Origin: Streptomyces akebiae
GTDB taxonomy: Bacteria > Actinomycetota > Actinomycetes > Streptomycetales > Streptomycetaceae
Length of the DNA stretch: 64,000 nt
Direction: 5' to 3'
Assembly: GCF_019599145.1 (NCBI RefSeq)
Contig: NZ_CP080647.1
Span: 5,518,001 to 5,582,000 of the forward strand
Shown: positions 1 through 64,000 of the stretch, piece by piece
How positions within the stretch are numbered: position 1 is the first letter of the stretch
How the letters are laid out: each line of letters opens with the position of its first letter
Translations under genes and position numbers: made by a program
The notes under the pieces: model-generated
What the model was told of the DNA's origin: nothing
Databases searched by the model: none
Seen by the model: only the letters and a program-made list of their open reading frames with translations

Positions 1-169
1 GGTGGGCGGGGGCGAACAGGTCGACGCCCTCGACGTACTCGGCCTGGGCGCCACCCTCACCCACCACGTCAAGGACACCGATCCGGCGTCCCAGGGGACC
101 GTCTTCGTCGATGCCGCGCAAGCCTGGTTCGACTCGGTCTGGAGCCTGCTCACGGACGAGGACGACTGA
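1..169 (+). CDS. C-terminal end of an unidentified protein
   Basis: The frame that starts at base 2 is open from the window edge to TGA at 167-169, giving 55 visible residues. They show normal high-GC third-position bias. The tail is acidic and tryptophan-containing (FDSVWSLLTDEDD), with no recognisable motif or membrane segment. I do not recognise the family and assign no function. The last codons lie inside a 26-bp tandem repeat that continues past the stop into the next, convergent gene, so this C-terminus may vary between strains. Confidence 0.6.
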   Translation, partial: VGGGEQVDALDVLGLGATLTHHVKDTDPASQGTVFVDAAQAWFDSVWSLLTDEDD

Positions 170-249
170 CCCTGCTCACGGACGAGGGCGACTGACCCCG
201 CTCATGGACGAGGGCGACCGACCCTGCTCATGGACGAGGGCGACCGACC
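146..249. repeat. Four 26-bp tandem repeats across two convergent 3' ends
   Basis: Units at 146-171, 172-197, 198-223 and 224-249 begin CTGCTCACGGACGAGG and differ by only one to four substitutions. Unit 1 contains the stop of the upstream plus-strand gene. Unit 4 contains the stop of the minus-strand HAD gene at 228-230. The array therefore separates, and partly forms, two convergent C-termini. Slippage would change gene ends rather than pure spacer. Confidence 0.85.
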
Positions 250-1001
250 GGTCGAGGCGCGCACGCCGCGATGAGTTCGGCGTGTGAGGTGACCACCGCG
301 TGCGCGCCCGCGTGGCGCAGTCGGCGGTTCCGCTCGGGGTCCGGCGAGTAGCCCAGGAACCGTACGCCGGCGGCCACGGCCGCCCCGAGGTCGCTGGGCT
401 GGTCGCCGATCAGCACGGCGGCATCCGGCCCGATGTGCCCGAGGCGCTCCAGGGCGAGCCGCACCGCACTCGGATCGGGCTTCATGCGGCGCGGTTCACG
501 CGGGTCACGGCCGCAGACCGCCTCGAACTTCCGGGACATCCCGTGAAGTTCGAGGAACTTGCGTACAGGTCCTTCCGCGTTGTTCGTCACGATCGCCAGC
601 CGCTTCCCGTGCCCGAGCAGGGTGTCCAGCAGCAGCGGAACCCCCGGTGCCGGTACCGCGGAACCCGCGGCCTCGTCCTCGTACCGCGTGACGATGTCGC
701 TCGCCGTGCGCAGGACGGCGGGGTCGAGGGCGGTGTCCCTGCGTGACCGGTCCAGCATGTCCCCGAGGAGCTGAAGGACGCCGTGCGAGTCGTCGCACGC
801 CTCCACGGCGGGGTCGAGCACATTCCACTTCTCCCGTGCCATGGCCTTGATCTCCAGGGCGACAGGCCGGGTCGACCGTCCGGCGAACAGGTCACAGACC
901 GGGCCGTCGAAGTCGAGGAGGACGGCTCGGGCCCCGCCGAGCAGCCGCCGCGGTCGGAGCGGCTCGGTCGTCTCGTCGAGTGTGGGGTTCATGGCAGTCA
1001 T
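228..1001 (-). CDS. HAD-superfamily hydrolase (phosphatase)
   Basis: Haloacid-dehalogenase family phosphatase, probably cytosolic, 257 residues from ATG 1001; an ATG at 992 is an alternative. Motif I is LLDFDGPVCD near the N-terminus, with the nucleophile and acid/base aspartates. Motif II is IVTNNA, and motifs III/IV are a lysine followed by GDQPSDLGAAVAAG. An alpha-helical cap lies between motifs I and II, as in subfamily IA phosphoglycolate-phosphatase-like enzymes. The frame is open further upstream, but that stretch lacks family similarity and good codon bias, so I start at the conserved core. Neither candidate start has a strong Shine-Dalgarno. Substrate is unknown. The stop lies in the 26-bp tandem repeat. 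Confidence 0.85.
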   Translation of the reverse strand: MTAMNPTLDETTEPLRPRRLLGGARAVLLDFDGPVCDLFAGRSTRPVALEIKAMAREKWNVLDPAVEACDDSHGVLQLLGDMLDRSRRDTALDPAVLRTASDIVTRYEDEAAGSAVPAPGVPLLLDTLLGHGKRLAIVTNNAEGPVRKFLELHGMSRKFEAVCGRDPREPRRMKPDPSAVRLALERLGHIGPDAAVLIGDQPSDLGAAVAAGVRFLGYSPDPERNRRLRHAGAHAVVTSHAELIAACAPRPVGRPRP

Positions 1002-1221
1002 CGTGATCAGTGTGGTGCAGCCGACCGCCTGCCTCAGGGCTGAGACACCTTCGGACAGTCGCGCGACGCGTGTCAGTACGGGGCCGGGCGCGTGAGCGTT
1101 CAACCGGTGGACCGCCACCTGCCAATGCCCGGCTTCTGGCACGATGCTCGCCCACGGAGGAGTACCGTGCCTCCACTTCCTGGATTTCACCACGGGTGCG
1201 ACCACGGCGAGAGAACGGGCA

Positions 1222-2331
1222 ATGCCAGCTGAATCGGATTCCACGGGGCGGCGCCGCGCCGGTGAGATGAGTGCCGACCCGGGTGGGGTGGAGGGACCGC
1301 TCAGCGGCTACCACCACGAGACCTACGTCTTCCGTCTGCCCGCCGAGTCCGCCGTCGGTGAGGGTGGACGCTGGAAGTGCCGTGAGCCGCGCGAGAGCCT
1401 GCTGTGGTTCGACCGACGCTGCTTCGACTCGGAGGAGCGCCTGCTCACCGAGCTCCAGGGGCGCATCGACAACATTCCCGACCTCATCGAGGTCGAGGGC
1501 ACCGTCCTCCAGCGGTTCATCGAAGGACAGACACTCGGGGAGCTCCACGCGTCCGACACGACGGTGCCCGAGAAGGAGTTCGAGCAGATCCTCACCCTGT
1601 TCGGGCAACTGGTCGCCGTCCGCCCCCGGACCCTGCTGGTGAAGCGGAGGTGCGAGCGGCGGGACCGCGCGCGGGAGGGCGACAGCGCGGGCTTCCTCGA
1701 CCGGCTGATCTGCTTCACCGAGGACCGGGTGTACGGGGACAACCTGCCGGAGTACGGCGACCTGTTCGCGGACCTGAACCTGGACTCCGACTCCTTCAAG
1801 CAGCTCAGGAAGCACGTGTCAGGCCTGCGCGAGCGCCCCTTCTGCCTCCTGCACGCCGACCTGCACCGAGAGAACCTCATCGTGGACCGCGACCGCCGCC
1901 TCTGGGCCATCGACTGGGAACTCGCGATGTTCGGCGACCCGCTCTACGACCTCGCCACCCACCTCTACCTGATGCGCTACCCGCCGGAACAGGAACGGCG
2001 GATGAGGGAACGCTGGTGGGCGCTCGTGGAGGGCGTCCGGCCGGGAAGCTCCCGGGGCTGGCAGGAGGACCTGCCGAAACTCCTCGACTACAAGAAGGCG
2101 CAGTCGGTGTTCACCGACGTCATCCGCACCTCACAGGCGCTGCGCCTGGCACCCGCGGCGGACCCCACGGCGTACCGGTCCCTGCTCCGCCGGGCGAGCC
2201 GGACAATCTGGGACGTGCTGAGCAAGGGCGCGTACCCCTTGGGTGTCGAGGAGGTCCCGGGGGTATCGGCGATCGAGGCCGCGCTGACCCGGTGGCTCCG
2301 GGCACGCGCGGGCGGTGCCCAGGGGTCCTAG
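1222..2331 (+). CDS. Aminoglycoside phosphotransferase-family kinase
   Basis: Protein-kinase-fold small-molecule kinase of the APH/choline-kinase superfamily, 369 residues. The catalytic loop is LLHADLHRENLIVD (H-x-D-x4-N, catalytic Asp near residue 213), followed by AIDWELAMFGDPLYDLATH, the metal-binding Asp segment. The N-lobe is divergent. Many Streptomyces carry such genes without a known resistance role, so substrate (aminoglycoside, sugar, amino alcohol) cannot be set. ATG 1222 has GAGA upstream; ATG 1267 follows GGTGAG and is a good alternative, and the open frame begins at 1144. The stop codon is inside the left arm of the inverted repeat at 2327-2390. Confidence 0.85.
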   Translation: MPAESDSTGRRRAGEMSADPGGVEGPLSGYHHETYVFRLPAESAVGEGGRWKCREPRESLLWFDRRCFDSEERLLTELQGRIDNIPDLIEVEGTVLQRFIEGQTLGELHASDTTVPEKEFEQILTLFGQLVAVRPRTLLVKRRCERRDRAREGDSAGFLDRLICFTEDRVYGDNLPEYGDLFADLNLDSDSFKQLRKHVSGLRERPFCLLHADLHRENLIVDRDRRLWAIDWELAMFGDPLYDLATHLYLMRYPPEQERRMRERWWALVEGVRPGSSRGWQEDLPKLLDYKKAQSVFTDVIRTSQALRLAPAADPTAYRSLLRRASRTIWDVLSKGAYPLGVEEVPGVSAIEAALTRWLRARAGGAQGS

Positions 2332-2390
2332 GGCGTGTTTCGGAAGTCCCTTCTGCGGGCGACGAAGGGACTTCCGAAACACGCCCTAGG
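2327..2390. mobile_element. 64-bp perfect inverted repeat, likely MITE
   Basis: Arms 2327-2353 and 2364-2390 are perfect 27-bp inverted copies separated by 10 bp. The outer ends read CTAG followed by GGCGTGTTTCGGAAGTCC. CTAG is a typical target of IS5-family (IS427-group) elements, and GGGCGTGTTT-type termini are common on such elements in Streptomyces. I infer a transposase-less miniature element. It now supplies the stop region of the kinase gene, a possible transcription terminator, and the -10 region of the TetR gene. A TetR operator is an alternative reading, but the arms are unusually long for that. Confidence 0.65.
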
Positions 2391-2392
2391 CT
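2387..2392 (+). promoter_or_regulatory. -10 element of TetR gene, leaderless
   Basis: TAGGCT matches the Streptomyces housekeeping -10 and ends seven bases before ATG 2400, so transcription would begin at or next to the start codon. No Shine-Dalgarno is present. The hexamer straddles the outer edge of the inverted repeat. Confidence 0.5.
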
Positions 2393-2399
2393 CGGCGCC

Positions 2400-3023
2400 A
2401 TGAGTGAGAGCGGGAGCGGGCTGCGGGAGCGCAAGAAGCGGCGGATGTACGAGACGGTGTCGGACGTGGCGATCCGGCTGTTTCTGGAGAAGGGGTTCGA
2501 CGCGGTGTCCGTGGCCGAGGTGGCCGCGGCGGCGGAGATCTCGAAGCCGACGCTCTTCCGGTACTTCCCGGCGAAGGAGGACCTCGTCCTGTACCGGATC
2601 GCCGATCACGAGGACGAGACGGCGCGGGTGGTCGCGGGGAGGGCCGAGGGTGAGTCGGTGGTCGGGGCCGTACGGGCGCACTTCCTGGCGGGGCTGGCCC
2701 GACGGGACCCGGTGACCGGGCTGAGCGACCATCCGCAGGTGCTCGCCTTCCACCGGCTGCTCTACGGGACGCCGTCGCTGGTCGCGCGGGCGTACGGCCA
2801 TCTGGAGCGGGCCGAGGCCGCGCTGGCCGAGGTGCTCGGGGGCGGGCTCGACGCGCGGGTCGCCGCCGGGCAGATCGTGACCGTACGGCGGGTGCTCGCG
2901 GAGGAGAACCGGCGGCGGGTGGAGCGGGGGGATCCGCTGGAGGAGGTCGAGCGGGATGCCGTCGCCGCTGCCGAGCGGGTGTTCGGGCGGCTGGAGGGGG
3001 CCCTGCCGCTCGGGATGCGCTGA
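2400..3023 (+). CDS. TetR-family transcriptional regulator
   Basis: 207-residue DNA-binding repressor. Residues about 14-60 form the TetR HTH: the helix LFLEKGFDAVSVAEVAAAA, then EISKPTLFRYFPAKEDLVLY, a classic recognition helix ending in the F-x-Y-F-x-x-K-E signature. The C-terminal three quarters is the ligand/dimer domain and names no ligand. ATG 2400 is the only sensible start, since the frame upstream runs through the inverted repeat and kinase gene. It has no Shine-Dalgarno, consistent with a leaderless message. The regulated genes are not evident; helD downstream has its own promoter. Confidence 0.9.
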   Translation: MSESGSGLRERKKRRMYETVSDVAIRLFLEKGFDAVSVAEVAAAAEISKPTLFRYFPAKEDLVLYRIADHEDETARVVAGRAEGESVVGAVRAHFLAGLARRDPVTGLSDHPQVLAFHRLLYGTPSLVARAYGHLERAEAALAEVLGGGLDARVAAGQIVTVRRVLAEENRRRVERGDPLEEVERDAVAAAERVFGRLEGALPLGMR

Positions 3024-3094
3024 GGACGCTTCCGGCGCAGTGAGCAGCGGCCCGCCCGGGGTGCTCGCGAGAGTGCGTGATCCTCGGTAATAAA

Positions 3095-3122
3095 TTTAAC
3101 TCGGTTGCATTTTTGGTACGCT
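3095..3122 (+). promoter_or_regulatory. Promoter of helD-like gene, leaderless
   Basis: TTTAAC (3095-3100), 16 bp, then TACGCT (3117-3122), ending seven bases before ATG 3130. It sits in one of the most AT-rich patches of the region (3087-3116). The 19-bp inverted RAE element known for rifamycin-induced helR genes was looked for and not seen. Confidence 0.55.
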
Positions 3123-3129
3123 CGGCGGA

Positions 3130-5403
3130 ATGATGCCTCGCGACCCCGCCGACCCCCCTGCCGACCCCGCCGGCGACCCCACCCTCCTCCAGGACGTCCT
3201 GGCCCACGAACGCGCGTACCACGACAACTGCCGTGCCGCGCTCGCCGCCATGGTCGAAGGGGCGGGCGAGCAGGTCGTCGTCGGCGAGGACGTCTCCGCC
3301 TCGGGCGCCGACGCGGAGGTGCTCGGGTATCGGCTGCGCAGCCGAGCCAAGGAGATGCGTGAGCTGCCGGAGGGGCCGCTGTTCTTCGGGCGGCTCGACT
3401 TCGCCGCTCGGGCGCGGAGCGACCACGCCGGGCAGAGCTACCACCTCGGGCGGCTGCGGATCAGCGAGGACCCTGCCGTGCCGCCGCTCGTCGTGGACTG
3501 GCGTGCACCGGTTTCGCGGGCCTTCTACCAGGCGAGTTCCCGTGATCCCCAGGGAGTCGCCGTCCGGCGTCGCTTCGGGTGGGCGCCGGGGAGCCGGGGG
3601 GACTCGGCCGACCTCACGGGGCTGGAGGACGAGCACCTGGAACGCCGTAGCCCCTCGAACGGCCCCGGCCCCGGCCCCGGCCCCGAGTCCGGCCCGGAGC
3701 CCGACGCCGACGCCGACGCCGACGTCGGCACTGGCACGTCGTCCCCGGGCAGCCTCCTCGCCGCCGAGATCGAGCGGCCTCGGCTCGGTCCGATGCGCGA
3801 CATCGCCGCCACCATCCAGCCGGAGCAGGACGATCTGGTGCGGGCGGATCTGGCGACCTCCGTCTGCGTGCAGGGCGCCCCCGGCACCGGCAAGACGGCC
3901 GTCGGCCTGCACCGCGCCGCGTACCTGCTCTACACCCACCCCCAGCGCATCCGTCGCGGCGGACTGCTGATCCTCGGCCCCAACCGCACGTTCCTCTCGT
4001 ACATCGCGGAGGTGCTGCCCGCGCTGGGCGAGACGGGCGTACGTCAGTCGACGGTCACGGACGAGATCGCCCGGCACGAGGTGAGGGCGGAGGACGACGA
4101 GCGGGCGGCGGTGGTGAAGCACGACGCGCGGATGGCGGAGGTGCTCCGACGAGCGCTGTACGCCGGCGTCGCGGGCGGCGGCGGGTCCGGGGACCGGTCG
4201 GGGCGGGGGGAGGCGTCGGAGCGGGGGGAGGCGTTCGGCTCCCTAGTCCTGGCGGAGGGCTCGCATCGCTGGCGGGTGGCCGGGGACGAACTTCGGCGGA
4301 TCGTGGCGGACGTACGGGCCGAGGAACTGCCGTACGACGTCGGGCGGGAACGGGTCCGGGCACGGGTGGTCCGGTTGCTGCGGGACCAGGCGGAGCGGCG
4401 GGCCGGGCCGCGCTCGAACGCCTGGCTGTACCGGATCTCGCGGTCGCGGCCGGTCGGCGCGTACGTCGACGCCGTATGGCCGAAGGTCCGGCCGGAGGAG
4501 GTCGTGGCCCGGCTGCTCGGGGACCCGGAGGTGCTCGCCGACGCGGCGGAGGGGCTGCTCGACGCGGACGAGCGGAAGGCCGTCGGCTGGGCGAAGCCCC
4601 CGCGTACCTGGCGGTCGGCCCGCTGGTCGGCCGCCGATCTCGTCCTCCTCGACGAGGTCGCGGGGCTGCTCGCCCACCCCGACGGCTACGGCCATGTCGT
4701 CGTCGACGAGGCCCAGGACCTCTCCCCGATGGAGTGCCGCGCGATCGCCCGCAGAGCGGCCTACGGCTCGGTGACCGTCCTCGGTGACCTCGCCCAGGGG
4801 ACGACCCCGTGGGCCGCCCGCGACTGGCGCGGCCTCCTCTCCCATCTGGGCAAGCCGGACGCCCAGGTCGTCCCTCTGACCACCGGGTTCCGGGTGCCGC
4901 AGGCCGTCGTGGCACTGGCGAACGGGCTGCTGGGACGCCTGGGGGTGGACGTGCCCGCCGCCCGGTCCCTGCGCAGGGACGGGGAGTTGCGGATCAGGAG
5001 GGTGGGGGGTGGAGGGGGAGAGGGGGCGGAGACCGGGCCGGTCACGGTCGGCCAGTGGGTTCTGGGTGAGGATGTCGTCGCCGAGGCCGTGGCCGCCGTG
5101 CGGGACGCGCTCGCGGATGAGGGGTCCGTCGGGGTCATCGCGGCCGATGGACCCGACGTCGTACGGCTGTGGCAGGCGCTCGACGAGGCCGGGATCACCG
5201 CGGGTGGCCCGGACGAACCGCAGGCGCGGGTCACGGTGTTGGGGGCGGGCGTCGCGAAGGGTCTGGAGTACGACCATGTCGTGGTCGTCGAACCGGCGGC
5301 GATCGCGGCCGCCGAGGAACGGGGGCTGCACCGTCTGTACGTCGTCCTCACCCGGGCGGTGTCGCGACTGGACGTGGTGCACGCGCGTGCGTTGCCGTGG
5401 TGA
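3130..5403 (+). CDS. HelD/UvrD-like superfamily 1 helicase (RNA polymerase-associated type)
   Basis: 757 residues, the size of actinobacterial HelD-like proteins. HelD proteins bind RNA polymerase, push nucleic acid out and recycle stalled enzyme with ATP; the HelR branch protects against rifamycins. An N-terminal helical arm covers residues 15-60. Walker A GAPGTGKT is at 249-256, Walker B VVVDEAQDL with DEAQD at 526-530, and the C-terminal UvrD motifs end in LYVVLTRAVSRLDVVH. Residues about 178-205 are a Gly-Pro then Asp-Ala low-complexity insert, and 345-365 is another Gly/Glu-rich insert. Start ATG 3130 fits a leaderless promoter. HelR versus a general HelD cannot be separated from sequence alone. 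Confidence 0.9.
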   Translation: MMPRDPADPPADPAGDPTLLQDVLAHERAYHDNCRAALAAMVEGAGEQVVVGEDVSASGADAEVLGYRLRSRAKEMRELPEGPLFFGRLDFAARARSDHAGQSYHLGRLRISEDPAVPPLVVDWRAPVSRAFYQASSRDPQGVAVRRRFGWAPGSRGDSADLTGLEDEHLERRSPSNGPGPGPGPESGPEPDADADADVGTGTSSPGSLLAAEIERPRLGPMRDIAATIQPEQDDLVRADLATSVCVQGAPGTGKTAVGLHRAAYLLYTHPQRIRRGGLLILGPNRTFLSYIAEVLPALGETGVRQSTVTDEIARHEVRAEDDERAAVVKHDARMAEVLRRALYAGVAGGGGSGDRSGRGEASERGEAFGSLVLAEGSHRWRVAGDELRRIVADVRAEELPYDVGRERVRARVVRLLRDQAERRAGPRSNAWLYRISRSRPVGAYVDAVWPKVRPEEVVARLLGDPEVLADAAEGLLDADERKAVGWAKPPRTWRSARWSAADLVLLDEVAGLLAHPDGYGHVVVDEAQDLSPMECRAIARRAAYGSVTVLGDLAQGTTPWAARDWRGLLSHLGKPDAQVVPLTTGFRVPQAVVALANGLLGRLGVDVPAARSLRRDGELRIRRVGGGGGEGAETGPVTVGQWVLGEDVVAEAVAAVRDALADEGSVGVIAADGPDVVRLWQALDEAGITAGGPDEPQARVTVLGAGVAKGLEYDHVVVVEPAAIAAAEERGLHRLYVVLTRAVSRLDVVHARALPW

Positions 5404-5550
5404 CGGGGGCGGGAACGGGGGCGGGGGCGGTGCGGCGCCCGGGTGGGGACGGCTGGGGCGGGCGTGGCGGGCGTGTTACCGGAAGGCGGCGGAGTCATGA
5501 CCGTACCGGCACCTCGGTGATCGAGGTCGTGGCTACGGTGAGCGGGTGCC

Positions 5551-5609
5551 GGTGAGCGGCGGCGCGAGCCCGATCTCCCTCCCCCCAGGGGGCTCGTGCG
5601 CCGCTCGCC
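5551..5609. terminator. Bidirectional hairpin between convergent genes
   Basis: Imperfect stem of about 20 bp: GGTGAGCGGCGGCGCGAGCC at 5551-5570 pairs with the complementary tract at 5588-5609, with a C-rich loop. It lies midway between the helD stop and the stop of the minus-strand gene. There is no T-tract, as is usual in Streptomyces. Confidence 0.6.
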
Positions 5610-5650
5610 GGTGGTTCACGCGGTCCGACGGACCCGCTTGCGCGCCCCTC

Positions 5651-6547
5651 TCACGAGGCCGCGGTCTCGTCCTCGCGCCCTGCCGCCCACTCCGCGGGTT
5701 TCGTCGCGGCCTCCAGGACCGGGATCAACTGCTCCTCCTCGTAGGTGAGATGGGCTTCGAGTTCGTCGATGAGGCGCTCCATCTCGGGGAGCACGGCAAC
5801 GGGGTCGGCGTTCTCGGCGGTCACCACCCGGCGCAGATCCTCGACGAGGGCGGCGATGCGCTCATGCTCCTCGTGCAGGCGGGCCAGGGTCGGGGCGAGC
5901 TCGGGGTGGCGTTCGCCGAGGAAGGGGAACAGGCCCATGCCCTCGCCGGTGTGGTGGTTGTGCAGGCCCTGGCAGAAGGTGAGGCAGTTGACGCGGAGCT
6001 GGGCGCCGAGGCCGGCCCTGCCGCCACTGGCAGTCAACTCCTTCTTGATCAGGGCGAGTTCGCGGCGGAAGGCGTCATGGACGACCTTGAGTGCCTCGCC
6101 CATGGAGTCGGCGTTGACGTTCGGCGGTCCGGCCACGGGCACCTCGCGCAGGGCGACGACCGGGATCGTACGGTCCGTCTTCGCCTGGTACTCCGCCCAC
6201 CCCGGATCACCCTCGACGGCCCGCGCGAATGCCCGGTCCCGCTCCTCACCCCGCAGTACGACGGCCTCGGCCTCGTAGGTGAAGGCCCCGGTCTCCACGG
6301 TGACCCGGGGGTGGGCCGTGATGTTCCGGTACCAGTCGGGGTGGTGGGGCGAGCCCCCGGCCGACGCGATGACCAGGATCGTGCCGTCGCCGTCGGGGAG
6401 GTAGCCGAGGGGAGTGGTGTGCCGGTTGCCGGTGCGGGCGCCGGTGGTGGTCAGGAGGATCAGACGGGCGCCTTCGAAATAGCCGCCGACCTCGCCGTGA
6501 CGGGCGCGGAATTCGTCGATGACTTGCTGGTTGAAGGGGTTGGGCAT
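5651..6547 (-). CDS. Deazaflavin-dependent nitroreductase-type domain fused to hemerythrin domain
   Basis: 298 residues in two domains. Residues 1-140 match the DDN-type nitroreductase/quinone reductase family that uses F420 or flavin (core pieces LILLTTTGARTGNRHTTPL and HPDWYRNITAHP). Residues about 145-290 form a four-helix hemerythrin with the expected metal ligands: a histidine in KVVHDAFRREL, GLHNHHTGEGMGLFP, LHEEHERIAALV and EAHLTYEEEQLIPVL. Hemerythrin binds a di-iron centre that senses or carries oxygen, so the fusion may couple oxygen or NO sensing to F420-dependent reduction; this is inference. Start ATG 6547 has AGAGA just upstream. No signal peptide. Confidence 0.85.
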   Translation of the reverse strand: MPNPFNQQVIDEFRARHGEVGGYFEGARLILLTTTGARTGNRHTTPLGYLPDGDGTILVIASAGGSPHHPDWYRNITAHPRVTVETGAFTYEAEAVVLRGEERDRAFARAVEGDPGWAEYQAKTDRTIPVVALREVPVAGPPNVNADSMGEALKVVHDAFRRELALIKKELTASGGRAGLGAQLRVNCLTFCQGLHNHHTGEGMGLFPFLGERHPELAPTLARLHEEHERIAALVEDLRRVVTAENADPVAVLPEMERLIDELEAHLTYEEEQLIPVLEAATKPAEWAAGREDETAAS

Positions 6548-6626
6548 TCTCTGCTTTCGGTGGACGGCGACGTGGTTCGTCGCGGAATTCGGGCATGGGT
6601 GATTGCCGCGGCGCGCGGGTCAGCAC

Positions 6627-6781
6627 ATTGCCGACAGGAAGGCGTGCCGACGGAATGCGTGCCGACGGAACGCGTGCCTGCGGAATGCGTGCCGACGGAA
6701 GCTGTGTTGAGGGAGCGCGCGTCGGCGGAATGCGCGGCGTGATACGGCGCGCTGTCGTTGTCGTGTGATACGGCGCGCTGT
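6627..6781. repeat. 15-bp tandem array plus a duplicated 17-mer, upstream of 6547
   Basis: GCGTGCCGACGGAAT and variants repeat head to tail from about 6627 to 6731 (clear units at 6642, 6657, 6672 and 6687, diverged units on both sides). GTGATACGGCGCGCTGT then occurs at 6739-6755 and again at 6765-6781. The array lies in the 5' region of the nitroreductase-hemerythrin gene within the gene-free stretch 6548-7099. Frames through it give only five-residue periodic peptides, so I treat it as noncoding. Confidence 0.8.
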
Positions 6782-6885
6782 GGTGTGGTGTGGTGCAGCG
6801 TGAAGGGGGAGTTCGACGCGCGCGCAGCAACACCGAGGAAGGAGAAGGGTGTTGGAGCAAGATGTTAGGCGCGCGGAACTTCAAC

Positions 6886-6906
6886 GGGCGGGCTCCTGGC
6901 CCGCCC
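6886..6906. terminator. Hairpin, possible terminator
   Basis: GGGCGGGC at 6886-6893 pairs perfectly with GCCCGCCC at 6899-6906 across a 5-base loop. It lies between two minus-strand genes, about 220 bp past the DinB stop. The rest of 6782-7099 shows nothing else I can support. Confidence 0.4.
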
Positions 6907-7102
6907 CGGCCTCACTCGGAGGCCGGGTAACCCATCCGCTCACGGCTCAAGGCCGACCCGGCAGTCATACGCCCACGATAAGGGGTCGTGATCGGGCCGG
7001 GCAATGCGTATTCGGCCGGAATTCCGGCCGATTCTCAAGAACTTCGGGGCACGCCTGTGGATTCGTCGTGAGCCGTGCCTGCGGGTGCGGTCTCGGGCCG
7101 TG

Positions 7103-7124
7103 CCGCGCCCCTTCGCGGGCGCGG
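7103..7124 (-). terminator. Terminator of DinB gene
   Basis: CCGCGCCC (7103-7110) and GGGCGCGG (7117-7124) form an 8-bp stem with a 6-base loop immediately after the stop codon of the minus-strand DinB gene. Confidence 0.55.
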
Positions 7125-7125
7125 C

Positions 7126-7725
7126 TCACGCCTTTCCGTCGGCCTCCTTGGCCGCCCGTTCCAGCCGCTCTCGATAGTCCTCCCACCACGCCGGGTCGTG
7201 CGACGGGATGCCGGTGTTGCCCTCGTTCATGCCCACCACGCCGTCGATGAGTTCCCGGAGGATGTCGGCATGCCCGGCGTGCCTGTGGGTGTCGGCGATC
7301 ACGCGGACGACGGCGTGGTGCAGCGTCACCTCGTCCCGGTCGTCGGGCCACCACGGCACCCGGCCGACGGTGTCCAGCGGCAGCGCGTCGATGGTCGCGT
7401 CCGCGTGTGCCCAGGCCCGGCGGTAGAGGCCCACGATGTCCTCGCGGGACTCGGCGGCGGTGACCCACATGTCCGCGTTGGGCTCGGCGTCGTCGTCGAG
7501 CCAGGGCAGTGGCTCGCCCGACGGCCGCCCGAAGGTGTCGCCGAGGTAGCCCAGTTCGACACTGGCGGTGTGCTTCAGGAGCCCCAGGAGGTTGGTGCCG
7601 GTCGGCGTCAACGGGCGGCGGGCGTCGTACTCCGACAGCCCGTCGATCTTCCACAGCAGGGCGTCGCGGGCGGATTGCAGATAGTGGTGGAGGTCGGCCT
7701 TGGCGTCCGTGTCGGCGGCGGTCAT
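7126..7725 (-). CDS. DinB-family protein (DUF664)
   Basis: 199-residue four-helix-bundle protein of the DinB/YfiT superfamily. In this family three histidines bind a divalent metal; some members are thiol-dependent transferases (bacillithiol, mycothiol). Visible elements are LLGLLKHTASVELGYLGDTF (first His), then the C-terminal helix with ADTHRHAGHADILRELIDG holding the other histidines. ATG 7725 has GGGAG about nine bases upstream. As Streptomyces makes mycothiol (mshA is in this window), a mycothiol-linked role is possible but not shown. No operon partner; a hairpin follows the stop. Confidence 0.85.
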   Translation of the reverse strand: MTAADTDAKADLHHYLQSARDALLWKIDGLSEYDARRPLTPTGTNLLGLLKHTASVELGYLGDTFGRPSGEPLPWLDDDAEPNADMWVTAAESREDIVGLYRRAWAHADATIDALPLDTVGRVPWWPDDRDEVTLHHAVVRVIADTHRHAGHADILRELIDGVVGMNEGNTGIPSHDPAWWEDYRERLERAAKEADGKA

Positions 7726-7851
7726 GGCATCAGTCTCCCGCCCGCACGATCTTTGTCCACCACCTTTCCCACCTCACGGCCCACCGGCTTCCGGCCTCCA
7801 CCGCACTCCGGTTCCCAACGTCCAACCGCCCTCCCGCCGGTCAGGAGGCTC

Positions 7852-8149
7852 ATGGCGCGGATCGGATCCTGCCGACCTGGAGGCCAGGGGCTGGATCTAC
7901 TGGCGCAGGACCAAGACCCCGGCCTCCCTCGGCGCCGAGCTGGTGCAGGAGATCGATCCCGGGGCCCAGGCCGTCAAGCGCGGGATGGAACAGGAGCGCG
8001 TGCGGAAGAACGTCAGGCCGGCCCAGGACCCGCCCTTCCGGGTGGACCTGGACGGGGGCACGGTACACATCCGCCGACCAGGTCCTCCGCAGGCCTCCGG
8101 CGCACACGAACCCCGCCCACCCGCAGGCCCGTTGCCGGGAGCTCCGTAG
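7852..8149 (+). pseudogene. Frameshifted small gene, DUF6191-like
   Basis: AGGAGG at 7843-7848 precedes ATG 7852 at ideal spacing, but that frame soon becomes nonsense. The +1 frame, with no start codon of its own nearby, carries a plausible protein: DPADLEARGWIYWRRTKTP, then GAELVQEIDPGAQAVKRGM, and PPFRVDLDGGTVHIRRP before the stop at 8147-8149. The PPxxVDLDGG-x-IR-P ending resembles DUF6191 proteins of Streptomyces. A single-base indel around 7858-7865 would join start and body. So this is a recent pseudogene or a sequencing indel; function unknown in either case. It converges on the GNAT gene. Confidence 0.45.
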
Positions 8150-8161
8150 CGCGCGCGATGC

Positions 8162-9067
8162 TCAGGCGGCCTCGGCCGCGGCCTCGGGCTCGGGCGCGGC
8201 GGACGAGAAGTCGTACACCGTGAAGTTGGTCAGCAGGACGTATCCGAGACGCTGGTACAGGGCGTTGCTGGTGGGGTTGCCGGGGTCCGTGAAGAGCACG
8301 ACCTCCTTCGCGCCCGCGTCCAGCGCGGCGCGGCTCGCCTCGACCGTGACGGCCCCCGCGTAGCCACGACCCCGGAGGTGGGCCGGGGTGTAGACGGGAT
8401 CCACCCTGACCATGCCGCCGACGATCGAGGTCGAGGCGGCCATGGAGACGGGGGTGCCGTCCGGGGTCTCCCAGAACGTGTAGTTCCGGTCGCCGAAGCG
8501 GGAGTCGGCCCAGGCGCCGGCGTCGATCAGGTCGATCGAGTACTGCTCCCCGACATCGACGCAGAACTCCCGGCACCAGCGGATGAGGTGCTCGCGCTCC
8601 TGTTCGCCCACGAGGCGACCCCGGCCCTCCGGGAAGGGGTCCGGTGGGGTGAGCGTGCCGAGACGGTAGAGGTGCAGCCGCGTGGTGACCACCGGCTCCG
8701 CGCCCGTCCGCCGCTGCCAGGCCTCGGCGAAGGTGGTCGACGCGTCGTGGTCCGCGCTGACGCCGGGAACGGGGTGACTCAGGTCCGCCAGGCGGGCGGC
8801 GAGCGCGTCGGCCTGCTCCCGGGTGACGGAGGTGAGGCTCAGGGGGCCGGTCGCGGCGCGCTGGTAGAAGCCGGCGTGGACCTCCCCGTCGCGCTCCAGT
8901 CGGCCGAAAACGGGTGTTTCGGTGTGCGTGTGCTTTCCGTTCGCTCGGTGCTTCTCGGTCACCGTCAGCTGCATGGTGTGCAGGGCGGGGCGCGAGCGCA
9001 GAAACTCCCCGGCTCGGGAGAGGAACTCGTGGACGTCTTCGGTGAGGTGCCAGTCATCCGGGCGCAT
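8162..9067 (-). CDS. GNAT-family N-acetyltransferase
   Basis: 301 residues from ATG 9067. The C-terminal half holds the GNAT core: YTFWETPDGTPVSMAA, then VYTPAHLRGRGYAGAVTVEA, the acetyl-CoA pyrophosphate loop (R-G-R-G-Y-A), and NPTSNALYQRLGY with the conserved C-terminal tyrosine. The N-terminal half is a divergent GNAT-like or accessory domain, so the protein may be a tandem-GNAT type. The acceptor is unknown. The nearest upstream sequence has GAGG close to the start, and no neighbour suggests an operon. Confidence 0.85.
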   Translation of the reverse strand: MRPDDWHLTEDVHEFLSRAGEFLRSRPALHTMQLTVTEKHRANGKHTHTETPVFGRLERDGEVHAGFYQRAATGPLSLTSVTREQADALAARLADLSHPVPGVSADHDASTTFAEAWQRRTGAEPVVTTRLHLYRLGTLTPPDPFPEGRGRLVGEQEREHLIRWCREFCVDVGEQYSIDLIDAGAWADSRFGDRNYTFWETPDGTPVSMAASTSIVGGMVRVDPVYTPAHLRGRGYAGAVTVEASRAALDAGAKEVVLFTDPGNPTSNALYQRLGYVLLTNFTVYDFSSAAPEPEAAAEAA

Positions 9068-9328
9068 GCCTCATGATTTCCCGCGCTGCCGAGATGCCTC
9101 GTGCTTTTCCGCCAGGGCGAGGGTTTGGAGCTGCTGCTGGAGTGCGTTCAAAGGTGTTCAGGTGAGCGGGAGTGAGTGTGGGTGGTCTGTGTCGTGTCAT
9201 GTGGTTCGGCCGTGGTGTCGGTTGCAGTGAGGAACTGGCGTTCTCTCATCGAATGCGTGACCTTCCTGGGCGGCGCTCGTTTCCCAGGGCGACGGGATCT
9301 TCGGGTGGGGCCGGGCGGGGGTGACGGG

Positions 9329-10862
9329 GTGGGTGAGCTGAGGAGTGTGGCGGCGTCGTTCATCGCGTCCGGTCCCGGTGGGGTGGCTGTCCAGACCCGC
9401 CTCAAGCACCTGACGTCGGACGATGAGAAGGTGCTGTGTCTGGTGGGCGGGCAGTATCACCAAAGCCACGCACGACCAGTGGGGGCTGGCCCGTCGCTGC
9501 CAGCTGGCGCACCTGCAGAATCTGGAAGCCGGTATCCGCACGATCGAGCACCGGCTGTCCTTACCGGTCGGGCAGATGGGGACCAAGCGGGCGCCGGGGG
9601 GCTATCGGTCGCGGGGGGAGTGGCATGCGAAGTCGCGGCGGCTGCGGGTGCTTCAGGACCGGCTGGCTGCCGCGCGGGCCGACCGCGAGGCCGGGATCGT
9701 GCACGTGGTGCGCGGCGGCAAGCGCCTGGCCCGCACCCGCCACCACCTGGACGAGGCCGGGCTCACGGAGGCCGCGTGGCGCCGGGGCTGGGAAGCCCAG
9801 CGCTGGTTCTGCCAGGCGGACGGCGAGTCCGGCAAGCGCTACGGCAACGAGACCATCCGTGTCAGCCCCGGCGGCGAGGTGAGTATCAAGCTGCCCGCGC
9901 CGCTCACGCGGCTGGCGAACGCCCCGCACGGCCGGTACGTCCTGGCGAGCCGGGTCACGTTCGCGCACCGAGGCGCCGAGTGGGCCGACCGCGTCGCGGC
10001 GAACCGGGCGATCGCCTACCGCATCCGCTACGACACCAGCCGGGACCGCTGGTATCTGACCGCCTCCTGGCAGATCCCACCCACCCCTGCCCTCCCCATC
10101 GAGGCCGCGCTCGCGCACGGCGTGGTCGGCGTCGATATGAACGCCGACCTCCCCCACGCTCGGCTTCGCTCGCGCGGGGGGACCCCCACCGCCGCCTGGC
10201 GCCTCGACCGGCACGGCAACCCGACCGGCAGCCCGCGCCGCTTCTTCTACGACCTGACCGGCGCCGCCCAGCACCGCGACGCCCAGGTCCGCCACGCCCT
10301 CACCCGCCTGCTGCACTGGGCCCGTACCTGTGGTGTGAAGGCGATCGCGGTGGAGGACCTGGACTTCGCCGCCGAGAAGACCCGGGAGAAACACGGACGA
10401 CGTAAGCGGTTCCGCCGGCTGATCTCCGGCATGCCCACCGGCAAACTCCGCGCCCGACTGGCCTCGATGGCCGACGCCACGGGGATCGCGGTCATCGCCG
10501 TCGACCCGGCCTACACCAGCCGCTGGGGCGCCCAGCACTGGCAAAAACCCCTCACCAGCACCACCACCCGCCACGAGGCTGCCGCCGTGGCGATCGGAAG
10601 GCGCGCCCAGGGACACCCGATCCGGCGACGGACGACACCGCCCCCACACGACCGGAGTGATGCGGTGGGGCATCGGACCGTCCAGGCCCGACCAGGTGTT
10701 CCCGGGCGTGAGGAACCCCGCCCCCGCATCCCCGGACCACGGACACGATCCGTGCCGCCCGGACGCGGAGCGAACGCGGGCAACCAGAACGCCCAACACC
10801 GTCCGGGGCGTTCGGCCGAGCACGAGACCTGGCAACAGGACTCACTCCCGCTCAGTCCCTAG
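9329..10862 (+). pseudogene. TnpB-type (IS200/IS605-like) transposase gene, damaged
   Basis: The body in the 9423 frame is a TnpB-like RuvC protein. Its N-terminal helical region begins near WAGSITKATHDQW, with RuvC motifs GVVGVDMNAD (Asp), IAVEDLDFA (Glu) and TRHEAAAVAIGRRAQG (third acidic position, here Glu). DPAYTSRWGAQHW precedes the last motif. The natural N-terminus appears in another frame: a GTG at 9329 followed by GGVAVQTRLKHLTSDDEKVL, which ends at about 9445 where the frame changes. From memory of relatives, 100 or more residues normally lie between these parts, so I infer an internal deletion with loss of frame. No TnpA partner is seen; the sequence after the stop could hold a relic guide RNA. 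Confidence 0.7.
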
Positions 10863-11027
10863 GAACGGTTCAAGGCCTCCATGAGAGGCAGCTCGGGGCG
10901 GGACCGTCGGCGCCACGGGGGACGGGGTGGCGGGCGAGGATGCCACCCCGATCGTTGTCCGGAAAACGACGGACCGTGGGTGACGCCACCTTCCCGAAGA
11001 CGCGCTACGCCACGCCGGTGCCGCCGT

Positions 11028-11124
11028 CATGGCGCACCATGGCGCCGCCCCGGCGGCGTCTCGTGGCGCCATCAGGCGCCATCAGGTGTCATCCCGTGTC
11101 GTCCGGTGTCACGTGGTGCCGGTG
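11028..11124. promoter_or_regulatory. 10-bp-phased GGCGCCATCA repeat array, candidate operator
   Basis: From 11065 the sequence repeats with exact 10-bp period: GGCGCCATCA (11065), GGCGCCATCA (11075), GGTGTCATCC (11085), CGTGTCGTCC (11095), GGTGTCACGT (11105) and GGTGCCGGTG (11115). Two further TGGCGC-CAT motifs lie at 11029-11045. One-turn phasing of short sites is what ribbon-helix-helix dimers bind cooperatively, and the next gene encodes such a protein. The rest of the gene-free stretch 10863-11306 shows nothing else clear. Confidence 0.55.
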
Positions 11125-11275
11125 GGGGCGATCGCCGACTATCGGAGGTGCATTTGGGATCCGTCGGCGCCTCGTCGTGTGCCGGGCATCGAAAGGCGCC
11201 TGACCTGCGATGGGTGCATCAATCCTGCCCTGCCTGTCGCGCCGTCGGCATCCCGCCTGCGCCACTCCGGCTTCA

Positions 11276-11310
11276 CATGGCGCCATGCGTGTGCCATGAT
11301 GGCGTCATGG
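11276..11310. promoter_or_regulatory. Palindromes overlapping the start of the RHH gene
   Basis: CATGGCGCCATG (11276-11287) is a perfect 12-bp palindrome. TGCCATGATGGCGTCATGG (11292-11310) is an imperfect one that includes the ATG at 11307. Both carry the same TGGCGYCAT core as the upstream array, which suggests autoregulation. Confidence 0.5.
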
Positions 11311-11837
11311 ACCTCACGCCCTACGTCGACCGCCTCCGCCAGGAGCTCGTCGTCGCCGCCGAGGCCGGCGGTGACGAGGCCCGTGCGCTGGCCGAGCGCC
11401 TCGTCGCGCCCCTGGACTCCGCCGCCCGCCTCACCCTTCTCACCGCCCTCTCGGCAGCGATGGGCGAGGTCACCCGAGAGCTGGCTCCGGGCTCGGTCGA
11501 CGTACGACTCCGCGGCGCCGACCCGGAGTTCGTGGTGACCCTGCCGTCCACGCCGGCCCAGGAGGCGCCCGCGCCCTGGGTCGAGGCACCCGCTCCGCCT
11601 CCCTTGCCGGAGAGCGACGACGGCGCCTCGGCCCGTGTCAACTTCCGCCTCCCGGCCCACCTCAAGGCTCGTCTGGAGGAGGCGGCCGGTCGCGAAGGGC
11701 TCTCTGTCAACGCCTGGCTGGTCCGTGCCACCTCCGCCGCCCTCACCCCGGGACCCGGCGCCCGCACGGGCCCGCCCCCCGCCCCCGCGCCGAACCGCGC
11801 GACCGGCGACCGCAACTTCACCGGCTGGGTCCGCTGA
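11307..11837 (+). CDS. Ribbon-helix-helix (HicB/Arc-like) regulator
   Basis: 176 residues. The N-terminal 85 residues are mostly helical (LTPYVDRLRQELVVAAEAGG) and of unknown role. A Pro/Ala linker follows, and then a ribbon-helix-helix DNA-binding unit: RVNFRLPAHLKARLEEAAGR, then GLSVNAWLVRATSAAL. The strand RVNFRLP would insert in the major groove. The tail is Pro-rich and ends GDRNFTGWVR. It is the first gene before a DUF4097 protein and an ABC exporter in the same direction, so I infer it controls that operon and itself through the TGGCGCCAT-type sites upstream. No toxin partner is adjacent. Confidence 0.75.
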   Translation: MDLTPYVDRLRQELVVAAEAGGDEARALAERLVAPLDSAARLTLLTALSAAMGEVTRELAPGSVDVRLRGADPEFVVTLPSTPAQEAPAPWVEAPAPPPLPESDDGASARVNFRLPAHLKARLEEAAGREGLSVNAWLVRATSAALTPGPGARTGPPPAPAPNRATGDRNFTGWVR

Positions 11838-11931
11838 ACCCCTGGAGCAGGGCCCCGGGGCCGACCACTCGCGGCCATCCACTCGCATGCGCACGCGTAT
11901 CCGCACCACTGGAGCCCTCCGCATCCGTATC

Positions 11932-11985
11932 GCCACCCGCACTCGTAGAGCCACCCGCACTCGTAGAGCCACCCGCACTCGTACC
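11932..11985. repeat. Three 18-bp tandem repeats
   Basis: GCCACCCGCACTCGTAGA at 11932-11949 and 11950-11967, with a third copy ending in CC instead of GA (11968-11985), in the spacer between the RHH gene and the DUF4097 gene. Confidence 0.85.
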
Positions 11986-12050
11986 GGTACTCGCCCTTTA
12001 GCCCTCACGCCACCCTCACTCACCCCTCCAGAGAGGACGGGAGATCCGTC

Positions 12051-12887
12051 ATGCCCTCTTACGACACCCCCAAGGCGATCACCGCGATCGTCGAGTACTC
12101 CATCGGCAGCACCCGGATCATCGCCTCCGACCGCACCGACACCGTCGTCGACGTCCAGCCCGCCAACCCTTCGTCCGACGCGGACCTCAAGGCCGTCAGC
12201 CAGACGAAGGTGACCTGCTCCGGCGGTGTCCTCACGGTGAAGGGCCCGCGCAAGAACTCGCCCTTCGGGAAGATCGGTGGCATCGACATCACCGTCGCCC
12301 TGCCGGCCGGCTCCACGCTGGAGGGCACCACCCAGGTCGGTGACTTCCACTGCTCAGGGCGCCTCGGCGAGACGCGGCTGAAGACCTCGGTCGGCGACCT
12401 CCACGTCGAGGAGACCACCACCGCGCTGCTGAGGAGCGAACTCGGCATGGTCCACCTGGACCGCGCCACGGCCTCGGTCGAGATCATCGCGGCCGGCCGT
12501 GTCACCGTCGGCACGGTGGAGGGCGGCCTGGTCGTCAAGAACGGCAACGGCGACACAGAACTCGCCGAGGTCACCGGCACGCTGGAGGTCTCCTCCGCCA
12601 ACGGCCGCATCGACGTCGGCGCCGCCCACTCCGACGTGGAGGCCAAGTCCGCCAACGGCGGCATCCGACTGGGCCGGGTCGCCCGCGGCAAGGTCACCCT
12701 GCGCGGCTCCATCGGCGACCTGGAGGTCGGCATCCCCGAGACGACGGCCGCGTGGCTCGACGTCCACACCAAGGTGGGTGTCCTGCGCAGCACCCTGGGC
12801 TCCGCCGACGGCCCCGGGGACGCAGCCGACACGGTGGAGGTCACCGCCCGCACCTCGGTCGGGGACATCCACATCCGCCGGGCCTGA
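12051..12887 (+). CDS. DUF4097 beta-helix protein
   Basis: 278 residues, cytosolic (no signal peptide or membrane segment). From residue 85 the protein is a ladder of short repeated strands, typically SVGDLHVEE, NGNGDTELAEVTG, SANGRIDVG and TSVGDIHIRR, as expected for the right-handed beta-helix of DUF4097 (adhesin-like, bactofilin-like fold). In Streptomyces this family often sits between an RHH regulator and a DrrAB-type transporter, as here. The molecular job is unknown; a scaffold or sensor for the exporter is a guess. ATG 12051 is preceded by GGACGGGAG. Confidence 0.75.
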   Translation: MPSYDTPKAITAIVEYSIGSTRIIASDRTDTVVDVQPANPSSDADLKAVSQTKVTCSGGVLTVKGPRKNSPFGKIGGIDITVALPAGSTLEGTTQVGDFHCSGRLGETRLKTSVGDLHVEETTTALLRSELGMVHLDRATASVEIIAAGRVTVGTVEGGLVVKNGNGDTELAEVTGTLEVSSANGRIDVGAAHSDVEAKSANGGIRLGRVARGKVTLRGSIGDLEVGIPETTAAWLDVHTKVGVLRSTLGSADGPGDAADTVEVTARTSVGDIHIRRA

Positions 12888-12889
12888 CC

Positions 12890-12913
12890 GCTGCGGGCGA
12901 CGTCGCCCGCAGC
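12890..12913. terminator. 24-bp perfect palindrome
   Basis: GCTGCGGGCGAC (12890-12901) is followed directly by its exact complement (12902-12913), just after the DUF4097 stop. As RNA it would make a 10-bp stem with a 4-base loop and could attenuate transcription into the ABC genes. A protein site is an equal alternative. Confidence 0.5.
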
Positions 12914-12964
12914 CCCTGCCCTGCCTGCCCTGCCTGCCCTGCCTGCACTGACTGCCCTGCCCTG
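12914..12964. repeat. CTGCC-rich imperfect tandem repeat
   Basis: CTGCCCTGC-type units of about 9 bp run from the end of the palindrome for 50 bp in the spacer before the ABC ATPase gene. Confidence 0.7.
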
Positions 12965-13071
12965 TCCCCGTTCCGCCCCAGCACTTCTCCGCCGAGCCCG
13001 CCTCTCCTCCGCTCCCGCAGGCTCTCTGCTCGCACTCGCCCATCTCGCACTCCGCCAAGGAGCTATCTGTC

Positions 13072-14142
13072 ATGCCCTCATCAAGTGCGTCCAGCGCGTC
13101 AGGCGCCCCGAGCGCACCGCACCCGAACCACGCCACGATCATGACCAGGACCACGACCAGGACCAGTACTGCGACCACCGGAGGCGCCACCGCCACCGGC
13201 GCCACCGGCCTCACCGCCACCGGCCTCACCAAGTCGTACGGCGACAAGCGGGTCCTGCGCGGTATCGACCTCGACATCCCGGGCGGCACCGTCTTCGCCC
13301 TGCTCGGCCCCAACGGCGCGGGCAAGACCACGACCGTCCAGATCCTGTCGACGCTCATCGCCGCCGACTCCGGGACCGCCCGCCTCGCCGGTTACGATCT
13401 GGACGGCGAACCCGACGCCGTACGCAAACTCATCGGTGTCACCGGCCAGTTCGCCGCCGTCGACAACCTCCTCAACGCCGAGGAGAACCTGATGCTCATG
13501 GCGGACCTGCACCATCTGTCCCGCCGCGAGGGCCGACGCCGCGCCGCCGACCTGCTTGCGCGCTTCGATCTCACCGAGGCGGCCCGCAAGCCCGTCGCCA
13601 CCTACTCCGGCGGGATGCGTCGCAAGCTCGACCTGGCGATGACGCTGGTCGGTGACCCACGCATCATCTTCCTCGACGAGCCCACGACCGGCCTGGACCC
13701 GCGCTCCCGCCGCACCATGTGGGAAATCATCCGCTCCCTGGTCGACGAGGACGGCGTGACGATCTTCCTCACCACCCAGTACCTGGAGGAGGCCGACCAA
13801 CTGGCCGACCGTATCGCCGTGCTCGACGGCGGGAAGCTGGTCGCCGAAGGTACGGCGGAGGAGCTCAAGCGGCTGATCCCCGGCGGTCACATCTCCCTCA
13901 GGTTCGCCGATCCCGAGGCCCTGGAACTGGCCGCCTCCCACTTCACCGCGACCGCCCGCGACGACGAGGAACTCACCCTCCAGATCCCCTCCGACGGCAC
14001 CGTCCCCACCCTCCGCGCGGTCCTGGACATCCTCGACGACGCCGGCGTCACCCCCGAGGCGCTCGCGCAGCACACCCCGGACCTCGACGACGTCTTCCTC
14101 ACCCTGACCGGCGACAAGCAGCAGCAGGAGATCTCCCGATGA
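13072..14142 (+). CDS. ABC exporter ATP-binding protein, DrrA-like
   Basis: 356 residues, the ATPase of a daunorubicin-resistance-type exporter. Walker A LLGPNGAGKTTT, Q-loop GVTGQFAAVDNLL, signature TYSGGMRRKLDLAM, Walker B IIFLDEPTTGLDPRSR and the switch region TTQYLEEADQLADR are all intact. The C-terminal 90 residues are the DrrA-family extension. Residues 1-45 are a Ser/Thr/Ala-rich low-complexity leader. ATG 13072 follows AAGGAG with about 10-base spacing and is preferred; ATG 13141 would trim most of the leader. The stop overlaps the permease start (ATGA), so the two are translationally coupled. Confidence 0.9.
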   Translation: MPSSSASSASGAPSAPHPNHATIMTRTTTRTSTATTGGATATGATGLTATGLTKSYGDKRVLRGIDLDIPGGTVFALLGPNGAGKTTTVQILSTLIAADSGTARLAGYDLDGEPDAVRKLIGVTGQFAAVDNLLNAEENLMLMADLHHLSRREGRRRAADLLARFDLTEAARKPVATYSGGMRRKLDLAMTLVGDPRIIFLDEPTTGLDPRSRRTMWEIIRSLVDEDGVTIFLTTQYLEEADQLADRIAVLDGGKLVAEGTAEELKRLIPGGHISLRFADPEALELAASHFTATARDDEELTLQIPSDGTVPTLRAVLDILDDAGVTPEALAQHTPDLDDVFLTLTGDKQQQEISR

Positions 14143-14948
14143 GCAGCGTCAGCTACGCGGCCCGTGACTCCGTCACCATGTTCCGCCGCAACTTGAAGCG
14201 CGCGATCCGCTACCCGTCCGTCGTCGTCACCATCGTGATGATGCCGGTCCTCTTCCTGCTCCTCTTCAACTACGCCTTCGGCGGCGCACTCGGAGCCGGC
14301 ATCCAGGGCTCGCAGGCGCCGCAGGGCGACGACGCCGACTCCATCGCCTACATCGACTACGTCGCACCCGGCATCATCCTGATGACGGTCGCCACCGGCT
14401 GCATCGGAGCCGCCCTCAGCGTGTGCATGGACATGACCGAGGGCATCGTGAACCGCTTCCGCACCATGTCGATCTCACGGGCCTCGTTCCTCACCGGCCA
14501 CGTCCTGGGCAACCTCGTCCAGACCGTCCTCGGCGCCGTCGTGGTCACCGGCATTGCCCTGGCCATCGGCTTCCGACCGAACGCCACCGCCCTGGAGTGG
14601 CTCGCCGTCCTCGGCCTGCTGACCGTCCTGGCCCTGGCCCTGACCTGGCTCTCGGCAGGAATGGGCCTGGTCGCCAAGACCGTCGAGTCCGCCAGCAACT
14701 TGCCCATGCCCATCACCTTCCTCCCCTTCCTGGGCAGCGCCATCGTCCCCACCGACTCCATGCCGACCGGCTTGCGCTGGTTCGCCGACCACCAGCCCTT
14801 CACCCCCATCAACGAAACCCTGCGCGGCCTGCTGATGGGCACCGAAATCGGCGACAGCGGCTGGATCGCCCTGGCCTGGTGCACGGCCATCGGCCTCACC
14901 GGCTACCTCTGGTCCAAGTCGGCCTTCAAGCGGGGCGTCCGCAACTGA
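14139..14948 (+). CDS. ABC exporter permease, DrrB-like (ABC-2)
   Basis: 269 residues with six predicted membrane spans of the ABC-2 type: VVVTIVMMPVLFLLLFNYAF, IILMTVATGCIGAALSVC, VLGAVVVTGIALAIG, LAVLGLLTVLALALTWL, a re-entrant PITFLPFLGSAIVP, and WIALAWCTAIGLTGYLW. It pairs with the upstream ATPase to form a two-gene exporter; the substrate (a drug-like or lipid-like molecule) cannot be read from sequence. ATG 14139 overlaps the ATPase stop and has AGGAG upstream. A strong hairpin follows at 15018. Confidence 0.9.
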   Translation: MSSVSYAARDSVTMFRRNLKRAIRYPSVVVTIVMMPVLFLLLFNYAFGGALGAGIQGSQAPQGDDADSIAYIDYVAPGIILMTVATGCIGAALSVCMDMTEGIVNRFRTMSISRASFLTGHVLGNLVQTVLGAVVVTGIALAIGFRPNATALEWLAVLGLLTVLALALTWLSAGMGLVAKTVESASNLPMPITFLPFLGSAIVPTDSMPTGLRWFADHQPFTPINETLRGLLMGTEIGDSGWIALAWCTAIGLTGYLWSKSAFKRGVRN

Positions 14949-15017
14949 CCCCGCGGAGCTCTCCGCCGCCCCCCAGGGCCCGTCCGCCGAAACCCCCAGG
15001 GTCCCGCCGCACCCGCA

Positions 15018-15048
15018 GAGCCCCTCCGCCGAACCGGCGGAGGGGCTC
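15018..15048 (+). terminator. Strong hairpin after ABC operon
   Basis: GAGCCCCTCCGCCG (15018-15031) and its perfect complement (15035-15048) with a 3-base loop, 70 bp after the permease stop. The gene-free stretch 14949-15406 otherwise holds only the short repeat at 15261. Confidence 0.8.
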
Positions 15049-15260
15049 GCTGAAGCTCTGGGGTCAGTCGTTCCGGGGCGCGTCCGTGCGGGTCACGACG
15101 CGGGCAGGGGCTCGGCGTGCGGCTGCTGAGGCTGCCTGCGGCGGCGCTGCGCACCCTGATCGCCGCCCCCGGCAAGCTGACCGCCGACCGCGTACTCGCC
15201 TGACTCCCCGACGAGCCTCCGGGCGCTGACCGGAACAACTGACCGTAGAGCCGTTCCACC

Positions 15261-15293
15261 ACAGATCTCCCACAGATCTCCCACAGATCTCCC
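15261..15293. repeat. Three 11-bp tandem repeats
   Basis: ACAGATCTCCC occurs three times in a row (15261, 15272, 15283) in the spacer between convergent genes. Confidence 0.9.
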
Positions 15294-15406
15294 GGCCATG
15301 CGGGTGGAGAGGATCGACGGACGCGGACCGGCCGCGCGGGTGCCGAATGCGGGACCGTCCCGCCGCCGCTCCCAGCTGCCGGAAGGAGAGACGGTCCACG
15401 CGTCGC

Positions 15407-16186
15407 CTATCGCACGGCGACGTGATCCCCGGCCGACGACTTCGCTCCGGAGGTGGCGTTGCCGTAGTACGTCCACCGCCACGTCCCCGGCCCGGTGGCC
15501 TTCACCGTGGTCCTGAGCGCCCCGGTCCTGCTCGATGTCGCTTTCGTGACCGTCGTGTACGAGGAGGCGCCCGCCGCCTTGAACTGCAGGCTCACCGTGC
15601 GGCCCGCGTAGCCCTGGTACGTGTGGGTGTCCCAGTTCGCCCGTGTGATCCGCCCGGTCACGGTGATGGTCTTCCCCTTCGTGACCGGCTCCGGCGAGGC
15701 GTTGACCGTGACGCGGGTGGCCCGCTTGACCTGCAGGGGGAGGTTCTCGTCGTCGGTGTCGTGGGCGTCGCCGGCGAGAAAGACCCGAGCAGCCGTTCTC
15801 CAGCTGCCGGCGTCCTCGTTCCCGAAGTCGTAGCTCTGCGGGTCGATATACAGCCATTCCACGAAGTCGCAGATCCCCTTCGACTTGTCCACGACCTTGC
15901 AGTCACTGGTGATGATGGCGCTGTGCAGCGTGTCCCCGCTCTCGAGCTTTCCTCGGTAGGGGAACACGGTCGGCCCGTAGTCGTACTTGAGTTTGGTCGT
16001 CATCCGGAAGGCCGCGCGCACCTCGACCTCCTCCTTGACCCCGATCACGATCGGCTTCCCGCCGTTCACCGTGACCCGGCTGAAGGAGACCCCGCCCTCC
16101 GCCGCCCCGGCCGGCACCGCCGCCACGCCGGTGAACACGAGCGCCGCTCCACCGGCCAGCACCGCTCTCCACGTCGTCTTCCCCAT
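15407..16186 (-). CDS. Secreted protein of unknown function
   Basis: 259 residues starting MGKTTWRAVLAGGAALVF, a clear Sec signal peptide with probable cleavage after VPAGAA. The mature part is beta-rich: a first domain (VSFSRVTVNGGKPIVIGVK, with two cysteines in SDCKVVDKSKGICDF that can pair) and a C-terminal immunoglobulin-like domain (TKGKTITVTGRITRANWDTH to TWRWTYYGNATSG). The pattern resembles actinobacterial extracellular stress or envelope proteins, but I do not recognise the family. GTG 16198, with AGGGAAAG upstream, is an alternative start. Monocistronic. Confidence 0.75.
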   Translation of the reverse strand: MGKTTWRAVLAGGAALVFTGVAAVPAGAAEGGVSFSRVTVNGGKPIVIGVKEEVEVRAAFRMTTKLKYDYGPTVFPYRGKLESGDTLHSAIITSDCKVVDKSKGICDFVEWLYIDPQSYDFGNEDAGSWRTAARVFLAGDAHDTDDENLPLQVKRATRVTVNASPEPVTKGKTITVTGRITRANWDTHTYQGYAGRTVSLQFKAAGASSYTTVTKATSSRTGALRTTVKATGPGTWRWTYYGNATSGAKSSAGDHVAVR

Positions 16187-16430
16187 TTCCCGGCCCACCC
16201 TTTCCCTCACAGCCCGGACCGGAGCACGTAGGCGCATCGGCCGGAGACGCATCCTGGCGACTGAAGGTGGGACAGCGAAGCGCTGCGCGGGGTTGTGCGC
16301 GCCGCGGCAACGATTCGATCACCAGGGCACCGCCCTGGTCGGGCTTCCGGGAAGACGGCCCGATGGCGCACGGAGGGCTGCCACGCTCGGCGGCTCCACC
16401 ATCTCGCTCAGCCACGAGTGGTGTAGCGCA

Positions 16431-16456
16431 CTATTGCAAGCAGGTGCTTGCAATAG
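16431..16456. promoter_or_regulatory. 26-bp palindromic operator at XRE promoter
   Basis: CTATTGCAAGCA (16431-16442) and its exact complement TGCTTGCAATAG (16445-16456) flank two G residues. TTGCAA at 16434 can act as -35, with TAGTTA or TAGCGA (16454-16463) as -10, so a bound repressor would block RNA polymerase. The XRE gene begins 28 bp downstream, which suggests autoregulation. The remaining sequence between 16187 and 16430 shows nothing clear. Confidence 0.65.
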
Positions 16457-16483
16457 TTAGCGAGGGTGGGGCATGGTGGAGGC

Positions 16484-17020
16484 ATGGCATCGCTCAACGT
16501 CGGCAATCTCGGTGAGTACCTGCGTGAACAGCGGCGGAACGCGCAGCTGTCGCTCAGGCAGCTCGCCGACGCCGCCGGGGTGTCCAATCCGTATCTGAGC
16601 CAGATCGAGCGCGGGCTGCGCAAGCCGAGCGCGGAGGTGCTGCAGCAGGTCGCCAAGGCGCTGCGGATCTCCGCCGAGACGCTGTACGTGCGAGCCGGCA
16701 TCCTCGACGCCGAGCGGGACCGGGACGAGGTCGAGACGCGCGCCGTGATCCTCGCCGATCCCACGCTGAACGAGCGGCAGAAGCAGGTGCTGCTCCAGAT
16801 CTACGAGTCCTTCCGCAAGGAGAACGGATTCGAGGTCGAGGTCGACGTCGAGGCCGGGGTCGCGTCGGAGGTCGGCGTCGAGACCGACACCGACCTCGGC
16901 GCCGGCGCCGGCGCCGGCACTGGCACAGCGACGGATGCCGCGGGCGCCGAAGAACCCTCGGCCCCCGGCCCTCGTACGGCCGACGGCGGCGATGCCGGTC
17001 CGCGGCGGACGGCGAGTTGA
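16484..17020 (+). CDS. XRE-family transcriptional regulator (Rv0474-like)
   Basis: 178 residues. HTH_3 domain at residues about 8-65: LGEYLREQRRNAQLSLRQLA, then GVSNPYLSQIERGLRKPS with the recognition helix, followed by a conserved helical stretch (LNERQKQVLLQIYESFRKEN). The C-terminal 65 residues are acidic and Gly-Ala repetitive, probably disordered. ATG 16484 has GGTGGAGG upstream and follows a perfect palindromic operator. The next genes are hbhA-like and DUF2516, the same order as Rv0474-Rv0475-Rv0476 of Mycobacterium tuberculosis, which supports a conserved regulon. Confidence 0.9.
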   Translation: MASLNVGNLGEYLREQRRNAQLSLRQLADAAGVSNPYLSQIERGLRKPSAEVLQQVAKALRISAETLYVRAGILDAERDRDEVETRAVILADPTLNERQKQVLLQIYESFRKENGFEVEVDVEAGVASEVGVETDTDLGAGAGAGTGTATDAAGAEEPSAPGPRTADGGDAGPRRTAS

Positions 17021-17100
17021 TCATGACCGCGACGAAGCCGTCGAACCGGACCGGAACGACACAGAACCCTCAGCTGCAAGCAACCCGGAGGACCCTCACC

Positions 17101-17706
17101 ATGGCCATCACCGACGACATCCGCAAGGCCGTCAGCGACCCGACCCCCTTCTACTTCGCCGCCGGCACCGCCGACCTCGCCCTCCAGCAGGCGAAGAAGG
17201 TCCCCGGCCTCGTCGAGCAGCTGCGCGCCGAGGCGCCGGCCAAGATCGACGCCGTACGCCAGACCGACCCGAAGGCCGTGCAGGAGAAGGCGACCGCCCG
17301 CGTCAAGGAGACCCAGGAGAACCTCCAGACCAAGGTCACCGAGATCATCGGCACCCTCGACACCGACCTGAAGAAGCTCGGCGAGACCGCTCAGGACATC
17401 GCGCTGCGCAGCGTCGGCGTCGCCGCCGAGTACGCGGTGAAGGCCCGCGAGACGTACGAGCGGGTCGCCGAGCACGGTGAGCAGGCCGTGCGGACCTGGC
17501 GCGGCGAGGCCGCGGAGGAGATCGAGGAGCTCGCGATCGCCGTCGAGCCGAACTCCCAGCCGGTCGAGGTCAAGGACGAGCCGACGGCCGCGAAGCCGGT
17601 CCCGGCCCAGTCCGCGCCCGCCCCCGCCGCCAAGAAGACCGCGCCGAAGAAGGCTCCCGCGCGGAAGACGACGGCCGCGAAGAAGACCACCCCGCCCGCC
17701 AAGTAA
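17101..17706 (+). CDS. hbhA: Heparin-binding hemagglutinin HbhA-like protein
   Basis: 201 residues with the HbhA design: an N-terminal segment (DPTPFYFAAGTADLALQQAK), a long coiled coil over residues about 30-140, and a Lys/Ala/Pro-rich tail (AAKKTAPKKAPARKT) like the heparin-binding tail of mycobacterial HBHA. In mycobacteria it is an adhesin that also associates with membranes and lipid bodies; in soil Streptomyces the job is unclear. ATG 17101 has GGAGG about 12 bases upstream. It lies 80 bp after the XRE gene, likely cotranscribed, and a hairpin separates it from the DUF2516 gene. Confidence 0.85.
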   Translation: MAITDDIRKAVSDPTPFYFAAGTADLALQQAKKVPGLVEQLRAEAPAKIDAVRQTDPKAVQEKATARVKETQENLQTKVTEIIGTLDTDLKKLGETAQDIALRSVGVAAEYAVKARETYERVAEHGEQAVRTWRGEAAEEIEELAIAVEPNSQPVEVKDEPTAAKPVPAQSAPAPAAKKTAPKKAPARKTTAAKKTTPPAK

Positions 17707-17808
17707 GCGGCAGGGCGAACCGCCCAGTGGGCGACATAGCCGATGACGGAGTCGGCGACAGAGCGAGGGGTACGCGTGTAGTGCCTCTCAGTACCTCGCG
17801 GTACGGAG

Positions 17809-17841
17809 ACGGGCCGGGCACCTTTGGGGTGGCCGGCCCGT
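17809..17841 (+). terminator. Hairpin between hbhA and DUF2516 gene
   Basis: ACGGGCCGG (17809-17817) pairs with CCGGCCCGT (17833-17841) across a 15-base loop in the 210-bp spacer. It may end hbhA transcripts or attenuate the downstream gene. Confidence 0.45.
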
Positions 17842-17917
17842 TCTACGGGTACGGTGACCGCGTGGGAGAAACGGTCGGCATTCGGAAGCGTGAACAGAAC
17901 GGGCGGTGGTGGGCACC

Positions 17918-18262
17918 ATGCTGATGAACGGCTTCGCGGGGTTCATGGGGCTGTTGCAGCTCGTTGTGATCGCTCTCGCCGCTTTCGCGCTGATCGACGC
18001 CGCGTTCCGGCGGGAGGACGCGTTCCGCGCGACGGACAAGCAGACCAAGGTGTTCTGGCTGGTCATCCTCGGCATCGCGCTCGTCGTGAGCCTGCTGTTC
18101 CCGCTCCTGTCGTTCCTGCCGATCATCGGCCTCATCGCCAGCATCGTGTACGTGGTCGACGTACGTCCCGCGGTGCGGCAGATCTCCGGCGGCGGTGGCC
18201 GGGGCGGTAGCCGAGGCTCCAGCAGCGACGGTCCGTACGGCCCGTACAACGGCGGTCGGTGA
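17918..18262 (+). CDS. DUF2516 small membrane protein (Rv0476-like)
   Basis: 114 residues with a span near the N-terminus (LLQLVVIALAAFALIDAAFR) and two more around VFWLVILGIALVVSLLFPLL and IIGLIASIVYVVDVRPAV, followed by a short Gly/Ser/Tyr tail. This matches the DUF2516 family found next to hbhA in actinobacteria. GTG 17906 is an alternative start; ATG 17918 has GGTGG upstream. Function unknown; the conserved position suggests a link to HbhA or the envelope. Confidence 0.85.
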   Translation: MLMNGFAGFMGLLQLVVIALAAFALIDAAFRREDAFRATDKQTKVFWLVILGIALVVSLLFPLLSFLPIIGLIASIVYVVDVRPAVRQISGGGGRGGSRGSSSDGPYGPYNGGR

Positions 18263-18319
18263 CCTCCTCCGAGGGCTGCGAGGGCAGGCCATCCTCCGAG
18301 GCCGGTACCTTCCTCGGGG

Positions 18320-19732
18320 TCAGGTTTCCCGGTCCAGCAGGAGGACCGCCACGTCGTCGGTCAGTTCGCCGCCGTTGAGGTCGCGGACCTCGTTCACGGC
18401 GGCGCGCAGCAGCTCCTCGCCGCGCAGACCCTCGGCGAGCTGGCGGCGGACCATCTCCACCATGCCGTCCTGGCCCAGCCGCTCCTTGCCCTGGCCGATC
18501 CGGCCCTCGATCAGGCCGTCGGTGTAGAGCATCAGACTCCAGGCGGCGCCCAGTTCGATCTGGGTGCGCGGCCAGCGGGCGTTCGGGAGCAGACCGAGGG
18601 CGGGACCGCCGTTGTCGTACGGCAGCAGCTCGGCCGGCGAGGCCGGACGGCCGCCGTGGCCGTGGCGGGCGATCAGCGGGGACGGGTGGCCCGCGAGGCA
18701 GAGGCCCGCGCGGCGGCCGTCGGGGGCGATGTCGACCGTGCAGAGCGTCGCGAAGATCTCGTCGCTCTCGCGCTCGTGCTCCAGGACGCGCTGGAGCGTG
18801 GACAGCAGTTCGTCGCCGCAGAGCCCCGCGAAGGTCAACGCACGCCAAGCGATGCGCAGCTCCACGCCGAGCGCCGCCTCGTCGGGGCCGTGGCCGCAGA
18901 CGTCGCCGATCATGACGTGCACGGTGCCGTCCGGGGTGCGGACGGTGTCGTAGAAGTCGCCGCCCAGCAGGGCGCGGGACCGGCCCGGCCGGTAGCGCGC
19001 GGCGAACCGCAGGGACGAGCCCTCCAGGAGGGGGGTCGGCAGCAGGCCGCGTTCCAGGCGGGCGTTCTCCTGGGCACGCAGCTTGGACTCGGTGAGCCGG
19101 CGCTCGGCCGTGTCGGAACGCTTGCGCTCCACCGCGTAGCGGATCGCGCGGCTCAGGAGGCGGCTGTCCACTTCGTCCCGGAACAGGTAGTCCTGCGCGC
19201 CCACCCGTACCGCCTCCGCGCCGCGTTCGGCGTCGCCCGAGTCGGTGAGGGCCAGGACGGCGTGGCGGGGGGCCAGGGCCAGGACATGCTTGAGGACGGC
19301 GAGTTCGTCGTCGGGGCGGTCGGGCGACTCGGTGTCCGGGTCGGTGGGACGGACCGGGGCCGGAAGCGCCAGGTCCAGGAGGATGCAGTTGACGTCGTCG
19401 GTCAGTAGCCGCTGGGCCTCGGTGAGGTTGCGGGCGGCGCGGACGCGGATCGGCTTGCCCGCCGAGTCGAGCAGTTCGGGCACGTTGAGGGAACCCGCCG
19501 GGTCGTCCTCGATGAGGAGGACCGTGAGGTTGGTGGGGCCGGGCTGGGGGGCCGGGCCCGTGGTGCCGGAGGCGTGGGAGCCGGGCGGGTTTGTGGAGTT
19601 GTCTGCAGGGGCCAGGGCCGAGGCGTTCAGGGCAGCCCCCTCTCCGGACAGTCCGCTGGGCGCGGACACGGCGTGCGCCTGACCACTCTCCGCGGCCGGG
19701 ATCGCTCTCTGCCGCGGTACGGGTACGGGCAT
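18320..19732 (-). CDS. Receiver domain-SpoIIE/PP2C phosphatase response regulator
   Basis: 470 residues. Residues about 55-170 form a two-component receiver: VLLIEDDPAG acidic pocket, ILLDLALP with the phospho-acceptor Asp, and VGAQDYLFRDEV carrying the alpha4-beta5 region, although the usual conserved Lys is not obvious. A coiled-coil linker (SDTAERRLTESKLRAQENAR) follows, then a SpoIIE/PP2C phosphatase from residue 215: LLGGDFYDTV, VMIGDVCGHGPDEAAL and ELTDDVAVLLLDR with metal-binding Asp residues. Such proteins dephosphorylate anti-anti-sigma factors. ATG 19732 has GGAAGGAA upstream. No partner kinase is adjacent. Confidence 0.9.
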   Translation of the reverse strand: MPVPVPRQRAIPAAESGQAHAVSAPSGLSGEGAALNASALAPADNSTNPPGSHASGTTGPAPQPGPTNLTVLLIEDDPAGSLNVPELLDSAGKPIRVRAARNLTEAQRLLTDDVNCILLDLALPAPVRPTDPDTESPDRPDDELAVLKHVLALAPRHAVLALTDSGDAERGAEAVRVGAQDYLFRDEVDSRLLSRAIRYAVERKRSDTAERRLTESKLRAQENARLERGLLPTPLLEGSSLRFAARYRPGRSRALLGGDFYDTVRTPDGTVHVMIGDVCGHGPDEAALGVELRIAWRALTFAGLCGDELLSTLQRVLEHERESDEIFATLCTVDIAPDGRRAGLCLAGHPSPLIARHGHGGRPASPAELLPYDNGGPALGLLPNARWPRTQIELGAAWSLMLYTDGLIEGRIGQGKERLGQDGMVEMVRRQLAEGLRGEELLRAAVNEVRDLNGGELTDDVAVLLLDRET

Positions 19733-20230
19733 CGTGTTGGGTTCCTTCCCTCCCCCCGAGGGCACGGCGGGCGAGGGACCTCGACCCACCGACGGGGACC
19801 ATAGCGTCAGGCGCCGCCGCAACGGAATGGGCGGCAGGCCGCCGGGTGGCAAACAGCCGGCGTCATATGCCGCATCCTGTACCGCACTTGGACATGGCAG
19901 GGCTTTCTCCTGGGATGACGTATGTCACGCGGCGGAGGTTGAGCCCGAAGGGGAAGGTGGTGAGAGTCACGTGGGGTGGCTCACGGGTGCGGGGGTGCGG
20001 GGGTGGCATACGCGGGGCGTTGTTGAGGCGCGGGGGTGCGGGGCGCGAGGCGGTGCCGGTGCCGGTGTGGGTGCGGCCGTCGCTCGGTTGTCTCAAGCCT
20101 CCGGCTGACGTCTCGGCCCGGCTCCGGCTCGCGCGTCCGGTTGCGCCTCGCCCTGGCTGGGGCTCGCGCGTCCGGCTCACGCCTGCCGGCTGTGTGTCCC
20201 GCTCAGGCCTCGGCCCACACCTTCACGCTC

Positions 20231-20272
20231 AGCCACCAGCCACCAGCCACCAGCCACCAGCCACCAGCCACC
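20231..20272. repeat. Six 7-bp tandem repeats (AGCCACC)
   Basis: AGCCACC is repeated exactly six times, then GCCACCGCC. Around it (20100-20335) are diverged copies of GCTCAGGCCTCGGC and GCGTCCGG, the sequence at the nlpC stop, so the 3' flank of that gene has been partly re-duplicated. The whole gene-free stretch 19733-20325 is otherwise GC-rich spacer with G-runs at 19988-20042. Confidence 0.85.
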
Positions 20273-20325
20273 GCCACCGCCCTCGGCTCTAGCCCGTCGG
20301 CCACGTGTCCGGCTCAGGCCTCGGC

Positions 20326-21441
20326 TCACGCGTCCGGGCGTACGACGCCCAGGATCTGCATCGTGCCCGCGCCCGCGATCGTCACCTTTCGGTTCGGTCG
20401 GGGGGCGTGGACGATGGAGCCGTTGCCCAGGTACATGGCGACGTGGCTGGCGTCGGAGTGGTAGATGATGAGGTCGCCGGGTCGCATGTCCTGGATGTCG
20501 ATGTGCTTGAGCTGTCGCCACTGCTCCTGGGAGGTGCGGGGGACGGTCAGCCCGGCGGCGGCCCATGCCTCGCTGGTGAGACCGGAGCAGTCGTAGGTGT
20601 CGGGCCCCTCGGCGCCCCACTCGTACCACTTGCCTATCTGGTTCGTGGCGAACTCGACGGCTTTCTTGCCCTGCGGCGACGCCTTGCCGTTGATCTCGGC
20701 GAGTATGCCGGAGTCCAGCCACGCTGCCTGTGACCTCTGCGCGGACTCCTCCTCCAACTGCGCCAGCCGCTCCCGCTCGTCGTCCTCCAGCTGTGCTTCC
20801 AGCTCCTCGGCGGCGGCGATCTGCTTCTTGATCTTCTTCTTGGCCTTCTCCTTGGCCTTGCGGTTGGTCTCCAGCTTCTCCCAGCGCGCGGAGGCGTCCT
20901 TGGAGTACTGCTCCAAGTCCTGCTGGGTGCGGGTCATTTCGGCGAGCAGACCCTTGGTCGCCAGCTGGCCCTGGCGCAGACGGTCCGCCCCCTCCAGGAA
21001 GTCCTGGGGGTTCTCGCTCAACCACAGCCGCACTTCGGGCGGGAGACCGCTGCCCCGGTACTGGGCGCGGGCCGCGGCGCCGATGAGATCCTGCAACTTG
21101 TCCAGCTTCTGCTGGCCCTTGACGACCTCGTGGGCCAGGTCGACGAGTTCCTCGGACTGCTTGTCGGCCTTCTCCTCGGCCGCGTTGTACGCGTCCGTGG
21201 CGACCGCGGCGTCGTGGTAGAGGCCCTCCAGCTTCGTCCGGACGCTCTCCAACTCCTCGTTCGTCACCGGAGTCGACTCGGGAGAGGGTGAGGACGAGGA
21301 CGAGGACGAGGGTGTCGGGCTCGGGGTCGGCTCGGCCGGTTTCGTCTGGCTCGCGTACGCGGTGACCGGTGTGCCCAGGACGGTCATCGCGCAGACCACG
21401 GCCACGGCCGCCATGGTCAGCTTCCGCTTGCCGACTCCCAT
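20326..21441 (-). CDS. NlpC/P60 cell-wall endopeptidase
   Basis: 371 residues, secreted. The signal peptide is MGVGKRKLTMAAVAVVCAMT to AYAS, followed by a Pro/Ser-rich linker and a long coiled coil (residues about 60-235, LESVRTKLEGLYHDAAVATD to QLEDDERERLAQLEEES). The C-terminal NlpC/P60 domain has catalytic Cys in YDCSGLTSEAW, His in SHVAMYLG and the third polar residue in VHAPRP. Such enzymes cut D-Glu-diaminopimelate bonds in peptidoglycan, like RipA of mycobacteria, and the coiled coil is an autoinhibitory or docking module. ATG 21441 has AAGAGG upstream; the open frame starts seven codons earlier. Confidence 0.9.
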   Translation of the reverse strand: MGVGKRKLTMAAVAVVCAMTVLGTPVTAYASQTKPAEPTPSPTPSSSSSSSPSPESTPVTNEELESVRTKLEGLYHDAAVATDAYNAAEEKADKQSEELVDLAHEVVKGQQKLDKLQDLIGAAARAQYRGSGLPPEVRLWLSENPQDFLEGADRLRQGQLATKGLLAEMTRTQQDLEQYSKDASARWEKLETNRKAKEKAKKKIKKQIAAAEELEAQLEDDERERLAQLEEESAQRSQAAWLDSGILAEINGKASPQGKKAVEFATNQIGKWYEWGAEGPDTYDCSGLTSEAWAAAGLTVPRTSQEQWRQLKHIDIQDMRPGDLIIYHSDASHVAMYLGNGSIVHAPRPNRKVTIAGAGTMQILGVVRPDA

Positions 21442-21675
21442 GCCTCTTGCCCCCAACCCCAATGGAAACAGAACTGATTAACCGTCAGTAACTTGCCGGT
21501 GCCCGGGTGATCGTGTCACGGCGTCGCGGAATGCGACAGAGGTGGGCAAGAACTCACGTCTCCCCGCCACCTCTTCTTCCCTCCCTGCTCTCACCTGCGT
21601 GACATCGTCCCCGCCTGTGTGACGAACGGCCCGAGGGGATCGTTCCCGTGCGTCACGAAAATGTCGCTCTGCGTA

Positions 21676-21681
21676 ATCATA
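21676..21681 (-). promoter_or_regulatory. Possible -10 for nlpC gene
   Basis: On the minus strand TATGAT lies 235 bp upstream of the nlpC start, in an AT-richer patch of the gene-free stretch 21442-21784. It would give a long leader. I compared the leader with the c-di-AMP (ydaO) riboswitch found upstream of some Streptomyces wall hydrolases and saw no convincing match. Confidence 0.3.
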
Positions 21682-21784
21682 GTGCGCGAGGGGGCGGGGA
21701 AGGCGGATCGGACGCCGCTCGACCGGCGTCCGGCCGTCGACCGGCCAGCGTCCGGCCGTCGCTCGACTTGCGTCCCGCCGTCGA

Positions 21785-22654
21785 CTAGCGGAACCGCGGC
21801 GCCAACGCCTCCCAGGCCACCGTGACTTCGCCCTGACGCCAGCGCGACACCCCGTCCCTTACCGGCCAGTCCGCGCTCAGTGTGCGGACGGTGCGGATCC
21901 AGCGCTGCCGGGCACCGTACGAGGCGTACGGTGCCGCGGCCGCCCAGGCGTGGTCGAAGTCGCGGAGGAAGGCGTGGACCGGTTCGCCGGGGACGTTGCG
22001 GTGGATGAGGGCCTTCGGAAGGCGTTCGGCAAGGTCGGAGGGGCGGTCGAGGGAGCCGAGCCGGGTGGCGAACGTGACCGTGCGGGGCCCCTCCGGGCCG
22101 AGTGCGACCCAGACGTGGCGACGGCCGATCTCGTCGCAGGTGCCCTCGACGAGCAAGCCCCCGGAGGGGTACGGGGCGGCGGGGGAGTGGGGGTCCGCGG
22201 CGGTGCGGGGCGTGCCGGGAGGGGGCGTGCCGGGAGGGGGCGGTGCGGCCGGTTCGAGGCGGGCGCACAGACGTTCCCAGACGGCGGCGACCTCGTCCTC
22301 GTCGTACTGGCGGAGCACGTTCGCCGCCCGGATGAGGGTCGGGCGCCCCGGCACCGGTACCTCGAAGCCGCCGTGCCGGAAGGTCAGGCCCTCGCACGCG
22401 TAGGGCTTTGCCGCGGTGACCCTGGCCGGGTCGATCTCGACGCCGACGACCTCGGTGCGGGGCGCGGCCGTGCGGAGGCGGCGGAGGAGCTCGACGGCGG
22501 TCCAGGGGGCGGCGCCGTAGCCGAGGTCGACGGCGAGGGGGGCGTCGGCGCGGCGGAGTGCGGCGCCGTGCGTCGCCGCGATCCAGCGGTCCATGCGGCG
22601 CAGCCGGTTGGGGTTGGTGGTGCCACGCGTCACGGTGCCGACTGGTCTGGCCAT
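21785..22654 (-). CDS. Class I SAM-dependent methyltransferase
   Basis: 289 residues. The Rossmann motif I is degenerate but placed correctly: [20 protein letters not shown], followed by [16 protein letters not shown] (acidic end of strand 2) and [20 protein letters not shown] Pro-rich insert ([13 protein letters not shown]) lies mid-protein. It is divergent from mshA, a conserved Streptomyces arrangement in my experience, but the methyl acceptor is unknown. ATG 22654 lacks a Shine-Dalgarno and follows a -10 by six bases, so it is probably read from a leaderless message. The frame is open 36 codons upstream without family similarity. Confidence 0.8.
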
Positions 22655-22660
22655 GAGGTG

Positions 22661-22666
22661 AGCGTA
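22661..22666 (-). promoter_or_regulatory. -10 of methyltransferase gene, leaderless
   Basis: TACGCT on the minus strand ends six bases before ATG 22654; no Shine-Dalgarno is present. Confidence 0.5.
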
Positions 22667-22855
22667 TGTCCGCTGCTCGGGGCCTCGCCCCGGGCCCGGT
22701 CCTGCCGCCCCCACTCCCCAGATGCTCGAACGGTTGAGCGAAGCTCGGCAATAATTTTGCAAAGAGGAAATGGAACTGTCTCATCCGGTGTTCCCCCTCC
22801 CGAGAGGGACCCCACGCCCTCCCCACGGCATGCCCGCAGCGAGGAGGAACGCCAC

Positions 22856-24196
22856 GTGAGCCACTACGTCAGCAGGCTCGGGCGACGCTCCCCGGTCGGC
22901 GCGGCGCGGCTTCGGCTGCACCGGAAGCCGCGCCGGGTCGCGATGCTCTCGGTGCACACGTCGCCGCTGCACCAGCCCGGCACGGGCGACGCGGGCGGGA
23001 TGAACGTCTACATCGTGGAGCTGGCGCAGCGGCTGGCCGCGCAGGGCATCGAGGTGGAGATCTTCACCCGGGCCACGACCGGTGCGCTGCCCCCCGCAGT
23101 CGAGCTGGCGCCCGGGGTCCTGGTCCGGCACGTCGACGCGGGCCCGTACGAGGGTCTGGCCAAGGAGGAGCTCCCGGCCCAGCTGTGCGCCTTCACGCAC
23201 GGCGTGATGCAGGCGTGGGCGGGCCACCGTCCCGGCCACTACGACCTGGTCCACTCGCACTACTGGCTCTCCGGCCACGTCGGCTGGCTCGCCGCCGAAC
23301 GCTGGGGCGTCCCCCTGGTGCACGCCATGCACACGATGGCCAAGGTCAAGAACGCCGCGCTCGCCGCCGACGACACCCCCGAACCCGCCGCCCGCGTCAT
23401 CGGCGAGACCCAGATCGTCCGCGCCGCCGACCGCCTCATAGCCAACACGGCCGAGGAGGCCGACGAACTCGTACGCCACTACGAGGCCGACCCGTCCAAG
23501 GTCGCCGTCGTCCACCCGGGCGTCAACCTCGACCGTTTCCGTCCCGCCGACGGCCGCGCGGCGGCGAGGGCCCGCCTCGGTCTTCCCCAGGACGCCCTGA
23601 TCCCCCTCTTCGCCGGCCGTATCCAGCCCCTGAAGGCCCCCGACGTCCTCCTCCGTGCCGTCGCCGTCCTCCTCGCCGAGCGCCCCGAGCTGCGGTCGAG
23701 GATCGTCGTGCCGGTGGTCGGCGGGCCGAGCGGCAGCGGGCTCGCCAAGCCGGAGGGGTTGCAGAAGCTGGCCGCGCGGCTCGGCATCGCCGATGTCGTA
23801 CGGTTCCGGCCGCCCGTCGGGCAGGAGCAGCTCGCGGACTGGTTCCGGGCGGCGTCCGTGCTGGTCATGCCGTCGTACAGCGAGTCCTTCGGACTGGTCG
23901 CCATCGAGGCGCAGGCGGCCGGTACGCCGGTGCTGGCGGCCTCGGTCGGCGGTCTCCCGGTCGCCGTGCGGGACGCGGAGACGGGCTTCCTGGTCCAGGG
24001 CCACGATCCCGTCGCGTACGCGCGCGTGCTGCGCGATTTCGCCGACGCCCCCGACCTCACCGCCCGCATGGGCGCCGCCGCCGCCCGCCACGCCGAGTCC
24101 TTCGGCTGGGACACGGCGGCCGCCGCCACCGCGGACGTGTACACGGCGGCACTGCAGGACCACCGCCGCCACCGGGTGCGCGCCCACCACGGGTGA
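22856..24196 (+). CDS. mshA: D-inositol-3-phosphate glycosyltransferase (mycothiol biosynthesis)
   Basis: 446 residues, GT4 family. MshA transfers GlcNAc from UDP-GlcNAc to 1L-inositol-1-phosphate, the first step of mycothiol synthesis. The N-terminal domain begins [20 protein letters not shown] and includes [15 protein letters not shown] and [15 protein letters not shown]. The C-terminal GT-B domain has [15 protein letters not shown] and the UDP-binding EX7E motif in [23 protein letters not shown] 22856 is chosen because GAGGAGGAAC lies upstream with correct spacing. ybjN follows, as in mycobacteria (Rv0486-Rv0487), with gpm a little further on. Confidence 0.95.
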
Positions 24197-24260
24197 GCCC
24201 CGCCCGCCCCTGGGGAACGGCTCCGCGCGGCTCCCCCGTCGACCCGCTCGTACCGGCGGG

Positions 24261-24266
24261 TACGCT
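24261..24266 (+). promoter_or_regulatory. -10 of ybjN gene, leaderless
   Basis: TACGCT ends six bases before ATG 24273. Independent transcription from mshA is therefore likely. Confidence 0.5.
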
Positions 24267-24272
24267 CGCCCC

Positions 24273-24788
24273 ATGGCTGACGAAGCGTCGATCATCGAGC
24301 AGGTCCTCAACGAGGCCGAGCTGGAGTGGGAGAGCCCCGGACCCGGCTCCTACGTCGTGAAACTCCCCGGCACCCGCAAACTCTCGACGACCGTCTCCCT
24401 GATCGTCGGCCGGCACTCCCTCTCCCTCAACGCCTTCGTGATCCGCCACCCCGACGAGAACGAGGCGGGCGTCCACCGCTGGCTCCTGGAGCGCAACCTC
24501 AAGCTGTACGGCGTGAGTTACGCCGTCGACCCGCTCGGCGACATCTACGTCACCGCCCGGCTGCCGCTCTCCGCCGTCACCCCCGAGGGCATCGACGGCC
24601 TCCTGGGCCAGGTCCTGGAGGCGGCCGACGGCGCCTTCAACACCCTCCTGGAACTGGGCTTCGCCTCCGCGATCCGCAAGGAGTACGCCTGGCGCGTCTC
24701 CCGAGGCGAACCGACCCGCAACCTGGACGCGTTCAGCCACCTGACGCGGGACGTGGCGGCCGACCGTTCCGGTAGCGGCCAGGGGTGA
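24273..24788 (+). CDS. YbjN-domain protein (Rv0487-like)
   Basis: 171 residues of the YbjN/type III secretion chaperone-like fold: an N-terminal helix (EASIIEQVLNEAELEWES), beta strands through VSLIVGRHSLSLNAFVIRHP, and LLERNLKLYGVSYAVDPLGD leading to the C-terminal helices. The function of the family is uncertain; in actinobacteria it is linked to mshA by position. The start is ATG 24273 behind a leaderless promoter. The last 56 bp overlap the 3' end of the convergent AraC gene (24733-24788). Confidence 0.85.
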   Translation: MADEASIIEQVLNEAELEWESPGPGSYVVKLPGTRKLSTTVSLIVGRHSLSLNAFVIRHPDENEAGVHRWLLERNLKLYGVSYAVDPLGDIYVTARLPLSAVTPEGIDGLLGQVLEAADGAFNTLLELGFASAIRKEYAWRVSRGEPTRNLDAFSHLTRDVAADRSGSGQG

Positions 24789-25617
24789 CCCCCACCCACC
24801 GCCTGAAGTGCCGTGTCAGGTGCGCCTGGTCGTAGAACCCGGCCACCGCCGCCGCCTCGCTCGGCCGCATGCCCTCCAACAGCAGCCGCCTGGCCCGCTC
24901 CACCCGCCGGGACATCAGGTACTGGTGCGGCGCGATACCGAAGGCCGCGCCGAACGCTCGTACGAGATGCGCGGGGTGGGAGTGGACCGTCCCCGCGGCC
25001 TCCTCCAGCGTGATCCCGTCCGCGACCCGCTCGTCGAGGAGTTCACGGAGCCGATGGGCGACGGTACGACCGCCGGCGGCGGGCCCCGACCGACTCCCTG
25101 ACCGAGCCCCCGCCCGAACCCCCGACGTCGGCGCCGGCCGCAGATGCCCCCGCAACCGCTCCCCGACGAGCGCCAGCCGGCTCTCCGCCTCCAACTCGTC
25201 GCCCGGCCGGGCGAGCGCCGCGTGCAACTGCCCCACCCGCCGCCGCAGTACGGGATCCCGCAGATCCGGCCCGTCCACGGCCGCCCCCACGAGGCTCGCG
25301 TCCAGCGCGGCCAGGGGTGCTTCAGGGTCCAGGTACAGCACTCGCTTCCGGAATCCCCGTTCCGTCACCGGCGCCCCGTTGTGCGGCACGAACGGCGGCA
25401 ACAACGACACGGTGCCGTGCGGAGTCCCGTGTTCATGCCGGTCCAGCTCGTACCGCACGGCCCCGTCGTCCACGATCAGCAGCGTCCACACGTCGTGCAC
25501 ATGCATCGGGTACGCGTACTCCGTGTAGTGCGCGTGGAAGACCTCGACGACACCGGGCACGCGCGGCCGCCAGGCGGTGACGTCACGCCGAGGGGAGGCG
25601 GACCGCTGGGGACCCAT
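24733..25617 (-). CDS. AraC-family transcriptional regulator
   Basis: 294 residues. The N-terminal cupin (VVEVFHAHYTEYAYPMHVHD, then GTVSLLPPFVPHNGAPV) is the AraC_binding effector domain. The C-terminal double HTH includes TLEEAAGTVHSHPAHLVRAF and the family signature GFYDQAHLTRHFRRWVGVTP near the end. A Gly/Ser/Arg linker separates them. It is divergent from a DUF2000 gene across about 50 bp, a common pair in which the regulator controls its neighbour. ATG 25617 fits a leaderless -10. It overlaps ybjN tail to tail. Confidence 0.9.
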   Translation of the reverse strand: MGPQRSASPRRDVTAWRPRVPGVVEVFHAHYTEYAYPMHVHDVWTLLIVDDGAVRYELDRHEHGTPHGTVSLLPPFVPHNGAPVTERGFRKRVLYLDPEAPLAALDASLVGAAVDGPDLRDPVLRRRVGQLHAALARPGDELEAESRLALVGERLRGHLRPAPTSGVRAGARSGSRSGPAAGGRTVAHRLRELLDERVADGITLEEAAGTVHSHPAHLVRAFGAAFGIAPHQYLMSRRVERARRLLLEGMRPSEAAAVAGFYDQAHLTRHFRRWVGVTPGRYRNGRPPRPASGG

Positions 25618-25623
25618 GCAAAG

Positions 25624-25629
25624 AACGTA
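25624..25629 (-). promoter_or_regulatory. -10 of AraC gene, leaderless
   Basis: TACGTT on the minus strand ends six bases before ATG 25617, within the 49-bp divergent region shared with the DUF2000 gene. Confidence 0.45.
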
Positions 25630-25666
25630 CAAGACGGGGTCGTCGGGCGATCGGCAGTCTCATCCC

Positions 25667-26140
25667 ATGAACAGCGAGACTCTCGACGAGGCCTCTGGCG
25701 CGACCTCGACCTCCATGACCCCGCCCCCCGTCCGCTTCGACACCAAGATCGCCGTCCTCCTCCGTGACGACCTCGCGACCTGGCAGCGCCTCAACGTCAC
25801 GTCCTTCCTGGTCAGCGGTATCGGCCCGATGGTCCCCGAGGTGATCGGCGAGCCGTACGAGGACGCCGACGGGGCGGCCTACCTCCCGATGTTCCGGCAG
25901 CCGGTCGTCGTCTTCGAGGCCACGAAGGAGGTCCTGAAGGCCGCGCACGCGCGCGTGCTGTCCTGCGGCCTTCCCCGCGCGCTCTTCACGTCCGACCTGT
26001 TCGGCACCGGGAACGACCGCGACAACCGGGCAGCCGTACGGGCCGTCGCGACGCGGGAGCTGGACCTGGTGGGGTTGGCGGTCTACGGCCCGCGCAACGG
26101 GGTGGACAAGGTGGTGAAGGGGGCGCGGATGCACCCGTGA
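25667..26140 (+). CDS. DUF2000 family protein
   Basis: 157 residues matching DUF2000, small proteins with a peptidyl-tRNA-hydrolase-2-like fold and no proven activity. Core segments are VRFDTKIAVLLRDDLATWQR, LNVTSFLVSGIG and RQPVVVFEATKEVLKAAHAR, ending ELDLVGLAVYGPRNGVDKVV. ATG 25667 is used; ATG 25718, just before the conserved core, is possible. Divergent from an AraC regulator that likely controls it. Convergent with the MFS gene. Confidence 0.85.
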   Translation: MNSETLDEASGATSTSMTPPPVRFDTKIAVLLRDDLATWQRLNVTSFLVSGIGPMVPEVIGEPYEDADGAAYLPMFRQPVVVFEATKEVLKAAHARVLSCGLPRALFTSDLFGTGNDRDNRAAVRAVATRELDLVGLAVYGPRNGVDKVVKGARMHP

Positions 26141-26166
26141 GGCGGCGGTTGCCGACTGCCGGCCGC

Positions 26167-27690
26167 TCAGGCCGAACCGGCGGCCTCCCCCACAGCGGCT
26201 TGCCCGGGTACAACGGCTTGCCCGGGCACAGCGGCTGGTCCGGGCAGCGGCTTCTCGACGACCGGCGCTCCAGGCACTCGCGCTCCAGGCAATCGCGCTC
26301 CTCCTGGGACCGGTTCCACTGGGACCCGCTCCCCGACGCCAGGCAGCGCACTGCCAGGCCAGGCACCGTCAGGCTCCGCACCGCCCGGCCCCCCGACGGT
26401 CGGCTCCTCCACCGGCAAGGCGACGGCAGCCCCCTCCTCCCGTACCGGCATCCGGTCCTCCGGCTCCGGCATCCGGTCCTCCGGTTCCGGCATCCGGCGC
26501 ATCAGCGCCCAGTACCCCGCCCCCGCCACGGTCCCGATCACCGCGCACAACCCCCACAGCCACTGCGCGCCCCACCGGTCGATGACGACGCCGGACATCA
26601 GCGGAGCGACCAGCGCGGCGACGGACCACGACATCGTGTACATGCCCTGGTAGCGGCCACGGCCCTGTGCGGGCGAGAGGCGGACGACGACGCCGGTCTG
26701 GGTCGGCGCGTTGACGATCTCGGCGAGGGTCCACACGCAGACGGTGAGGGCGAAGACCCCGATCGAACCGGCGAAGGCGGTGAGGCCGAAGCCGTACCCG
26801 GCGAGCACGGACGAGACCACGAGGAGCCGCCCAGGATCCCGGTGCTCGATGAACCGGGTGACCGGGATCTGCAGAGCGACGATCAGCACCCCGTTGACGG
26901 CGATGGCGAGACCGTAGTCCGCCGGCGTGAAGCCCGCAGCGCCCATCGCGACCGGCAGTCCCACGGACCCCTGCTGGAAGATCAGCGCGACGAGGAAGGA
27001 CAGCCCGACGACGCCCATGAACCGCCCGTCGCGGACCACGGTCCCCAGCCCGACCGCGTCCGTGGCACCGGCTTCGCCCACCGCCGTCCCGCTCTCCGGC
27101 CGCGACTCCGGCAACTTCAGGAACACGAGGATCGCGCAGGTCAGCGTCATCCCGGCCTCGATCAGGAAGCCGGCGCGATAACTGACCTCGGCGATGAACC
27201 CGGCGGCCATGGAGGAGACGGCGAAACCGAGGTTGATGGCCCAGTAGTTCAGCGAGAACGCGCGGACGCGGTCCTCCGGCCGGACGATGTCCGCCATCAT
27301 CGCCTGCACGGCGGGGCGGGACGCGTTGCTGGCCGCGCCGACGAGGAAGGCGACGACGGCGATCGCGACGGGATCCCGCACGAAGCCGAGCAGCGCCACC
27401 GACACCGCTGTCGAGACCTGTGCGACGAGCAGCGTGGGCCGCCGCCCGAGCCGGTCGGCCATGACCCCGCCGCCGAGTGACGAGACGACCCCGCCGAGCC
27501 CGTGCAGCGAGGCGACGAGTCCGGCGTACGAGGCGGAGTACCCGCGGTCCAGCGTCAGGTACAAGGCCATGAAGGTGGCGACGAACGCGCCGAGCCGGTT
27601 CACCAGCGTGCTGGTCCACAGCCACCAGAAGTCGCGGGGCAGCCCCGACACCGTTTCCCGGACGGCACGTCTGGCAGCGACGAGTGGCAT
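26167..27690 (-). CDS. Major facilitator superfamily transporter (MdtG/DHA1-like)
   Basis: 507 residues with twelve membrane spans in the first 410. The cytoplasmic loop 2-3 motif A is GGGVMADRLGRRPTLLVA. The protein begins VAARRAVRETVSGLPRDFWW, typical of drug:H+ antiporter-like actinobacterial MFS proteins. The C-terminal 95 residues are low complexity: two copies of MPEPEDR, then Val/Pro/Gly repeats encoded by near-repeated DNA (26200-26300). ATG 27690 is preferred (GGGGAG upstream). Substrate is unknown; an exporter is likely. Confidence 0.85.
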   Translation of the reverse strand: MPLVAARRAVRETVSGLPRDFWWLWTSTLVNRLGAFVATFMALYLTLDRGYSASYAGLVASLHGLGGVVSSLGGGVMADRLGRRPTLLVAQVSTAVSVALLGFVRDPVAIAVVAFLVGAASNASRPAVQAMMADIVRPEDRVRAFSLNYWAINLGFAVSSMAAGFIAEVSYRAGFLIEAGMTLTCAILVFLKLPESRPESGTAVGEAGATDAVGLGTVVRDGRFMGVVGLSFLVALIFQQGSVGLPVAMGAAGFTPADYGLAIAVNGVLIVALQIPVTRFIEHRDPGRLLVVSSVLAGYGFGLTAFAGSIGVFALTVCVWTLAEIVNAPTQTGVVVRLSPAQGRGRYQGMYTMSWSVAALVAPLMSGVVIDRWGAQWLWGLCAVIGTVAGAGYWALMRRMPEPEDRMPEPEDRMPVREEGAAVALPVEEPTVGGPGGAEPDGAWPGSALPGVGERVPVEPVPGGARLPGARVPGAPVVEKPLPGPAAVPGQAVVPGQAAVGEAAGSA

Positions 27691-27874
27691 GGAACTCCCC
27701 ACGGGCGTAAGCGGCTAAAGCGGTGAGCACAACTTACGAACGCGGTCGCGCGGAGAGCCACCCAATTAACAACTCCGGTCAACTGTCGAGGGCGAGGCCG
27801 ACAGGGAACGGTGGGGACGCCGGCCGGGCCTGTCCGTCTGTCGGCCAGACGTGTGGTGGTTCTCGGCCGTCGAT

Positions 27875-27880
27875 TACGCT
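27875..27880 (+). promoter_or_regulatory. -10 of gpm, leaderless
   Basis: TACGCT ends seven bases before ATG 27888; no Shine-Dalgarno precedes the start. Confidence 0.5.
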
Positions 27881-27887
27881 CGGGGCC

Positions 27888-28649
27888 ATGGCCGACGCAC
27901 CGTACAAGCTGATCCTCCTCCGCCACGGCGAGAGCGAGTGGAACGAGAAGAACCTGTTCACCGGCTGGGTGGACGTCAACCTCACTCCGAAGGGCGAGAA
28001 GGAGGCGACGCGCGGCGGTGAGCTGCTGAAGGACGCCGGCCTGCTCCCGGACGTGCTGCACACCTCCCTCCAGCGACGTGCCATCCGCACCGCGCAGCTG
28101 GCCCTGGAATCCGCCGACCGCCACTGGATCCCGGTCCACCGCAGCTGGCGCCTGAACGAGCGCCACTACGGCGCCCTCCAGGGCAAGGACAAGGCCCAGA
28201 CCCTCGCCGAGTTCGGCGAGGAGCAGTTCATGCTGTGGCGCCGCTCGTACGACACCCCGCCGCCCCCGCTCGCGGACGACTCGGAGTTCTCCCAGGCGGC
28301 GGACGCGCGCTACGCGACCATCCCGCCGGAGCTGCGCCCCCGCACCGAGTGCCTCAAGGACGTCGTCACCCGCATGCTGCCGTACTGGTACGACGGCATC
28401 GTCCCCGACCTCCTGGCCGGCCGCACGGTCCTCGTCGCCGCCCACGGCAACTCCCTCCGCGCCCTCGTCAAGCACCTCGACGGCATCTCGGACGCCGACA
28501 TCGCGGGCCTCAACATCCCGACCGGCATCCCCCTCGCCTACGAACTCGACGCCGACTTCAAGCCCCTGAACCCCGGCGGCACCTACCTCGACCCCGAGGC
28601 GGCGGCGGCTGCGATCGAGGCGGTCAAGAACCAGGGCAAGAAGAAGTAA
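27888..28649 (+). CDS. gpmA: 2,3-bisphosphoglycerate-dependent phosphoglycerate mutase
   Basis: 253 residues, full length. It interconverts 3- and 2-phosphoglycerate in glycolysis and gluconeogenesis. [20 protein letters not shown] holds the phospho-accepting His; [20 protein letters not shown] and [18 protein letters not shown] (second catalytic His) are intact. The last codons (NQGKKK and stop) are encoded by the 19-bp sequence repeated at 39935, so the 3' end is the attachment site of an integrated element that restores the reading frame. Downstream of the same gene in other actinobacteria lie the phoU/senX3-regX3 genes, here pushed 14 kb away. Confidence 0.97.
28631..28649 (+). other. attL core (19 bp)
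   Basis: CCAGGGCAAGAAGAAGTAA, the final codons and stop of gpm, identical to 39935-39953. The bases just before it (CAAGAA versus CAAGAC) also match except one. Confidence 0.85.
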
Positions 28650-28663
28650 GCAGGGCCGAACAA

Positions 28664-28698
28664 GCCCCCTACCTGCGGGTTGTCCGCTGGTAGGGGGC
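28664..28698 (+). terminator. Terminator after gpm at attL
   Basis: GCCCCCTACC (28664-28673) and GGTAGGGGGC (28689-28698) with an inner GCGG/CCGC stem. The structure matches the hairpin at 39983-40015 beyond attR, so each att site is followed by a terminator of the same design. Confidence 0.75.
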
Positions 28699-28714
28699 CT
28701 CTTGCTGGCGCTGG

Positions 28715-28731
28715 GCCGTCTGTGGGCCGTC
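28715..28731. repeat. 17-bp arm-type repeat, copy 1
   Basis: GCCGTCTGTGGGCCGTC, 66 bp right of the attL core and touching the int stop codon. An identical copy is at 40031-40047 and a one-mismatch copy at 39811-39827. Candidate integrase arm-binding sites. Confidence 0.6.
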
Positions 28732-29974
28732 AGGTGTGGGACGGCTCGGGCCGGGCCGTGTCGAAGACCGCAGCCACGGCCTTGCGCGTGCGCTCCTGGC
28801 TGGACGGCATGAGATGCGCGTACACACGGAGGGTCAGACCGGGGTCGGAGTGACCCAGGTACTCGGCGAGGGCCTTGATGTTCTCGCCAGCGTCCAGGAG
28901 CACCGAGGCATAGAAGTGCCGGAGCGCGTGCATGCCGTTCTCGCGGGACTCGGCGTAGGACTCGCCCGGCTTGCGCTCGGGGATCACCCCGGTCGAGGCC
29001 AGCGCCCGCTTCCACACCTCCTCGTTGAGTGAAGTCCGCCAGACGTGCCCGCCGCGCGGTCCGGTGAAGATCAGCCGCTTGGTCACCGGAGGCCCGTCCG
29101 CCACCTTCCACGGCAAGGTGATCTCGACCGGCGGGAACCGCTTCATGTGTGCCCGGAGCGCATCAGCGACCGGCCCAGGGAGCGGTACGTCCCGCAGCTT
29201 GCCGCCCTTGGGCGGAGCGAACACCGCCTTGCTCCGGCTCAGCTTCAGTTGCTGGACCACGTGAAGCGTGTCCGACTCGAAGTCGATCGCGTCGACAGCG
29301 ACGCCAAGGATCTCCCCCTGGCGGAGCCCGCAGCCGCCACCCAGGTCAACCATGGCTTGGTACCGCTCAGGCATGGCGGCCTGGACGGCGAAGACCCGTT
29401 CAGGCGTCCAGGGAGCGATCCGCTTCACGTCCACCGTCGGCGGCCGGACCGAGCGAGCTGCACACGGATTCCGGGGAAGGTGCCCGTCGTCCACGGCTGC
29501 ACTCAGCGCGGCCCGCACGTTGGAGTAGATCGTCCGGGCATACGAGCCCCGGACGCCGTTCTCTTGCAGCCTCCCGACCCAGTCACGGATGTGAGCAGGC
29601 TGGAAGGAGCCGAGCGGACGTGATCCCAGGTAGGGGAAGGCGTGCAACCGAAGCTGTGACTCCATCGAAGCCTGGGTGTTCGGATCCGGCGCGTGAGTCA
29701 CCCACTTCTCGGCGTACTGCTCGAAGGTGATCCGAGCCGCACGCGGGTCGATGTACTGCCCGCGCGCCATGTCAGCCTCAGTGTGCGCCAGCCACTGATC
29801 AGCGAGCCGCTTCTGCCGGTCGGGGAAGCTCTTGGACTTCTCGGTACCGTCCGGCCCGATGTACCGGGCCCGGTAACGGGACCCAGTGCCGTACCGCTCC
29901 GTCTTGACCTTGCGAGCCTTCCCATCCGGCCCGGTCTCCGTTCTGTACCAGCGGTCTTGGACGTGCCCGGCCAT
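28730..29974 (-). CDS. int: Tyrosine recombinase/integrase of the AICE
   Basis: 414 residues. An N-terminal arm-binding region (VQDRWYRTETGPDGKARKVK) leads to a SAM-like core-binding domain (ITFEQYAEKWVTHAPDPNTQ), then the catalytic domain: Arg in GGCGLRQGEILGVAVD, HxxR in MHALRHFYASVLLDAG, His in AEYLGHSDPG and nucleophile Tyr in TLRVYAHLMPSS. All catalytic residues are present, so the enzyme should be active. ATG 29974 overlaps the xis stop by ATGA, the usual AICE coupling. The stop lies 81 bp from the attL core, the normal position next to attP. Confidence 0.95.
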   Translation of the reverse strand: MAGHVQDRWYRTETGPDGKARKVKTERYGTGSRYRARYIGPDGTEKSKSFPDRQKRLADQWLAHTEADMARGQYIDPRAARITFEQYAEKWVTHAPDPNTQASMESQLRLHAFPYLGSRPLGSFQPAHIRDWVGRLQENGVRGSYARTIYSNVRAALSAAVDDGHLPRNPCAARSVRPPTVDVKRIAPWTPERVFAVQAAMPERYQAMVDLGGGCGLRQGEILGVAVDAIDFESDTLHVVQQLKLSRSKAVFAPPKGGKLRDVPLPGPVADALRAHMKRFPPVEITLPWKVADGPPVTKRLIFTGPRGGHVWRTSLNEEVWKRALASTGVIPERKPGESYAESRENGMHALRHFYASVLLDAGENIKALAEYLGHSDPGLTLRVYAHLMPSSQERTRKAVAAVFDTARPEPSHT

Positions 29975-30210
29975 CAGGCAGCAGCCCCTTCCATCAGGGA
30001 CTCGACCCAGGCCCGGACGTCCACGGGGTCGTAGCGCAGATGCCGGCCAACCCGGAAGCCACGCGGCCCAGTGCGCTTCCGCCGCCACTGGTAGACCGTC
30101 TCGACCGGCACGCCCAGAATCTCGGCAACGTCCAGTGGAGTCAGGAACCGCGAAGGCAGAGCGCGCGGTTCGGCAGCCGCTTCTACGACGGCGAGATGAC
30201 GCTTAGCCAT
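29974..30210 (-). CDS. xis: Excisionase, MerR-like HTH
   Basis: 78 residues. A winged-HTH of the DNA-binding excisionase type: SRFLTPLDVAEILGVPVETV, YQWRRKRTGPRGFRVGRHLR and YDPVDVRAWVESL. With Int it directs excision from the gpm site. ATG 30210 has AAGGAGAG upstream and overlaps the rep stop by 8 bp; the stop overlaps the int start. The frame is open for another 16 codons upstream inside rep. Confidence 0.92.
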   Translation of the reverse strand: MAKRHLAVVEAAAEPRALPSRFLTPLDVAEILGVPVETVYQWRRKRTGPRGFRVGRHLRYDPVDVRAWVESLMEGAAA

Positions 30211-31549
30211 GGGTCGGCTCTCCTTCTGTTCCGGGGGCGGGTTCGAGGGATGCGGCAAGCCAGGCTTCGGTATCGGACAGGCCGGTTCCGGCGAAGACCC
30301 AGTGCGCGAGGACGTACGTCGTGTCGGGCGCCGCTTCGTTGGCCGTTGCAGCTTGGGCGCGGCGCCATTGGGCGCGGGCGTCGCGGAGGGCGCCGAGGGT
30401 GGTGGAGTAGTGGCGGGATTTGGTGGAGAAGTGGCCGCGGAAGCCGAGCATGTGGGCCCAGGCGCGGAGGCGGAGGTGTTCGAGGTCTTTGCGTGCGCCG
30501 AGGGTCCAGGCGGTTCGGATGAGGCGGCGGGCGTGGTCGCTGATGTCGAGCTGGGCGAGCTCGGCGGCGAACTTCAGCGGTCGGTCGAGAGCTCCCGTGG
30601 CTGTCTCGGCGCCCTTGGTCGCGTACTTGGCGATGTACGCGGCCACGGCCCGCTCGGTCAGCTCCTGGCCGTCGTTGAAGTCGGCGGAGCGGATGGTGCG
30701 GACGTCGAGTTGGCGACCGAAGGCGAAGGTGTGGGTGCGTCCATCGATGGCCGGGCCGTCGACACGCACCTTGGCTGCCGCTGCCTCGATGGCGTTGGTG
30801 AGGAGTTCGGCGGTGGCCCAGGCCGGGGGCGGGGTGTCGCCGCCGATGGGGCCGTCGATGCGTATGACGGCGTGGAAGTGGACGGCGCCACGCTTCTGGT
30901 ATTCGGCGACCTTGGCGAAGGAGACGCGGGCGTGGTCGCGGAACCGGCGTTGTGACAGTCCCGCACGCTTGGCGACTTCCCGGCGCAGGTACGTGGAGAA
31001 GCGTCGCCAGAGCGGACCGGCGTGCGCATTCCAGAGAACGGCCGCTTCGTAGTCGTACGTGTCCGGGTCGAGCGAGGTACCGAGTACGGCGTCGTCCTGG
31101 TCGTGGCGGGTGCCGCAGCGGCAGGGGCGCCCGTTGGAAGGGCGGTTGTGGACCGGGCCGAAGCTCGGGGCGGTGAAGGTGGCGAAGACGCGCGGGTGGG
31201 TGGCGACGTGTTCGGGGACGCCCTTGCCGCCGCGCAGGCCGGAGGTGATCAGGTGGAAGGTGTCACGGCGGTAGACCTCGGAGCAGGCCGCGCACCGAGT
31301 CGTACGGCGGTTGTTGCAGCGGACGAGGAGTTGGCCGGCCGGGAGGTCGGTGGAGTCGAGGTGCTGGAGGACGCGGCCGATCTCACCGGTCGTGGTGTCG
31401 ACGTCGTGCTCGGTGCGGTGGCCGTCGAGGCGGATCGGGTTGACGCAGCCGCCGAGGCCGGAGAGCTGACGGAGGATACCGGGCAGGGTGCCGTGCTCGG
31501 CCAGCTTCGCGAGTTCCGGGAGCGGGGGCGGTGTGGTGCGGGTGAAGAT
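30203..31549 (-). CDS. repSA: RepSA-like rolling-circle replication initiator, non-canonical ATC start
   Basis: 448 residues if begun at 31549, close to RepSA of pSAM2. The frame is open without stops from 31661 to 30203. It contains a zinc-finger-like region (VRCNNRRTTRCAACSEVYRR, with CRCGTRHDQ later), an HUH motif in RGAVHFHAVIRIDGP, and the catalytic tyrosine motif AAYIAKYATKGAE. There is no ATG, GTG or TTG before 30769, and starting there would delete HUH. AGAAGGAGA on the minus strand lies seven bases before an ATC codon at 31549-31547, exactly where ATG is expected. Either AUC initiates weakly or an ATG was lost. It lies 91 bp after spdD and overlaps xis. Confidence 0.8.
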   Translation of the reverse strand: MFTRTTPPPLPELAKLAEHGTLPGILRQLSGLGGCVNPIRLDGHRTEHDVDTTTGEIGRVLQHLDSTDLPAGQLLVRCNNRRTTRCAACSEVYRRDTFHLITSGLRGGKGVPEHVATHPRVFATFTAPSFGPVHNRPSNGRPCRCGTRHDQDDAVLGTSLDPDTYDYEAAVLWNAHAGPLWRRFSTYLRREVAKRAGLSQRRFRDHARVSFAKVAEYQKRGAVHFHAVIRIDGPIGGDTPPPAWATAELLTNAIEAAAAKVRVDGPAIDGRTHTFAFGRQLDVRTIRSADFNDGQELTERAVAAYIAKYATKGAETATGALDRPLKFAAELAQLDISDHARRLIRTAWTLGARKDLEHLRLRAWAHMLGFRGHFSTKSRHYSTTLGALRDARAQWRRAQAATANEAAPDTTYVLAHWVFAGTGLSDTEAWLAASLEPAPGTEGEPTHG

Positions 31550-31640
31550 GGCGATTCTCCTTCTGACTGGCTCGGTCAGGAGTGATGGCCCGGGGCGGCG
31601 GATGCTTGGTCGTGTGCGCCGCTCCGGGCTGCGTGCGCAT

Positions 31641-31886
31641 TCAGCGCCGGTTCTGCTCGCGGATCAGGGAGCGCAGGACCACGGCCGCGATGGCCACGGA
31701 GACAGCCGAGACGGCGACGGCGGCCAGGAGCGCGGTGAGGACGACACCGCCCACGACCACGGCCGCCACGACTCCGGGACTGATGGAGACCGCCGGGAGT
31801 GAGCGCCGTGCGGGCGCCGGATCGGCTGGGGCGTGGGTGTGTGCGGGCGGCGGGGTGGGGCTGTCGGGGTACTTGGGCAGGAACAC
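31641..31886 (-). CDS. SpdD-like small membrane protein of AICE
   Basis: 81 residues, VFLPKYPDSPTPPPAHTHAP at the start, a Pro/Ala segment, then two hydrophobic spans (SPGVVAAVVVGGVVLTALLA, AVAVSAVSVAIAAVVL) and the end RSLIREQNRR. This is the pattern of SpdD/Spd spread proteins that help intramycelial transfer in Streptomyces elements. GTG 31886 has GAGGAGAG seven bases upstream. An ACTCGTCTA site lies in its leader at 31906. Confidence 0.8.
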   Translation of the reverse strand: MFLPKYPDSPTPPPAHTHAPADPAPARRSLPAVSISPGVVAAVVVGGVVLTALLAAVAVSAVSVAIAAVVLRSLIREQNRR

Positions 31887-31905
31887 GGTCAGACTCTCCT
31901 CATCT

Positions 31906-31914
31906 ACTCGTCTA
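31906..31914. promoter_or_regulatory. KorSA-type operator, site A
   Basis: ACTCGTCTA between the 64-residue membrane protein gene and spdD, overlapping the former's stop codon. It may control an internal spdD-rep-xis-int promoter. Confidence 0.5.
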
Positions 31915-32106
31915 GGCATGTGAACTGTTTATGACGTCCACGCCGGAACGCGTGCCGGACTCGATGGCGGGGGCGAGGAAGGTCTGCGAGAGCCAGAAGC
32001 CGAAGAGGGCGATCAGGACGACGACCCAGGTGCGGACGCCGAGGAACTTGACCGCGCCCCAGGCGAAGAAGCCGAGGACGACGACGAGCGGCAGGCTGAC
32101 GGTCAC
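31912..32106 (-). CDS. Small membrane protein of AICE transfer operon
   Basis: 64 residues with two hydrophobic spans (VSLPLVVVLGFFAWGAVKFL, TWVVVLIALFGFWLSQTFLA) and a short polar tail. The type is common between the transfer and rep genes of AICEs; the exact role is unknown, probably in spreading. GTG 32106 has GAAGGGA upstream. Confidence 0.75.
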   Translation of the reverse strand: MTVSLPLVVVLGFFAWGAVKFLGVRTWVVVLIALFGFWLSQTFLAPAIESGTRSGVDVINSSHA

Positions 32107-32130
32107 GGTGTGCGGGGTCCCTTCGGAGGA

Positions 32131-32319
32131 TCAGCGGACGGGGCAGCGGTGGGTGCGGGCGGCCAGCTCGGCGGCGGCGCGGCTGTCGTAGTCGGCGGAG
32201 AAGCCGCAGCGCGGGGCCGTACAGGCGGCGGTGTGCTTCTCACGGCCCCGGCCGTCGTAGGACGTGGCGACCTGGACGGGGCCGATGCGGGTGACGTTGC
32301 GGAAGCGGCGGTTGGGCAT
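32131..32319 (-). CDS. Small zinc-finger-like mobile element transfer protein
   Basis: 62 residues: RFRNVTRIGPVQVATSYDGR, then HTAACTAPRCGFSADYDSRA and AARTHRCPVR. Two Cys near the middle and a His-Cys near the end could bind zinc. This short family recurs in Streptomyces integrative elements under the name mobile element transfer protein; no biochemical role is known. ATG 32319 has AGGAGG eight bases upstream, and the preceding gene ends two bases before it. Confidence 0.8.
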   Translation of the reverse strand: MPNRRFRNVTRIGPVQVATSYDGRGREKHTAACTAPRCGFSADYDSRAAAELAARTHRCPVR

Positions 32320-32321
32320 GC

Positions 32322-32507
32322 TCAGTCCTCCTGTCGCAGGCTGGGGCCGGGGAAGTCGTGCAGGATGCGGGCGGCTTCGGTGGGGTCGGTGACGCGGTCG
32401 GCGGCTTCTTCGGCGAGGAGCCGGGCCAGCGTGGTCCGGCCGCTGGCGGCCATCTCGCGGGCCGCTTCGAGGTAGTCGGCGGCGGTGTTGAAGCAGAAGA
32501 GGGGCAC
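32322..32507 (-). CDS. Small conserved AICE protein
   Basis: 61 residues: a mostly helical protein (FNTAADYLEAAREMAASGRT, TLARLLAEEAADRVTDPTEA) with no motif I can assign. It is packed between the DUF2637 gene (three-base gap) and the zinc-finger-like gene (two-base gap), so it belongs to the transfer operon. GTG 32507 start. Confidence 0.7.
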   Translation of the reverse strand: MPLFCFNTAADYLEAAREMAASGRTTLARLLAEEAADRVTDPTEAARILHDFPGPSLRQED

Positions 32508-32510
32508 GGG

Positions 32511-33176
32511 TCAGCTTCCGGTCGGGGCGAGGTGGGCGGCGATGGCTTCGGCCATGGGCGCGGGGACGCCGAGGCGAGCGCGGAGAGTCGGGGTGTCGAT
32601 GGGTGTTCCAGTGCGGGTGTGGTGTTCGGCGGCGACTTTGCGGGCGTGTTCGACGAGGGCGGCCGGGACGGCGACGGCGGGCCGTTCGGGCGGCGGTGGC
32701 TCGATGGCCGGTGGTGTCGGCGGCGGTTCCTCGGGGGCGAGTTCGGGCGCGTCCTCCTGGTCCACGCTGTTGTCCGTGTCCTCGGTGCCCTTGTGGTCTT
32801 CGCCGGTTGTCGCGGGGGTGGTGTGGGCGAGGAGGGTTCCACCGAGGAAGGCGACGGCGGGCCAGCCCGCGACGAGGATGCGTAGCCAGGCCGGGACGTC
32901 GTTGAGGTCGAGGAGGCCGGCGGTGGCGACGTTCGCGCCGAGGGAGGCGGCGAGGGCGATGACGAACCAGCACCACCCGGCTGCTTTCGCCTCACCGGTC
33001 CGCAGTCGGCGCCAGGCGGCGACGAGCAGCAGGTCGACCGAGACCGGGTAGGCCCACGCTTTCCACCCGTCCTGACCGGCAGCCGAGGCGATGTCGTGCA
33101 GGTGGGCGAAGGACAGCGCGGCGGCGATGAGCGCCTGGACGAGCACCGCGTCGACACGGGCCAGTTGGGCGCGCAT
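32511..33176 (-). CDS. DUF2637 membrane protein of AICE
   Basis: 221 residues. Four membrane spans in the first 115 residues (VLVQALIAAALSFAHLHDIA, AYPVSVDLLLVAAW, WCWFVIALAASLGANVATAG, ILVAGWPAVAFLGGTLLAH) match DUF2637. A Pro/Glu linker and a C-terminal helical domain (LVEHARKVAAEHHTRTGTPI, PAPMAEAIAAHLA) resembling a winged helix of the plasmid type follow. Such proteins accompany TraSA in AICEs and likely assist DNA spreading. ATG 33176 has AAGGAG seven bases upstream. Confidence 0.85.
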   Translation of the reverse strand: MRAQLARVDAVLVQALIAAALSFAHLHDIASAAGQDGWKAWAYPVSVDLLLVAAWRRLRTGEAKAAGWCWFVIALAASLGANVATAGLLDLNDVPAWLRILVAGWPAVAFLGGTLLAHTTPATTGEDHKGTEDTDNSVDQEDAPELAPEEPPPTPPAIEPPPPERPAVAVPAALVEHARKVAAEHHTRTGTPIDTPTLRARLGVPAPMAEAIAAHLAPTGS

Positions 33177-33264
33177 GATGCGGCTCCTTTCGGATTCGGG
33201 CATGGCAGGGGTAAGGAGTTGGCGCGAGGCGGTCACGCCGACCGGGGTGAGGGGTGGGCGAAGG

Positions 33265-34641
33265 TCAGTCGGTCACCGGGCGCGGCTGCACCGCCGGGGC
33301 CGAAGACTCGACGGGCCGCACGGGGGTGTCGGGCTGGAAGGGCTTGAGCGCGGGAAGGTCGGGCACCAGATGGGCCGCATCCCGGCAGATCTCGGCGGCG
33401 GCGCCGAGGGAGAGGTACGGCGTGCGGATGCGGGACCAGCCGCCGGAGGTGTCACCGGCCACAGCCAGGCCGGGCAGTTCGGGAGCGATAGCACAGGCAG
33501 CGGAGACCGCTTCGGGGGCGATGTCGCCGAGGGCCATCTTCGCGGAGGCTTCGTCGTTGACGCGGTGGCAGACCCGGCCGGTGAGCTGAGCGCGGAGCAT
33601 GGTGGCGCCCTTGCCCAGCTCGGCGCCGAAGCGCTGACCGCAGACCTCCAGGTAGATCCCGGCGGCCCGGCCGAGCTGGGCGAGGCGGATGAGCTGAGTG
33701 ACCATCTCGTCCCGCCGTTCCTCGTCCTTCTTCGTGGCGACGAGGAAGAGTTCGGCAATCTCGTCGACGAACAGCACGATCGGCACCGGGCGTTCGCTGT
33801 CGGGCAGGCCCCAGATGTCGGAGGTGATCTCCTCGTCCGGGGTGCCCGGTGCGATGCCCTGCCGGGCCTTGATCAGGTCGTATCGGTCCTCCATTTCCTT
33901 GACGAGCGCGGGCAGCAGCTCGGCAGCTTCGTCGGGATCGGTGGCGAGGGCGGAGAGCCGGGAGGCGAACGGCGCCAGCTCCACACCGCGCTTGCAGTCG
34001 ATGCCGACCAGTGCGACGGGCTGCCGGGCGAGTCCGGTGATCAGGTGGCGCAGGTACATGGACTTCCCCGACAGCGTGGCGCCGAGGGTGAGCTGATGCG
34101 GAATGGTGCGGTAATCGCGCACGAAGGGAGTCGCGTCCTCCCTCAGTGCCACGGGCACCTTGAGGAGTTCGGCGTTGGCCTTGCGAGGCATCCGCACGTT
34201 CCGCAGCACGTCGAAGCCGACGAGGCGCAGTTCGACCAAGCCCGGCTTGACCGTCGTCACGTAGACGGCGTGCACGCCCCAGGCATGCCGCAGCCGCTCG
34301 GCCGAGGCGGCGACGTCCGCCGGTTCCTGGCCCGGAGCGAGCCGGAGCCGGAGCCGCAGCCCGGTCGAGGTGGGCCGGATGATGCCCCGACGCGGCGGTA
34401 CCGGCCGGACCTCCCGCCGAGTGGTGGCCTTGACGGCGAGGACCCGCAGCCGGGACGGCGCCACGGTCAGCCCGCATGCCTCCATGACCGAGCCGTAGGA
34501 GCCGAGGAGCCGGGCGGTGGATATCGGCAGGCCGACCGTGGGCCAGTACACGCGGGGGTGCTTGGCCCGGGTGTAGGCGGCCCCGCCACCGAGTGCGGCG
34601 ACAGGACCACCCACCTCCAGAAGTGTCACCAGATCGGACAT
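33265..34641 (-). CDS. traSA: FtsK/SpoIIIE-type DNA translocase, TraSA-like
   Basis: 458 residues. A short N-terminal hydrophobic segment (VTLLEVGGPVAALGGGAAY), then the motor: Walker A in LTLGATLSGKSMYLRHL, Walker B in VPIVLFVDEIAELFLVATKK, and QLIRLAQLGRAAGIYLEVCG with the sensor region of FtsK-like proteins. In pSAM2-type elements this single protein moves double-stranded DNA between mycelia. ATG 34641 overlaps the upstream stop (ATGA). The Pro/Val tail is variable in the family. Confidence 0.92.
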   Translation of the reverse strand: MSDLVTLLEVGGPVAALGGGAAYTRAKHPRVYWPTVGLPISTARLLGSYGSVMEACGLTVAPSRLRVLAVKATTRREVRPVPPRRGIIRPTSTGLRLRLRLAPGQEPADVAASAERLRHAWGVHAVYVTTVKPGLVELRLVGFDVLRNVRMPRKANAELLKVPVALREDATPFVRDYRTIPHQLTLGATLSGKSMYLRHLITGLARQPVALVGIDCKRGVELAPFASRLSALATDPDEAAELLPALVKEMEDRYDLIKARQGIAPGTPDEEITSDIWGLPDSERPVPIVLFVDEIAELFLVATKKDEERRDEMVTQLIRLAQLGRAAGIYLEVCGQRFGAELGKGATMLRAQLTGRVCHRVNDEASAKMALGDIAPEAVSAACAIAPELPGLAVAGDTSGGWSRIRTPYLSLGAAAEICRDAAHLVPDLPALKPFQPDTPVRPVESSAPAVQPRPVTD

Positions 34642-34997
34642 CAGGCGGTTGCTCCCATGGCGGCCGGGAAGGCGGCCGGAGTCACGGCGGCGGCGCGGAA
34701 GGCGATGCCGTGGCGCTGCTGGCCGTTGAACACCGACTCCCACGGCCGGGCGACCAGCCCCGGCAGCGAGACCGGCGCCCCCAGTGCCAGCCCTTCGGAC
34801 ACACCGCCTTCCGGCACGGTGACCTTGACCAGCGACGACTCCCCGTCCTCGATGTAGACGACGCCGATCGTCATCAGCGCTTCCCCGCTGACGGCGTCCT
34901 TGGCGATCTCGCCCGTCTGCCGGTCCCGGACCTTGGGCTCAGGAGCCTCGGTCAGCAGGATCGTGGCGGCTGAGGTCTCAACACGAATGGTGCGCAA
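34641..34997 (-). CDS. SCO3933-family regulatory protein
   Basis: 118 residues, RTIRVETSAATILLTEAPEP at the start and LVARPWESVFNGQQRHGIAF near the end, the pattern of the SCO3933 family that precedes tra genes in AICEs. It starts at TTG 34997; no in-frame ATG or GTG fits the family N-terminus. The leader holds an ACTCGTCTA site (35014). It is the first gene of the leftward transfer/replication unit and is translationally coupled to tra. Confidence 0.8.
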   Translation of the reverse strand: MRTIRVETSAATILLTEAPEPKVRDRQTGEIAKDAVSGEALMTIGVVYIEDGESSLVKVTVPEGGVSEGLALGAPVSLPGLVARPWESVFNGQQRHGIAFRAAAVTPAAFPAAMGATA

Positions 34998-35013
34998 GGT
35001 AGTTCACCCATCT

Positions 35014-35022
35014 ACTCGTCTA
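35014..35022. promoter_or_regulatory. KorSA-type operator, site B
   Basis: ACTCGTCTA followed by TATATGATG, 17 bp upstream of the SCO3933-type gene start, in the expected promoter of the tra-rep unit. Confidence 0.6.
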
Positions 35023-35088
35023 TATATGATGCGGTCTGTGAACCCGATCTCCGGGCTCATGCGGACCACCCTGCCACACCACTTGCCC

Positions 35089-35104
35089 ACTCGTCTATAC
35101 GAGT
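35089..35104. promoter_or_regulatory. KorSA-type operator, site C (full palindrome)
   Basis: ACTCGTCTATACGAGT, inverted repeats ACTCGT/ACGAGT around CTAT. A further half site ACGAGT follows at 35121. It lies between the GntR gene stop and the tra-rep promoter. Confidence 0.65.
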
Positions 35105-35165
35105 ATGCCTGTTGGGGTGTACGAGTCGGAGAAGCGTCCCCCGCGCACCACCACACATCACCTCA

Positions 35166-35954
35166 TCACGTCGCCGGAAGCTGATACGACAGCACGTACG
35201 CGTCCGCCGCCATGACCGTGTCGCAGACCTCCACGGCCCGCCCTTCGGCGTCGAAGGCGGTACGAATCAGGTGGATCACCGGCACACCGGAGGCCAGCCG
35301 GAGCGTCTTCACCTCAGCGGGCGAAGGCATCCGGGCGCGAATCTCCTCCTCGAAGTGGTCGAGGCGATGGCCCAGCTCTTCGAGACGGGCATAGATACCG
35401 CCTGGCCCGGGGTTCGGCTCAGCGATCGGCGTACCGCGCGCGATGTCGAGCGGCAGATACGAGGTGGCGAACTCGACCGGCCGCCCGTCGAGCAGATACC
35501 GGCGCCGCCGAGCCAGCACCCGCCGCACGGACCCGAGCCGGGTCGAGACGTCCTGACTGGCCTTCTCTTCCTTCACCTCAAGACTGTCGACCTGGGGGTG
35601 ACTGCCGGCGGCGTTGGCTTCGACGATGAAGGCCGCCTTGCCCTGCTCGCGGTGGCGCCGGGCGAACCGGTCGGAAGCGAGTCGCCGCACGGGAGGCCGG
35701 GGCCGGACGAAGACGCCCTTGCCGTGCTCGGCGTGCACGAGCCCTTCGCCCTGGAGGACGGAGAAGGAGTTTCGGACCGTCATCCGGGATACCCCGTAGT
35801 GGTCAACAAGTTCCGCTTCCGAGGGCAGTTTTTCACCCTCCTTGAACCGCCCACGGTCGATGGCCTCGCGCAGCTGGTCGGCAATCTGCCGAAAGACCGC
35901 ACGATCGCTCGTGGGGTCGAGATCGCCGAGGAAGCCGGTAGGAAGAGAGGGCAC
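35166..35954 (-). CDS. korSA: GntR-family (HutC/UTRA) repressor, KorSA-like
   Basis: 262 residues. A GntR winged HTH covers residues about 15-85 (AVFRQIADQLREAIDRGRFK, KLPSEAELVDHYGVSRMTVR), then a UTRA effector domain (VSTRLGSVRRVLARRRRYLL to HLIRTAFDAEGRAVEVCDTV). In pSAM2, KorSA represses its own gene and pra and so keeps the element integrated. GTG 35954 has AAAGGAG upstream. A TAGACGAGT site 20 bp before the start, and three related sites elsewhere, define the likely regulon. Confidence 0.9.
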   Translation of the reverse strand: MPSLPTGFLGDLDPTSDRAVFRQIADQLREAIDRGRFKEGEKLPSEAELVDHYGVSRMTVRNSFSVLQGEGLVHAEHGKGVFVRPRPPVRRLASDRFARRHREQGKAAFIVEANAAGSHPQVDSLEVKEEKASQDVSTRLGSVRRVLARRRRYLLDGRPVEFATSYLPLDIARGTPIAEPNPGPGGIYARLEELGHRLDHFEEEIRARMPSPAEVKTLRLASGVPVIHLIRTAFDAEGRAVEVCDTVMAADAYVLSYQLPAT

Positions 35955-35973
35955 GTGTACTCCTTTAGATATC

Positions 35974-35982
35974 TAGACGAGT
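35974..35982. promoter_or_regulatory. KorSA-type operator, site D
   Basis: TAGACGAGT in the 83-bp divergent region between the GntR gene and the Nudix gene, placed to repress both. Confidence 0.6.
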
Positions 35983-36037
35983 GGGCGTTTGTTGTTGCTA
36001 CGGTGGAGAGCCTAGCCAGCCGAGAGGGCCGAGGAAC

Positions 36038-36469
36038 GTGAGCACTGACCGTCCGCACTCCGTGAGCGTCGCCGGAGTCATCGTCGACGACCAGGGCCGG
36101 GCCCTCTTGATCAAACGCCGTGACAACGGCAAGTGGGAACCCCCGGGCGGAGTCCTCGAACGCGAGGAAACCCTCCCTGAAGCCCTCCAGCGCGAAGTGC
36201 TCGAAGAGACCGGCATCAAGATCGCGCTTCCCGCGACCCTGACCGGTGTCTACAAGAACATGACCGGGTTGATCGTCTCGCTGGTCTTCCGCTGCGAGGC
36301 GGCCGACGGCACACCGACCACCGGTGACGAGACCCGCGCGCTGCGGTGGGCCACCCGTGAAGAAGTCACCGAGCTTGCCGACGAGGCATACGCGATCCGC
36401 GTCCTGGACGCATTGGACGCGGCATCCCCGCCGGCCATCCGCGCCCACGACGGCGTGAAACTCGTCTAG
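36038..36469 (+). CDS. Nudix hydrolase, Pif-like
   Basis: 143 residues with an intact Nudix box: GGVLEREETLPEALQREVLE followed by ETGI (G-x5-E-x7-R-E-U-x-E-E-x-G-U). The N-terminus is VSVAGVIVDDQGRALLIKRR. In pSAM2 a Nudix-motif protein, Pif, blocks transfer between cells that already carry the element; position beside the repressor makes that role likely here, though housekeeping nucleotide clean-up is possible. GTG 36038 has GAGGAA directly upstream. Confidence 0.85.
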   Translation: MSTDRPHSVSVAGVIVDDQGRALLIKRRDNGKWEPPGGVLEREETLPEALQREVLEETGIKIALPATLTGVYKNMTGLIVSLVFRCEAADGTPTTGDETRALRWATREEVTELADEAYAIRVLDALDAASPPAIRAHDGVKLV

Positions 36470-36515
36470 CCCGAACCCGCTGTACATGGCGGCCTACCAG
36501 CACGAAGGAACTTGT

Positions 36516-36944
36516 ATGCACGAGTATACGAGCACCGCCCGGGTCTGGGGACTCACTTGCCCAGGATTTCCGGAAGAGGTGAGCCGGGCCCGCCGCTGGA
36601 CCCGCGACATCCTGCGCGGATCTCCCCTGGCCGACGACGCCGAGCTGATCGTGAGCGAGCTGAGCGCGAACGCGATCCTCCACACGGCCAGCGGCATGGA
36701 ATCCGGCAGCTTCCACCTGGCCCTCGCGGTGACCCGCCAGGTGATCGCCCTGTCGGTCACGGACGGCGGAGGAACCGGGACGGCCCCGAAGGCCGAGCAC
36801 CAGGACGCCGAGGCCGAACACGGCCGGGGCCTCGGCATGGTCACCGCACTCGCCCACCGGGTCGTGGTCCACGGCAGCAACGGCGGCTACACGGTCACCG
36901 CGGAACTGTTCACCGGCACCCGACCGGGAGACCACCTGTGCTGA
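36516..36944 (+). CDS. ATP-binding protein, anti-sigma-factor kinase fold
   Basis: 142 residues of the HATPase_c_2 (RsbW-like) type abundant in Streptomyces: N-box ELIVSELSANAILHTASG, G1 box LSVTDGGGTG and G2 box GRGLGMVTALAHRVVV. The partner sigma or anti-anti-sigma factor is unknown. ATG 36516 has GAAGGAA upstream; the frame is open ten codons earlier. The first codons overlap an ACGAGTATACGAG sequence resembling the KorSA-type operator. The stop overlaps the next gene's GTG. Confidence 0.8.
   Translation: MHEYTSTARVWGLTCPGFPEEVSRARRWTRDILRGSPLADDAELIVSELSANAILHTASGMESGSFHLALAVTRQVIALSVTDGGGTGTAPKAEHQDAEAEHGRGLGMVTALAHRVVVHGSNGGYTVTAELFTGTRPGDHLC
36520..36532. promoter_or_regulatory. Operator-like site E within HATPase gene start
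   Basis: ACGAGTATACGAG at the second codon of the HATPase gene. It contains two ACGAG half sites, as direct repeats rather than a palindrome, so this is weaker than sites A-D. Confidence 0.3.
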
Positions 36945-37330
36945 ACGGCGAAGCCCGCAAGGGCTACTGGTGCGAATGCTGGACCGAAGACCTCACCGAC
37001 GAGGGCGAGTTGGTACTCCGCGCATCCTTCGACGCCTACACGGCACCCCAGGCCGACAGATGGGTTGCCGTCGCGCTCCGCACCATCTCACCGGCATTCG
37101 ACCCGGAAGCATCTGAGCAGGCATGGCAATGGCTGTACGACGGCCGCATAGAGACACGACGAGCCCTCTTGCGCTCCGAACCCTGCACCGTGTCAGTCAC
37201 CTTCTTCACCACCCGCATCACATGGACCATCCGACCAGTGATCTTCCTGCCCCTCGCACACCGCCAAAGCGCCGGACTCCCGGCCTGCGCATACGACTTC
37301 AAGCCCCGACCGCCCCACCGGACCGACTGA
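36938..37330 (+). CDS. Hypothetical protein in AICE cargo
   Basis: 130 residues from GTG 36938, overlapping the HATPase stop. It begins GEARKGYWCECWTEDLTDEG and contains FDAYTAPQADRWVAVALRTI and SEQAWQWLYDGRIETRRALL; the tail is basic. I do not recognise a family. Translational coupling suggests it works with the HATPase protein. Confidence 0.65.
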   Translation: MLNGEARKGYWCECWTEDLTDEGELVLRASFDAYTAPQADRWVAVALRTISPAFDPEASEQAWQWLYDGRIETRRALLRSEPCTVSVTFFTTRITWTIRPVIFLPLAHRQSAGLPACAYDFKPRPPHRTD

Positions 37331-37351
37331 GTTACAACTTTCTCTACTGGT

Positions 37352-37462
37352 TCAAGTGCCCGCGCACGGCGCGGCGCGCGCCGCCTCTGCGGCGCGGCCT
37401 GCCTCCTGTCTGCGCCCCGGCTGGCCGCGCCCGGCGGCGCGCTGGCGGCAGCGGGCATAAGG
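37352..37462. other. GC-rich palindromic stretch, possible double-strand origin region
   Basis: Very dense short palindromes (GGCGCGCGCC, GCCGC-CTCT-GCGGC) flanked by AT-richer sequence, in the only large noncoding stretch inside the element (37331-37776). Rolling-circle elements need a double-strand origin outside rep, and this is the best candidate position; no nick site was identified. Confidence 0.3.
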
Positions 37463-37498
37463 TGGAGAAACCCTCTATGGCTGGGGCGTTCGGCTCCA

Positions 37499-37642
37499 CG
37501 GCTTTAGCCAGCCACTTTGGGGCGAGCCTCTAAGATCATGGCCCCAACATCGTGCTTTACGGGCAGGTCCACAGACTGCCCGACTCGCCATCAGCTTACG
37601 GGGCCGTGATCAATCGCCCCAAAGCGGCTCCAGCCAAAGCCG
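37499..37642. other. 144-nt nested hairpin (structured RNA or single-strand origin)
   Basis: Three collinear stems. Outer: CGGCTTT plus CTTTGGGGCG (37499-37524) with 37615-37642. Middle: GATCATGGCCCC (37534-37545) with GGGGCCGTGATC (37600-37611), fully paired with one G-U. Inner: CGGGCAG (37560-37566) with CTGCCCG (37576-37582). All nest into a single long hairpin. Local hairpins GGCT-TT-AGCC and GGCT-CC-AGCC are alternatives in each outer arm. Candidates: sti/sso-type single-strand origin, or a regulatory RNA of the protease gene 135 bp downstream. Confidence 0.6.
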
Positions 37643-37776
37643 ATCCACCGACCTCACGTTTTGCCTACCAGGCGTCTAAGAAGTCGCAACACCGGCTGAT
37701 CCGAGAGAAGATGAGAACTGGGCCGGGCCTCCACCTGTGACGAGTCGGATCGCACCAATGCATTCTGGGAGGCGTA

Positions 37777-38760
37777 GTGAAGCTCGAATCAGCGGTCGAA
37801 CTGAAGGACAAGCTGCTTGAGGACTTCCGGCTCGAGGAACCGGTAGTAGCGCGGTTGGGGCGACGACTCTGTGTCGCGGCTGCGGCCGAAAGGCCGTCGC
37901 CAATGCACGTAGCCTCGTTCCCCGATACCGGGGGTTTCGGGATCGGGGTGGCCGTCCTGAAGCCTGGAAAGTACGGCATAGCAGTGCGGGTGCAATCCGT
38001 CACACCACGCACACATACCCTAGCCGCGCGGATCAGGAAAGAGGCTCACGACGAGGTCGATGTCCAGTTCATCGGTCGAGTGAACGCTTGCGTAGCTTCG
38101 TTGAGACCTGGCGTCTCAATCGGTCATGGGCTCGTCACTGCGGGTACGCTCGGGGCTTTCGTGACCCTGAGGGATCAACCTGGCGACCATGTGTTGTCGA
38201 ACAATCACGTTCTTGCGGCGTGCGACTTGGGTAACATCGGTGACTCAATTCTGCACCCAGGAACGAAAGATGGGTCGCCAGCTGCCCCGTGCACTCGCAT
38301 TGGATCTCTCTCCGAGGTCGAGAAACTCCGAGCCCATCGCGCGGCCTCCAACATCATGGATGCAGCCACTTGTCGATTGGACGATGACGTCCAATTCGAA
38401 CCCAGCCCGCCCCATCTGCGGGGGGTGGCCCCGCTAGCTCTTGATGTGCCGGTGGAGAAGTTGGGTAAAGCAACTAACCACACGACCGGGATGGTGAGAG
38501 CTATCGTTGATGACGTATGGGTCGAGTATGAGGGCGGCAATGCGTACCGCTTCGACGGGCAGTTTGAAGTCGAAGGGGATGGAGTTGATCCTTTCTGTTC
38601 GGATGGCGACAGTGGCGCGATTGTGTGGCACTCTGGTACCTCCGACGCCGTGGGGCTCCTTTTCGCGCGCAGTGCGAGTGGCGGCCACAATGGAATGGGC
38701 GTCACATACGTGAACCCCCTCGAGCCGGTACTGAGCCGGTTCGGAGCGACGCTATCTTGA
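37777..38760 (+). CDS. Trypsin-like serine protease, NAL1-like
   Basis: 327 residues, no signal peptide. The C-terminal 220 residues are a trypsin-fold protease: VSIGHGLVTAGTLGAFV, catalytic His144 in VLSNNHVLAACDLGNIGD, likely Asp195 in SNIMDAATCRLDDD and Ser279 in PFCSDGDSGAIVW. The VTAGTLG-SNNHVLA-GDSGA layout is that of NAL1-like peptidases of bacteria and plants. Residues about 53-105 (GFGIGVAVLKPGKYGIAVRV to FIGRVNA) form a small alpha/beta domain that resembles the whole protein encoded next. GTG 37777 has GGGAGG upstream. GC content is lower than in the surroundings. A cytosolic conflict or immunity role is plausible but unproven. Confidence 0.8.
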   Translation: MKLESAVELKDKLLEDFRLEEPVVARLGRRLCVAAAAERPSPMHVASFPDTGGFGIGVAVLKPGKYGIAVRVQSVTPRTHTLAARIRKEAHDEVDVQFIGRVNACVASLRPGVSIGHGLVTAGTLGAFVTLRDQPGDHVLSNNHVLAACDLGNIGDSILHPGTKDGSPAAPCTRIGSLSEVEKLRAHRAASNIMDAATCRLDDDVQFEPSPPHLRGVAPLALDVPVEKLGKATNHTTGMVRAIVDDVWVEYEGGNAYRFDGQFEVEGDGVDPFCSDGDSGAIVWHSGTSDAVGLLFARSASGGHNGMGVTYVNPLEPVLSRFGATLS

Positions 38761-38776
38761 TTAGCAAGGAGAAAAC

Positions 38777-39004
38777 ATGACCGACCTGCAGACGGTGCGA
38801 GCTGCGCAGCAGGATCTTGCGGCGTACCTGGCTACCGATCGTCGAGTGAATGGGGTCGGTATCACAAGCGGCACAGACGGTTACGCGATCAAGGTCAACG
38901 TTGTGAGCGCTCAGGACCGGCCAGATCTGCCGACGGTATTCAAGGGCGTGCCTGTCGAAGTGGCCGTTGTCGGAAAGATCAAAGCTGTCGGCTCTCGAAG
39001 CTAG
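38777..39004 (+). CDS. 75-residue partner of the protease, stand-alone copy of its N-terminal domain
   Basis: A helix (LQTVRAAQQDLAAYLATDRR) followed by VNGVGITSGTDGYAIKVNVV, then LPTVFKGVPVEVAVVGKIKA. The G-V/I-G-I...Y-A-I-K-V-N-V...G-V-P-V-E-V...G-K-I-x-A pattern parallels residues 53-105 of the upstream protease. In NAL1-like proteases a domain with this GVGI-x-IKV pattern is usually fused. It begins 17 bp after the protease stop with AAGGAG upstream, clearly one operon. Possible inhibitor, substrate adaptor or sensor. Its 3' end overlaps the next convergent gene by 26 bp. Confidence 0.75.
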   Translation: MTDLQTVRAAQQDLAAYLATDRRVNGVGITSGTDGYAIKVNVVSAQDRPDLPTVFKGVPVEVAVVGKIKAVGSRS

Positions 39005-39356
39005 CCGATGAGGGCGCCAAGACCTCGACTGCTTGGGTTTTGGCCTGATCCGCCGCGACTGCTCCCGCGATCATTCCCAGGCCTCCTAGGAGCATCAGCA
39101 GGCCAATACCGATGATCAGCAAACCCTGAGCCATCCCTCGCTGAGCGGGACTGTACTTGTCACCGCCGAAGGCGATAGCGAAGGACTTCTTGAGCAGCCA
39201 CCAGATGACATCCCATACCGACTGTTGGCCCTCCGCTGCCGTAGCTCTCGCAGTGTCACGTGATGAGCCACGGAGGAAGAGCAGCAAGCCGACAAGAAGG
39301 AAGGCGGTGCCTGCGACTCCCACCGCGGCGCCGATGATGAGGATGGGCCAGTTCAT
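38979..39356 (-). CDS. Small membrane protein, convergent with protease operon
   Basis: 125 residues from ATG 39356. Spans at the start (ILIIGAAVGVAGTAFLLVGL) and near residue 85 (GLLIIGIGLLMLLGGLGMIA, continuing hydrophobic), a polar loop with WDVIWWLLKKSFAIAFGGD between them, and a polar tail. Family unknown. It overlaps the 3' end of the 75-residue gene by 26 bp, and the frame is open far upstream without good coding signs. A membrane component of the protease system is possible by position only. Confidence 0.6.
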   Translation of the reverse strand: MNWPILIIGAAVGVAGTAFLLVGLLLFLRGSSRDTARATAAEGQQSVWDVIWWLLKKSFAIAFGGDKYSPAQRGMAQGLLIIGIGLLMLLGGLGMIAGAVAADQAKTQAVEVLAPSSASFESRQL

Positions 39357-39810
39357 GGTGCGTCCGTTCCCGGGGGATCGCAGCCAGTACCAAGATTCTT
39401 GACGGATAGCCCCATACGGACTACGCAGCGGACCCAGCCGGGCTGCCAAGGGTGAGTGTCTAACTGCGTGACAACGCCGACGAACAGCGGCGGACGAGCA
39501 CGAACGCCAGCGGACCGTCTGCGCAGGTGAGAGGCACACCAGCCCAAGGCGGAGCCCCTGGTCCAAGTTGCTTCGGGACGAAGAAGTCATTACCCAATGC
39601 CTCGCCATCACGGTCCCGCGGTCGCGGCTTGCTCTGGTCGACGGCACCAATAGCGTGGCTGAGGCCGGTGGGGGTGCAGCGAGGCACACGCGCGCCTGGT
39701 CGGTCGACTGACGCGCCGTCGTGGCGGGCTTTCGTCGGCTGAGGCTGAGACGGACAGCGACGAAGGTGTCGGCCGGCAGTCGAACGAGGCCCTGCACCGG
39801 GCAAAGCTGG

Positions 39811-39827
39811 GCCGTCTCTGGGCCGTC
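39811..39827. repeat. 17-bp arm-type repeat, copy 2 (one mismatch)
   Basis: GCCGTCTCTGGGCCGTC, 108 bp left of the attR core. On the circular form it would lie on the opposite side of attP from copy 1. The rest of 39357-39934 is noncoding spacer with a short repeat GACGACCA (39853, 39863). Confidence 0.55.
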
Positions 39828-39934
39828 CGAGGCCGCTCAACAGTGGCCAAGGACGACCAACGACGACCACTCGGCGCTCGAGCCCACCGTCCCTGACCAG
39901 CAAAAACCCAGCTCACCAAGATCCCCGACAAGAC

Positions 39935-39953
39935 CCAGGGCAAGAAGAAGTAA
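39935..39953 (+). other. attR core (19 bp)
   Basis: Second copy of CCAGGGCAAGAAGAAGTAA, a displaced end of gpm with its stop codon. It is followed by a tandem duplication of GAAGTAACCCCACA (39947-39960 and 39961-39974). Confidence 0.85.
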
Positions 39954-39982
39954 CCCCACAGAAGTAACCCCACAGCAGTAGA

Positions 39983-40015
39983 CCCCCGCCCCGCGGATTC
40001 TCCGCTGGGCGGGGG
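39983..40015 (+). terminator. Terminator beyond attR
   Basis: CCCCCGCCC (39983-39991) with GGGCGGGGG (40007-40015), an inner GCGG/CCGC stem and a CTTTT tail. Same architecture as 28664-28698; probably the original gpm terminator. Confidence 0.75.
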
Positions 40016-40030
40016 CTTTTGGCGGGCTGC

Positions 40031-40047
40031 GCCGTCTGTGGGCCGTC
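40031..40047. repeat. 17-bp arm-type repeat, copy 3
   Basis: GCCGTCTGTGGGCCGTC, identical to 28715-28731, and at a similar distance from the core (78 versus 66 bp). Confidence 0.6.
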
Positions 40048-40065
40048 GGATGCCTGTTCCGGGCG

Positions 40066-40449
40066 TCAGACGTTGCGAGCACGCCGCCACTCAGAGGCGC
40101 CCGGTGATGACGACGGCCCGTCGTGCACGGACACCCAGAGCCCGCCACTCTCGTCAGGCTCGAACTTCATCGAAGGAGTCCGCCCGGATACGAGCCACGG
40201 GGCGAACCGACCGGACTCCAGGGTTGCCAGGGCGTCCTCCCCGTCCTCCAGGTCCTCAGGGAGAAGGGCCACCGAGAAGTTGGCGTTGACGGATTCCGCC
40301 TCGACGACGATCTCGCAGTCGAGGAAGTCGTGGCCGGTCAGAATCCCCGGTCGATAGCGACCCAGAATGCGCACGGAGGCGCTGTGTCCGCTGGTGCCGG
40401 GCCTGTCGGCGAGGTGGATCAGATTGATGACGCCATCCGTCGAGTCCAT
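40066..40449 (-). CDS. DUF5959-like protein
   Basis: 127 residues starting MDSTDGVINLIHLADRPGTS, with SVRILGRYRPGILTGHDFLD, then ALLPEDLEDGEDALATLESG and GLWVSVHDGPSSSPGA. This pattern (NLI-x-L, SV-x-VLGR, H-D-LDAEI-V, L-x-PEDLED) resembles DUF5959, small beta-rich Streptomyces proteins of unknown function. ATG 40449 has GGGAGGGAAA upstream. It lies between attR and the core phosphate genes, possibly itself accessory DNA. Confidence 0.65.
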   Translation of the reverse strand: MDSTDGVINLIHLADRPGTSGHSASVRILGRYRPGILTGHDFLDCEIVVEAESVNANFSVALLPEDLEDGEDALATLESGRFAPWLVSGRTPSMKFEPDESGGLWVSVHDGPSSSPGASEWRRARNV

Positions 40450-40775
40450 GGATTTCCCTCCCCGAAGTGACCAGGTCCGAGCATCCTGCCGGACCACCTG
40501 CGGCTCTCACGGTTCGGGGCGCCGACGCTGCGAGTGGGGACTGGGACTGACCGGTCGAGTCGCCCCCACCTCCGGCCGCCGGAGCATGCCGATGGCTCGA
40601 ACGTCTGGGCGGGGACGCCGACGCTGCCGATGGGGAGACACATGATGCGGGCGGGGTCGCTCGCTCAGGGCAGCCATGCCGGTCATCATCCCGGCCGTTC
40701 GGGGGAGACACGCGCGGCCTCGGGGGCGTATCTCACCCCGCGGGGCATCCCTTGCTGAGATGAAAGGGAGACGTG

Positions 40776-41102
40776 ATGCCGCTCTATCTATCGAGGTTCA
40801 GCTACACGCCGGAGACTTGGGCGAGACTCATCAGCCACCCCGAGGACCGCGCAAAGGCCGCTCAGTCGTACATCGAGTCCGTCGGGGGCAAGCTCCACGG
40901 CTTCTGGTACGCGTTCGGCACCCGCGACGGTTACAGCTTGTGGGAGGCCCCCGACAACGTCTCCATGGCCGCGGTCGCCCTGGCGATCAGCGGAGGCGGC
41001 GCACTCAGCTCGTTTGAGACGACCGTTCTCCTGACCGTCGACGAAACCATGGATGCCCTGCGCAAAGCCGGGCAAGTCCAGTACCGGGCCCCCGGCGCTT
41101 AG
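40776..41102 (+). CDS. GYD-domain protein
   Basis: 108 residues of the GYD family, a dimeric alpha/beta (ferredoxin-like) barrel: PLYLSRFSYTPETWARLISH, then GKLHGFWYAFGTRDGYSLWE (the Gly-Asp/Tyr motif) and NVSMAAVALAISGGGALSSF. Function unknown. ATG 40776 has AAAGGGAGA upstream; GTG 40773 is equivalent. Three similar small alpha/beta-barrel or nickel-binding-type genes follow nearby. Confidence 0.85.
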   Translation: MPLYLSRFSYTPETWARLISHPEDRAKAAQSYIESVGGKLHGFWYAFGTRDGYSLWEAPDNVSMAAVALAISGGGALSSFETTVLLTVDETMDALRKAGQVQYRAPGA

Positions 41103-41131
41103 CCGCCCAGGTGGCCGCCAGCGACGAGCAC

Positions 41132-41165
41132 CCCAGGTCACCAAGATCCCCCACAACTCCAGGGA
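41132..41165 (+). repeat. Diverged copy of sequence flanking attR
   Basis: CCCAGGTCACCAAGATCCCC and following bases resemble 39907-39940 (CCCAGCTCACCAAGATCCCC), with about six differences in 34. It may be a scar of an older element end. Confidence 0.45.
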
Positions 41166-41222
41166 TCGTGGTCGGTCGTGGGCCGGGGTCGGCGTCAGCT
41201 GCCGGTGGCGGTGCGTGTCGTC

Positions 41223-41522
41223 CTACGCGGCGCCGTTGATCTCGGGAGCGACGAAGCGGCGGTGGAGGGGGCTGAAGGTGGTGTGAGGCGTGCCCGGGAG
41301 GCCCGCCTTCTCGATCACGGGGGCCAGGCGCTCGGCGAAGAACGTCTCGAACGCCTGCTGGGACTCCCATACGTCGGTGACGTGGAACCCCTCGTCGTCG
41401 AACCAGGCCACGTGGATCTGGCCCCCGGCCGCCGGTACCCCCTCCCAGTCGACCGCGTCTCGCACGGTGTCGTACTGCTCCGGAGTCACCTCAGGCCAGT
41501 GCATGGACATCACTACGGACAT
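41223..41522 (-). CDS. Small dimeric alpha/beta-barrel-like protein
   Basis: 99 residues from ATG 41522 (AAGGGGGG upstream). VVMSMHWPEVTPEQYDTVRD, then QIHVAWFDDEGFHVTDVWES and QQAFETFFAERLAPVIEKAG are the strands and helices of an antibiotic-biosynthesis-monooxygenase-like barrel. No catalytic residues can be named. Widespread in Streptomyces; function unknown. Confidence 0.75.
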   Translation of the reverse strand: MSVVMSMHWPEVTPEQYDTVRDAVDWEGVPAAGGQIHVAWFDDEGFHVTDVWESQQAFETFFAERLAPVIEKAGLPGTPHTTFSPLHRRFVAPEINGAA

Positions 41523-41677
41523 TGCAGAACCCCCCTTGTTCCTGCCGGTCCCTGCCGGTTCCGGCAAGGGGATGGTTCCACCCCGTCCGCGTCATCGGAC
41601 AGGGCGTGCGGAAGCGAACCGCGCCGACCCGGAGCCCACGCACGCTCGTTGTGGGCGCCTCGTCCGCGCCGTACTCG

Positions 41678-41926
41678 CTAGATCGTCAGCGGTACCGGGT
41701 GGATCTCGTCCGCCTTGTGGCCCGCGCGCTCGTGGATGCGCTGGACCGCGTCGGCGGAGGGGCCCTCGGAGAGGCAGTAGACGGTGCCGGACTTGGGGTC
41801 GGCCCAGGCGCGTTCGAAGTGGACGTTCTCGTCCTTCTCGATGTCGAGGTCGGCCTTGTGCGCGGCACGCAGCTGGTCCTCCGTGATGCCCTTCATGTTG
41901 TGGTGGACGTCCATGAACTTGGTCAT
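41678..41926 (-). CDS. DUF4242 protein, SCO4226-like nickel-binding protein
   Basis: 82 residues: KFMDVHHNMKGITEDQLRAA, DENVHFERAWADPKSGTVYC, LSEGPSADAVQRIHERAGHK and ADEIHPVPLTI. The family member SCO4226 of S. coelicolor, also near phoU, is a ferredoxin-like dimer that binds nickel through histidines; the HH pair and C-terminal His residues are kept here. ATG 41926 has AAGGAGG ideally placed. The adjacent cysteine-rich peptide gene supports a role in metal handling. Confidence 0.85.
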   Translation of the reverse strand: MTKFMDVHHNMKGITEDQLRAAHKADLDIEKDENVHFERAWADPKSGTVYCLSEGPSADAVQRIHERAGHKADEIHPVPLTI

Positions 41927-42129
41927 GACCCGCACCTCCTTCGTCCTCGCCCCGCTTCTCTGTCCCCCTCCCCTCCTCATGCTGCGCCCGTACGGCCGTA
42001 CGGGCGACTCCGCAGTCGTAGCCGTGCGCCGGCGCGCACACGGGTGACGCGCGCATGAGTGAAGGGGCCCGTCATGAGTGACGGGCCCCTTCACCCGCGT
42101 ACGAGCAGAACTGCCGCGGCTGGTCGGCG

Positions 42130-42291
42130 TCAGCCGCACTGACACGGGTTGCCGGACTGGCACCCGCACCCACATCCGGAGCCGCAGCCGCAGGCGCCGA
42201 AGAGAGGCAGGGTCTTGCGGTCGGCGGGTTGATGGGTGTCCCGGACCTGTGTCGGGTCCGGCGTGCTGGGGCTGGCGGGGGATTCGGCCAT
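42130..42291 (-). CDS. 53-residue cysteine-rich peptide
   Basis: Starts MAESPASPSTPDPTQVRDTH and ends in GACGCGSGCGCGCQSGNPCQ with one more Cys-Gly: seven cysteines in the last 21 residues. ATG 42291 has GAGGAGGG only three bases upstream, and codon use is normal. It looks like a metallothionein-like metal chelator or a metal-delivery peptide, lying next to a nickel-binding-type protein in the same orientation. No recognised family. Confidence 0.7.
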   Translation of the reverse strand: MAESPASPSTPDPTQVRDTHQPADRKTLPLFGACGCGSGCGCGCQSGNPCQCG

Positions 42292-42383
42292 GGTCCCTCC
42301 TCGAAGGGATGGAAGGCGAAGCACGGAAGGCAGAGCACGGACACGCATGCGGACAATGCGGTGCCGACACGCAGTGCAGACAG

Positions 42384-42422
42384 CGCCGACACGCAGCGCC
42401 GACACGCAGCGCCGACACGCAG
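42384..42422. repeat. 13-bp tandem repeats upstream of cysteine-rich peptide gene
   Basis: GCCGACACGCAGC repeated at 42384 and 42397, with a near copy at 42410 and a diverged unit before 42384. The gene-free stretch 42292-42621 shows nothing else. Confidence 0.8.
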
Positions 42423-42621
42423 TGCAGAGGAGCAGTGCGGAGTCGAGCATCGAAAGCCTGGTGCCCGTGCCCGTTGATTGCCCCATTCCAAGCCCGTTCA
42501 GCCGGGCGCATCAACGGCGCATGGAGGCGCCCACACGCCCCGCCCGACCAACGAGCGCCGGATCCACGCCACCAGAGCCCGCGCGCACCCCGGCCCCGCG
42601 CGCCCCGCCCCTAGGCCGCAC

Positions 42622-43320
42622 CTAGGCCCCCTCCACCCCCGCCACCGGCTGCACCGGCTGGATGTCCGCCTGGAGTTCGTCCGCGTGTTCGCCCGTCACC
42701 AGGTACACCACCCGCTTCGCGACCGAGACCGCGTGGTCGGCGAAGCGCTCGTAGTAGCGGCCGAGGAGGGTGACGTCGACGGCGGTCTCGATGCCGTGCT
42801 TCCAGCGGTCGTCCATGAGGTGCTGGAAGAGCGTGCGGTGGAGCAGGTCCATCGCGTCGTCGTCGCTCTCCAGCTGGAGCGCCAGGTCGACGTCCTTGGT
42901 GATGATGACCTCGGCGGCCTTCGCCATCAGGCGCTGCGCGAGCTGGCCCATCTCCAGGATCGTGGCGTGCAGGTCACGCGGGACCGTGTGCTCGGGGAAG
43001 CGCAGCCGGGTCAGCTTGGCGACGTGCTGGGCGAGGTCGCCCGAGCGCTCCAGGTCGGCCGACATGCGCAGCGACGTCACGACGATACGGAGATCCGTCG
43101 CCACCGGCTGCTGCCGGGCCAGCAGGGCTATCGCGCGGGCCTCCAGGTCGTGCTGGAGGTCGTCGACCTTCTTGTCGGCCTCGATCACGCTCTCGGCCAG
43201 CTTCAGGTCGGCGTCGAGCATCGCCGTCGTGGCGCGACCGATCGCCGACCCCACCAGTCGGGCCATCTCGACCAGGCCCTCACCGATCGAGTCAAGTTCC
43301 TCGTGGTACGCGTCCCGCAT
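42622..43320 (-). CDS. phoU: Phosphate transport system regulator PhoU
   Basis: 232 residues, two repeats of the PhoU three-helix bundle: MRDAYHEELDSIGEGLVEMA, then ARAIALLARQQPVATDLRIV (metal-cluster segment), SLRMSADLERSGDLAQHVAK with the E-R-x-GD motif, and the second copy RYYERFADHAVSVAKRVVYL. PhoU links the Pst transporter to PhoR to signal phosphate supply. It diverges from phoR-phoP over a PHO box, as in other Streptomyces. ATG 43320. Confidence 0.95.
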   Translation of the reverse strand: MRDAYHEELDSIGEGLVEMARLVGSAIGRATTAMLDADLKLAESVIEADKKVDDLQHDLEARAIALLARQQPVATDLRIVVTSLRMSADLERSGDLAQHVAKLTRLRFPEHTVPRDLHATILEMGQLAQRLMAKAAEVIITKDVDLALQLESDDDAMDLLHRTLFQHLMDDRWKHGIETAVDVTLLGRYYERFADHAVSVAKRVVYLVTGEHADELQADIQPVQPVAGVEGA

Positions 43321-43503
43321 CAGGGTGTCCCTCTCTTACGTACGTCTGCTCGTGGGTAACCAGGAAAGCCGTTCCGGAAGCCGACCCGCCAGGCCGGGCC
43401 CAGGACGGCCGTACCCCGACCACCGTGTGAAACGGCGACGGCGAACGGTGACCGGGGGTCCCGGACGATTCCCACGCTCCCACGTTCCGGCCCTTACGCG
43501 TCC

Positions 43504-43547
43504 GTTTCCGCCACCCCAAATGAACCAATACTGGCTCCAAGGTGAAC
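43504..43547 (-). promoter_or_regulatory. PHO box between phoU and phoR
   Basis: Four 11-bp direct repeat units on the minus strand: GTTCACCTTGG (43547-43537), AGCCAGTATTG, GTTCATTTGGG (43525-43515) and GTGGCGGAAAC. This matches the GTTCACC consensus of PhoP in Streptomyces and implies autoregulation of phoRP and control of phoU. Confidence 0.75.
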
Positions 43548-43608
43548 TCTGGGCGACGAGTGTTCGAGGTCGCCCTCCGATCGCTGTGGGGATGTCCGAC
43601 CTCGTGCC

Positions 43609-43614
43609 TAACCT
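43609..43614 (+). promoter_or_regulatory. -10 of phoR, leaderless
   Basis: TAACCT ends six bases before ATG 43621. Confidence 0.45.
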
Positions 43615-43620
43615 GGATGC

Positions 43621-44937
43621 ATGGACGTGAACGCGGCGGTCGCCGCAGCGGCAGCGATCGCCGGAGTGCTCACCGGCGTCATCGCCATGCTGGCGTTCCG
43701 CTTCAGCGAGCGCGAGCAGAAGCGTCCCACCCGAACCTCCCTGCACACCGACCCGGTGCTGCCGCCCGGCGTCGACACCGTGCTGTCCGTGCTCCGCTCC
43801 TCCGCCGTCGTGCTCGACGAGTCGGACGCCGTCGTCAAGGCCAGCTCCGCCGCGTACGCCCTCGGGCTCGTGCGGGGCGGCAGGCTCTCCATCGACCCGA
43901 TGCTCAAGATGGCCCGCGACACCCGCCGTGACGGCGAGATACGACAGGTCGAGCTGGACCTGCCCCGGCGCGGCACGGGACGCGGCGAGGCGCTCGCCGT
44001 CTCCGCGCGCGTCGCGCCGCTCGGTTCCCGGCTCGTGCTGCTCCTGGTCGAGGACCTCACCGAGGCCCGCCGGATAGAGGCCGTGCGGCGGGACTTCGTC
44101 GCCAACGTCAGCCATGAGCTGAAGACGCCCGTCGGCGCGCTCTCCCTCCTCTCCGAGGCCGTCATGGGGGCCTCGGACGACCCGGAGGCGGTGGAACGGT
44201 TCGCCGGCCGCATGCAGATCGAGGCCACCCGGCTCACCAACCTCGTACAGGAGCTGATCGACCTCTCCCGGGTGCAGAACGACGATCCGCTGGAGGACGC
44301 CGAGCCCGTACGGGTGGACGAGCTGGTCGCCGAGGCCGTCGACCGCTGCCGCCACCAGGCCGGCACCAAGCAGATCACCATGGCCTCGAACACAGGGGCG
44401 CCCGAAGGGCTCGAACAGGGTGGTGGCGGGAGCCGGGCCGGCGGCACCGCCGAGCTGCGCGTCTACGGCAACCGCGGTCAGCTGGCCGCCGCCCTCGGCA
44501 ACCTCGTGGAGAACGCCGTCAACTACTCCCCGGCCCGCACCCGCGTCGGCATAGCCGCACGGCGGGTGTCCGCGCCCGGTGGGGACCATATCGAGATCGC
44601 CGTGACCGACCAGGGCATCGGCATCTCGGACAAGGACAAGGAGCGCATCTTCGAGCGCTTCTACCGCGTGGACCCGGCCCGCTCCCGCCAGACCGGCGGT
44701 ACGGGTCTCGGCCTCGCGATCGTCAAGCACGTGGCCGCCTCGCACGGCGGGGAGGTCACGGTGTGGAGCTCGGAGGGACAGGGCTCCACGTTCACGCTCA
44801 GGCTGCCGGAGGCGGGCGCGCCCCGTGACCGCGCGGCCCAGCACCCGGACCTCGACGTCGAGGACGGACAGCCTCACACCGACAGATCCCCGTACGAACC
44901 GTACGGACCGCTTCCCTCCCCGGAGGTCCTTCCGTGA
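43621..44937 (+). CDS. phoR: Sensor histidine kinase PhoR (SenX3-like)
   Basis: 438 residues. One N-terminal span (VAAAAAIAGVLTGVIAMLAF), a PAS-like region (residues about 60-155), HisKA with RRDFVANVSHELKTPVGALS and HATPase with LGNLVENAVNYSPARTRVGI, VTDQGIGISDKDKERIFERF and GGTGLGLAIVKHVAASHGGE. It phosphorylates PhoP under phosphate limitation. The stop overlaps the phoP start (GTGA). Confidence 0.95.
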   Translation: MDVNAAVAAAAAIAGVLTGVIAMLAFRFSEREQKRPTRTSLHTDPVLPPGVDTVLSVLRSSAVVLDESDAVVKASSAAYALGLVRGGRLSIDPMLKMARDTRRDGEIRQVELDLPRRGTGRGEALAVSARVAPLGSRLVLLLVEDLTEARRIEAVRRDFVANVSHELKTPVGALSLLSEAVMGASDDPEAVERFAGRMQIEATRLTNLVQELIDLSRVQNDDPLEDAEPVRVDELVAEAVDRCRHQAGTKQITMASNTGAPEGLEQGGGGSRAGGTAELRVYGNRGQLAAALGNLVENAVNYSPARTRVGIAARRVSAPGGDHIEIAVTDQGIGISDKDKERIFERFYRVDPARSRQTGGTGLGLAIVKHVAASHGGEVTVWSSEGQGSTFTLRLPEAGAPRDRAAQHPDLDVEDGQPHTDRSPYEPYGPLPSPEVLP

Positions 44938-45614
44938 CCCGAGTGCTCGTCGTCGAGGACGAGGAGTCCTTCTCCGACGCCCTGTCCTACATGCTCCGCA
45001 AGGAGGGCTTCGAGGTCGCCATCGCGACCACCGGGCCCGACGGTCTCGACGAGTTCGAGCGCAACGGAGCCGACCTCGTCCTGCTGGACCTGATGCTGCC
45101 CGGTCTGCCGGGTACCGAGGTCTGCCGTCAGCTGCGCGGCCGTTCCAATGTCCCGGTGATCATGGTGACCGCCAAGGACAGCGAGATCGACAAGGTCGTG
45201 GGCCTGGAAATAGGAGCCGATGACTATGTCACCAAGCCCTTCTCCTCCCGCGAACTCGTCGCCCGTATCCGGGCCGTACTGCGTCGGCGCGGCGAGCCCG
45301 AGGAGGTCACCCCGGCCGCGCTGGAGGCCGGACCCGTCCGCATGGACGTCGACCGCCACGTGGTCACTGTCTCGGGCTCCAAGGTCGACCTCCCCCTCAA
45401 GGAGTTCGACCTGCTCGAAATGCTGCTGCGGAACGCGGGCCGAGTCCTGACCCGTATGCAGCTCATCGACCGCGTCTGGGGTGCCGACTACGTGGGCGAC
45501 ACCAAGACTCTCGACGTCCACGTCAAGCGCCTCCGCGCCAAGATCGAGCCGGACCCGGGAGCGCCGCGGTATCTGGTGACGGTGCGGGGCCTGGGCTACA
45601 AGTTCGAGCCGTAG
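44934..45614 (+). CDS. phoP: Response regulator PhoP (RegX3-like)
   Basis: 226 residues, OmpR/PhoB class. The receiver has VLVVEDEESFSDALSYMLRK, phospho-Asp in LVLLDLMLPGLPG and VTAKDSEIDKVVGLEIGADD. The winged helix has VDLPLKEFDLLEMLLRNAGR and TKTLDVHVKRLRAKIEPDPG. It controls the phosphate regulon and represses antibiotic production in Streptomyces. GTG 44934 overlaps phoR. Confidence 0.96.
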   Translation: MTRVLVVEDEESFSDALSYMLRKEGFEVAIATTGPDGLDEFERNGADLVLLDLMLPGLPGTEVCRQLRGRSNVPVIMVTAKDSEIDKVVGLEIGADDYVTKPFSSRELVARIRAVLRRRGEPEEVTPAALEAGPVRMDVDRHVVTVSGSKVDLPLKEFDLLEMLLRNAGRVLTRMQLIDRVWGADYVGDTKTLDVHVKRLRAKIEPDPGAPRYLVTVRGLGYKFEP

Positions 45615-45655
45615 GCCGCAGGCCGAGGGCCGCGGACCGACGGACGGATCCCCCA

Positions 45656-45710
45656 TGTACGCCGAAGGGCGGCACCCCCTCTCAGGGGGTGCCGCCCTTC
45701 GGCGTACATA
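45656..45710. terminator. Very strong bidirectional terminator
   Basis: A perfect 25-bp stem (45656-45680 with 45686-45710) around loop TCTCA, 42 bp after phoP and 39 bp from the stop of the convergent lipoprotein gene. Confidence 0.9.
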
Positions 45711-45748
45711 GGCGTCGGGCCTCGGTGGCCCGGTGACCCTCGGCGGCC

Positions 45749-46444
45749 TCAGTGGCCCGCGGTCTCCTCGGAGGACGAGGTGGACGGCGAGGCCGTCGAG
45801 CCGGCGGCGGTGCCCTCCTCCTCGGTGGTCGTCCCGTCGGCGGACGGCGAGCCCGTGCCGTTCGGGGCGGGGGAGCCGGTGGCCTCCTCGGACGGGGAGG
45901 CGCTGGTGGCGGGGGCCTCGGGGATGTCGGTCGGGCCCCACTTCTCGAAGTAGTGCTCGGCAGGGACCACGAAGGCGCGCAGGGAGACCTGGCCGGTCTC
46001 GCTGAACTCGAAGGTGACCTTCTGGGCGTTGCCGTCCTTGACCGCGTCGGTGACCTCCGACAGGACCGCGGAGGCGTTGCCCTCGCCGCCCAGGACCACG
46101 GAGCCGCCGGCCGGGACGACGACCTTGCCGCCCTTGCCCTTGCCCTTGGCCGGCGTGAGCTCGGCGGTGCCGGCGCCCTCGACGGTGACGGAGTCCAGGG
46201 TCTGGTCGGTCGAGGCGGTGTTGAAGAGCGTCGCGGAGACCACGGCGGGACCCTCGGTCTCGGTGCCGGGCTGGGTGACCACGATGGCGTTCTGGATCTT
46301 GATGTCGCCGACGCTGGTGGCGGCGTTGTCCGGCTTGATCTCCAGCGTCTGGGCGTTGCTGCCGGCGGCGCACGCGGCGAGTGAGGCGATCGAGAACGCG
46401 ATGGCGGCGGCGGCGAGGGCGCCGCGTCGAAGGCTGCTGCTCAC
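45749..46444 (-). CDS. Lipoprotein, DUF461-type
   Basis: 231 residues with a lipoprotein signal MSSSLRRGALAAAAIAFSIA and lipobox LAAC. The mature domain (IKIQNAIVVTQPGTETEGPA, ATLFNTASTDQTLDSVTVEG, GGSVVLGGEGNASAVLSEVT) is a cupredoxin-like sandwich of the DUF461/PCuAC-like group. The usual copper-binding Met/His motif is not evident. The tail is Ser/Thr/Glu/Gly low complexity. GTG 46444, AGGAG about 11 bases upstream. A conserved neighbour of phoP in Streptomyces. Confidence 0.8.
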   Translation of the reverse strand: MSSSLRRGALAAAAIAFSIASLAACAAGSNAQTLEIKPDNAATSVGDIKIQNAIVVTQPGTETEGPAVVSATLFNTASTDQTLDSVTVEGAGTAELTPAKGKGKGGKVVVPAGGSVVLGGEGNASAVLSEVTDAVKDGNAQKVTFEFSETGQVSLRAFVVPAEHYFEKWGPTDIPEAPATSASPSEEATGSPAPNGTGSPSADGTTTEEEGTAAGSTASPSTSSSEETAGH

Positions 46445-47007
46445 GGCGGCGGCAACTCCTAGAACGTGGGCGGTACGTGGTCTGTAGCGGCCTTAGGTTA
46501 CCGAGCCGTCCTGTCGCCGCCGCACCCGACCCTCCCCAAGTCCGCGACATGTCACCGGAAGCAATTGACGGACACGCCGCGCGCGCCCCCGGTCGGCATT
46601 CGTAAAACCACCGTCGATCCCCTCGTCGCCGCGTCCTTGATTTCCGCCAAGGAATGCGCGCCGCCACGAAAAATCGATCAACTGCCAGAACGTCACCGGA
46701 ACAGCGCAAGAACACGATCCGGTAACGGCGGAACAGGGTCCGCGGATCGAACTTCTTGATCAATTCCGGATTCGTCTCGTACCCGACTCCGCGCACCGAA
46801 CGGAGTAGCGGAAGTCGCACACTTGGAGTCGGACAAAGCGGGACGTTAGGATGCCGCCGACGCCCTCCGGATACGTGTAACGTACGCGTTTCACTCCGCC
46901 CGGAGAGCCGCTCCCACCTGCGAATACCCTCTTCCGTTCGGGCCTCGCAGCACGTTCCTGTTGCAGTTGTCAAGCCCCGAGATATGCCCTGACCTGCGAA
47001 AACGCCA
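46445..47007. other. Gene-free region upstream of carD
   Basis: About 560 bp with normal to slightly lower GC and no convincing ORF on either strand. It should hold the lipoprotein promoter (TAACCT on the minus strand at about 46496) and upstream control of carD. No repeat or hairpin stands out. Confidence 0.5.
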
Positions 47008-47036
47008 TTCAGAACCCGCCGTATCCGTGTTACCCT
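47008..47036 (+). promoter_or_regulatory. carD promoter
   Basis: TTCAGA (47008-47013), 17 bp, TACCCT (47031-47036), leaving a leader of about 22 nt with GAAGGGG before ATG 47065. Confidence 0.5.
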
Positions 47037-47064
47037 GGATAGCCACGGAAGGGGTACCTGTCAC

Positions 47065-47547
47065 ATGACGTTCAAGGTTGGCGACACCGTGGTCTATCCC
47101 CATCACGGGGCCGCGCTGATCGAGGCCATCGAAACTCGCCAGATCAAAGGCGTGGACAAGACCTACTTGGTGCTCAAGGTCGCTCAGGGCGACCTGACGG
47201 TGCGTGTGCCAGCGGACAATGCGGAGTTCGTCGGCGTACGTGATGTGGTCGGTCAAGACGGCCTGGACCGGGTCTTCGAGGTGCTGCGCGCACCGTATGC
47301 CGAGGAGCCCACGAACTGGTCGCGTCGCTACAAGGCAAATCTGGAGAAGCTCGCCTCCGGCGATGTCATCAAGGTCGCGGAAGTCGTGCGTGACCTGTGG
47401 CGTCGTGAGCGTGAGCGCGGACTGTCCGCCGGTGAGAAGCGCATGCTCGCCAAGGCCCGCCAGATCCTGGTGAGCGAGCTCGCCCTCGCGGAGAACACCA
47501 ACGAGGACAAGGCCGAGGCTCTGCTCGACGAGGTCCTCGCGTCCTGA
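47065..47547 (+). CDS. carD: CarD-family RNA polymerase-binding regulator
   Basis: 160 residues, full length. The N-terminal Tudor-like RNA polymerase beta-lobe-interacting domain is [20 protein letters not shown] to [20 protein letters not shown]; the C-terminal helical DNA-binding domain includes [20 protein letters not shown] and [20 protein letters not shown] with the conserved Trp that wedges the -10 minor groove. It stabilises open complexes at housekeeping promoters. ispD-ispF follow, as in M. tuberculosis. Confidence 0.95.
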
Positions 47548-47893
47548 GCTGACTGCATTTCCGAACTGACCCGAGGCAGGCAGCCAGTCCGCTCAGTCGT
47601 TCAGTGCAGCAGCACATTGAAATGCCGCGGTGCCCGATGACGTTTGTGATGTCGCCGGGCGCTGCGGCATGTTCGTACCCGGATGCCGTACGCCTGAATG
47701 GGGTCCCTGATACTTGGCGATACTTGGCGTGCCCCGGTGCTCATGGGAACGCGGTACTCGTACTCGTACTGTGCGTGCCGGGCCCGGGCAGCTGGCTCGA
47801 CCAGATGTCACGGAAGGGTCCGGTCAAGGTGTCGCGCCCGGCACGCTGTGGCCATACCCACGTAGGCCGAGCACACAAACCTGACAGGAACCG
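47548..47893. other. Spacer between carD and ispD
   Basis: 346 bp without a supported gene. Contains a direct repeat GATACTTGGC (47708, 47718) and TACTCG repeats near 47755-47768. CATACC at about 47853 may be an ispD -10. Confidence 0.4.
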
Positions 47894-48658
47894 ATGTCTG
47901 ACGAATCGCGCCCTTCGCCCTCCGGAACCGGTACGGCAACCCGTACGGCGGCCGTGATCCCGGCCGCCGGCCGGGGCGTACGCCTCGGTCCGGGCGCCCC
48001 CAAAGCGCTACGCGCGCTGAACGGCACCCCGATGCTGATCCACGCGGTGCGGGCCATGGCCGCCTCCCGTGCCGTGTCCCTGGTGATCGTGGTGGCGCCG
48101 CCCGACGGCACCCCCGAGGTCAAGACCCTCCTCGACGCGCACGCGCTGCCCGAGCGGACCGACTTCCTCGTCGTTCCCGGGGGTGAGTCGCGCCAGGAGT
48201 CGGTGAAGCAGGGCCTGGACGCGCTGCCCCCCGGCTACGACATCGTCCTCGTCCACGACGCCGCCCGTCCGCTGGTGCCCGTCGACACGGTGGACGCGGT
48301 CATCGAGGCCGTCCGGGACGGGGCGCCGGCCGTGGTGCCCGCGCTGCCGCTCGCGGACACGGTCAAGGAGGTGGAGCCGGCGGACGCGCCGGGGGCGCCG
48401 GAGCCGGTCGTCGCCACGCCGGAGCGGGCGCGGCTGCGGGCCGTGCAGACGCCGCAGGGATTCCACCGGGAGACGCTGGTGCGGGCGCACGAGACGGTCA
48501 CCGGAGAGGTGACCGACGACGCGAGCATGGTGGAGCGGCTCGGGCTCGGGGTCGTGGTCGTACCGGGCCACGAGGAGGCGTTCAAGGTGACGCGACCGCT
48601 GGACCTGGTGCTCGCGGAGGCGGTTCTGGCGCGCAGGAGGCTGAACGATGGGTTCTGA
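47894..48658 (+). CDS. ispD: 2-C-methyl-D-erythritol 4-phosphate cytidylyltransferase
   Basis: 254 residues. MEP pathway: CTP + MEP to [25 protein letters not shown] (CTP-binding loop), [20 protein letters not shown], and [20 protein letters not shown] near the C-terminus are diagnostic. The N-terminal 18 residues are a Ser/Thr-rich extension; ATG 47894 has AGGAAC just upstream. It overlaps ispF by 11 bp, so the two are coupled. Confidence 0.95.
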
Positions 48659-49166
48659 GACGGCGCCGGCGTCGCTGCCGGGCTCCATGGTGTTGCCGCA
48701 GGTCGGGATCGGCACCGACATCCACGCCTTCGAGGAGGGGCGGGAGCTGTGGTGCGCCGGGCTGAAGTGGGAGGGGGAGGGCCCGGGGCTGGCCGGGCAC
48801 TCCGACGCGGACGTCGTGGCGCACGCGGCCTGCAACGCGTTGTTCTCCGCGGCCGGGATGGGGGATCTCGGGCAGCACTTCGGGACGGGGCGGCCGGAGT
48901 GGGCCGGGGCGTCGGGCGTGACGTTGCTGGCGGAGGCGGCGCGGATCGTGCGGGCCGGGGGGTTCGTCATCGGGAACGTGGCGGTGCAGGTGGTGGGGGC
49001 CCGGCCGAAGATCGGCAAGCGGCGGGACGAGGCGCAGCGGGTGTTGTCGGAGGTGGTGGGGGCGCCGGTGTCGGTGTCGGGTGCCACGACCGACGGGCTC
49101 GGGTTTCCCGGGCGGGGTGAGGGGCTGATGGCGGTGGCCACGGCGTTGGTCGTGCGGGTGGGGTGA
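48648..49166 (+). CDS. ispF: 2-C-methyl-D-erythritol 2,4-cyclodiphosphate synthase
   Basis: 172 residues. [20 protein letters not shown] holds the zinc-ligand Asp and His; [20 protein letters not shown] supplies the second His and Ala-Asp; [20 protein letters not shown] and [16 protein letters not shown] are present. It cyclises CDP-ME-2-phosphate. The first 15 residues are an extension, so ATG 48687 is possible. It overlaps ispD. Confidence 0.95.
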
Positions 49167-49209
49167 CCCCCCGGGGGGCGCCCCCGCCGCCCTTACCCGT
49201 CTCATCCTC

Positions 49210-49226
49210 AAGGGGCTGCGCCCCTT
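49210..49226 (+). terminator. Hairpin after ispF
   Basis: AAGGGGC and GCCCCTT with a 3-base loop, 44 bp after the ispF stop, separating it from cysS. Confidence 0.6.
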
Positions 49227-49391
49227 GTACCCCCAGGCGTCCGTCCGGTGGGGGCTGGTCGCGCAGTTCCCCGTGACCCTTTGCCGGGCCTGCGGCCCGT
49301 CAACGGGGCGCAGGCACCGGTGCCGGGTGTGCATACGTCACGAATCTGTCGTCCTTGGGGTGAAGGGCTCGGGGCATGGCTGGTGGGCCAC

Positions 49392-49397
49392 TACGCT
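49392..49397 (+). promoter_or_regulatory. -10 of cysS, leaderless
   Basis: TACGCT ends seven bases before GTG 49405. Confidence 0.5.
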
Positions 49398-49404
49398 TGG
49401 GGGC

Positions 49405-50808
<1,404 letters not shown>

Positions 50809-50836
50809 GCCGGACGTCCGGTCACCTTGATCGATT

Positions 50837-50862
50837 GTGCCGCCCGGGCCTCCGGGCGGCAC
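50837..50862 (+). terminator. Terminator of cysS
   Basis: GTGCCGCCCGG and CCGGGCGGCAC with a 4-base loop, 29 bp after the stop. Confidence 0.8.
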
Positions 50863-50875
50863 ACTGCATTGAGCA

Positions 50876-50929
50876 ACACACGATGACGTACACACGATCA
50901 CCTACACACGATCATGTACACGATGACGA
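50876..50929. repeat. 14-bp tandem repeats upstream of rlmB
   Basis: ACACACGATGACGT (50876), ACACACGATCACCT (50890), ACACACGATCATGT (50904) and a partial fourth, in the short rlmB leader. Confidence 0.85.
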
Positions 50930-50961
50930 CACACGCACGCTTCTCAGGAGACGGGTAGGTC

Positions 50962-51903
50962 ATGGCCGCTAACAACCGCCGCATGTCCGGCAAGAAGGGC
51001 GCGCAGGTCGGCAGTGGCGGCCAGCGGCGCAAGGGGCTCGAGGGCAGGGGCCCGACGCCGCCCGCCGAGATGCGCAAGAAGCACAAGAAGAATCGCATCG
51101 CCACCGCCAAGGCCAAGCAGGCCGCGCGCCGCCCCGTGCCGCGCGGCCGGGGCGGCAAGGGCCCGTCCGAGATGGTCGTCGGACGCAACCCCGTCGTCGA
51201 GGCGCTGCGCGAGGGCGTGCCCGCCTCGACGCTCTATGTCCAGCAGTTCATCGACAACGACGAGCGGGTGCGCGAGGCGCTGCAACTCGCGGCCGAGCGC
51301 GGCGGCATCAACCTCATGGAGGCGCCGCGGCCCGAGCTGGACCGGATGACCAACGGCCTCAACCACCAGGGGCTCGTCCTCCAGGTCCCGCCGTACGAGT
51401 ACGCGCACCCCGAGGACCTGGTGGCCGCCGCGTTCGACGAGGGCGAGGACCCGCTGATCGTCGCCCTGGACGGGGTGACCGACCCGCGCAACCTCGGCGC
51501 CGTCGTCCGGTCCGTCTCCGCGTTCGGCGGTCACGGAGTCGTCGTGCCCGAGCGGCGCGCGGCCGGGATGACCGCCGGTGCCTGGAAGACGTCCGCCGGT
51601 ACGGCCGCCCGTACGCCCGTCGCACGCGCCACCAACCTCACGCGCGCGCTGGAGGCCTACAAGAAGGCCGGTGTCGTCGTGGTCGGGCTCGCCGCCGACG
51701 GCGAGGCCGAGGTGGGCGAGCTGGAGGCCCTGGAGGGGCCCGTCGTGATCGTGGTCGGCAGCGAGGGCAAGGGCCTGTCCCGCCTCGTCGGCGAGACGTG
51801 CGACTTCCGGGTGCGGATTCCGATGCCGGGTGGGGCCGAGTCGTTGAACGCCGGTGTGGCGGCGGGAGTTGTGCTGTACGAGGCGGCGCGGCGCAGGGCC
51901 TGA
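50962..51903 (+). CDS. rlmB: 23S rRNA (guanosine-2'-O)-methyltransferase RlmB (SpoU/TrmH)
   Basis: 313 residues. A basic N-terminal extension (residues 1-70, many Lys/Arg), then the SpoU substrate-binding domain ([20 protein letters not shown]) and the SPOUT knot: [40 protein letters not shown] and [20 protein letters not shown]. It methylates G2251-equivalent of 23S rRNA. ATG 50962, AGGAGA about 12 bases upstream. Confidence 0.93.
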
Positions 51904-52008
51904 ACAGGGGTCCTGGCCGGGGGTTCGGGGCGTTCTGGATCACCTTGACGGGGTCCGGACAGATCGGCGCGGTCAAAGCAGTGTCCTAACGACACGTCAC
52001 TCGGTTAG

Positions 52009-53772
52009 ATGAGTGTGGACACCAGAACACCCCGCACACCCACGGGGGACCGTTCGTCGGGATTCGACTCGGGATTCGACGACGCTCCCGCGCTGAGCAT
52101 GGTGAAGGTGCCGAGCGATCCGGCGCAGGTCATCGTCAACCACGCGAGCTTCCGCGTGCAGTTGGGCACCTCCACGCGGGCGTCCCCGCGCATCGCACGG
52201 CACCTGATCGCCACCGACGAAACCACGCGCATCCCCGTCGTGGGCACGACGGGGCGGTCCGGCGCGCCCGCCGCCGGGCGCCGGCGCGCGCCGGTCGTCT
52301 GGAGCGGGAAGTCCGCACCCGACGACACCGGAGCCCACCGGCTCCTCCAGGCGGTGCGCGGCGCGGGCGTCGGCCTCCCCGACCCGCTGGGCGACACGGG
52401 ATCGACCCAGGTCATTCCCCGCGTCGACGGCACGGGCGTCGGCGGCTACGACACCGAGGACGGGCGCTACGGCCGCGAAAGCGGGCGGTACGGCGCCGAC
52501 TTGACGGTCGAGACCGTGGAGACGCCCATCGTCGGCAGCCAGCGCACCCACGGCGATCACGCCGTCGGCGACGGCACCCGGCTGCTCCCCACCATGCGCA
52601 CGGTCGACAGCGCCTACGACGAACCCCGCTACGACCCGGCGGCTCACGGCCCCGGCCAAGGCGCCTACGGGGACGACGACTTCACGGACCCGTACGACGA
52701 CCGGGCCGACGGCGAGGAGGGGCGGAGCGGACGCCGGACCGCCAACGAACCCGTCCGTCATGCCTATTACCCCGGTCGCCGGATGAACCTCGGCGTGGTG
52801 CTGCTGCCGCTGCGGGTCTTCCTCGGCTTCATCTCCATCTACGCCGGCATGGGCAAGCTCTGCGACCCGCACTACTTCGACGGCGGCAAGCGCGGCTCCA
52901 TGGTGAAGTGGCTGAACACGCTGCACCCGTGGGAGGTCGCCGAGCCGCTGCGCCAGTTCGCCCTCGAACACCCGGTGGGCTCGGGCCTCGTCATCGCCTT
53001 CGCCCAGGTCATCGTCGGCGTACTGACCGTCTTCGGACTGTGGCAGCGGCTCGCCGCCGGCGTCGGGGCGCTGCTGTCGGCCGCGCTGCTCGTCACCGTC
53101 AGCTGGAAGACCGTCCCCGTCTACGAGACGCCCGACATCATCTACCTGGCCGCCTGGTCCCCGCTGATCATCGCGGGCGCGCCGGTGTACTCCGTCGACG
53201 GTCGGCTCGCCGGTGGCGCCTGGCGCACGCTCGGGCCGCGCGCCGACATCTGGGAGCTGCGGCGCTACGTACTGCGCCGGGGCGCGCTCGTCACCGCGAT
53301 CGTCGTCGGACTGACGCTGCTCGTCGGGTCCTTGCTCGGCGGGGCGGTGCGGGACGCCGACCGGATCGTCGTTCCCGGTCCCGGAGAGGCGCCGCGCAAC
53401 GAGTTGCCGGGGTCGCCGTTGCCCGGTGAGCCGAGCGCGCGGCGGGAGAACAGCCCGTCCGCGTCGAACTCGCCGACCGCGGGCGCCACGTCGGCCAAGC
53501 CTTCGCAGGAGGCGACCACGCCGGGGGCCACGCGGTCCTCCTCCGGTGCGGTCACCGGGGGGCAGCCGAGCCAGACGCAGGGGACGACCGGGCAGGCGCC
53601 GCCGCAGCAGTCGGCGCCGGTGGAGCAGGTGCCGAGCACCACCGCGGGGCCCAGCTCCAGTGGGGGTGCCTCCAGCGGTGCGACCGGTGGGGCCACCGGG
53701 TCCTCCGGAGGGTCCACCGGGGGGAGCTCTTCCGGTGGGCAGCCCGGGCTGGTCGGGGGGTTGCTCGGGTAG
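52009..53772 (+). CDS. DoxX-domain membrane protein with long disordered ends
   Basis: 587 residues. Residues 1-260 are polar and probably cytoplasmic/disordered, with Tyr/Asp-rich repeats. Residues about 262-440 form a DoxX-like four-span unit (LLPLRVFLGFISIYAGMGKL, SGLVIAFAQVIVGVLTVFGL, LLSAALLVTVSW, IIYLAAWSPLIIAGAPVYSV), and another span follows (VTAIVVGLTLLVGSLLGGAV). The last 140 residues are Ser/Gly/Thr/Pro low complexity, likely outside the cell. DoxX proteins are linked to respiratory or thiol redox systems. ATG 52009. Confidence 0.8.
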   Translation: MSVDTRTPRTPTGDRSSGFDSGFDDAPALSMVKVPSDPAQVIVNHASFRVQLGTSTRASPRIARHLIATDETTRIPVVGTTGRSGAPAAGRRRAPVVWSGKSAPDDTGAHRLLQAVRGAGVGLPDPLGDTGSTQVIPRVDGTGVGGYDTEDGRYGRESGRYGADLTVETVETPIVGSQRTHGDHAVGDGTRLLPTMRTVDSAYDEPRYDPAAHGPGQGAYGDDDFTDPYDDRADGEEGRSGRRTANEPVRHAYYPGRRMNLGVVLLPLRVFLGFISIYAGMGKLCDPHYFDGGKRGSMVKWLNTLHPWEVAEPLRQFALEHPVGSGLVIAFAQVIVGVLTVFGLWQRLAAGVGALLSAALLVTVSWKTVPVYETPDIIYLAAWSPLIIAGAPVYSVDGRLAGGAWRTLGPRADIWELRRYVLRRGALVTAIVVGLTLLVGSLLGGAVRDADRIVVPGPGEAPRNELPGSPLPGEPSARRENSPSASNSPTAGATSAKPSQEATTPGATRSSSGAVTGGQPSQTQGTTGQAPPQQSAPVEQVPSTTAGPSSSGGASSGATGGATGSSGGSTGGSSSGGQPGLVGGLLG

Positions 53773-53795
53773 GTCGTTCGGCTGGTGATGTGGTG

Positions 53796-53827
53796 ATGGG
53801 CCCCGCGCGATGGTGCGCGGGGCCCAT
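53796..53827 (+). terminator. Terminator of DoxX gene
   Basis: ATGGGCCCCGCGC (53796-53808) and GCGCGGGGCCCAT (53815-53827), 6-base loop, then TTG. Confidence 0.8.
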
Positions 53828-53970
53828 TTGTCGTGCGTGAGAACGTGAGAAGGCGCCTGAGAGCTCGGGGGAGCGGATCGCGGGCGGCTGCGGGTTGTTC
53901 GTGGCCGGTCGCGCGGTTCCCCGCGGCCCTTTGGGCGCGCTGATCCTGGGCCCTGGCTCTGAACTGTGCC

Positions 53971-54702
53971 CTAGCGGCCCAGGGCCGCCAGTTCCTTCGC
54001 TGCCTCTGTCAGGTCCTTCGCGGTGTCGATGGCCCGCCAGTAGGCGCCCTGGGGGATGGGGAAGCCCGCGAGGCGGCGTTCCCGGGCGAGGCGGGGGAAC
54101 GTCGTGCGCTCGTGGTCGCCCCGGGCGGGGAGCAGGTCGGTGAACTCCGGGGAGAACACGTACACGCCGGCGTTGATCTCGTACGTGGTGGGCGGGGCCT
54201 CGATGAAGTCCGTGACGCGGCCGAAGCCGTCCGTCTTCACGGCGCCCCAGGGGATGCGCGGGCGGGCCAGGGCGAGGGTGGCGAGGGCGTCGCGCTCGGT
54301 GTGGAAGTCCGCCATGTCGCGGAGTGAGAAGCGGGTCCAGATGTCGCCGTTGGTGGCGTACCAGGGCTGGTCGGGATGCGGGAGGTGGGCGGCGGCGTAC
54401 TTGAGCCCTCCGCCTCGGCCCAGGGGCTCCGTCTCGACGACCGTGGTGACGCGGACCGGCAGGTCGGCGGAGTCCAGCCACTTCTGCAGGACGTCGGCGA
54501 GATGGCCGCAGGAGACGACCACGTCGGTCACGCCCTCCTCGGCGAGCCAGGTGAGCTGATGGCCGATGATCGGCGTGCCCGTACCGGGGATCTCGACCAT
54601 GGGCTTGGGCCGGTCGTCGGTGTACGGACGCAGCCGGGAGCCCTGGCCACCGGCGAGGACCACGGCTTGAACGGGGCGCGACGCGGCGTTCGGATCGGTC
54701 AT
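53971..54702 (-). CDS. Sugar-nucleotide pyrophosphorylase (NDP-sugar synthase)
   Basis: 243 residues, nucleotidyltransferase family 2 (ManC/GlmU/RfbA-like). Signature AVVLAGGQGSRLRPYTDDRP with KPMVEI, then WYATNGDIWTRFSL (metal Asp), YEINAGVYVFSPEF and AYWRAIDTAKDLTEA. It transfers NMP from an NTP to a sugar 1-phosphate; the sugar is not readable. ATG 54702. Confidence 0.9.
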   Translation of the reverse strand: MTDPNAASRPVQAVVLAGGQGSRLRPYTDDRPKPMVEIPGTGTPIIGHQLTWLAEEGVTDVVVSCGHLADVLQKWLDSADLPVRVTTVVETEPLGRGGGLKYAAAHLPHPDQPWYATNGDIWTRFSLRDMADFHTERDALATLALARPRIPWGAVKTDGFGRVTDFIEAPPTTYEINAGVYVFSPEFTDLLPARGDHERTTFPRLARERRLAGFPIPQGAYWRAIDTAKDLTEAAKELAALGR

Positions 54703-54804
54703 GACCCGAACTGTACGTGGCGCCCCGTTCGCGGGAGCACGGCCCTGGGATCGGCGTGGAGGGGGTTCACCGGGGTGGGGTGCCCCGGTGGGTCGCCGGG
54801 GTGG

Positions 54805-55269
54805 TCAGGCGAACTGGGCGGCCACCCCGGTCGCGTACGAGGTGTCGCAGACGGGGCGGGCGAAGCCCTGGGCCCGGGTGGGGCCGTAGGCGCGGACGGC
54901 GGCGCGGCCGAGGGCGCGGGCGATGGAGGTGCAGTGCTTCGCGAGCGACGGGCGTTCGTTCACCGCTTCCTGGAGGTGGGTGAGGGCGACTCCGGGGTCC
55001 TCGTCCTGGAGTTCCAGCAGGAGCTTGTCGCGGAGCACCTCGTGCGGGGCGCGGGACTTGGCGCGCTCGGCGGAGTTCAGCTCGGCCACGTCGGAGGCGG
55101 CGAGGACCGACTGGTCGGGGTCCGTGGTGGTCCATTGGACCCGGGTGACCGCGAGGGTGCCGGAGAGGACAAGGACGACGGGCAGGACCAGGGCCAGGGA
55201 ACGGCCGATCCGGCGGGCGGGGCCGCGGCCGCGCCGCGTCCGTTGGGTGTAGGTGTGGGTGTGCTTCAC
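54805..55269 (-). CDS. Membrane-anchored protein of unknown function
   Basis: 154 residues. A basic N-terminus, one span (RSLALVLPVVLVLSGTLAVT), then a mostly helical extracytoplasmic part (AELNSAERAKSRAPHEVLRD, LTHLQEAVNERPSLAKHCTS) with two cysteines that may pair. GTG 55269 lies seven bases after a TACTCT -10, so it is probably leaderless. Family not recognised. Confidence 0.75.
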   Translation of the reverse strand: MKHTHTYTQRTRRGRGPARRIGRSLALVLPVVLVLSGTLAVTRVQWTTTDPDQSVLAASDVAELNSAERAKSRAPHEVLRDKLLLELQDEDPGVALTHLQEAVNERPSLAKHCTSIARALGRAAVRAYGPTRAQGFARPVCDTSYATGVAAQFA

Positions 55270-55276
55270 GCGAGTG

Positions 55277-55282
55277 AGAGTA
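55277..55282 (-). promoter_or_regulatory. -10 of the 55269 gene, leaderless
   Basis: TACTCT on the minus strand ends seven bases before GTG 55269. Confidence 0.45.
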
Positions 55283-55412
55283 GCGCGGGGTAGTGATATG
55301 GCGACATTGGGTCACCGGTATGGGGGATGCCTGAGCGCCGTTCTCCGGTTGGCGGGTTGACGCACACTGGTCGAAATGGACCTATTTGCCGGGGTAGTTG
55401 GCGGCAAGGAAA

Positions 55413-55440
55413 AAGGCCCCGCAGAGGTTTGCGGGGCCTT
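55413..55440 (-). terminator. Intrinsic terminator of msiK
   Basis: AAGGCCCCGCA and TGCGGGGCCTT with a 6-base loop; read on the minus strand the stem ends in CCTTTTTCC, a genuine T-tract. Confidence 0.85.
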
Positions 55441-55510
55441 CTTCGTCAACCTGGGTGATTTATCGCGGGCCGGTGGTTTCGCGACCGGTCGCGCCCATCG
55501 TGCCGGGGGG

Positions 55511-56647
<1,137 letters not shown>

Positions 56648-56881
56648 GGGTCGTAGGCCCCCTTCACCGGCAGGAACGTGCCGGACGATCCGTTGTAAAG
56701 GTGGTGATCCACCACGGCCGGGCCGCGGTGGTGTAGTCCACGGGAGTGGATTGGGTCAGGACGGTACCTTCCGTTCACCTGGTCTGTCAGTACCTGGGCC
56801 CCTGTGAACTTCGCGGAAATTTTCGACAAGTGCGGTCTGTGACGTGGGTACACTGCACGGGCGCCCCCACGAGGGGGCCAC

Positions 56882-56955
56882 GCCTCCTTAGCTCAGCTGG
56901 CCAGAGCAACGCACTTGTAATGCGTAGGTCGTCGGTTCGAATCCGACAGGGGGCT
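56882..56955 (+). tRNA. tRNA-Thr(TGT)
   Basis: Complete cloverleaf: acceptor GCCTCCT/AGGGGGC with one G-U, D-arm GCTC/GAGC, anticodon arm ACGCA-CTTGTAA-TGCGT with anticodon TGT at 56916-56918, variable loop AGGTC, T-arm GTCGG-TTCGAAT-CCGAC. No CCA is encoded. A terminator follows. Confidence 0.95.
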
Positions 56956-56963
56956 CTGTGGTG

Positions 56964-56993
56964 AACCCCAGGTCAGGCCTTTGACCTGGGGTT
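56964..56993 (+). terminator. Terminator of tRNA-Thr
   Basis: AACCCCAGGTCA and TGACCTGGGGTT with loop GGCCTT, followed by TCCTGTTTTCG. Confidence 0.85.
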
Positions 56994-57628
56994 TCCTGTT
57001 TTCGTTGACCTTGGAATCGACCTAAGTTGCGCCTCTGGGGCCTGCGCATCGTCATGCGTGGGTCGGGGGTTTGGTTTCCGTGACCGTGTAGACGGACTGA
57101 GCCTCTGAGCTGGGCTTTTGCTCGTCTGGGAGGGGCGGGGTAGGCGTGCGCGATGAGGTTCGGTGGACAACCGGTGGACAGGTGTGCCTGACGCTTCATC
57201 AGCGGCCTGCGCTGCGCCTGGTCCGGCGGGGTGAATATGTGATCGTCTTTGATGGCGGTCGGAAGCGGGGTGGGCTGTCCGGTCCGGACAACTTCAGGTC
57301 GGGCGCAGTGGGCTACCGGTGCGATGCCGTCGTGTGAGGCATGGTGTCCTCGGACTCGTAGTGGCCGTTCCTGTTAGAGCTGGGCAGTGAGTTGAAGGCG
57401 CTCACGCGTGCTGTGCCGGTCCGTGGCGGGCGACTGCGTTGACGGTTGTTGGCAGGAGCCGGTGCTCGTCCTAGGCGCCGAAGCGGATGATGAAGGTCGG
57501 CCTTCCGGGAACGTCGTGGGCGGATCGGTCCTACGTGTCGCGTGTTTCCTCCCGCGCCAAGGGCTGCGCGTGGGCATCGGCGGTGCGTGTGGTGGCGGGC
57601 TGCGGGGCGGTTCAGTCTCGAAATGCCC
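56994..57628. other. Gene-poor region between tRNA-Thr and LamG gene
   Basis: About 635 bp with lower coding bias. A short plus-strand frame (57146-57337) ends RRGEYVIVFDGGRKRGGLSG plus about 20 residues and might be a relic, but I cannot support it as a gene. Open frames on the minus strand are shadows. No att repeat was found beside the tRNA. Confidence 0.4.
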
Positions 57629-57657
57629 TTGATCCGGTAAAGGGAGTCACATACGTT
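57629..57657 (+). promoter_or_regulatory. Promoter of LamG gene
   Basis: TTGATC (57629-57634), 17 bp, TACGTT (57652-57657), a good housekeeping promoter; the leader to ATG 57736 is about 70 nt. Confidence 0.6.
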
Positions 57658-57735
57658 TCTTTGGCCACTGCTGTACGGCATGGCCACATCAATTTCATAG
57701 CGGGCTCTGGGGAGAGCCTGGAGGGGGACAAGGGT

Positions 57736-60606
57736 ATGACCAACCCTTGGTTTCGGGGGTTTCGTGCTGCCCGGACGCTCGGTGTGCTGCTTGGCGGCGC
57801 CGTCGTCCTGGGCGCGTTGCCTGCCGTCACCGGTCCGGCCACCGCGGTCGGCAGCACGCCGCCTGCCTCGGCAGAGGAGGCCGCGTTCGTACTGGCCGCT
57901 GAGACCGGCGAGCCGGTGGAGATCATTCAGCAGCGTACCGAGGACGAGCTCGTCTTCGCCAATCCGGACGGCTCGCTGACCAGCGAGACCAGTGTCCAGC
58001 CGCAGCGGGTGGAGCGTCCCGACGGCACGTGGGTGAAGGCCGACGCGACCCTGGAGCGTCGGCCGGATGGCACGGTCGGTCCCAAGGCCGCCGTCGTCGA
58101 CCTCACCTTCGCGAAGGCCGGCTCGTCCGACTTCGTCACGCTCGGCGAGGAGGGTAAGTCCTTCACGCTGAGCTGGCCCACGCCGCTGCCCGAGCCGGTC
58201 CTGTCCGGGGACACTGCCGAGTACCGCGAGGTGCTCCCCGGCGTGGATCTGCTGGCCACCGCCTCGGTCACCGGCTACTCGTACGTCCTGGAGGTGAAGA
58301 CCCCCGAGGCGGCCGACAGCTCCGAACTGGCCGAACTGCGGCTGCCCGTACGGTCGCAGGGCCTGGACCTCGGCACCGGCCCAACCGGTGGTCTCCAGGC
58401 CGTGGACGCCTCCGGCGAGCGTGTCTTCGGCGGTCAGGCACCCAAGATGTGGGACTCCTCCGCCGCCGAGGTTCCCGCCGGCGCCGTTCCCGCTTCCGGC
58501 ACGGACACGCCCGCCCAGGAGGCGCCGGACGCCGGCGCCAAGGTCGCCGACATGGCCCTCGACGTGTCCGCGTCCTCTGTCACCGTCGAGCCCGACCGTG
58601 CCCTGCTCACCGCCGCCGACACCGACTTCCCGGTCTACATCGACCCTGAGGCCGGCATGTCGAAGAGCGAGTGGCTGTATGTGTCCAGCGCGAATCCGAG
58701 CACGGAGTTCCACAAGTTCAAGAAGGACGAGGGCGTCGGCCGCTGTTCTGCCGACACGATCGGTGGCATCTACTACGTGTGCAGCGGCTCGCCGTACACG
58801 AACCGGATGTACTTCCAGTTCTCCACCGACGGCTGGAAGAACCGCACCATCTCCAAGGCGGTCTTCGAGGTCTACGAGACCTTCTCCTTCTCGTGCACCA
58901 AGAGCACCGTGAACCTGCACATGGTCGCCGAAGGCGGTGTCGACTCCGCCACGAACTGGAACAACAAGCCCAAGGACGGCGACCTGATGGTCGACCGGTC
59001 CGTCGCGTACGGGCGGGGCGACAGCTGTAGCCCGGATGCGCCGGCCAGCTGGGTCGACTTCGAGGACAGCGCCGACGAGAGCAACGAGAACCTCACCTCC
59101 TCCGTCCGTAAGAAGGCCGCGGGGGAGGACCCGATCGCGTTCTCGCTGCGCGCTGCCGACGAGGGCGACCCCAATTCCTGGAAGCGGTTCCGGGGGGACA
59201 ACGCCAAGCTCGTCGTCACGTACAACACCCGTCCGAACAAGCCCACCGGGGAGAAGCTGAGCAACCCGGAGGAGAAGACCTGCACCACCGACAACACCAA
59301 GCGGCCGTGGATCCGGGACGCGACCCCGGCCATGTCCGTCAGCGGCACCGACGCCGACTCGTACACCGACGGCACCGGCCAGAACCTGACCGCGACCTTC
59401 CGGGTGTGGGACCAGGTGGACGGCCGGCCCATGGTCTACGAGGGCAAGGACGGACCGCAGAACGAGGGCAGGTTCGAGCGAGGGATCCCGGTCAAGGAAC
59501 TGGCCCACGGGCACGGCTACAAGTGGCACGCCCAGACCTACGACGGCTCCACCGGCAAGCTCAAGGACTCCGGGTACTCCGAGTGGTCCGACTGGTGCGA
59601 GTTCGTGGTGGACGTGGAGCGGCCCGACGCCAAGCCGCGCGTCGAGCCGGTGGCGAGCGAGGCCGACCTCCCGGCGGGCGCCAAGCGGCACTTCACCCTC
59701 TCCGCGAACGGCAACTCCGACTCGGTCTTCAAGAACGACGTCGAGTTCTATGAGTGGGACCTCGGCAACGACACCCCCACGCGCAAGGCCGACCCTGCCG
59801 CTCTCGGTGGCAACGCCACCATCGAGGTGCCGACCAGCACCTTCGGGCCGAACGTGCTCTACGTCCGCAGCGTCGACCGGGCCGGCAACCGGGGCCCGCT
59901 GGAGAAGTACTTCTTCACCGTCGACCGCGCCTGCGCCGACGTCCTCGCCGACACCTGCGCCGCCGCCGTCTACGGCCTCGACCAGACCTCCGGCACCACG
60001 GCCCCCGACAGCTCCGGCCACAACCGGGACCTGACGGTCAAGGGCGCCGACTGGGTCGCGGGCAACAACTCCGCGAGCGACCCGGCCGACAGGGCGCTGC
60101 GTTTCAACGGCACCAGCGACCACGCCACCGCCGTGTCCGCCGTGCACACCGGGCAGGCGTTCACCGTCTCGGCGTGGGTGCGGCCCACGTCGCTGGCCAA
60201 GAACATCTCGGTGGTCAGCCAGGCGGGCAGCCAGGGCAACGGCTTCAACCTCTACTACTCCACCGCCTACAAGCGCTGGATCTTCGGCCGGCACATCAGC
60301 GACACGGCGGACTCCGACCTCGTACGCGCCATGGCACCGAGCGAGCGCCCCGCCGCCGTCAACAAGTGGGTCCACCTGGCCGGGACCTACGACCCGGTGG
60401 CCCGGAAGTTCACGCTCTTCGTCGACGGCGAGGAGCAGGGCAGCGCCACTGTCACCGACGTCTGGAACGCCACGAAGGGCCTCAACATCGGCCGCGCCCA
60501 GTACGGCGCCGACTGGTCCGACCCCTTCGCCGGTGACATCGACGACGTACGACTCGTCCCCGGCCTGCTGTCGGGGACGGAGATCTTCCGGCTCGCGAAC
60601 AACTGA
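57736..60606 (+). CDS. Secreted LamG-domain protein
   Basis: 956 residues. Signal peptide MTNPWFRGFRAARTLGVLLG to ATAVG. Next a beta-rich N-terminal region (residues 50-270), a DNRLRE/CBM-like domain (MYFQFSTDGWKNRTISKAVF to KRFRGDNAKLVVTYNTRPNK), fibronectin-like segments, and a C-terminal LamG/concanavalin-like domain from about residue 745 (AAVYGLDQTSGTTAPDSSGH, AFTVSAWVRPTSLAKNISVV, KWVHLAGTYDPVARKFTLFV). It probably binds glycans or surface ligands. ATG 57736, GGAGGGGG upstream. It lies directly before the RHS gene, a common Streptomyces pair. Confidence 0.85.
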   Translation: MTNPWFRGFRAARTLGVLLGGAVVLGALPAVTGPATAVGSTPPASAEEAAFVLAAETGEPVEIIQQRTEDELVFANPDGSLTSETSVQPQRVERPDGTWVKADATLERRPDGTVGPKAAVVDLTFAKAGSSDFVTLGEEGKSFTLSWPTPLPEPVLSGDTAEYREVLPGVDLLATASVTGYSYVLEVKTPEAADSSELAELRLPVRSQGLDLGTGPTGGLQAVDASGERVFGGQAPKMWDSSAAEVPAGAVPASGTDTPAQEAPDAGAKVADMALDVSASSVTVEPDRALLTAADTDFPVYIDPEAGMSKSEWLYVSSANPSTEFHKFKKDEGVGRCSADTIGGIYYVCSGSPYTNRMYFQFSTDGWKNRTISKAVFEVYETFSFSCTKSTVNLHMVAEGGVDSATNWNNKPKDGDLMVDRSVAYGRGDSCSPDAPASWVDFEDSADESNENLTSSVRKKAAGEDPIAFSLRAADEGDPNSWKRFRGDNAKLVVTYNTRPNKPTGEKLSNPEEKTCTTDNTKRPWIRDATPAMSVSGTDADSYTDGTGQNLTATFRVWDQVDGRPMVYEGKDGPQNEGRFERGIPVKELAHGHGYKWHAQTYDGSTGKLKDSGYSEWSDWCEFVVDVERPDAKPRVEPVASEADLPAGAKRHFTLSANGNSDSVFKNDVEFYEWDLGNDTPTRKADPAALGGNATIEVPTSTFGPNVLYVRSVDRAGNRGPLEKYFFTVDRACADVLADTCAAAVYGLDQTSGTTAPDSSGHNRDLTVKGADWVAGNNSASDPADRALRFNGTSDHATAVSAVHTGQAFTVSAWVRPTSLAKNISVVSQAGSQGNGFNLYYSTAYKRWIFGRHISDTADSDLVRAMAPSERPAAVNKWVHLAGTYDPVARKFTLFVDGEEQGSATVTDVWNATKGLNIGRAQYGADWSDPFAGDIDDVRLVPGLLSGTEIFRLANN

Positions 60607-60639
60607 CGACCACTGACGGCTCCCGACCAGAGCCGTCCA

Positions 60640-60670
60640 CCCGGGTGCCCGAACTTCTCGGGCACCCGGG
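60640..60670 (+). terminator. Hairpin between LamG and RHS genes
   Basis: CCCGGGTGCCCGA (60640-60652) and its exact complement (60658-60670), loop ACTTC, 33 bp after the LamG stop. Confidence 0.8.
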
Positions 60671-60704
60671 GCACTTTCACACCCATACGGGAGGGGGAGC
60701 GCGC

Positions 60705-63700
60705 GTGCGCGCATCTCGCAGACACAGAACACACCCCTGGGCCAAAGCCCTCGGCGTCACCCTCACTTCAGCCCTGACCATCACCCTGCTCCAGGGCACC
60801 CCGGCTTTCGGTGACGACCCCGACGAGGCGCGCGAGGCTCGGCGTCCCAAGACCCAGGACGTCGTCTCGACGCCGGTGGTCGACCAGGACGGCCAGGCAA
60901 CCCCACTCAAACACACCAAGGCGTACGGCAAACCGCTGGACCTGAAGGCCAGCTGGCCGAAGGCGGGCAGCGCGACCGTCGATCTCGGCGGCTCCGACGC
61001 CAAGAAGCGCGGCGCGCTGTCGAGCACCAAGGCCGGCTCGCTCCCGGTCCGTGTCGGCACGCCGAAGGGCATGACCCGTTCCGCGATGGCGGCCGTCACG
61101 CCCACCCGGGCCAAGGTTGACGTCCTCAGTCACGCCGCCGCGCAGAAGGCCGGCATCGACGGCCTGCTCCTCAAGGTCACCCGGGCCGACAGCCGCACCA
61201 CCAACGGCAAGGTGTCCGTCGAGGTCGACTACGCGGCCTTCGCGCAGGCCTACGGCGGTGACTGGGCCCAGCGGCTGCGTCTGGTCGAGCTGCCTGCCTG
61301 CGCGCTGACCACGCCGAAGGCGGCCAAGTGCCAGACGAGCACTCCGCTGAAGACCGACAACGACGTGCGCGAGGAGAAACTCACCGCGGACGTGGCAGCG
61401 CTGCCCGCTGACAGGGCCCCGCTGCTCGCGGTGGCGGCGGGCGCCTCCGGCGGCGCGGGCTCGTACGCGGCGACGTCGCTGGCGCCGTCCGCGTCCTGGC
61501 AGGTTGCCGGGCAGACCGGCGGCTTCACCTGGCAGTACCCGCTGCGGGTGCCGCCCGCCGTCGCCGGGCCCTCCCCGCAGCTGGGTCTCGGCTACAACTC
61601 GGCCTCCACGGACGGCCGGACGGCCTCCAGCAACAACCAGACGTCCTGGATCGGTGAGGGCTTCGACCTGAGCGCCGGGTACATTGAGCGTTCGTACCGC
61701 TCGTGCACGGAGGACGGCCACGACGAGGCGGGTTCGCAGAAGTACGACCTGTGCTGGCACTCCGACAACGCCACCATGAACTTCGGCGGCCGGGCCGGTG
61801 AGCTGGTCAAGAAGGGCGAGAACGAGTGGCGTCTGAAGCAGGACGACGGCACCCGTATCGAGCGTAAGTACGACGGCTCCAACGCCGACAACAACAACGA
61901 GTACTGGGTCGTCACCACCACCGACGGCACCCGCTACCACTTCGGCAAGGGCAAGCGCGAGGCGGCCGACACCGAGTTCACCGGCTCCTCCTGGGAGGTC
62001 CCGGTCTTCGGCGACGACAAGGACGAGCCCTGCCACGCCGACACCTTCAAGGAGTCCCGCTGCCAGCAGTCGTGGCGCTGGAACCTCGACTACGTCGTCG
62101 ACGTGCACGGCAACACGATGACGTACTACTACGGCACCGAGACGAACAAGTACGACAGCGTGCGCGGCGACAAGGTCGTCTCCTACGACCGCGGCGGCTA
62201 CCTGAAGCGGATCGAGTACGGGGAGCAGGAGGGCAAGGAGAACACGACCGCCGCGCCCTCGCAGGTCGTCTTCGACGTGGCCGAGCGCTGTACCGGTGCC
62301 GCCGCCGACTGTGAGCCGGGCGATCTGAAGGAGTCCACCGCCAAGCGCTGGCCGGATGTGCCGTTCGAGCAGATCTGCACCTCGGACACGGAGTGCAAGG
62401 ACCAGTGGTCCCCGACCTTCTTCTCCCGCAAACGGCTGGCGAAGGTCACGACGCAGGTCCTGGGTTCCGACGGCAAGACGTACGGGGACGTCGACGAGTG
62501 GGACCTGGCGCACAAGTACCAGAGCGCCGACACCACGCACGCCCCGGCCCTGTGGCTGGAGTCGGTCACCCACTCCGGCAAGGACGGCGCGAACAAGCTC
62601 CCGAAGGTCACGTTCTACGAGCGGCAGGACGCCAACCGCGTCGACACCGGCTCCGACGACCGGCTGCCGATGTACAAGTGGCGCATCCGGGCCATTCAGT
62701 CGGAGACGGGCGGCACGATCTCGGTCAACTACAAGCCGACCGAGTGCACGCCGACGAATCTTCCGACCCCTGAGACGAACACCAAGCGGTGTATGCCGTC
62801 CTTCTGGTCGAAGGAGGGGACGGTCGGGGAGAAGGAGGACTGGTTCCACAAGTTCGTGGTCGACACGGTGATCGAGGACGAGGTCACGGTCACCGGCCCC
62901 AACAAGGTCACCTCCTACGACTACTCCGGCGCCGCGTGGGCCTTCGACGACAGCGAGCTCGTCAAGACCAAGAAGAAGACCTGGAACCAGTGGCGCGGCT
63001 ACCGCTCGGTCACCATGAAGACGGGTGAGGCGGGCAGCAAGCAACTCCGCACCGAGACCACCTACCTCCAGGGCATGGACGGCGACCGGGAGAAGGAGTC
63101 CGGCGGCACCAAGTCCGTGACGGTCACCGCCACCGACGGCACGAAGATCCGTGACGACGCCCGCCACCAGGGCTTCGTCGTGGAGCAGCGGAGCTTCAAC
63201 GGCGATGCGGAGATCACCGGTTCGGTGAGCACGCCGTGGAAGTCCGAGCCCACGGCGACGGAGGGTAAGGACGAGGCGTCCTACGCGGCAGTCAAGTCGA
63301 CGAAGACGCGTACGGCGTTGGACGACGGCAAGGTCCGCCGCGCCGCCATCGAGCACTTCTATGACGCGTACGGCATGCTGTCCCGCTCCTCCGACTCCGG
63401 CGACCTGGCGGCCGAGGACGACGACACCTGCACGACGAACACGTACAACCGCAACACCGACGCCAACCTGCTCACGTTGCTGAAGCGGGTCACGGTCGTC
63501 CCGGTCAACTGCGCTGACGGCGCGCCGACTTCGTACCAGGGTGAGGCGATCTCCGACGTCCGCACCTGGTACGACGACCGCGACACCTACGGCACCACCC
63601 CCACCAAGGGCGATGTGGTGCGCAGCGAGAAGGTCAAGGGCTACACGGCCGACGGCACCCCGCAGTACGTGACGACGTCGACGGCCAAGTACGACGCGCA

Positions 63701-64000
63701 CGGCCGTGTCGTGGAGTCCGCCGACCAGGCGGGCAACGCGACGAAGACCACCTACACGCCGACAACCGGTGGCCCGGTCACCGGCATGAAGGTCGAGGAC
63801 CCGCTCGGCAACACCACGACCTCCACGGTGGACCGCCGCTGGGGCCTGGTCACCGCCACGGTCGACCCCAACAAGCAGCGCACCGACCTGGAGTACGACG
63901 CCCTCGGCCGCCTGCTGAAGGTCTGGCTCCCGGGACGCGCCAAGGCATCGGACACACCAAGCCTCGAATACGCCTACCTGATCCGCAACAACGCCCCGGT
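60705..64000 (+). CDS. RHS/SpvB-type giant secreted protein, truncated by window edge
   Basis: At least 1098 residues, open to base 64000. GTG 60705 has GGGAGGGGG upstream and starts a signal peptide (KALGVTLTSALTITLLQGTP, cleavage near AFG). A SpvB/TcdB-like N-terminal region includes SWQVAGQTGGFTWQYPLRVP, SPQLGLGYNSASTDGRTASS and WIGEGFDLSAGYIERSYRSC, with TTDGTRYHFGKGKRE later. RHS/YD repeats start near residue 980 (KYDAHGRVVESADQAGNATK, DLEYDALGRLLKVWLPG). In this family the RHS shell encloses a C-terminal toxin, and an immunity gene follows; both lie outside the window. No stop or frameshift is seen. Confidence 0.88.
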   Translation, partial: MRASRRHRTHPWAKALGVTLTSALTITLLQGTPAFGDDPDEAREARRPKTQDVVSTPVVDQDGQATPLKHTKAYGKPLDLKASWPKAGSATVDLGGSDAKKRGALSSTKAGSLPVRVGTPKGMTRSAMAAVTPTRAKVDVLSHAAAQKAGIDGLLLKVTRADSRTTNGKVSVEVDYAAFAQAYGGDWAQRLRLVELPACALTTPKAAKCQTSTPLKTDNDVREEKLTADVAALPADRAPLLAVAAGASGGAGSYAATSLAPSASWQVAGQTGGFTWQYPLRVPPAVAGPSPQLGLGYNSASTDGRTASSNNQTSWIGEGFDLSAGYIERSYRSCTEDGHDEAGSQKYDLCWHSDNATMNFGGRAGELVKKGENEWRLKQDDGTRIERKYDGSNADNNNEYWVVTTTDGTRYHFGKGKREAADTEFTGSSWEVPVFGDDKDEPCHADTFKESRCQQSWRWNLDYVVDVHGNTMTYYYGTETNKYDSVRGDKVVSYDRGGYLKRIEYGEQEGKENTTAAPSQVVFDVAERCTGAAADCEPGDLKESTAKRWPDVPFEQICTSDTECKDQWSPTFFSRKRLAKVTTQVLGSDGKTYGDVDEWDLAHKYQSADTTHAPALWLESVTHSGKDGANKLPKVTFYERQDANRVDTGSDDRLPMYKWRIRAIQSETGGTISVNYKPTECTPTNLPTPETNTKRCMPSFWSKEGTVGEKEDWFHKFVVDTVIEDEVTVTGPNKVTSYDYSGAAWAFDDSELVKTKKKTWNQWRGYRSVTMKTGEAGSKQLRTETTYLQGMDGDREKESGGTKSVTVTATDGTKIRDDARHQGFVVEQRSFNGDAEITGSVSTPWKSEPTATEGKDEASYAAVKSTKTRTALDDGKVRRAAIEHFYDAYGMLSRSSDSGDLAAEDDDTCTTNTYNRNTDANLLTLLKRVTVVPVNCADGAPTSYQGEAISDVRTWYDDRDTYGTTPTKGDVVRSEKVKGYTADGTPQYVTTSTAKYDAHGRVVESADQAGNATKTTYTPTTGGPVTGMKVEDPLGNTTTSTVDRRWGLVTATVDPNKQRTDLEYDALGRLLKVWLPGRAKASDTPSLEYAYLIRNNAP

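Follow-up and report, generated by a model that had tools for sequence, protein, structure and literature searches.

A protease gene and a small gene on an integrative element

We analyzed a 64,000-nucleotide stretch of Streptomyces akebiae DNA (contig NZ_CP080647.1, positions 5,518,001 to 5,582,000; hereafter, the window), in which an earlier note had singled out two adjacent genes. One encodes a NAL1-like serine protease and the other a protein of 75 residues. In window coordinates, their features are:

37777..38760, + strand: 327-aa NAL1-like serine protease with a trypsin fold, starting at a GTG; an open reading frame spans these positions
37777..38091, + strand: protease N-terminal domain, residues 1-105 (AF2 model; hhalign against the small family, 96.4%)
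38095..38757, + strand: protease core, residues 107-327
38206..38208, + strand: catalytic His144 codon, invariant in 70/70 aligned proteases
38359..38361, + strand: catalytic Asp195 codon, invariant in 70/70
38611..38613, + strand: catalytic Ser279 codon, invariant in 70/70
38761..38776, + strand: 16-bp intergenic spacer with a Shine-Dalgarno-like AAGGAG for the small gene
38777..39004, + strand: free NAL1_N-like, prodomain-like protein, 75 aa, ATG start; beside the protease in 76/80 loci (AF2 model)

The spacer is one base shorter than the 17 bp given in the earlier note, and its AAGGAG lies 5 bases from the ATG of the small gene. Several other points of that note were borne out. The H144-D195-S279 triad is intact; the pair has a GC content of about 60% in a 70% GC window (protease gene, 0.602; small gene, 0.596; window, 0.701; rest of the element, 0.686); and the protease, described as lacking a signal peptide, has no hydrophobic N terminus, its highest 19-residue Kyte-Doolittle mean being 1.43, at residue 113. 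A convergent reading frame with hydrophobic stretches (38979-39356, − strand) runs 26 bp into the 3′ end of the small gene. This frame has no match in Pfam, and we noticed no counterpart next to a related pair in a second genome of the genus (G295).

The pair is cargo near one end of a pSAM2-type integrative element, in agreement with the mobile element that the earlier note had proposed. The element has the following features:

28625-28649, + strand: putative att repeat copy, in the 3′ end of a phosphoglycerate-mutase-like gene (27723-28649; His_Phos_1)
28730..30088, − strand: tyrosine integrase (Phage_integrase, 51.4 bits)
30203..30769, − strand: C-terminal part of a RepSA (pSAM2) replication initiator (PF20199, 184.5 bits)
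33265..34743, − strand: FtsK/SpoIIIE-type transfer protein (PF01580, 121 bits)
39929-39953, + strand: putative att repeat copy at the other element end

The two repeat copies are 25-bp direct repeats identical at 24 of 25 positions (the best of 20 shuffles reached 17/25), and likely mark the element ends. A GntR-UTRA regulator and a Nudix protein are also encoded. The RepSA match in this ORF is confined to positions 262-436 of 438; the rest of RepSA may lie in another frame, and the replication gene may thus be broken. With some of the first-look candidates in each genome scored, the full pair was found in 2 of 394 Streptomycetaceae genomes. As element cargo that is rare in the host family, the pair can evidently move, which does not tell us its function.

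The small protein as a relative of the protease N-terminal domain

When queried on its own against a protein database, the small protein returned only itself, and the family came to light through the genomic neighborhoods of protease relatives. In G295, a protease 42% identical to ours is followed, after 16 bp, by a small protein that is 52% identical. We built a first profile from these two small proteins, applied it to protease loci, and rebuilt it. A search with the family profile matched at least 631 protein clusters, and the 120 listed all lack a Pfam domain. The family is real but has no dedicated model in Pfam or NCBIfam; when 38 of its members were scanned, none of the families in these collections was matched by more than one. 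PHROGs gave no match below E 0.024, and a tblastn search of plasmids with the window small protein gave none. On Rubrobacter radiotolerans plasmid 2, the pair is annotated as two "hypothetical proteins" (RRADSPS_RS15435/15440), and the small ORF matches the profile at E 3.5e-11; an 81-aa ORF in the small-gene position on a Rhizobium leguminosarum plasmid does not match it.

The earlier note had also seen a pattern shared by the small protein and protease residues 53-105. BLASTP of the two window proteins did not align this region (best E 0.70, elsewhere), so profiles were needed. Using 71 small proteins of ≤90 aa (57 kept) and those proteases of 290-360 aa among 120, hhalign matched the small family to the protease N-terminal domain at 96.4% (E 1.2e-9, 75 columns). 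The score of 52.2 compares with 16.8 for the best of 100 column shuffles, and the small family matched the rest of the protease at only 0.3%. Thus, the shared pattern stands at the level of families, though not in a pairwise alignment, and it is wider than proposed: the match extends beyond residues 53-105 to span the whole domain, from first helix to last strand. Homology between the free and the fused domain extends from end to end, and both have an AR..K motif in the helix. The small profile also matches the N-terminal domain inside single proteases (P0100, 2.7e-5; L146, 1.3e-5).

The note's further claim, that the small protein is a copy of its own protease's domain, did not hold. In a tree of 70 of 77 pairs, restricted to protease frames of 250-460 residues and without the long small proteins, N-terminal domains (n = 69) and small proteins (n = 70) separated with none misplaced and a support of 0.994, which rules out such a copy. 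Identity between small protein and N-terminal domain was 0.256 within a locus and 0.249 across loci (0.19 in the window). The split is old; judged by this tree, the free and fused versions are two ancient clades.

The small family matched the N termini of up to 75 viral-contig proteases, which are of the NAL1_N type, at 95.8% (E 7.5e-9), while the N-terminal domain of the window protease subfamily matched them at only 2.0%. The free protein is therefore a bridge between the two, and the built-in domain of the subfamily has, on these profiles, drifted from the NAL1_N form. The free protein keeps a proline followed by [VI][DN]GV.V before the last strand, where the built-in domain has a helix. 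Against the Pfam NAL1_N model itself (PF25608, cut-off 27 bits), the window small protein and 37 other downstream-type members gave no match at E ≤ 1; upstream-type free proteins came near the cut-off (L291, 24.7 bits; L028, 19.3), and the N terminus of L146, the one viral-contig protease of the set that was scanned, passed it (33.5).

The window protease is 21% identical to rice NARROW LEAF 1 (NAL1; PF25608 + PF25819). With 12.2 bits against Nal1_C (PF25819, cut-off 26.1), it falls below the family threshold, and we therefore call it NAL1-like rather than a family member. Pair-bearing relatives pass (G295, 29.3 bits; P0084, 31.5; Rubrobacter, 27.1). Fold and domain order are those of solved NAL1, and the His-Asp-Ser triad of the NAL1 family is present in 70/70. 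The window pair differs from NAL1 in that a gene of its own encodes a second, free domain. We know of no plant counterpart of this gene.

In the AF2 model, the protease N-terminal domain consists of H3-20, E54-62, E65-72, H77-89, E94-98, and E102-104, and the small protein (pLDDT 91.2) of H4-17, E24-32, E35-42, and E58-64. The five best PDB matches of the small-protein model in Foldseek were alpha-lytic protease pro regions; the matches are modest and best over pro-region residues 85-166. Folds absent from the VIA list were not counted as evidence. The mature domain of alpha-lytic protease resembles the protease core. Alpha-lytic protease and S. griseus protease B (PF02983 pro regions) share the core fold with the window protease, and the predicted fold of its small partner has its best, though modest, matches among the pro regions. 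They differ in that the window pair has no export signal, supplies the domain in trans, and shows no sequence similarity to the pro regions: comparison of the small family with Pro_Al_protease (PF02983, 30 members) gave 0.6% and 2.7%, and sequence homology was not found. Another free prodomain-like protein, the 95-residue chain 4hlb from Desulfovibrio piger (alpha-lytic protease prodomain-like protein), was a weak match only (Foldseek rank 33, E 0.55, prob 0.28).

Strongly conserved positions of the small family include G28, G66, P52, V58, and V40. After Gly66, the tail has 5 residues in 107 of 196 members and 6 in 38, and the last residue is Arg in 75 of the 196. The window protein is atypical, with a tail of 9 residues and with Gln for Lys11 and Lys for Asp56, both strongly conserved positions. 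In L284 (2656-3285), from a genome in which no protease was matched, a small-type domain follows a DUF3221 domain (37.4 bits), indicating that the domain has other uses.

Pairing of the two genes across genomes

The two-gene pair is real and recurs in distantly related bacteria of several phyla. The neighborhood survey suggested in the earlier note found a small ORF directly after the protease, on the same strand, in 75 of 80 loci at E ≤ 1.2e-7, with gaps of −157 to 271 bp (median 56). A weaker ORF at L116 brings the total to 76/80, and the profile search found none at L081, L084, L101, and L104. These 80 are the best of 567 confirmed loci, and the count holds for near relatives of the window protease. 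The paired loci include members of what we take to be Actinomycetota, Pseudomonadota, Chloroflexota, Acidobacteriota, Planctomycetota, and Gemmatimonadota.

Among 396 genomes of the phylum, 19 encode the small-type domain (E ≤ 1e-3), 21 the protease (E ≤ 1e-5), and 14 both, where 1.0 would be expected (P 6e-17). A dereplication from 70 to 26 lies in the step behind this count. In each genome, some of the first-look candidates were scored, and a missing match therefore does not prove that a gene is absent. In 12 of the 21 protease genomes, a free small ORF lies beside the protease: downstream in six (including the window), upstream in three, and on the opposite strand in three. The domain is inside the protease frame in G396 and 4 kb away in G447, and none was found in the remaining seven. 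The proteases of a further 22 Streptomycetaceae genomes are more distant. Nine of these genomes contain a small ORF (E ≤ 0.0035), which lies upstream of the protease and in the same orientation in eight cases and on the opposite strand in the ninth. In P0084, a cluster of six sequences, the small domain is fused to the C terminus of the protease. The varying order and orientation, together with this fusion, favor a functional tie over chance linkage. On viral contigs, none of 80 protease relatives adjoined a free small protein at E ≤ 0.01; L126 has one weak match to the small profile (E 0.001), 1.1 kb from the protease.

No third gene was common to different clades among the flanking ORFs compared. 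The largest flanking clusters, named by eye, were one of 19 LLM/F420-like members and one of nine members of 649-745 aa. In 19 Geodermatophilaceae loci (L050, L054, L059, L062, L064, L065, L073, L078, L086, L091, L092, L098, L102, L106, L110, L112, L117, L122, and L123), the pair is followed by a 345-395-aa ORF that is LLM/F420-like by size and eye. An RpoC-sized ORF of 1299-1305 aa is close by in 14 of the 19, and several have ORFs of 156 and 699 aa on the other side, whose sizes would fit RpsG and EF-G. On a Rhizobium ruizarguesonis plasmid, a NAL1-like protease (L217:2319-4648) has radical SAM and HEXXH peptide-modification genes as neighbors, and a divergent small ORF lacks annotation (L217:3410-3673, − strand; E 0.0036).

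Two described systems come close to this arrangement. Trypco1 and Trypco2 are trypsin-co-occurring domains of small proteins encoded, like ours, next to trypsin-like proteases (Kaur et al., 2020; PMC7159879). Profile comparison with these families (PF19493/PF19631; 30 and 21 members) gave 1.9% and 0.1%, which led us to reject them; none of 38 small-family members matched Trypco, and by eye we noticed no MoxR or vWA genes among the window neighbors. The NucA-trypsin "System 3" (Kaur et al., 2020) is resembled by a NAL1-like protease of the genus Streptomyces fused to Endonuclease_NS (L030:1015-3009), and five of eight listed plasmid matches (Rhizobium, Tsukamurella) include four annotated NS endonucleases; the window pair differs in having no nuclease. 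In the literature searched, mostly outside subscription journals, no bacterial NAL1-like protease with a separate N-terminal-domain protein was described.

A proposed trans-acting, prodomain-like subunit

The best explanation, to which we give an even chance, is that the locus encodes a two-protein protease in which a trans-acting, prodomain-like free subunit binds and controls the NAL1-like enzyme. The large gene would encode a cytosolic serine protease with a built-in NAL1_N-like domain, and the small gene would supply such a domain a second time, as a free protein that separated from it long ago and was retained as a subunit in its own right. This subunit would bind its protease, with the core as the likeliest site by analogy with pro regions, and control it much as the alpha-lytic protease pro region controls its enzyme. 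It may act as foldase, inhibitor, or both. As a foldase, it would help the core to reach or keep its active fold. As an inhibitor, it would place its short, conserved C-terminal tail into the active-site cleft or close to it and hold the protease in check until a substrate, a partner, or a change of assembly displaced it.

NAL1 forms rings, and rings may be expected of NAL1-like proteases as well. The free domain could be an assembly subunit, replacing or capping N-terminal domains in a mixed ring and setting its open or closed state with the active site untouched. The full-length homology and common helix motif of the free and fused domains are consistent with this, as are the titles of the PDB entries for rice NAL1, which name both a "close" and an "open" form; since the fold searches favor the pro region, we consider it unlikely. 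Alternatively, the small protein could be an adaptor: it would recognize substrates and, as a mimic or docking partner of the N-terminal domain, hand them over to the protease. Pairing with a protease whose triad is intact in 70/70 would fit an adaptor, but the conserved positions of the small family look structural and an additional recognition module is absent from most members, making this role quite unlikely.

The earlier note had suggested that the pair could be a defense or conflict module. A toxin-antitoxin or anti-phage system, with the protease as effector and the small protein as its restraint, would suit element cargo of lower GC that is rare in the host family, and one of 38 small-family members matches the candidate model PDC-M02B (E 8e-4, of uncertain meaning). 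However, neither window protein has a match in PADLOC-DB 2.0, 21 protease relatives gave a single weak one (MTase_II, E 0.024), and a tblastn search with one related small protein (L047) found no match in phages or plasmids. Moreover, location is conserved in the 19 clustered loci and neighbors elsewhere differ between clades. With no PADLOC match for the pair and neighbors that vary by clade, the proposal is unsupported, and we regard it as very unlikely. The small protein could also be a substrate reserved for its protease, with cleavage serving as a signal. This would agree with the pairing and the basic C-terminal residues but is highly improbable, given a natural fusion that holds both parts in one chain and a compact domain conserved throughout.

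A broader proposal, which we hold to be doubtful, is that NAL1-like proteases, including rice NAL1, are prodomain proteases that moved to the cytosol and whose prodomain is never cleaved off, with bacteria of several phyla adding a second, trans-acting prodomain as a separable on/off subunit. In that case, the free protein would be the first of a family of intracellular protease prodomains that act in trans, and it would suggest how NAL1 itself is switched. NAL1 is a yield and leaf-shape gene in rice, and to our knowledge, the control of its activity has not been settled. A bacterial pair found in several phyla, with a related N-terminal domain as a separate protein, offers a direct bench handle on the control of these proteases. 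It also provides an initial framework for the function of the small family, which comprises at least 631 protein clusters.

What the first reader, a model, noticed from the sequence alone, without database searches (positions are those of the whole stretch)
37777..39004. NAL1-like protease paired with a free copy of its own N-terminal domain
Protease residues 53-105 and the 75-residue downstream protein share a G-I/V-G-I...Y-A-I-K/R-V...G-K/R-I/V-x-A pattern. The genes are 17 bp apart, lower in GC than their surroundings, carried as cargo on a mobile element, and the protease has an intact H144-D195-S279 triad without a signal peptide. A cytosolic trypsin-like protease with a detachable domain could be a defence or conflict module in which the small protein restrains, senses for, or targets the protease. 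This is my best candidate for an undescribed system.
Basis: partly seen in the sequence, partly recalled or inferred. Interest (0 to 1): 0.75.

Follow-up and report, generated by a model that had tools for sequence, protein, structure and literature searches.

The report
Protease with free prodomain-like partner
A bacterial protease related to the rice yield protein NAL1 is encoded next to a tiny protein that is a free copy of the protease's own front domain, and this two-gene pair recurs in several bacterial phyla, so the tiny protein is probably a built-in regulator that can now be tested.

Summary
The 75-aa protein is homologous to the protease's N-domain (residues 1-108): BLASTP sees nothing, profile-profile comparison gives 95.9%, E 6e-9, controls nil. 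Among the 80 best protease loci a free copy lies directly downstream in 75, in about nine phyla by title; in an even class sample, in or near 8 of 30 loci, one family accounting for 16 of the 22 without. A second lineage has it upstream, with BLASTP to its own protease's N-domain down to 4e-12. Trees are partly mirrored. AlphaFold gives similar element order; nearest folds, weakly, are rice NAL1 and the alpha-lytic protease pro region. The triad is invariant in 81 rows. Best reading: trans-acting, propeptide-like inhibitor or folding subunit; binding is not shown. Defence remains possible: mobile carriage, one Abi_C neighbour, two mycobacteriophages with the free domain and no protease found. 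Against: no PADLOC match, core-chromosome setting in one family.

The parts
37777..38760 (+). NAL1-like trypsin-fold serine protease, 327 aa, GTG start, GGGAGG at 37767-37772
37777..38100 (+). N-terminal domain of the protease (residues 1-108), homologous to the small protein
   Evidence: hhalign 95.9% probability, E 6e-9; similar order of elements in the L019 model
38206..38208 (+). codon of catalytic His144
   Evidence: 81 of 81 aligned proteases
38359..38361 (+). codon of catalytic Asp195
   Evidence: 81 of 81 aligned proteases
38611..38613 (+). codon of catalytic Ser279 in G-D-S-G
   Evidence: 81 of 81 aligned proteases
38766..38771 (+). AAGGAG, Shine-Dalgarno-like, 5 nt before the small gene
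   Evidence: read from the sequence
38777..39004 (+). 75-aa free copy of the N-domain (propeptide-like small protein)
   Evidence: homologs directly downstream of the protease in 75 of the 80 best loci
28625..28649 (.). left direct repeat (attachment-site-like), at the 3' end of a host gene ending KNQGKKK
39929..39953 (.). right direct repeat, 24 of 25 identical
28730..30088 (-). tyrosine integrase of the carrying element (ORF as listed; true start may be shorter)
   Evidence: PF00589 E 1.5e-13
33265..34743 (-). FtsK/SpoIIIE-type transfer protein of the element
   Evidence: PF01580 E 5e-35
30203..30769 (-). RepSA replication initiator, C-terminal part only in this ORF
   Evidence: PF20199 model positions 260-436 of 438

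Best explanation
The two genes are a conserved module: a NAL1-like serine protease, probably cytosolic, that keeps a prodomain-like N-domain in cis, plus a free copy of that domain made from the next gene. SHOWN by computation: homology of the free protein to the N-domain; recurrent linkage over about nine phyla; correlated divergence; similar order of secondary structure; an intact triad. INFERRED: the free copy binds the cognate protease in trans and works as a propeptide-like regulator, most likely holding the protease in check and/or helping it fold, as the alpha-lytic protease pro region and stand-alone subtilisin and cathepsin propeptide-like proteins do for their enzymes. A second start site with a good ribosome site would let the cell make regulator and enzyme from one message; a signal that removes or displaces the free domain would release activity. 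Which signal and which substrate are unknown.
Confidence: 0.5

Rival explanations
1. Oligomer or allosteric subunit: the free domain pairs with N-domains of the protease assembly (like with like) and changes assembly or substrate access, without touching the active site.
For: Free and fused copies have a similar order of elements, and like domains often pair; rice NAL1 keeps its N-domain in solved structures, so that domain does not simply come off. That NAL1 forms rings is recalled, from no call.
Against: No interface was predicted with confidence. The window-type N-domain has drifted from the P..VDGVPV-like motif that the free copies keep (consensus lines), so like-with-like pairing is not obvious.
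Confidence: 0.2
2. Substrate adaptor or degradation tag: the free domain binds client proteins, or mimics a substrate, and docks them through the N-domain.
For: One genome has the domain fused to a DUF3221 protein, with no match to the protease alignment in that genome (L100), so the domain can travel alone.
Against: Most free copies are short and end soon after the last strand, with little room for a client-binding part. Fusions to clients were not searched for systematically.
Confidence: 0.13
3. Defence module: the protease is an immune effector, the free domain its antidote, and phages or mobile elements carry the pair or the antidote alone.
For: Element cargo in the window; Prim-Pol, GntR and NUDIX genes near the G275 copy and an integrase near the G068 copy; Abi_C gene 204 nt upstream in Streptomyces sp. 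R302; sparse in the genus: 2 of 392 sampled genomes, own included, at E 1e-30; free copies in phages Myrna and Phabba with no protease found in either record. A more distant relative is fused to Endonuclease_NS (L237), an arrangement like the trypsin-NucA systems of Kaur 2020 (PMC7159879, passages).
Against: No PADLOC match for the window pair or 7 proteins of relatives. In Geodermatophilaceae the pair lies between rpsL/fusA and rpoC (L028), with an rpoC-like cluster in 13 loci: a vertical, housekeeping-like place. The empty phage search had no positive control. Defence islands were not surveyed.
Confidence: 0.15
4. Duplication by-product: the small gene is kept by linkage and has no role tied to the protease.
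For: Absent while the protease stays in one family.
Against: Kept next to the protease in about nine phyla, retained unlinked in G904 and G1050; conserved G-x-G and GV-x-V positions.
Confidence: 0.02

Closest known systems
Rice NARROW LEAF 1 (NAL1) protease, Pfam Nal1_C and NAL1_N
   Different: About 17% identity; the window protein is below Pfam's Nal1_C cut-off (12.2 of 26.1 bits). No free N-domain copy for NAL1 showed in the paper listings.
Alpha-lytic protease and its pro region (Pro_Al_protease, PF02983)
   Different: There the pro region is the N-terminal part of one precursor chain (PMC2829044, passages); here the copy is a separate gene, the protease has no evident signal peptide, and sequence gives almost no link.
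Stand-alone propeptide-like inhibitors (SUB1-ProM; CTLA-2alpha, crammer)
   Same: A free homolog of a protease prodomain; SUB1-ProM is also encoded beside subtilase genes and inhibits one of them (PMC6993865, abstract; CTLA-2alpha and crammer from the listing).
   Different: Those act on a subtilase and on cysteine proteases; no member for a NAL1-type protease was met. Inhibition is untested here.
Trypco1/Trypco2 (trypsin-co-occurring domains)
   Same: Small-domain genes that neighbour trypsin-like peptidases (PMC7159879, passages).
   Different: No Pfam family of that name matched any of 48 small proteins at E 1. Whether vWA-MoxR-VMAP genes lie nearby was not tested.
Nuclease-protease pairs in antiphage systems
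   Same: Trypsin-like protease paired with a partner gene (PMC12799240, passages).
   Different: The partner there is a proenzyme nuclease; here it is a copy of the protease's own domain.

Membership tests
NAL1-type protease | His-Asp-Ser triad in a trypsin fold | tested here: met
   H144/D195/S279 in 81 of 81 rows; fold from the L019 model against NAL1 and alpha-lytic protease
NAL1-type protease | Sequence relation to NAL1 | tested here: met
   Family profile A1 against NAL1 chains, E 2.2e-11; single-sequence search only E 0.027
NAL1-type protease | Pfam Nal1_C above its cut-off in the window protein | tested here: not met
   12.2 bits, cut-off 26.1; relative L228 passes with 27.0
NAL1_N domain (PF25608) | Pfam model above its cut-off | tested here: not met
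   No match for the window protease or small protein; upstream-type small proteins 19.5 and 19.6 bits, cut-off 27; proteases L005 (28.6) and L235 (41.5) pass, L009 (24.3) and L232 (22.4) do not
NAL1_N domain (PF25608) | Same fold as the N-domain of NAL1 (from residue 90) | tested here: inconclusive
Alpha-lytic prodomain (PF02983) | Sequence membership | tested here: not met
   No Pfam match in 48 members; hhalign probability 3.65% against 29 prodomains
Alpha-lytic prodomain (PF02983) | Fold of the pro region | tested here: inconclusive
Stand-alone propeptide-like inhibitor | Free homolog of the protease's own N-terminal domain | tested here: met
Stand-alone propeptide-like inhibitor | Inhibits the cognate protease | not testable with these tools
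   needs an enzyme assay
Trypco1/Trypco2 | Recognised by a profile of that family | tested here: inconclusive
   Pfam scan of 48 members gave only 9 families, each in a single member at E 0.03 or worse, none of that name; that Pfam holds these families is recalled
Trypco1/Trypco2 | Neighbour of vWA-MoxR-VMAP type systems | not tested
   neighbours were named only for a few loci
Known anti-phage system (PADLOC) | Profile match | tested here: not met
   0 matches for the window pair and for 7 proteins of relatives

The most novel reading that the evidence does not exclude
NAL1-like proteases are an immune or stress effector class held by a free copy of their own prodomain-like domain, and phages such as Myrna and Phabba have taken the free domain alone as an anti-protease; the fused N-domain of plant NAL1 descends from the same regulatory domain.
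Probability: 0.15. Interest if true: 0.88.

Novelty: new variant of a known kind. Interest (0 to 1): 0.68.

Why it matters
It gives a widespread two-gene module, without a name in the sources seen, in which a protease is paired with a split-off copy of its own domain; it occurs in about nine phyla, and of 120 listed database relatives of the small protein (333 found) nearly all are 'hypothetical' or unnamed. It makes the function of the NAL1 N-domain, in a protease family tied to rice yield (recalled), directly testable in simple bacterial proteins, and it would extend the idea of free propeptide-like regulators, known for subtilases and cathepsins, to NAL1-type trypsin-fold proteases. Phage-borne copies without a detected protease offer a ready test for a natural inhibitor.

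Tried and rejected
Rejected: 'the pair is unique to this mobile element' (80 loci). Rejected: 'the small protein belongs to a known Pfam, NCBIfam, PADLOC or PDB-sequence family' (the NCBIfam hit of the protease to a sulfurtransferase model, E 0.0076 but 15.4 bits against a cut-off of 250, and homoserine dehydrogenase at E 0.023 for the small family, are taken as chance). Rejected: a firm sequence link to alpha-lytic prodomains, though its score lies a little above the permuted versions. Rejected as proof: the fused-chain model as evidence of docking. Led nowhere: single-sequence search with the small protein (only itself); Pfam NAL1_N over 246 genomes (1 hit); tblastn of the two window proteins against phages (none); promoter/terminator scan (at chance); PHROGs (the protease matches a phage protease family, the small protein nothing better than E 0.09); paper searches for NAL1 structures and for Pfam names (unrelated papers). 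No structure paper of NAL1 was read; ring assembly is recalled. A neighbour survey by crude gene calling showed neighbours shared within families; I saw none shared across phyla, but did not test that formally, and those gene calls are rough in high-GC DNA.

Genome searches score a limited number of first-look candidates. One search left out N-terminal pieces under 80 aa and small proteins of 90 aa or more. A1 has the query and 27 of 120 listed proteins; A2 48 rows, A3 92, A4 76. The tree used 25 of the 80 loci plus the window, four upstream pairs, one plasmid pair and two phage proteins. One search used 66 pairs present in all three alignments. One of 30 prodomain pieces held a stop and was left out.

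Full report
WHAT IS THERE. The window holds a 327-aa serine protease (37777-38760, +) and, 16 nt on, a 75-aa protein (38777-39004, +), each with a Shine-Dalgarno-like stretch. The pair has 59.8% GC in a 70.1% window. It lies inside an integrated element of about 11.3 kb: integrase, HTH_17, RepSA, DUF2637, FtsK, GntR-UTRA, NUDIX and a HATPase gene, between direct repeats at 28625-28649 and 39929-39953, 24 of 25 identical. The left repeat is the end of an ORF ending KNQGKKK, which I take from memory to be a phosphoglycerate mutase. This is the layout of an actinomycete integrative and conjugative element (name recalled). The nearest named relatives of the protease are from Streptomyces.

IS THE RESEMBLANCE REAL. 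BLASTP of the two window proteins finds nothing significant (best E 0.71). With families it is clear: 74 small proteins against 75 protease N-terminal regions give hhalign probability 95.87%, E 6.2e-9 over 73 columns, while 20 column-permuted alignments, the reversed one and the C-terminal part stay under 1%. The match includes the first helix, so the homologous region is residues 1-108. In relatives no profile is needed: in four upstream-arranged loci BLASTP of the small protein to its own protease's N-domain gives 2.8e-11 (L005), 3.6e-12 (L009), 6.4e-7 (L232) and 5e-7 (L234), while the fifth pair tried, the divergent L235, gave no match; a Rubrobacter plasmid pair gives 1e-5.

IS THE LINKAGE CONSERVED. 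A profile from ten small proteins (nine from these loci, one from the window) finds a relative directly downstream, same strand, starting within 312 nt of the protease match, in 75 of 80 loci, i.e. in 66 of the 71 loci that gave no seed; L057 and L083 have it 2.4 and 7.0 kb away; L056, L067 and L085 have none in the stretch held. By record titles the loci with the pair come from Actinomycetota, Chloroflexi, Acidobacteria, Planctomycetes (Gemmataceae, Isosphaeraceae), Gemmatimonadetes, Hydrogenedentota, Rokubacteria, Alphaproteobacteria and one MAG titled Akkermansia (ranks recalled). These are best matches, not an even sample. Even samples tell more soberly. Of 394 genomes of the class, 30 have a match at E 1e-10 or better; of the 30 loci, 5 have the small gene downstream (the window's own among them), 2 upstream (weak, E 0.009 and 0.001), 1 on the other strand, and 22 have none within the stretch held. 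Sixteen of those 22 belong to one family, f21; by eye the L211 protein reads as the Jiangella endophytica record P0013. A whole-genome search found no free copy in those 16 genomes except one E 0.008 fragment, none in the genomes of L056 and L067, and an unlinked copy in G904 and in the genome of L085. Of 100 relatives, 12 have a match at E 1e-3; of the 13 loci fetched (two from one genome) the window's, L002, L005 and L009 have a free copy beside the protease, and L012 shows only its own N-terminus. Starting from the small protein, 6 of 296 phylum genomes, own included, have a hit; 5 lie next to a protease, and the sixth (L100) is a DUF3221 fusion in a genome without a match to the protease alignment. 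Within the genus, 2 of 392 genomes, own included, hold a protease at E 1e-30 or better; the second, G275, also has the small gene downstream (L094).

HISTORY. In a 64-row tree the 26 window-type N-domains form one clade (100/100); on the other side lie all free copies together with the 5 upstream-type and plasmid N-domains. Several subgroups are mirrored between N-domains and free copies (for instance L019-L032; L016-L017-L072; L027-L055-L080, joined there by L029), and the two phage copies group together among free copies (few columns, bootstrap not settled, root only at the midpoint). The number and order of duplications are therefore open. Pairwise distances of free copies and protease cores correlate (r 0.76 in 66 pairs, 0.60 in 19 mostly non-actinobacterial pairs; 0 of 5000 permutations as high). 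Species history is not removed from that number. The simplest reading is old duplication and joint descent.

PHAGES. A structure search of viral proteins puts Mycobacterium phages Myrna and Phabba first (TM 0.80 and 0.77). tblastn with the L022 small protein finds Phabba at E 4e-3. The small-family profile scores Myrna gp20 and Phabba gp24 at 1e-17 and 5e-18 in a nine-sequence set. A search of both whole records with the protease alignment found nothing, with no positive control. Viral contigs do hold more distant NAL1-like proteases, 115 relatives of which 80 were kept; 3 of those 80 loci give a small-family hit, one of them the protease's own N-terminus.

SETTING. In Geodermatophilaceae (L028; family recalled) the pair lies between rpsL/fusA and rpoC; clusters that I read as rpoC and L2 occur in 13 and 12 loci. 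In the window's own genus and order it looks mobile: Prim-Pol, GntR and NUDIX genes near the G275 copy, an integrase near the G068 copy, an Abi_C gene 204 nt upstream in Streptomyces sp. R302. PADLOC gives nothing.

MECHANISM. Best reading: the free domain is a trans-acting, propeptide-like regulator of the protease next to it, inhibitor and/or folding helper. In alpha-lytic protease the pro region joins a protease hairpin in a larger sheet and speeds folding (PMC2829044, passages); SUB1-ProM shows that a free propeptide-like protein beside subtilase genes can be a potent inhibitor (PMC6993865, abstract). Homology, linkage and correlated divergence are shown; binding and effect are inferred. 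Rivals are an oligomer subunit, an adaptor, and a defence antidote.

NOVELTY. Paper listings for NAL1 proteases, Pfam names and trypsin partners showed no description of this pair; the library lacks most subscription journals. Free propeptide-like proteins are a known kind; one for NAL1-type proteases, conserved as a two-gene module, is a new variant.

Noticed in passing
L255:4986-5231 and L254:4923-5216: Mycobacteriophages Myrna gp20 and Phabba gp24 are free copies of the small domain without a detected NAL1-like protease in the phage; a VWA-like protein (E 7e-4, below cut-off) is encoded three genes upstream in Phabba.
   Followed up: partly
L020:6909-7796: Abi_C (abortive infection C-terminus) gene 204 nt upstream of the protease in Streptomyces sp. 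R302.
   Followed up: partly
window 30203-30769: The RepSA match of this ORF covers only model positions 260-436 of 438, so the element's replication gene looks incomplete or interrupted.
   Followed up: no
L237:667-2838 (also plasmid hits H5-H7 and H9): A NAL1-like protease is fused to an Endonuclease_NS (NucA-type) domain; similar plasmid proteins are annotated as DNA/RNA non-specific endonuclease.
   Followed up: no
L100:1072-1701: The small domain is fused to a DUF3221 protein in a genome with no match to the protease alignment.
   Followed up: partly
BFVD hits A0A2U7UEZ3, S4VUU6, A0A2U7UDG0: Uncharacterised Pandoravirus proteins have a similar predicted fold (TM to query 0.51-0.64); not tested by sequence.
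   Followed up: no
HE681887 10511-10744: An archaeal virus (Alphaspiravirus, Aeropyrum) protein annotated as putative serine protease matches the upstream-type small protein at E 1e-3.
   Followed up: no
window 42358-42428: Short direct repeats, spacing 22, 13 and 13 nt, with core GCCGACACGCAG.
   Followed up: no
window 45652-45712: Long near-perfect hairpin, 29-nt arms with 3 nt between them.
   Followed up: no
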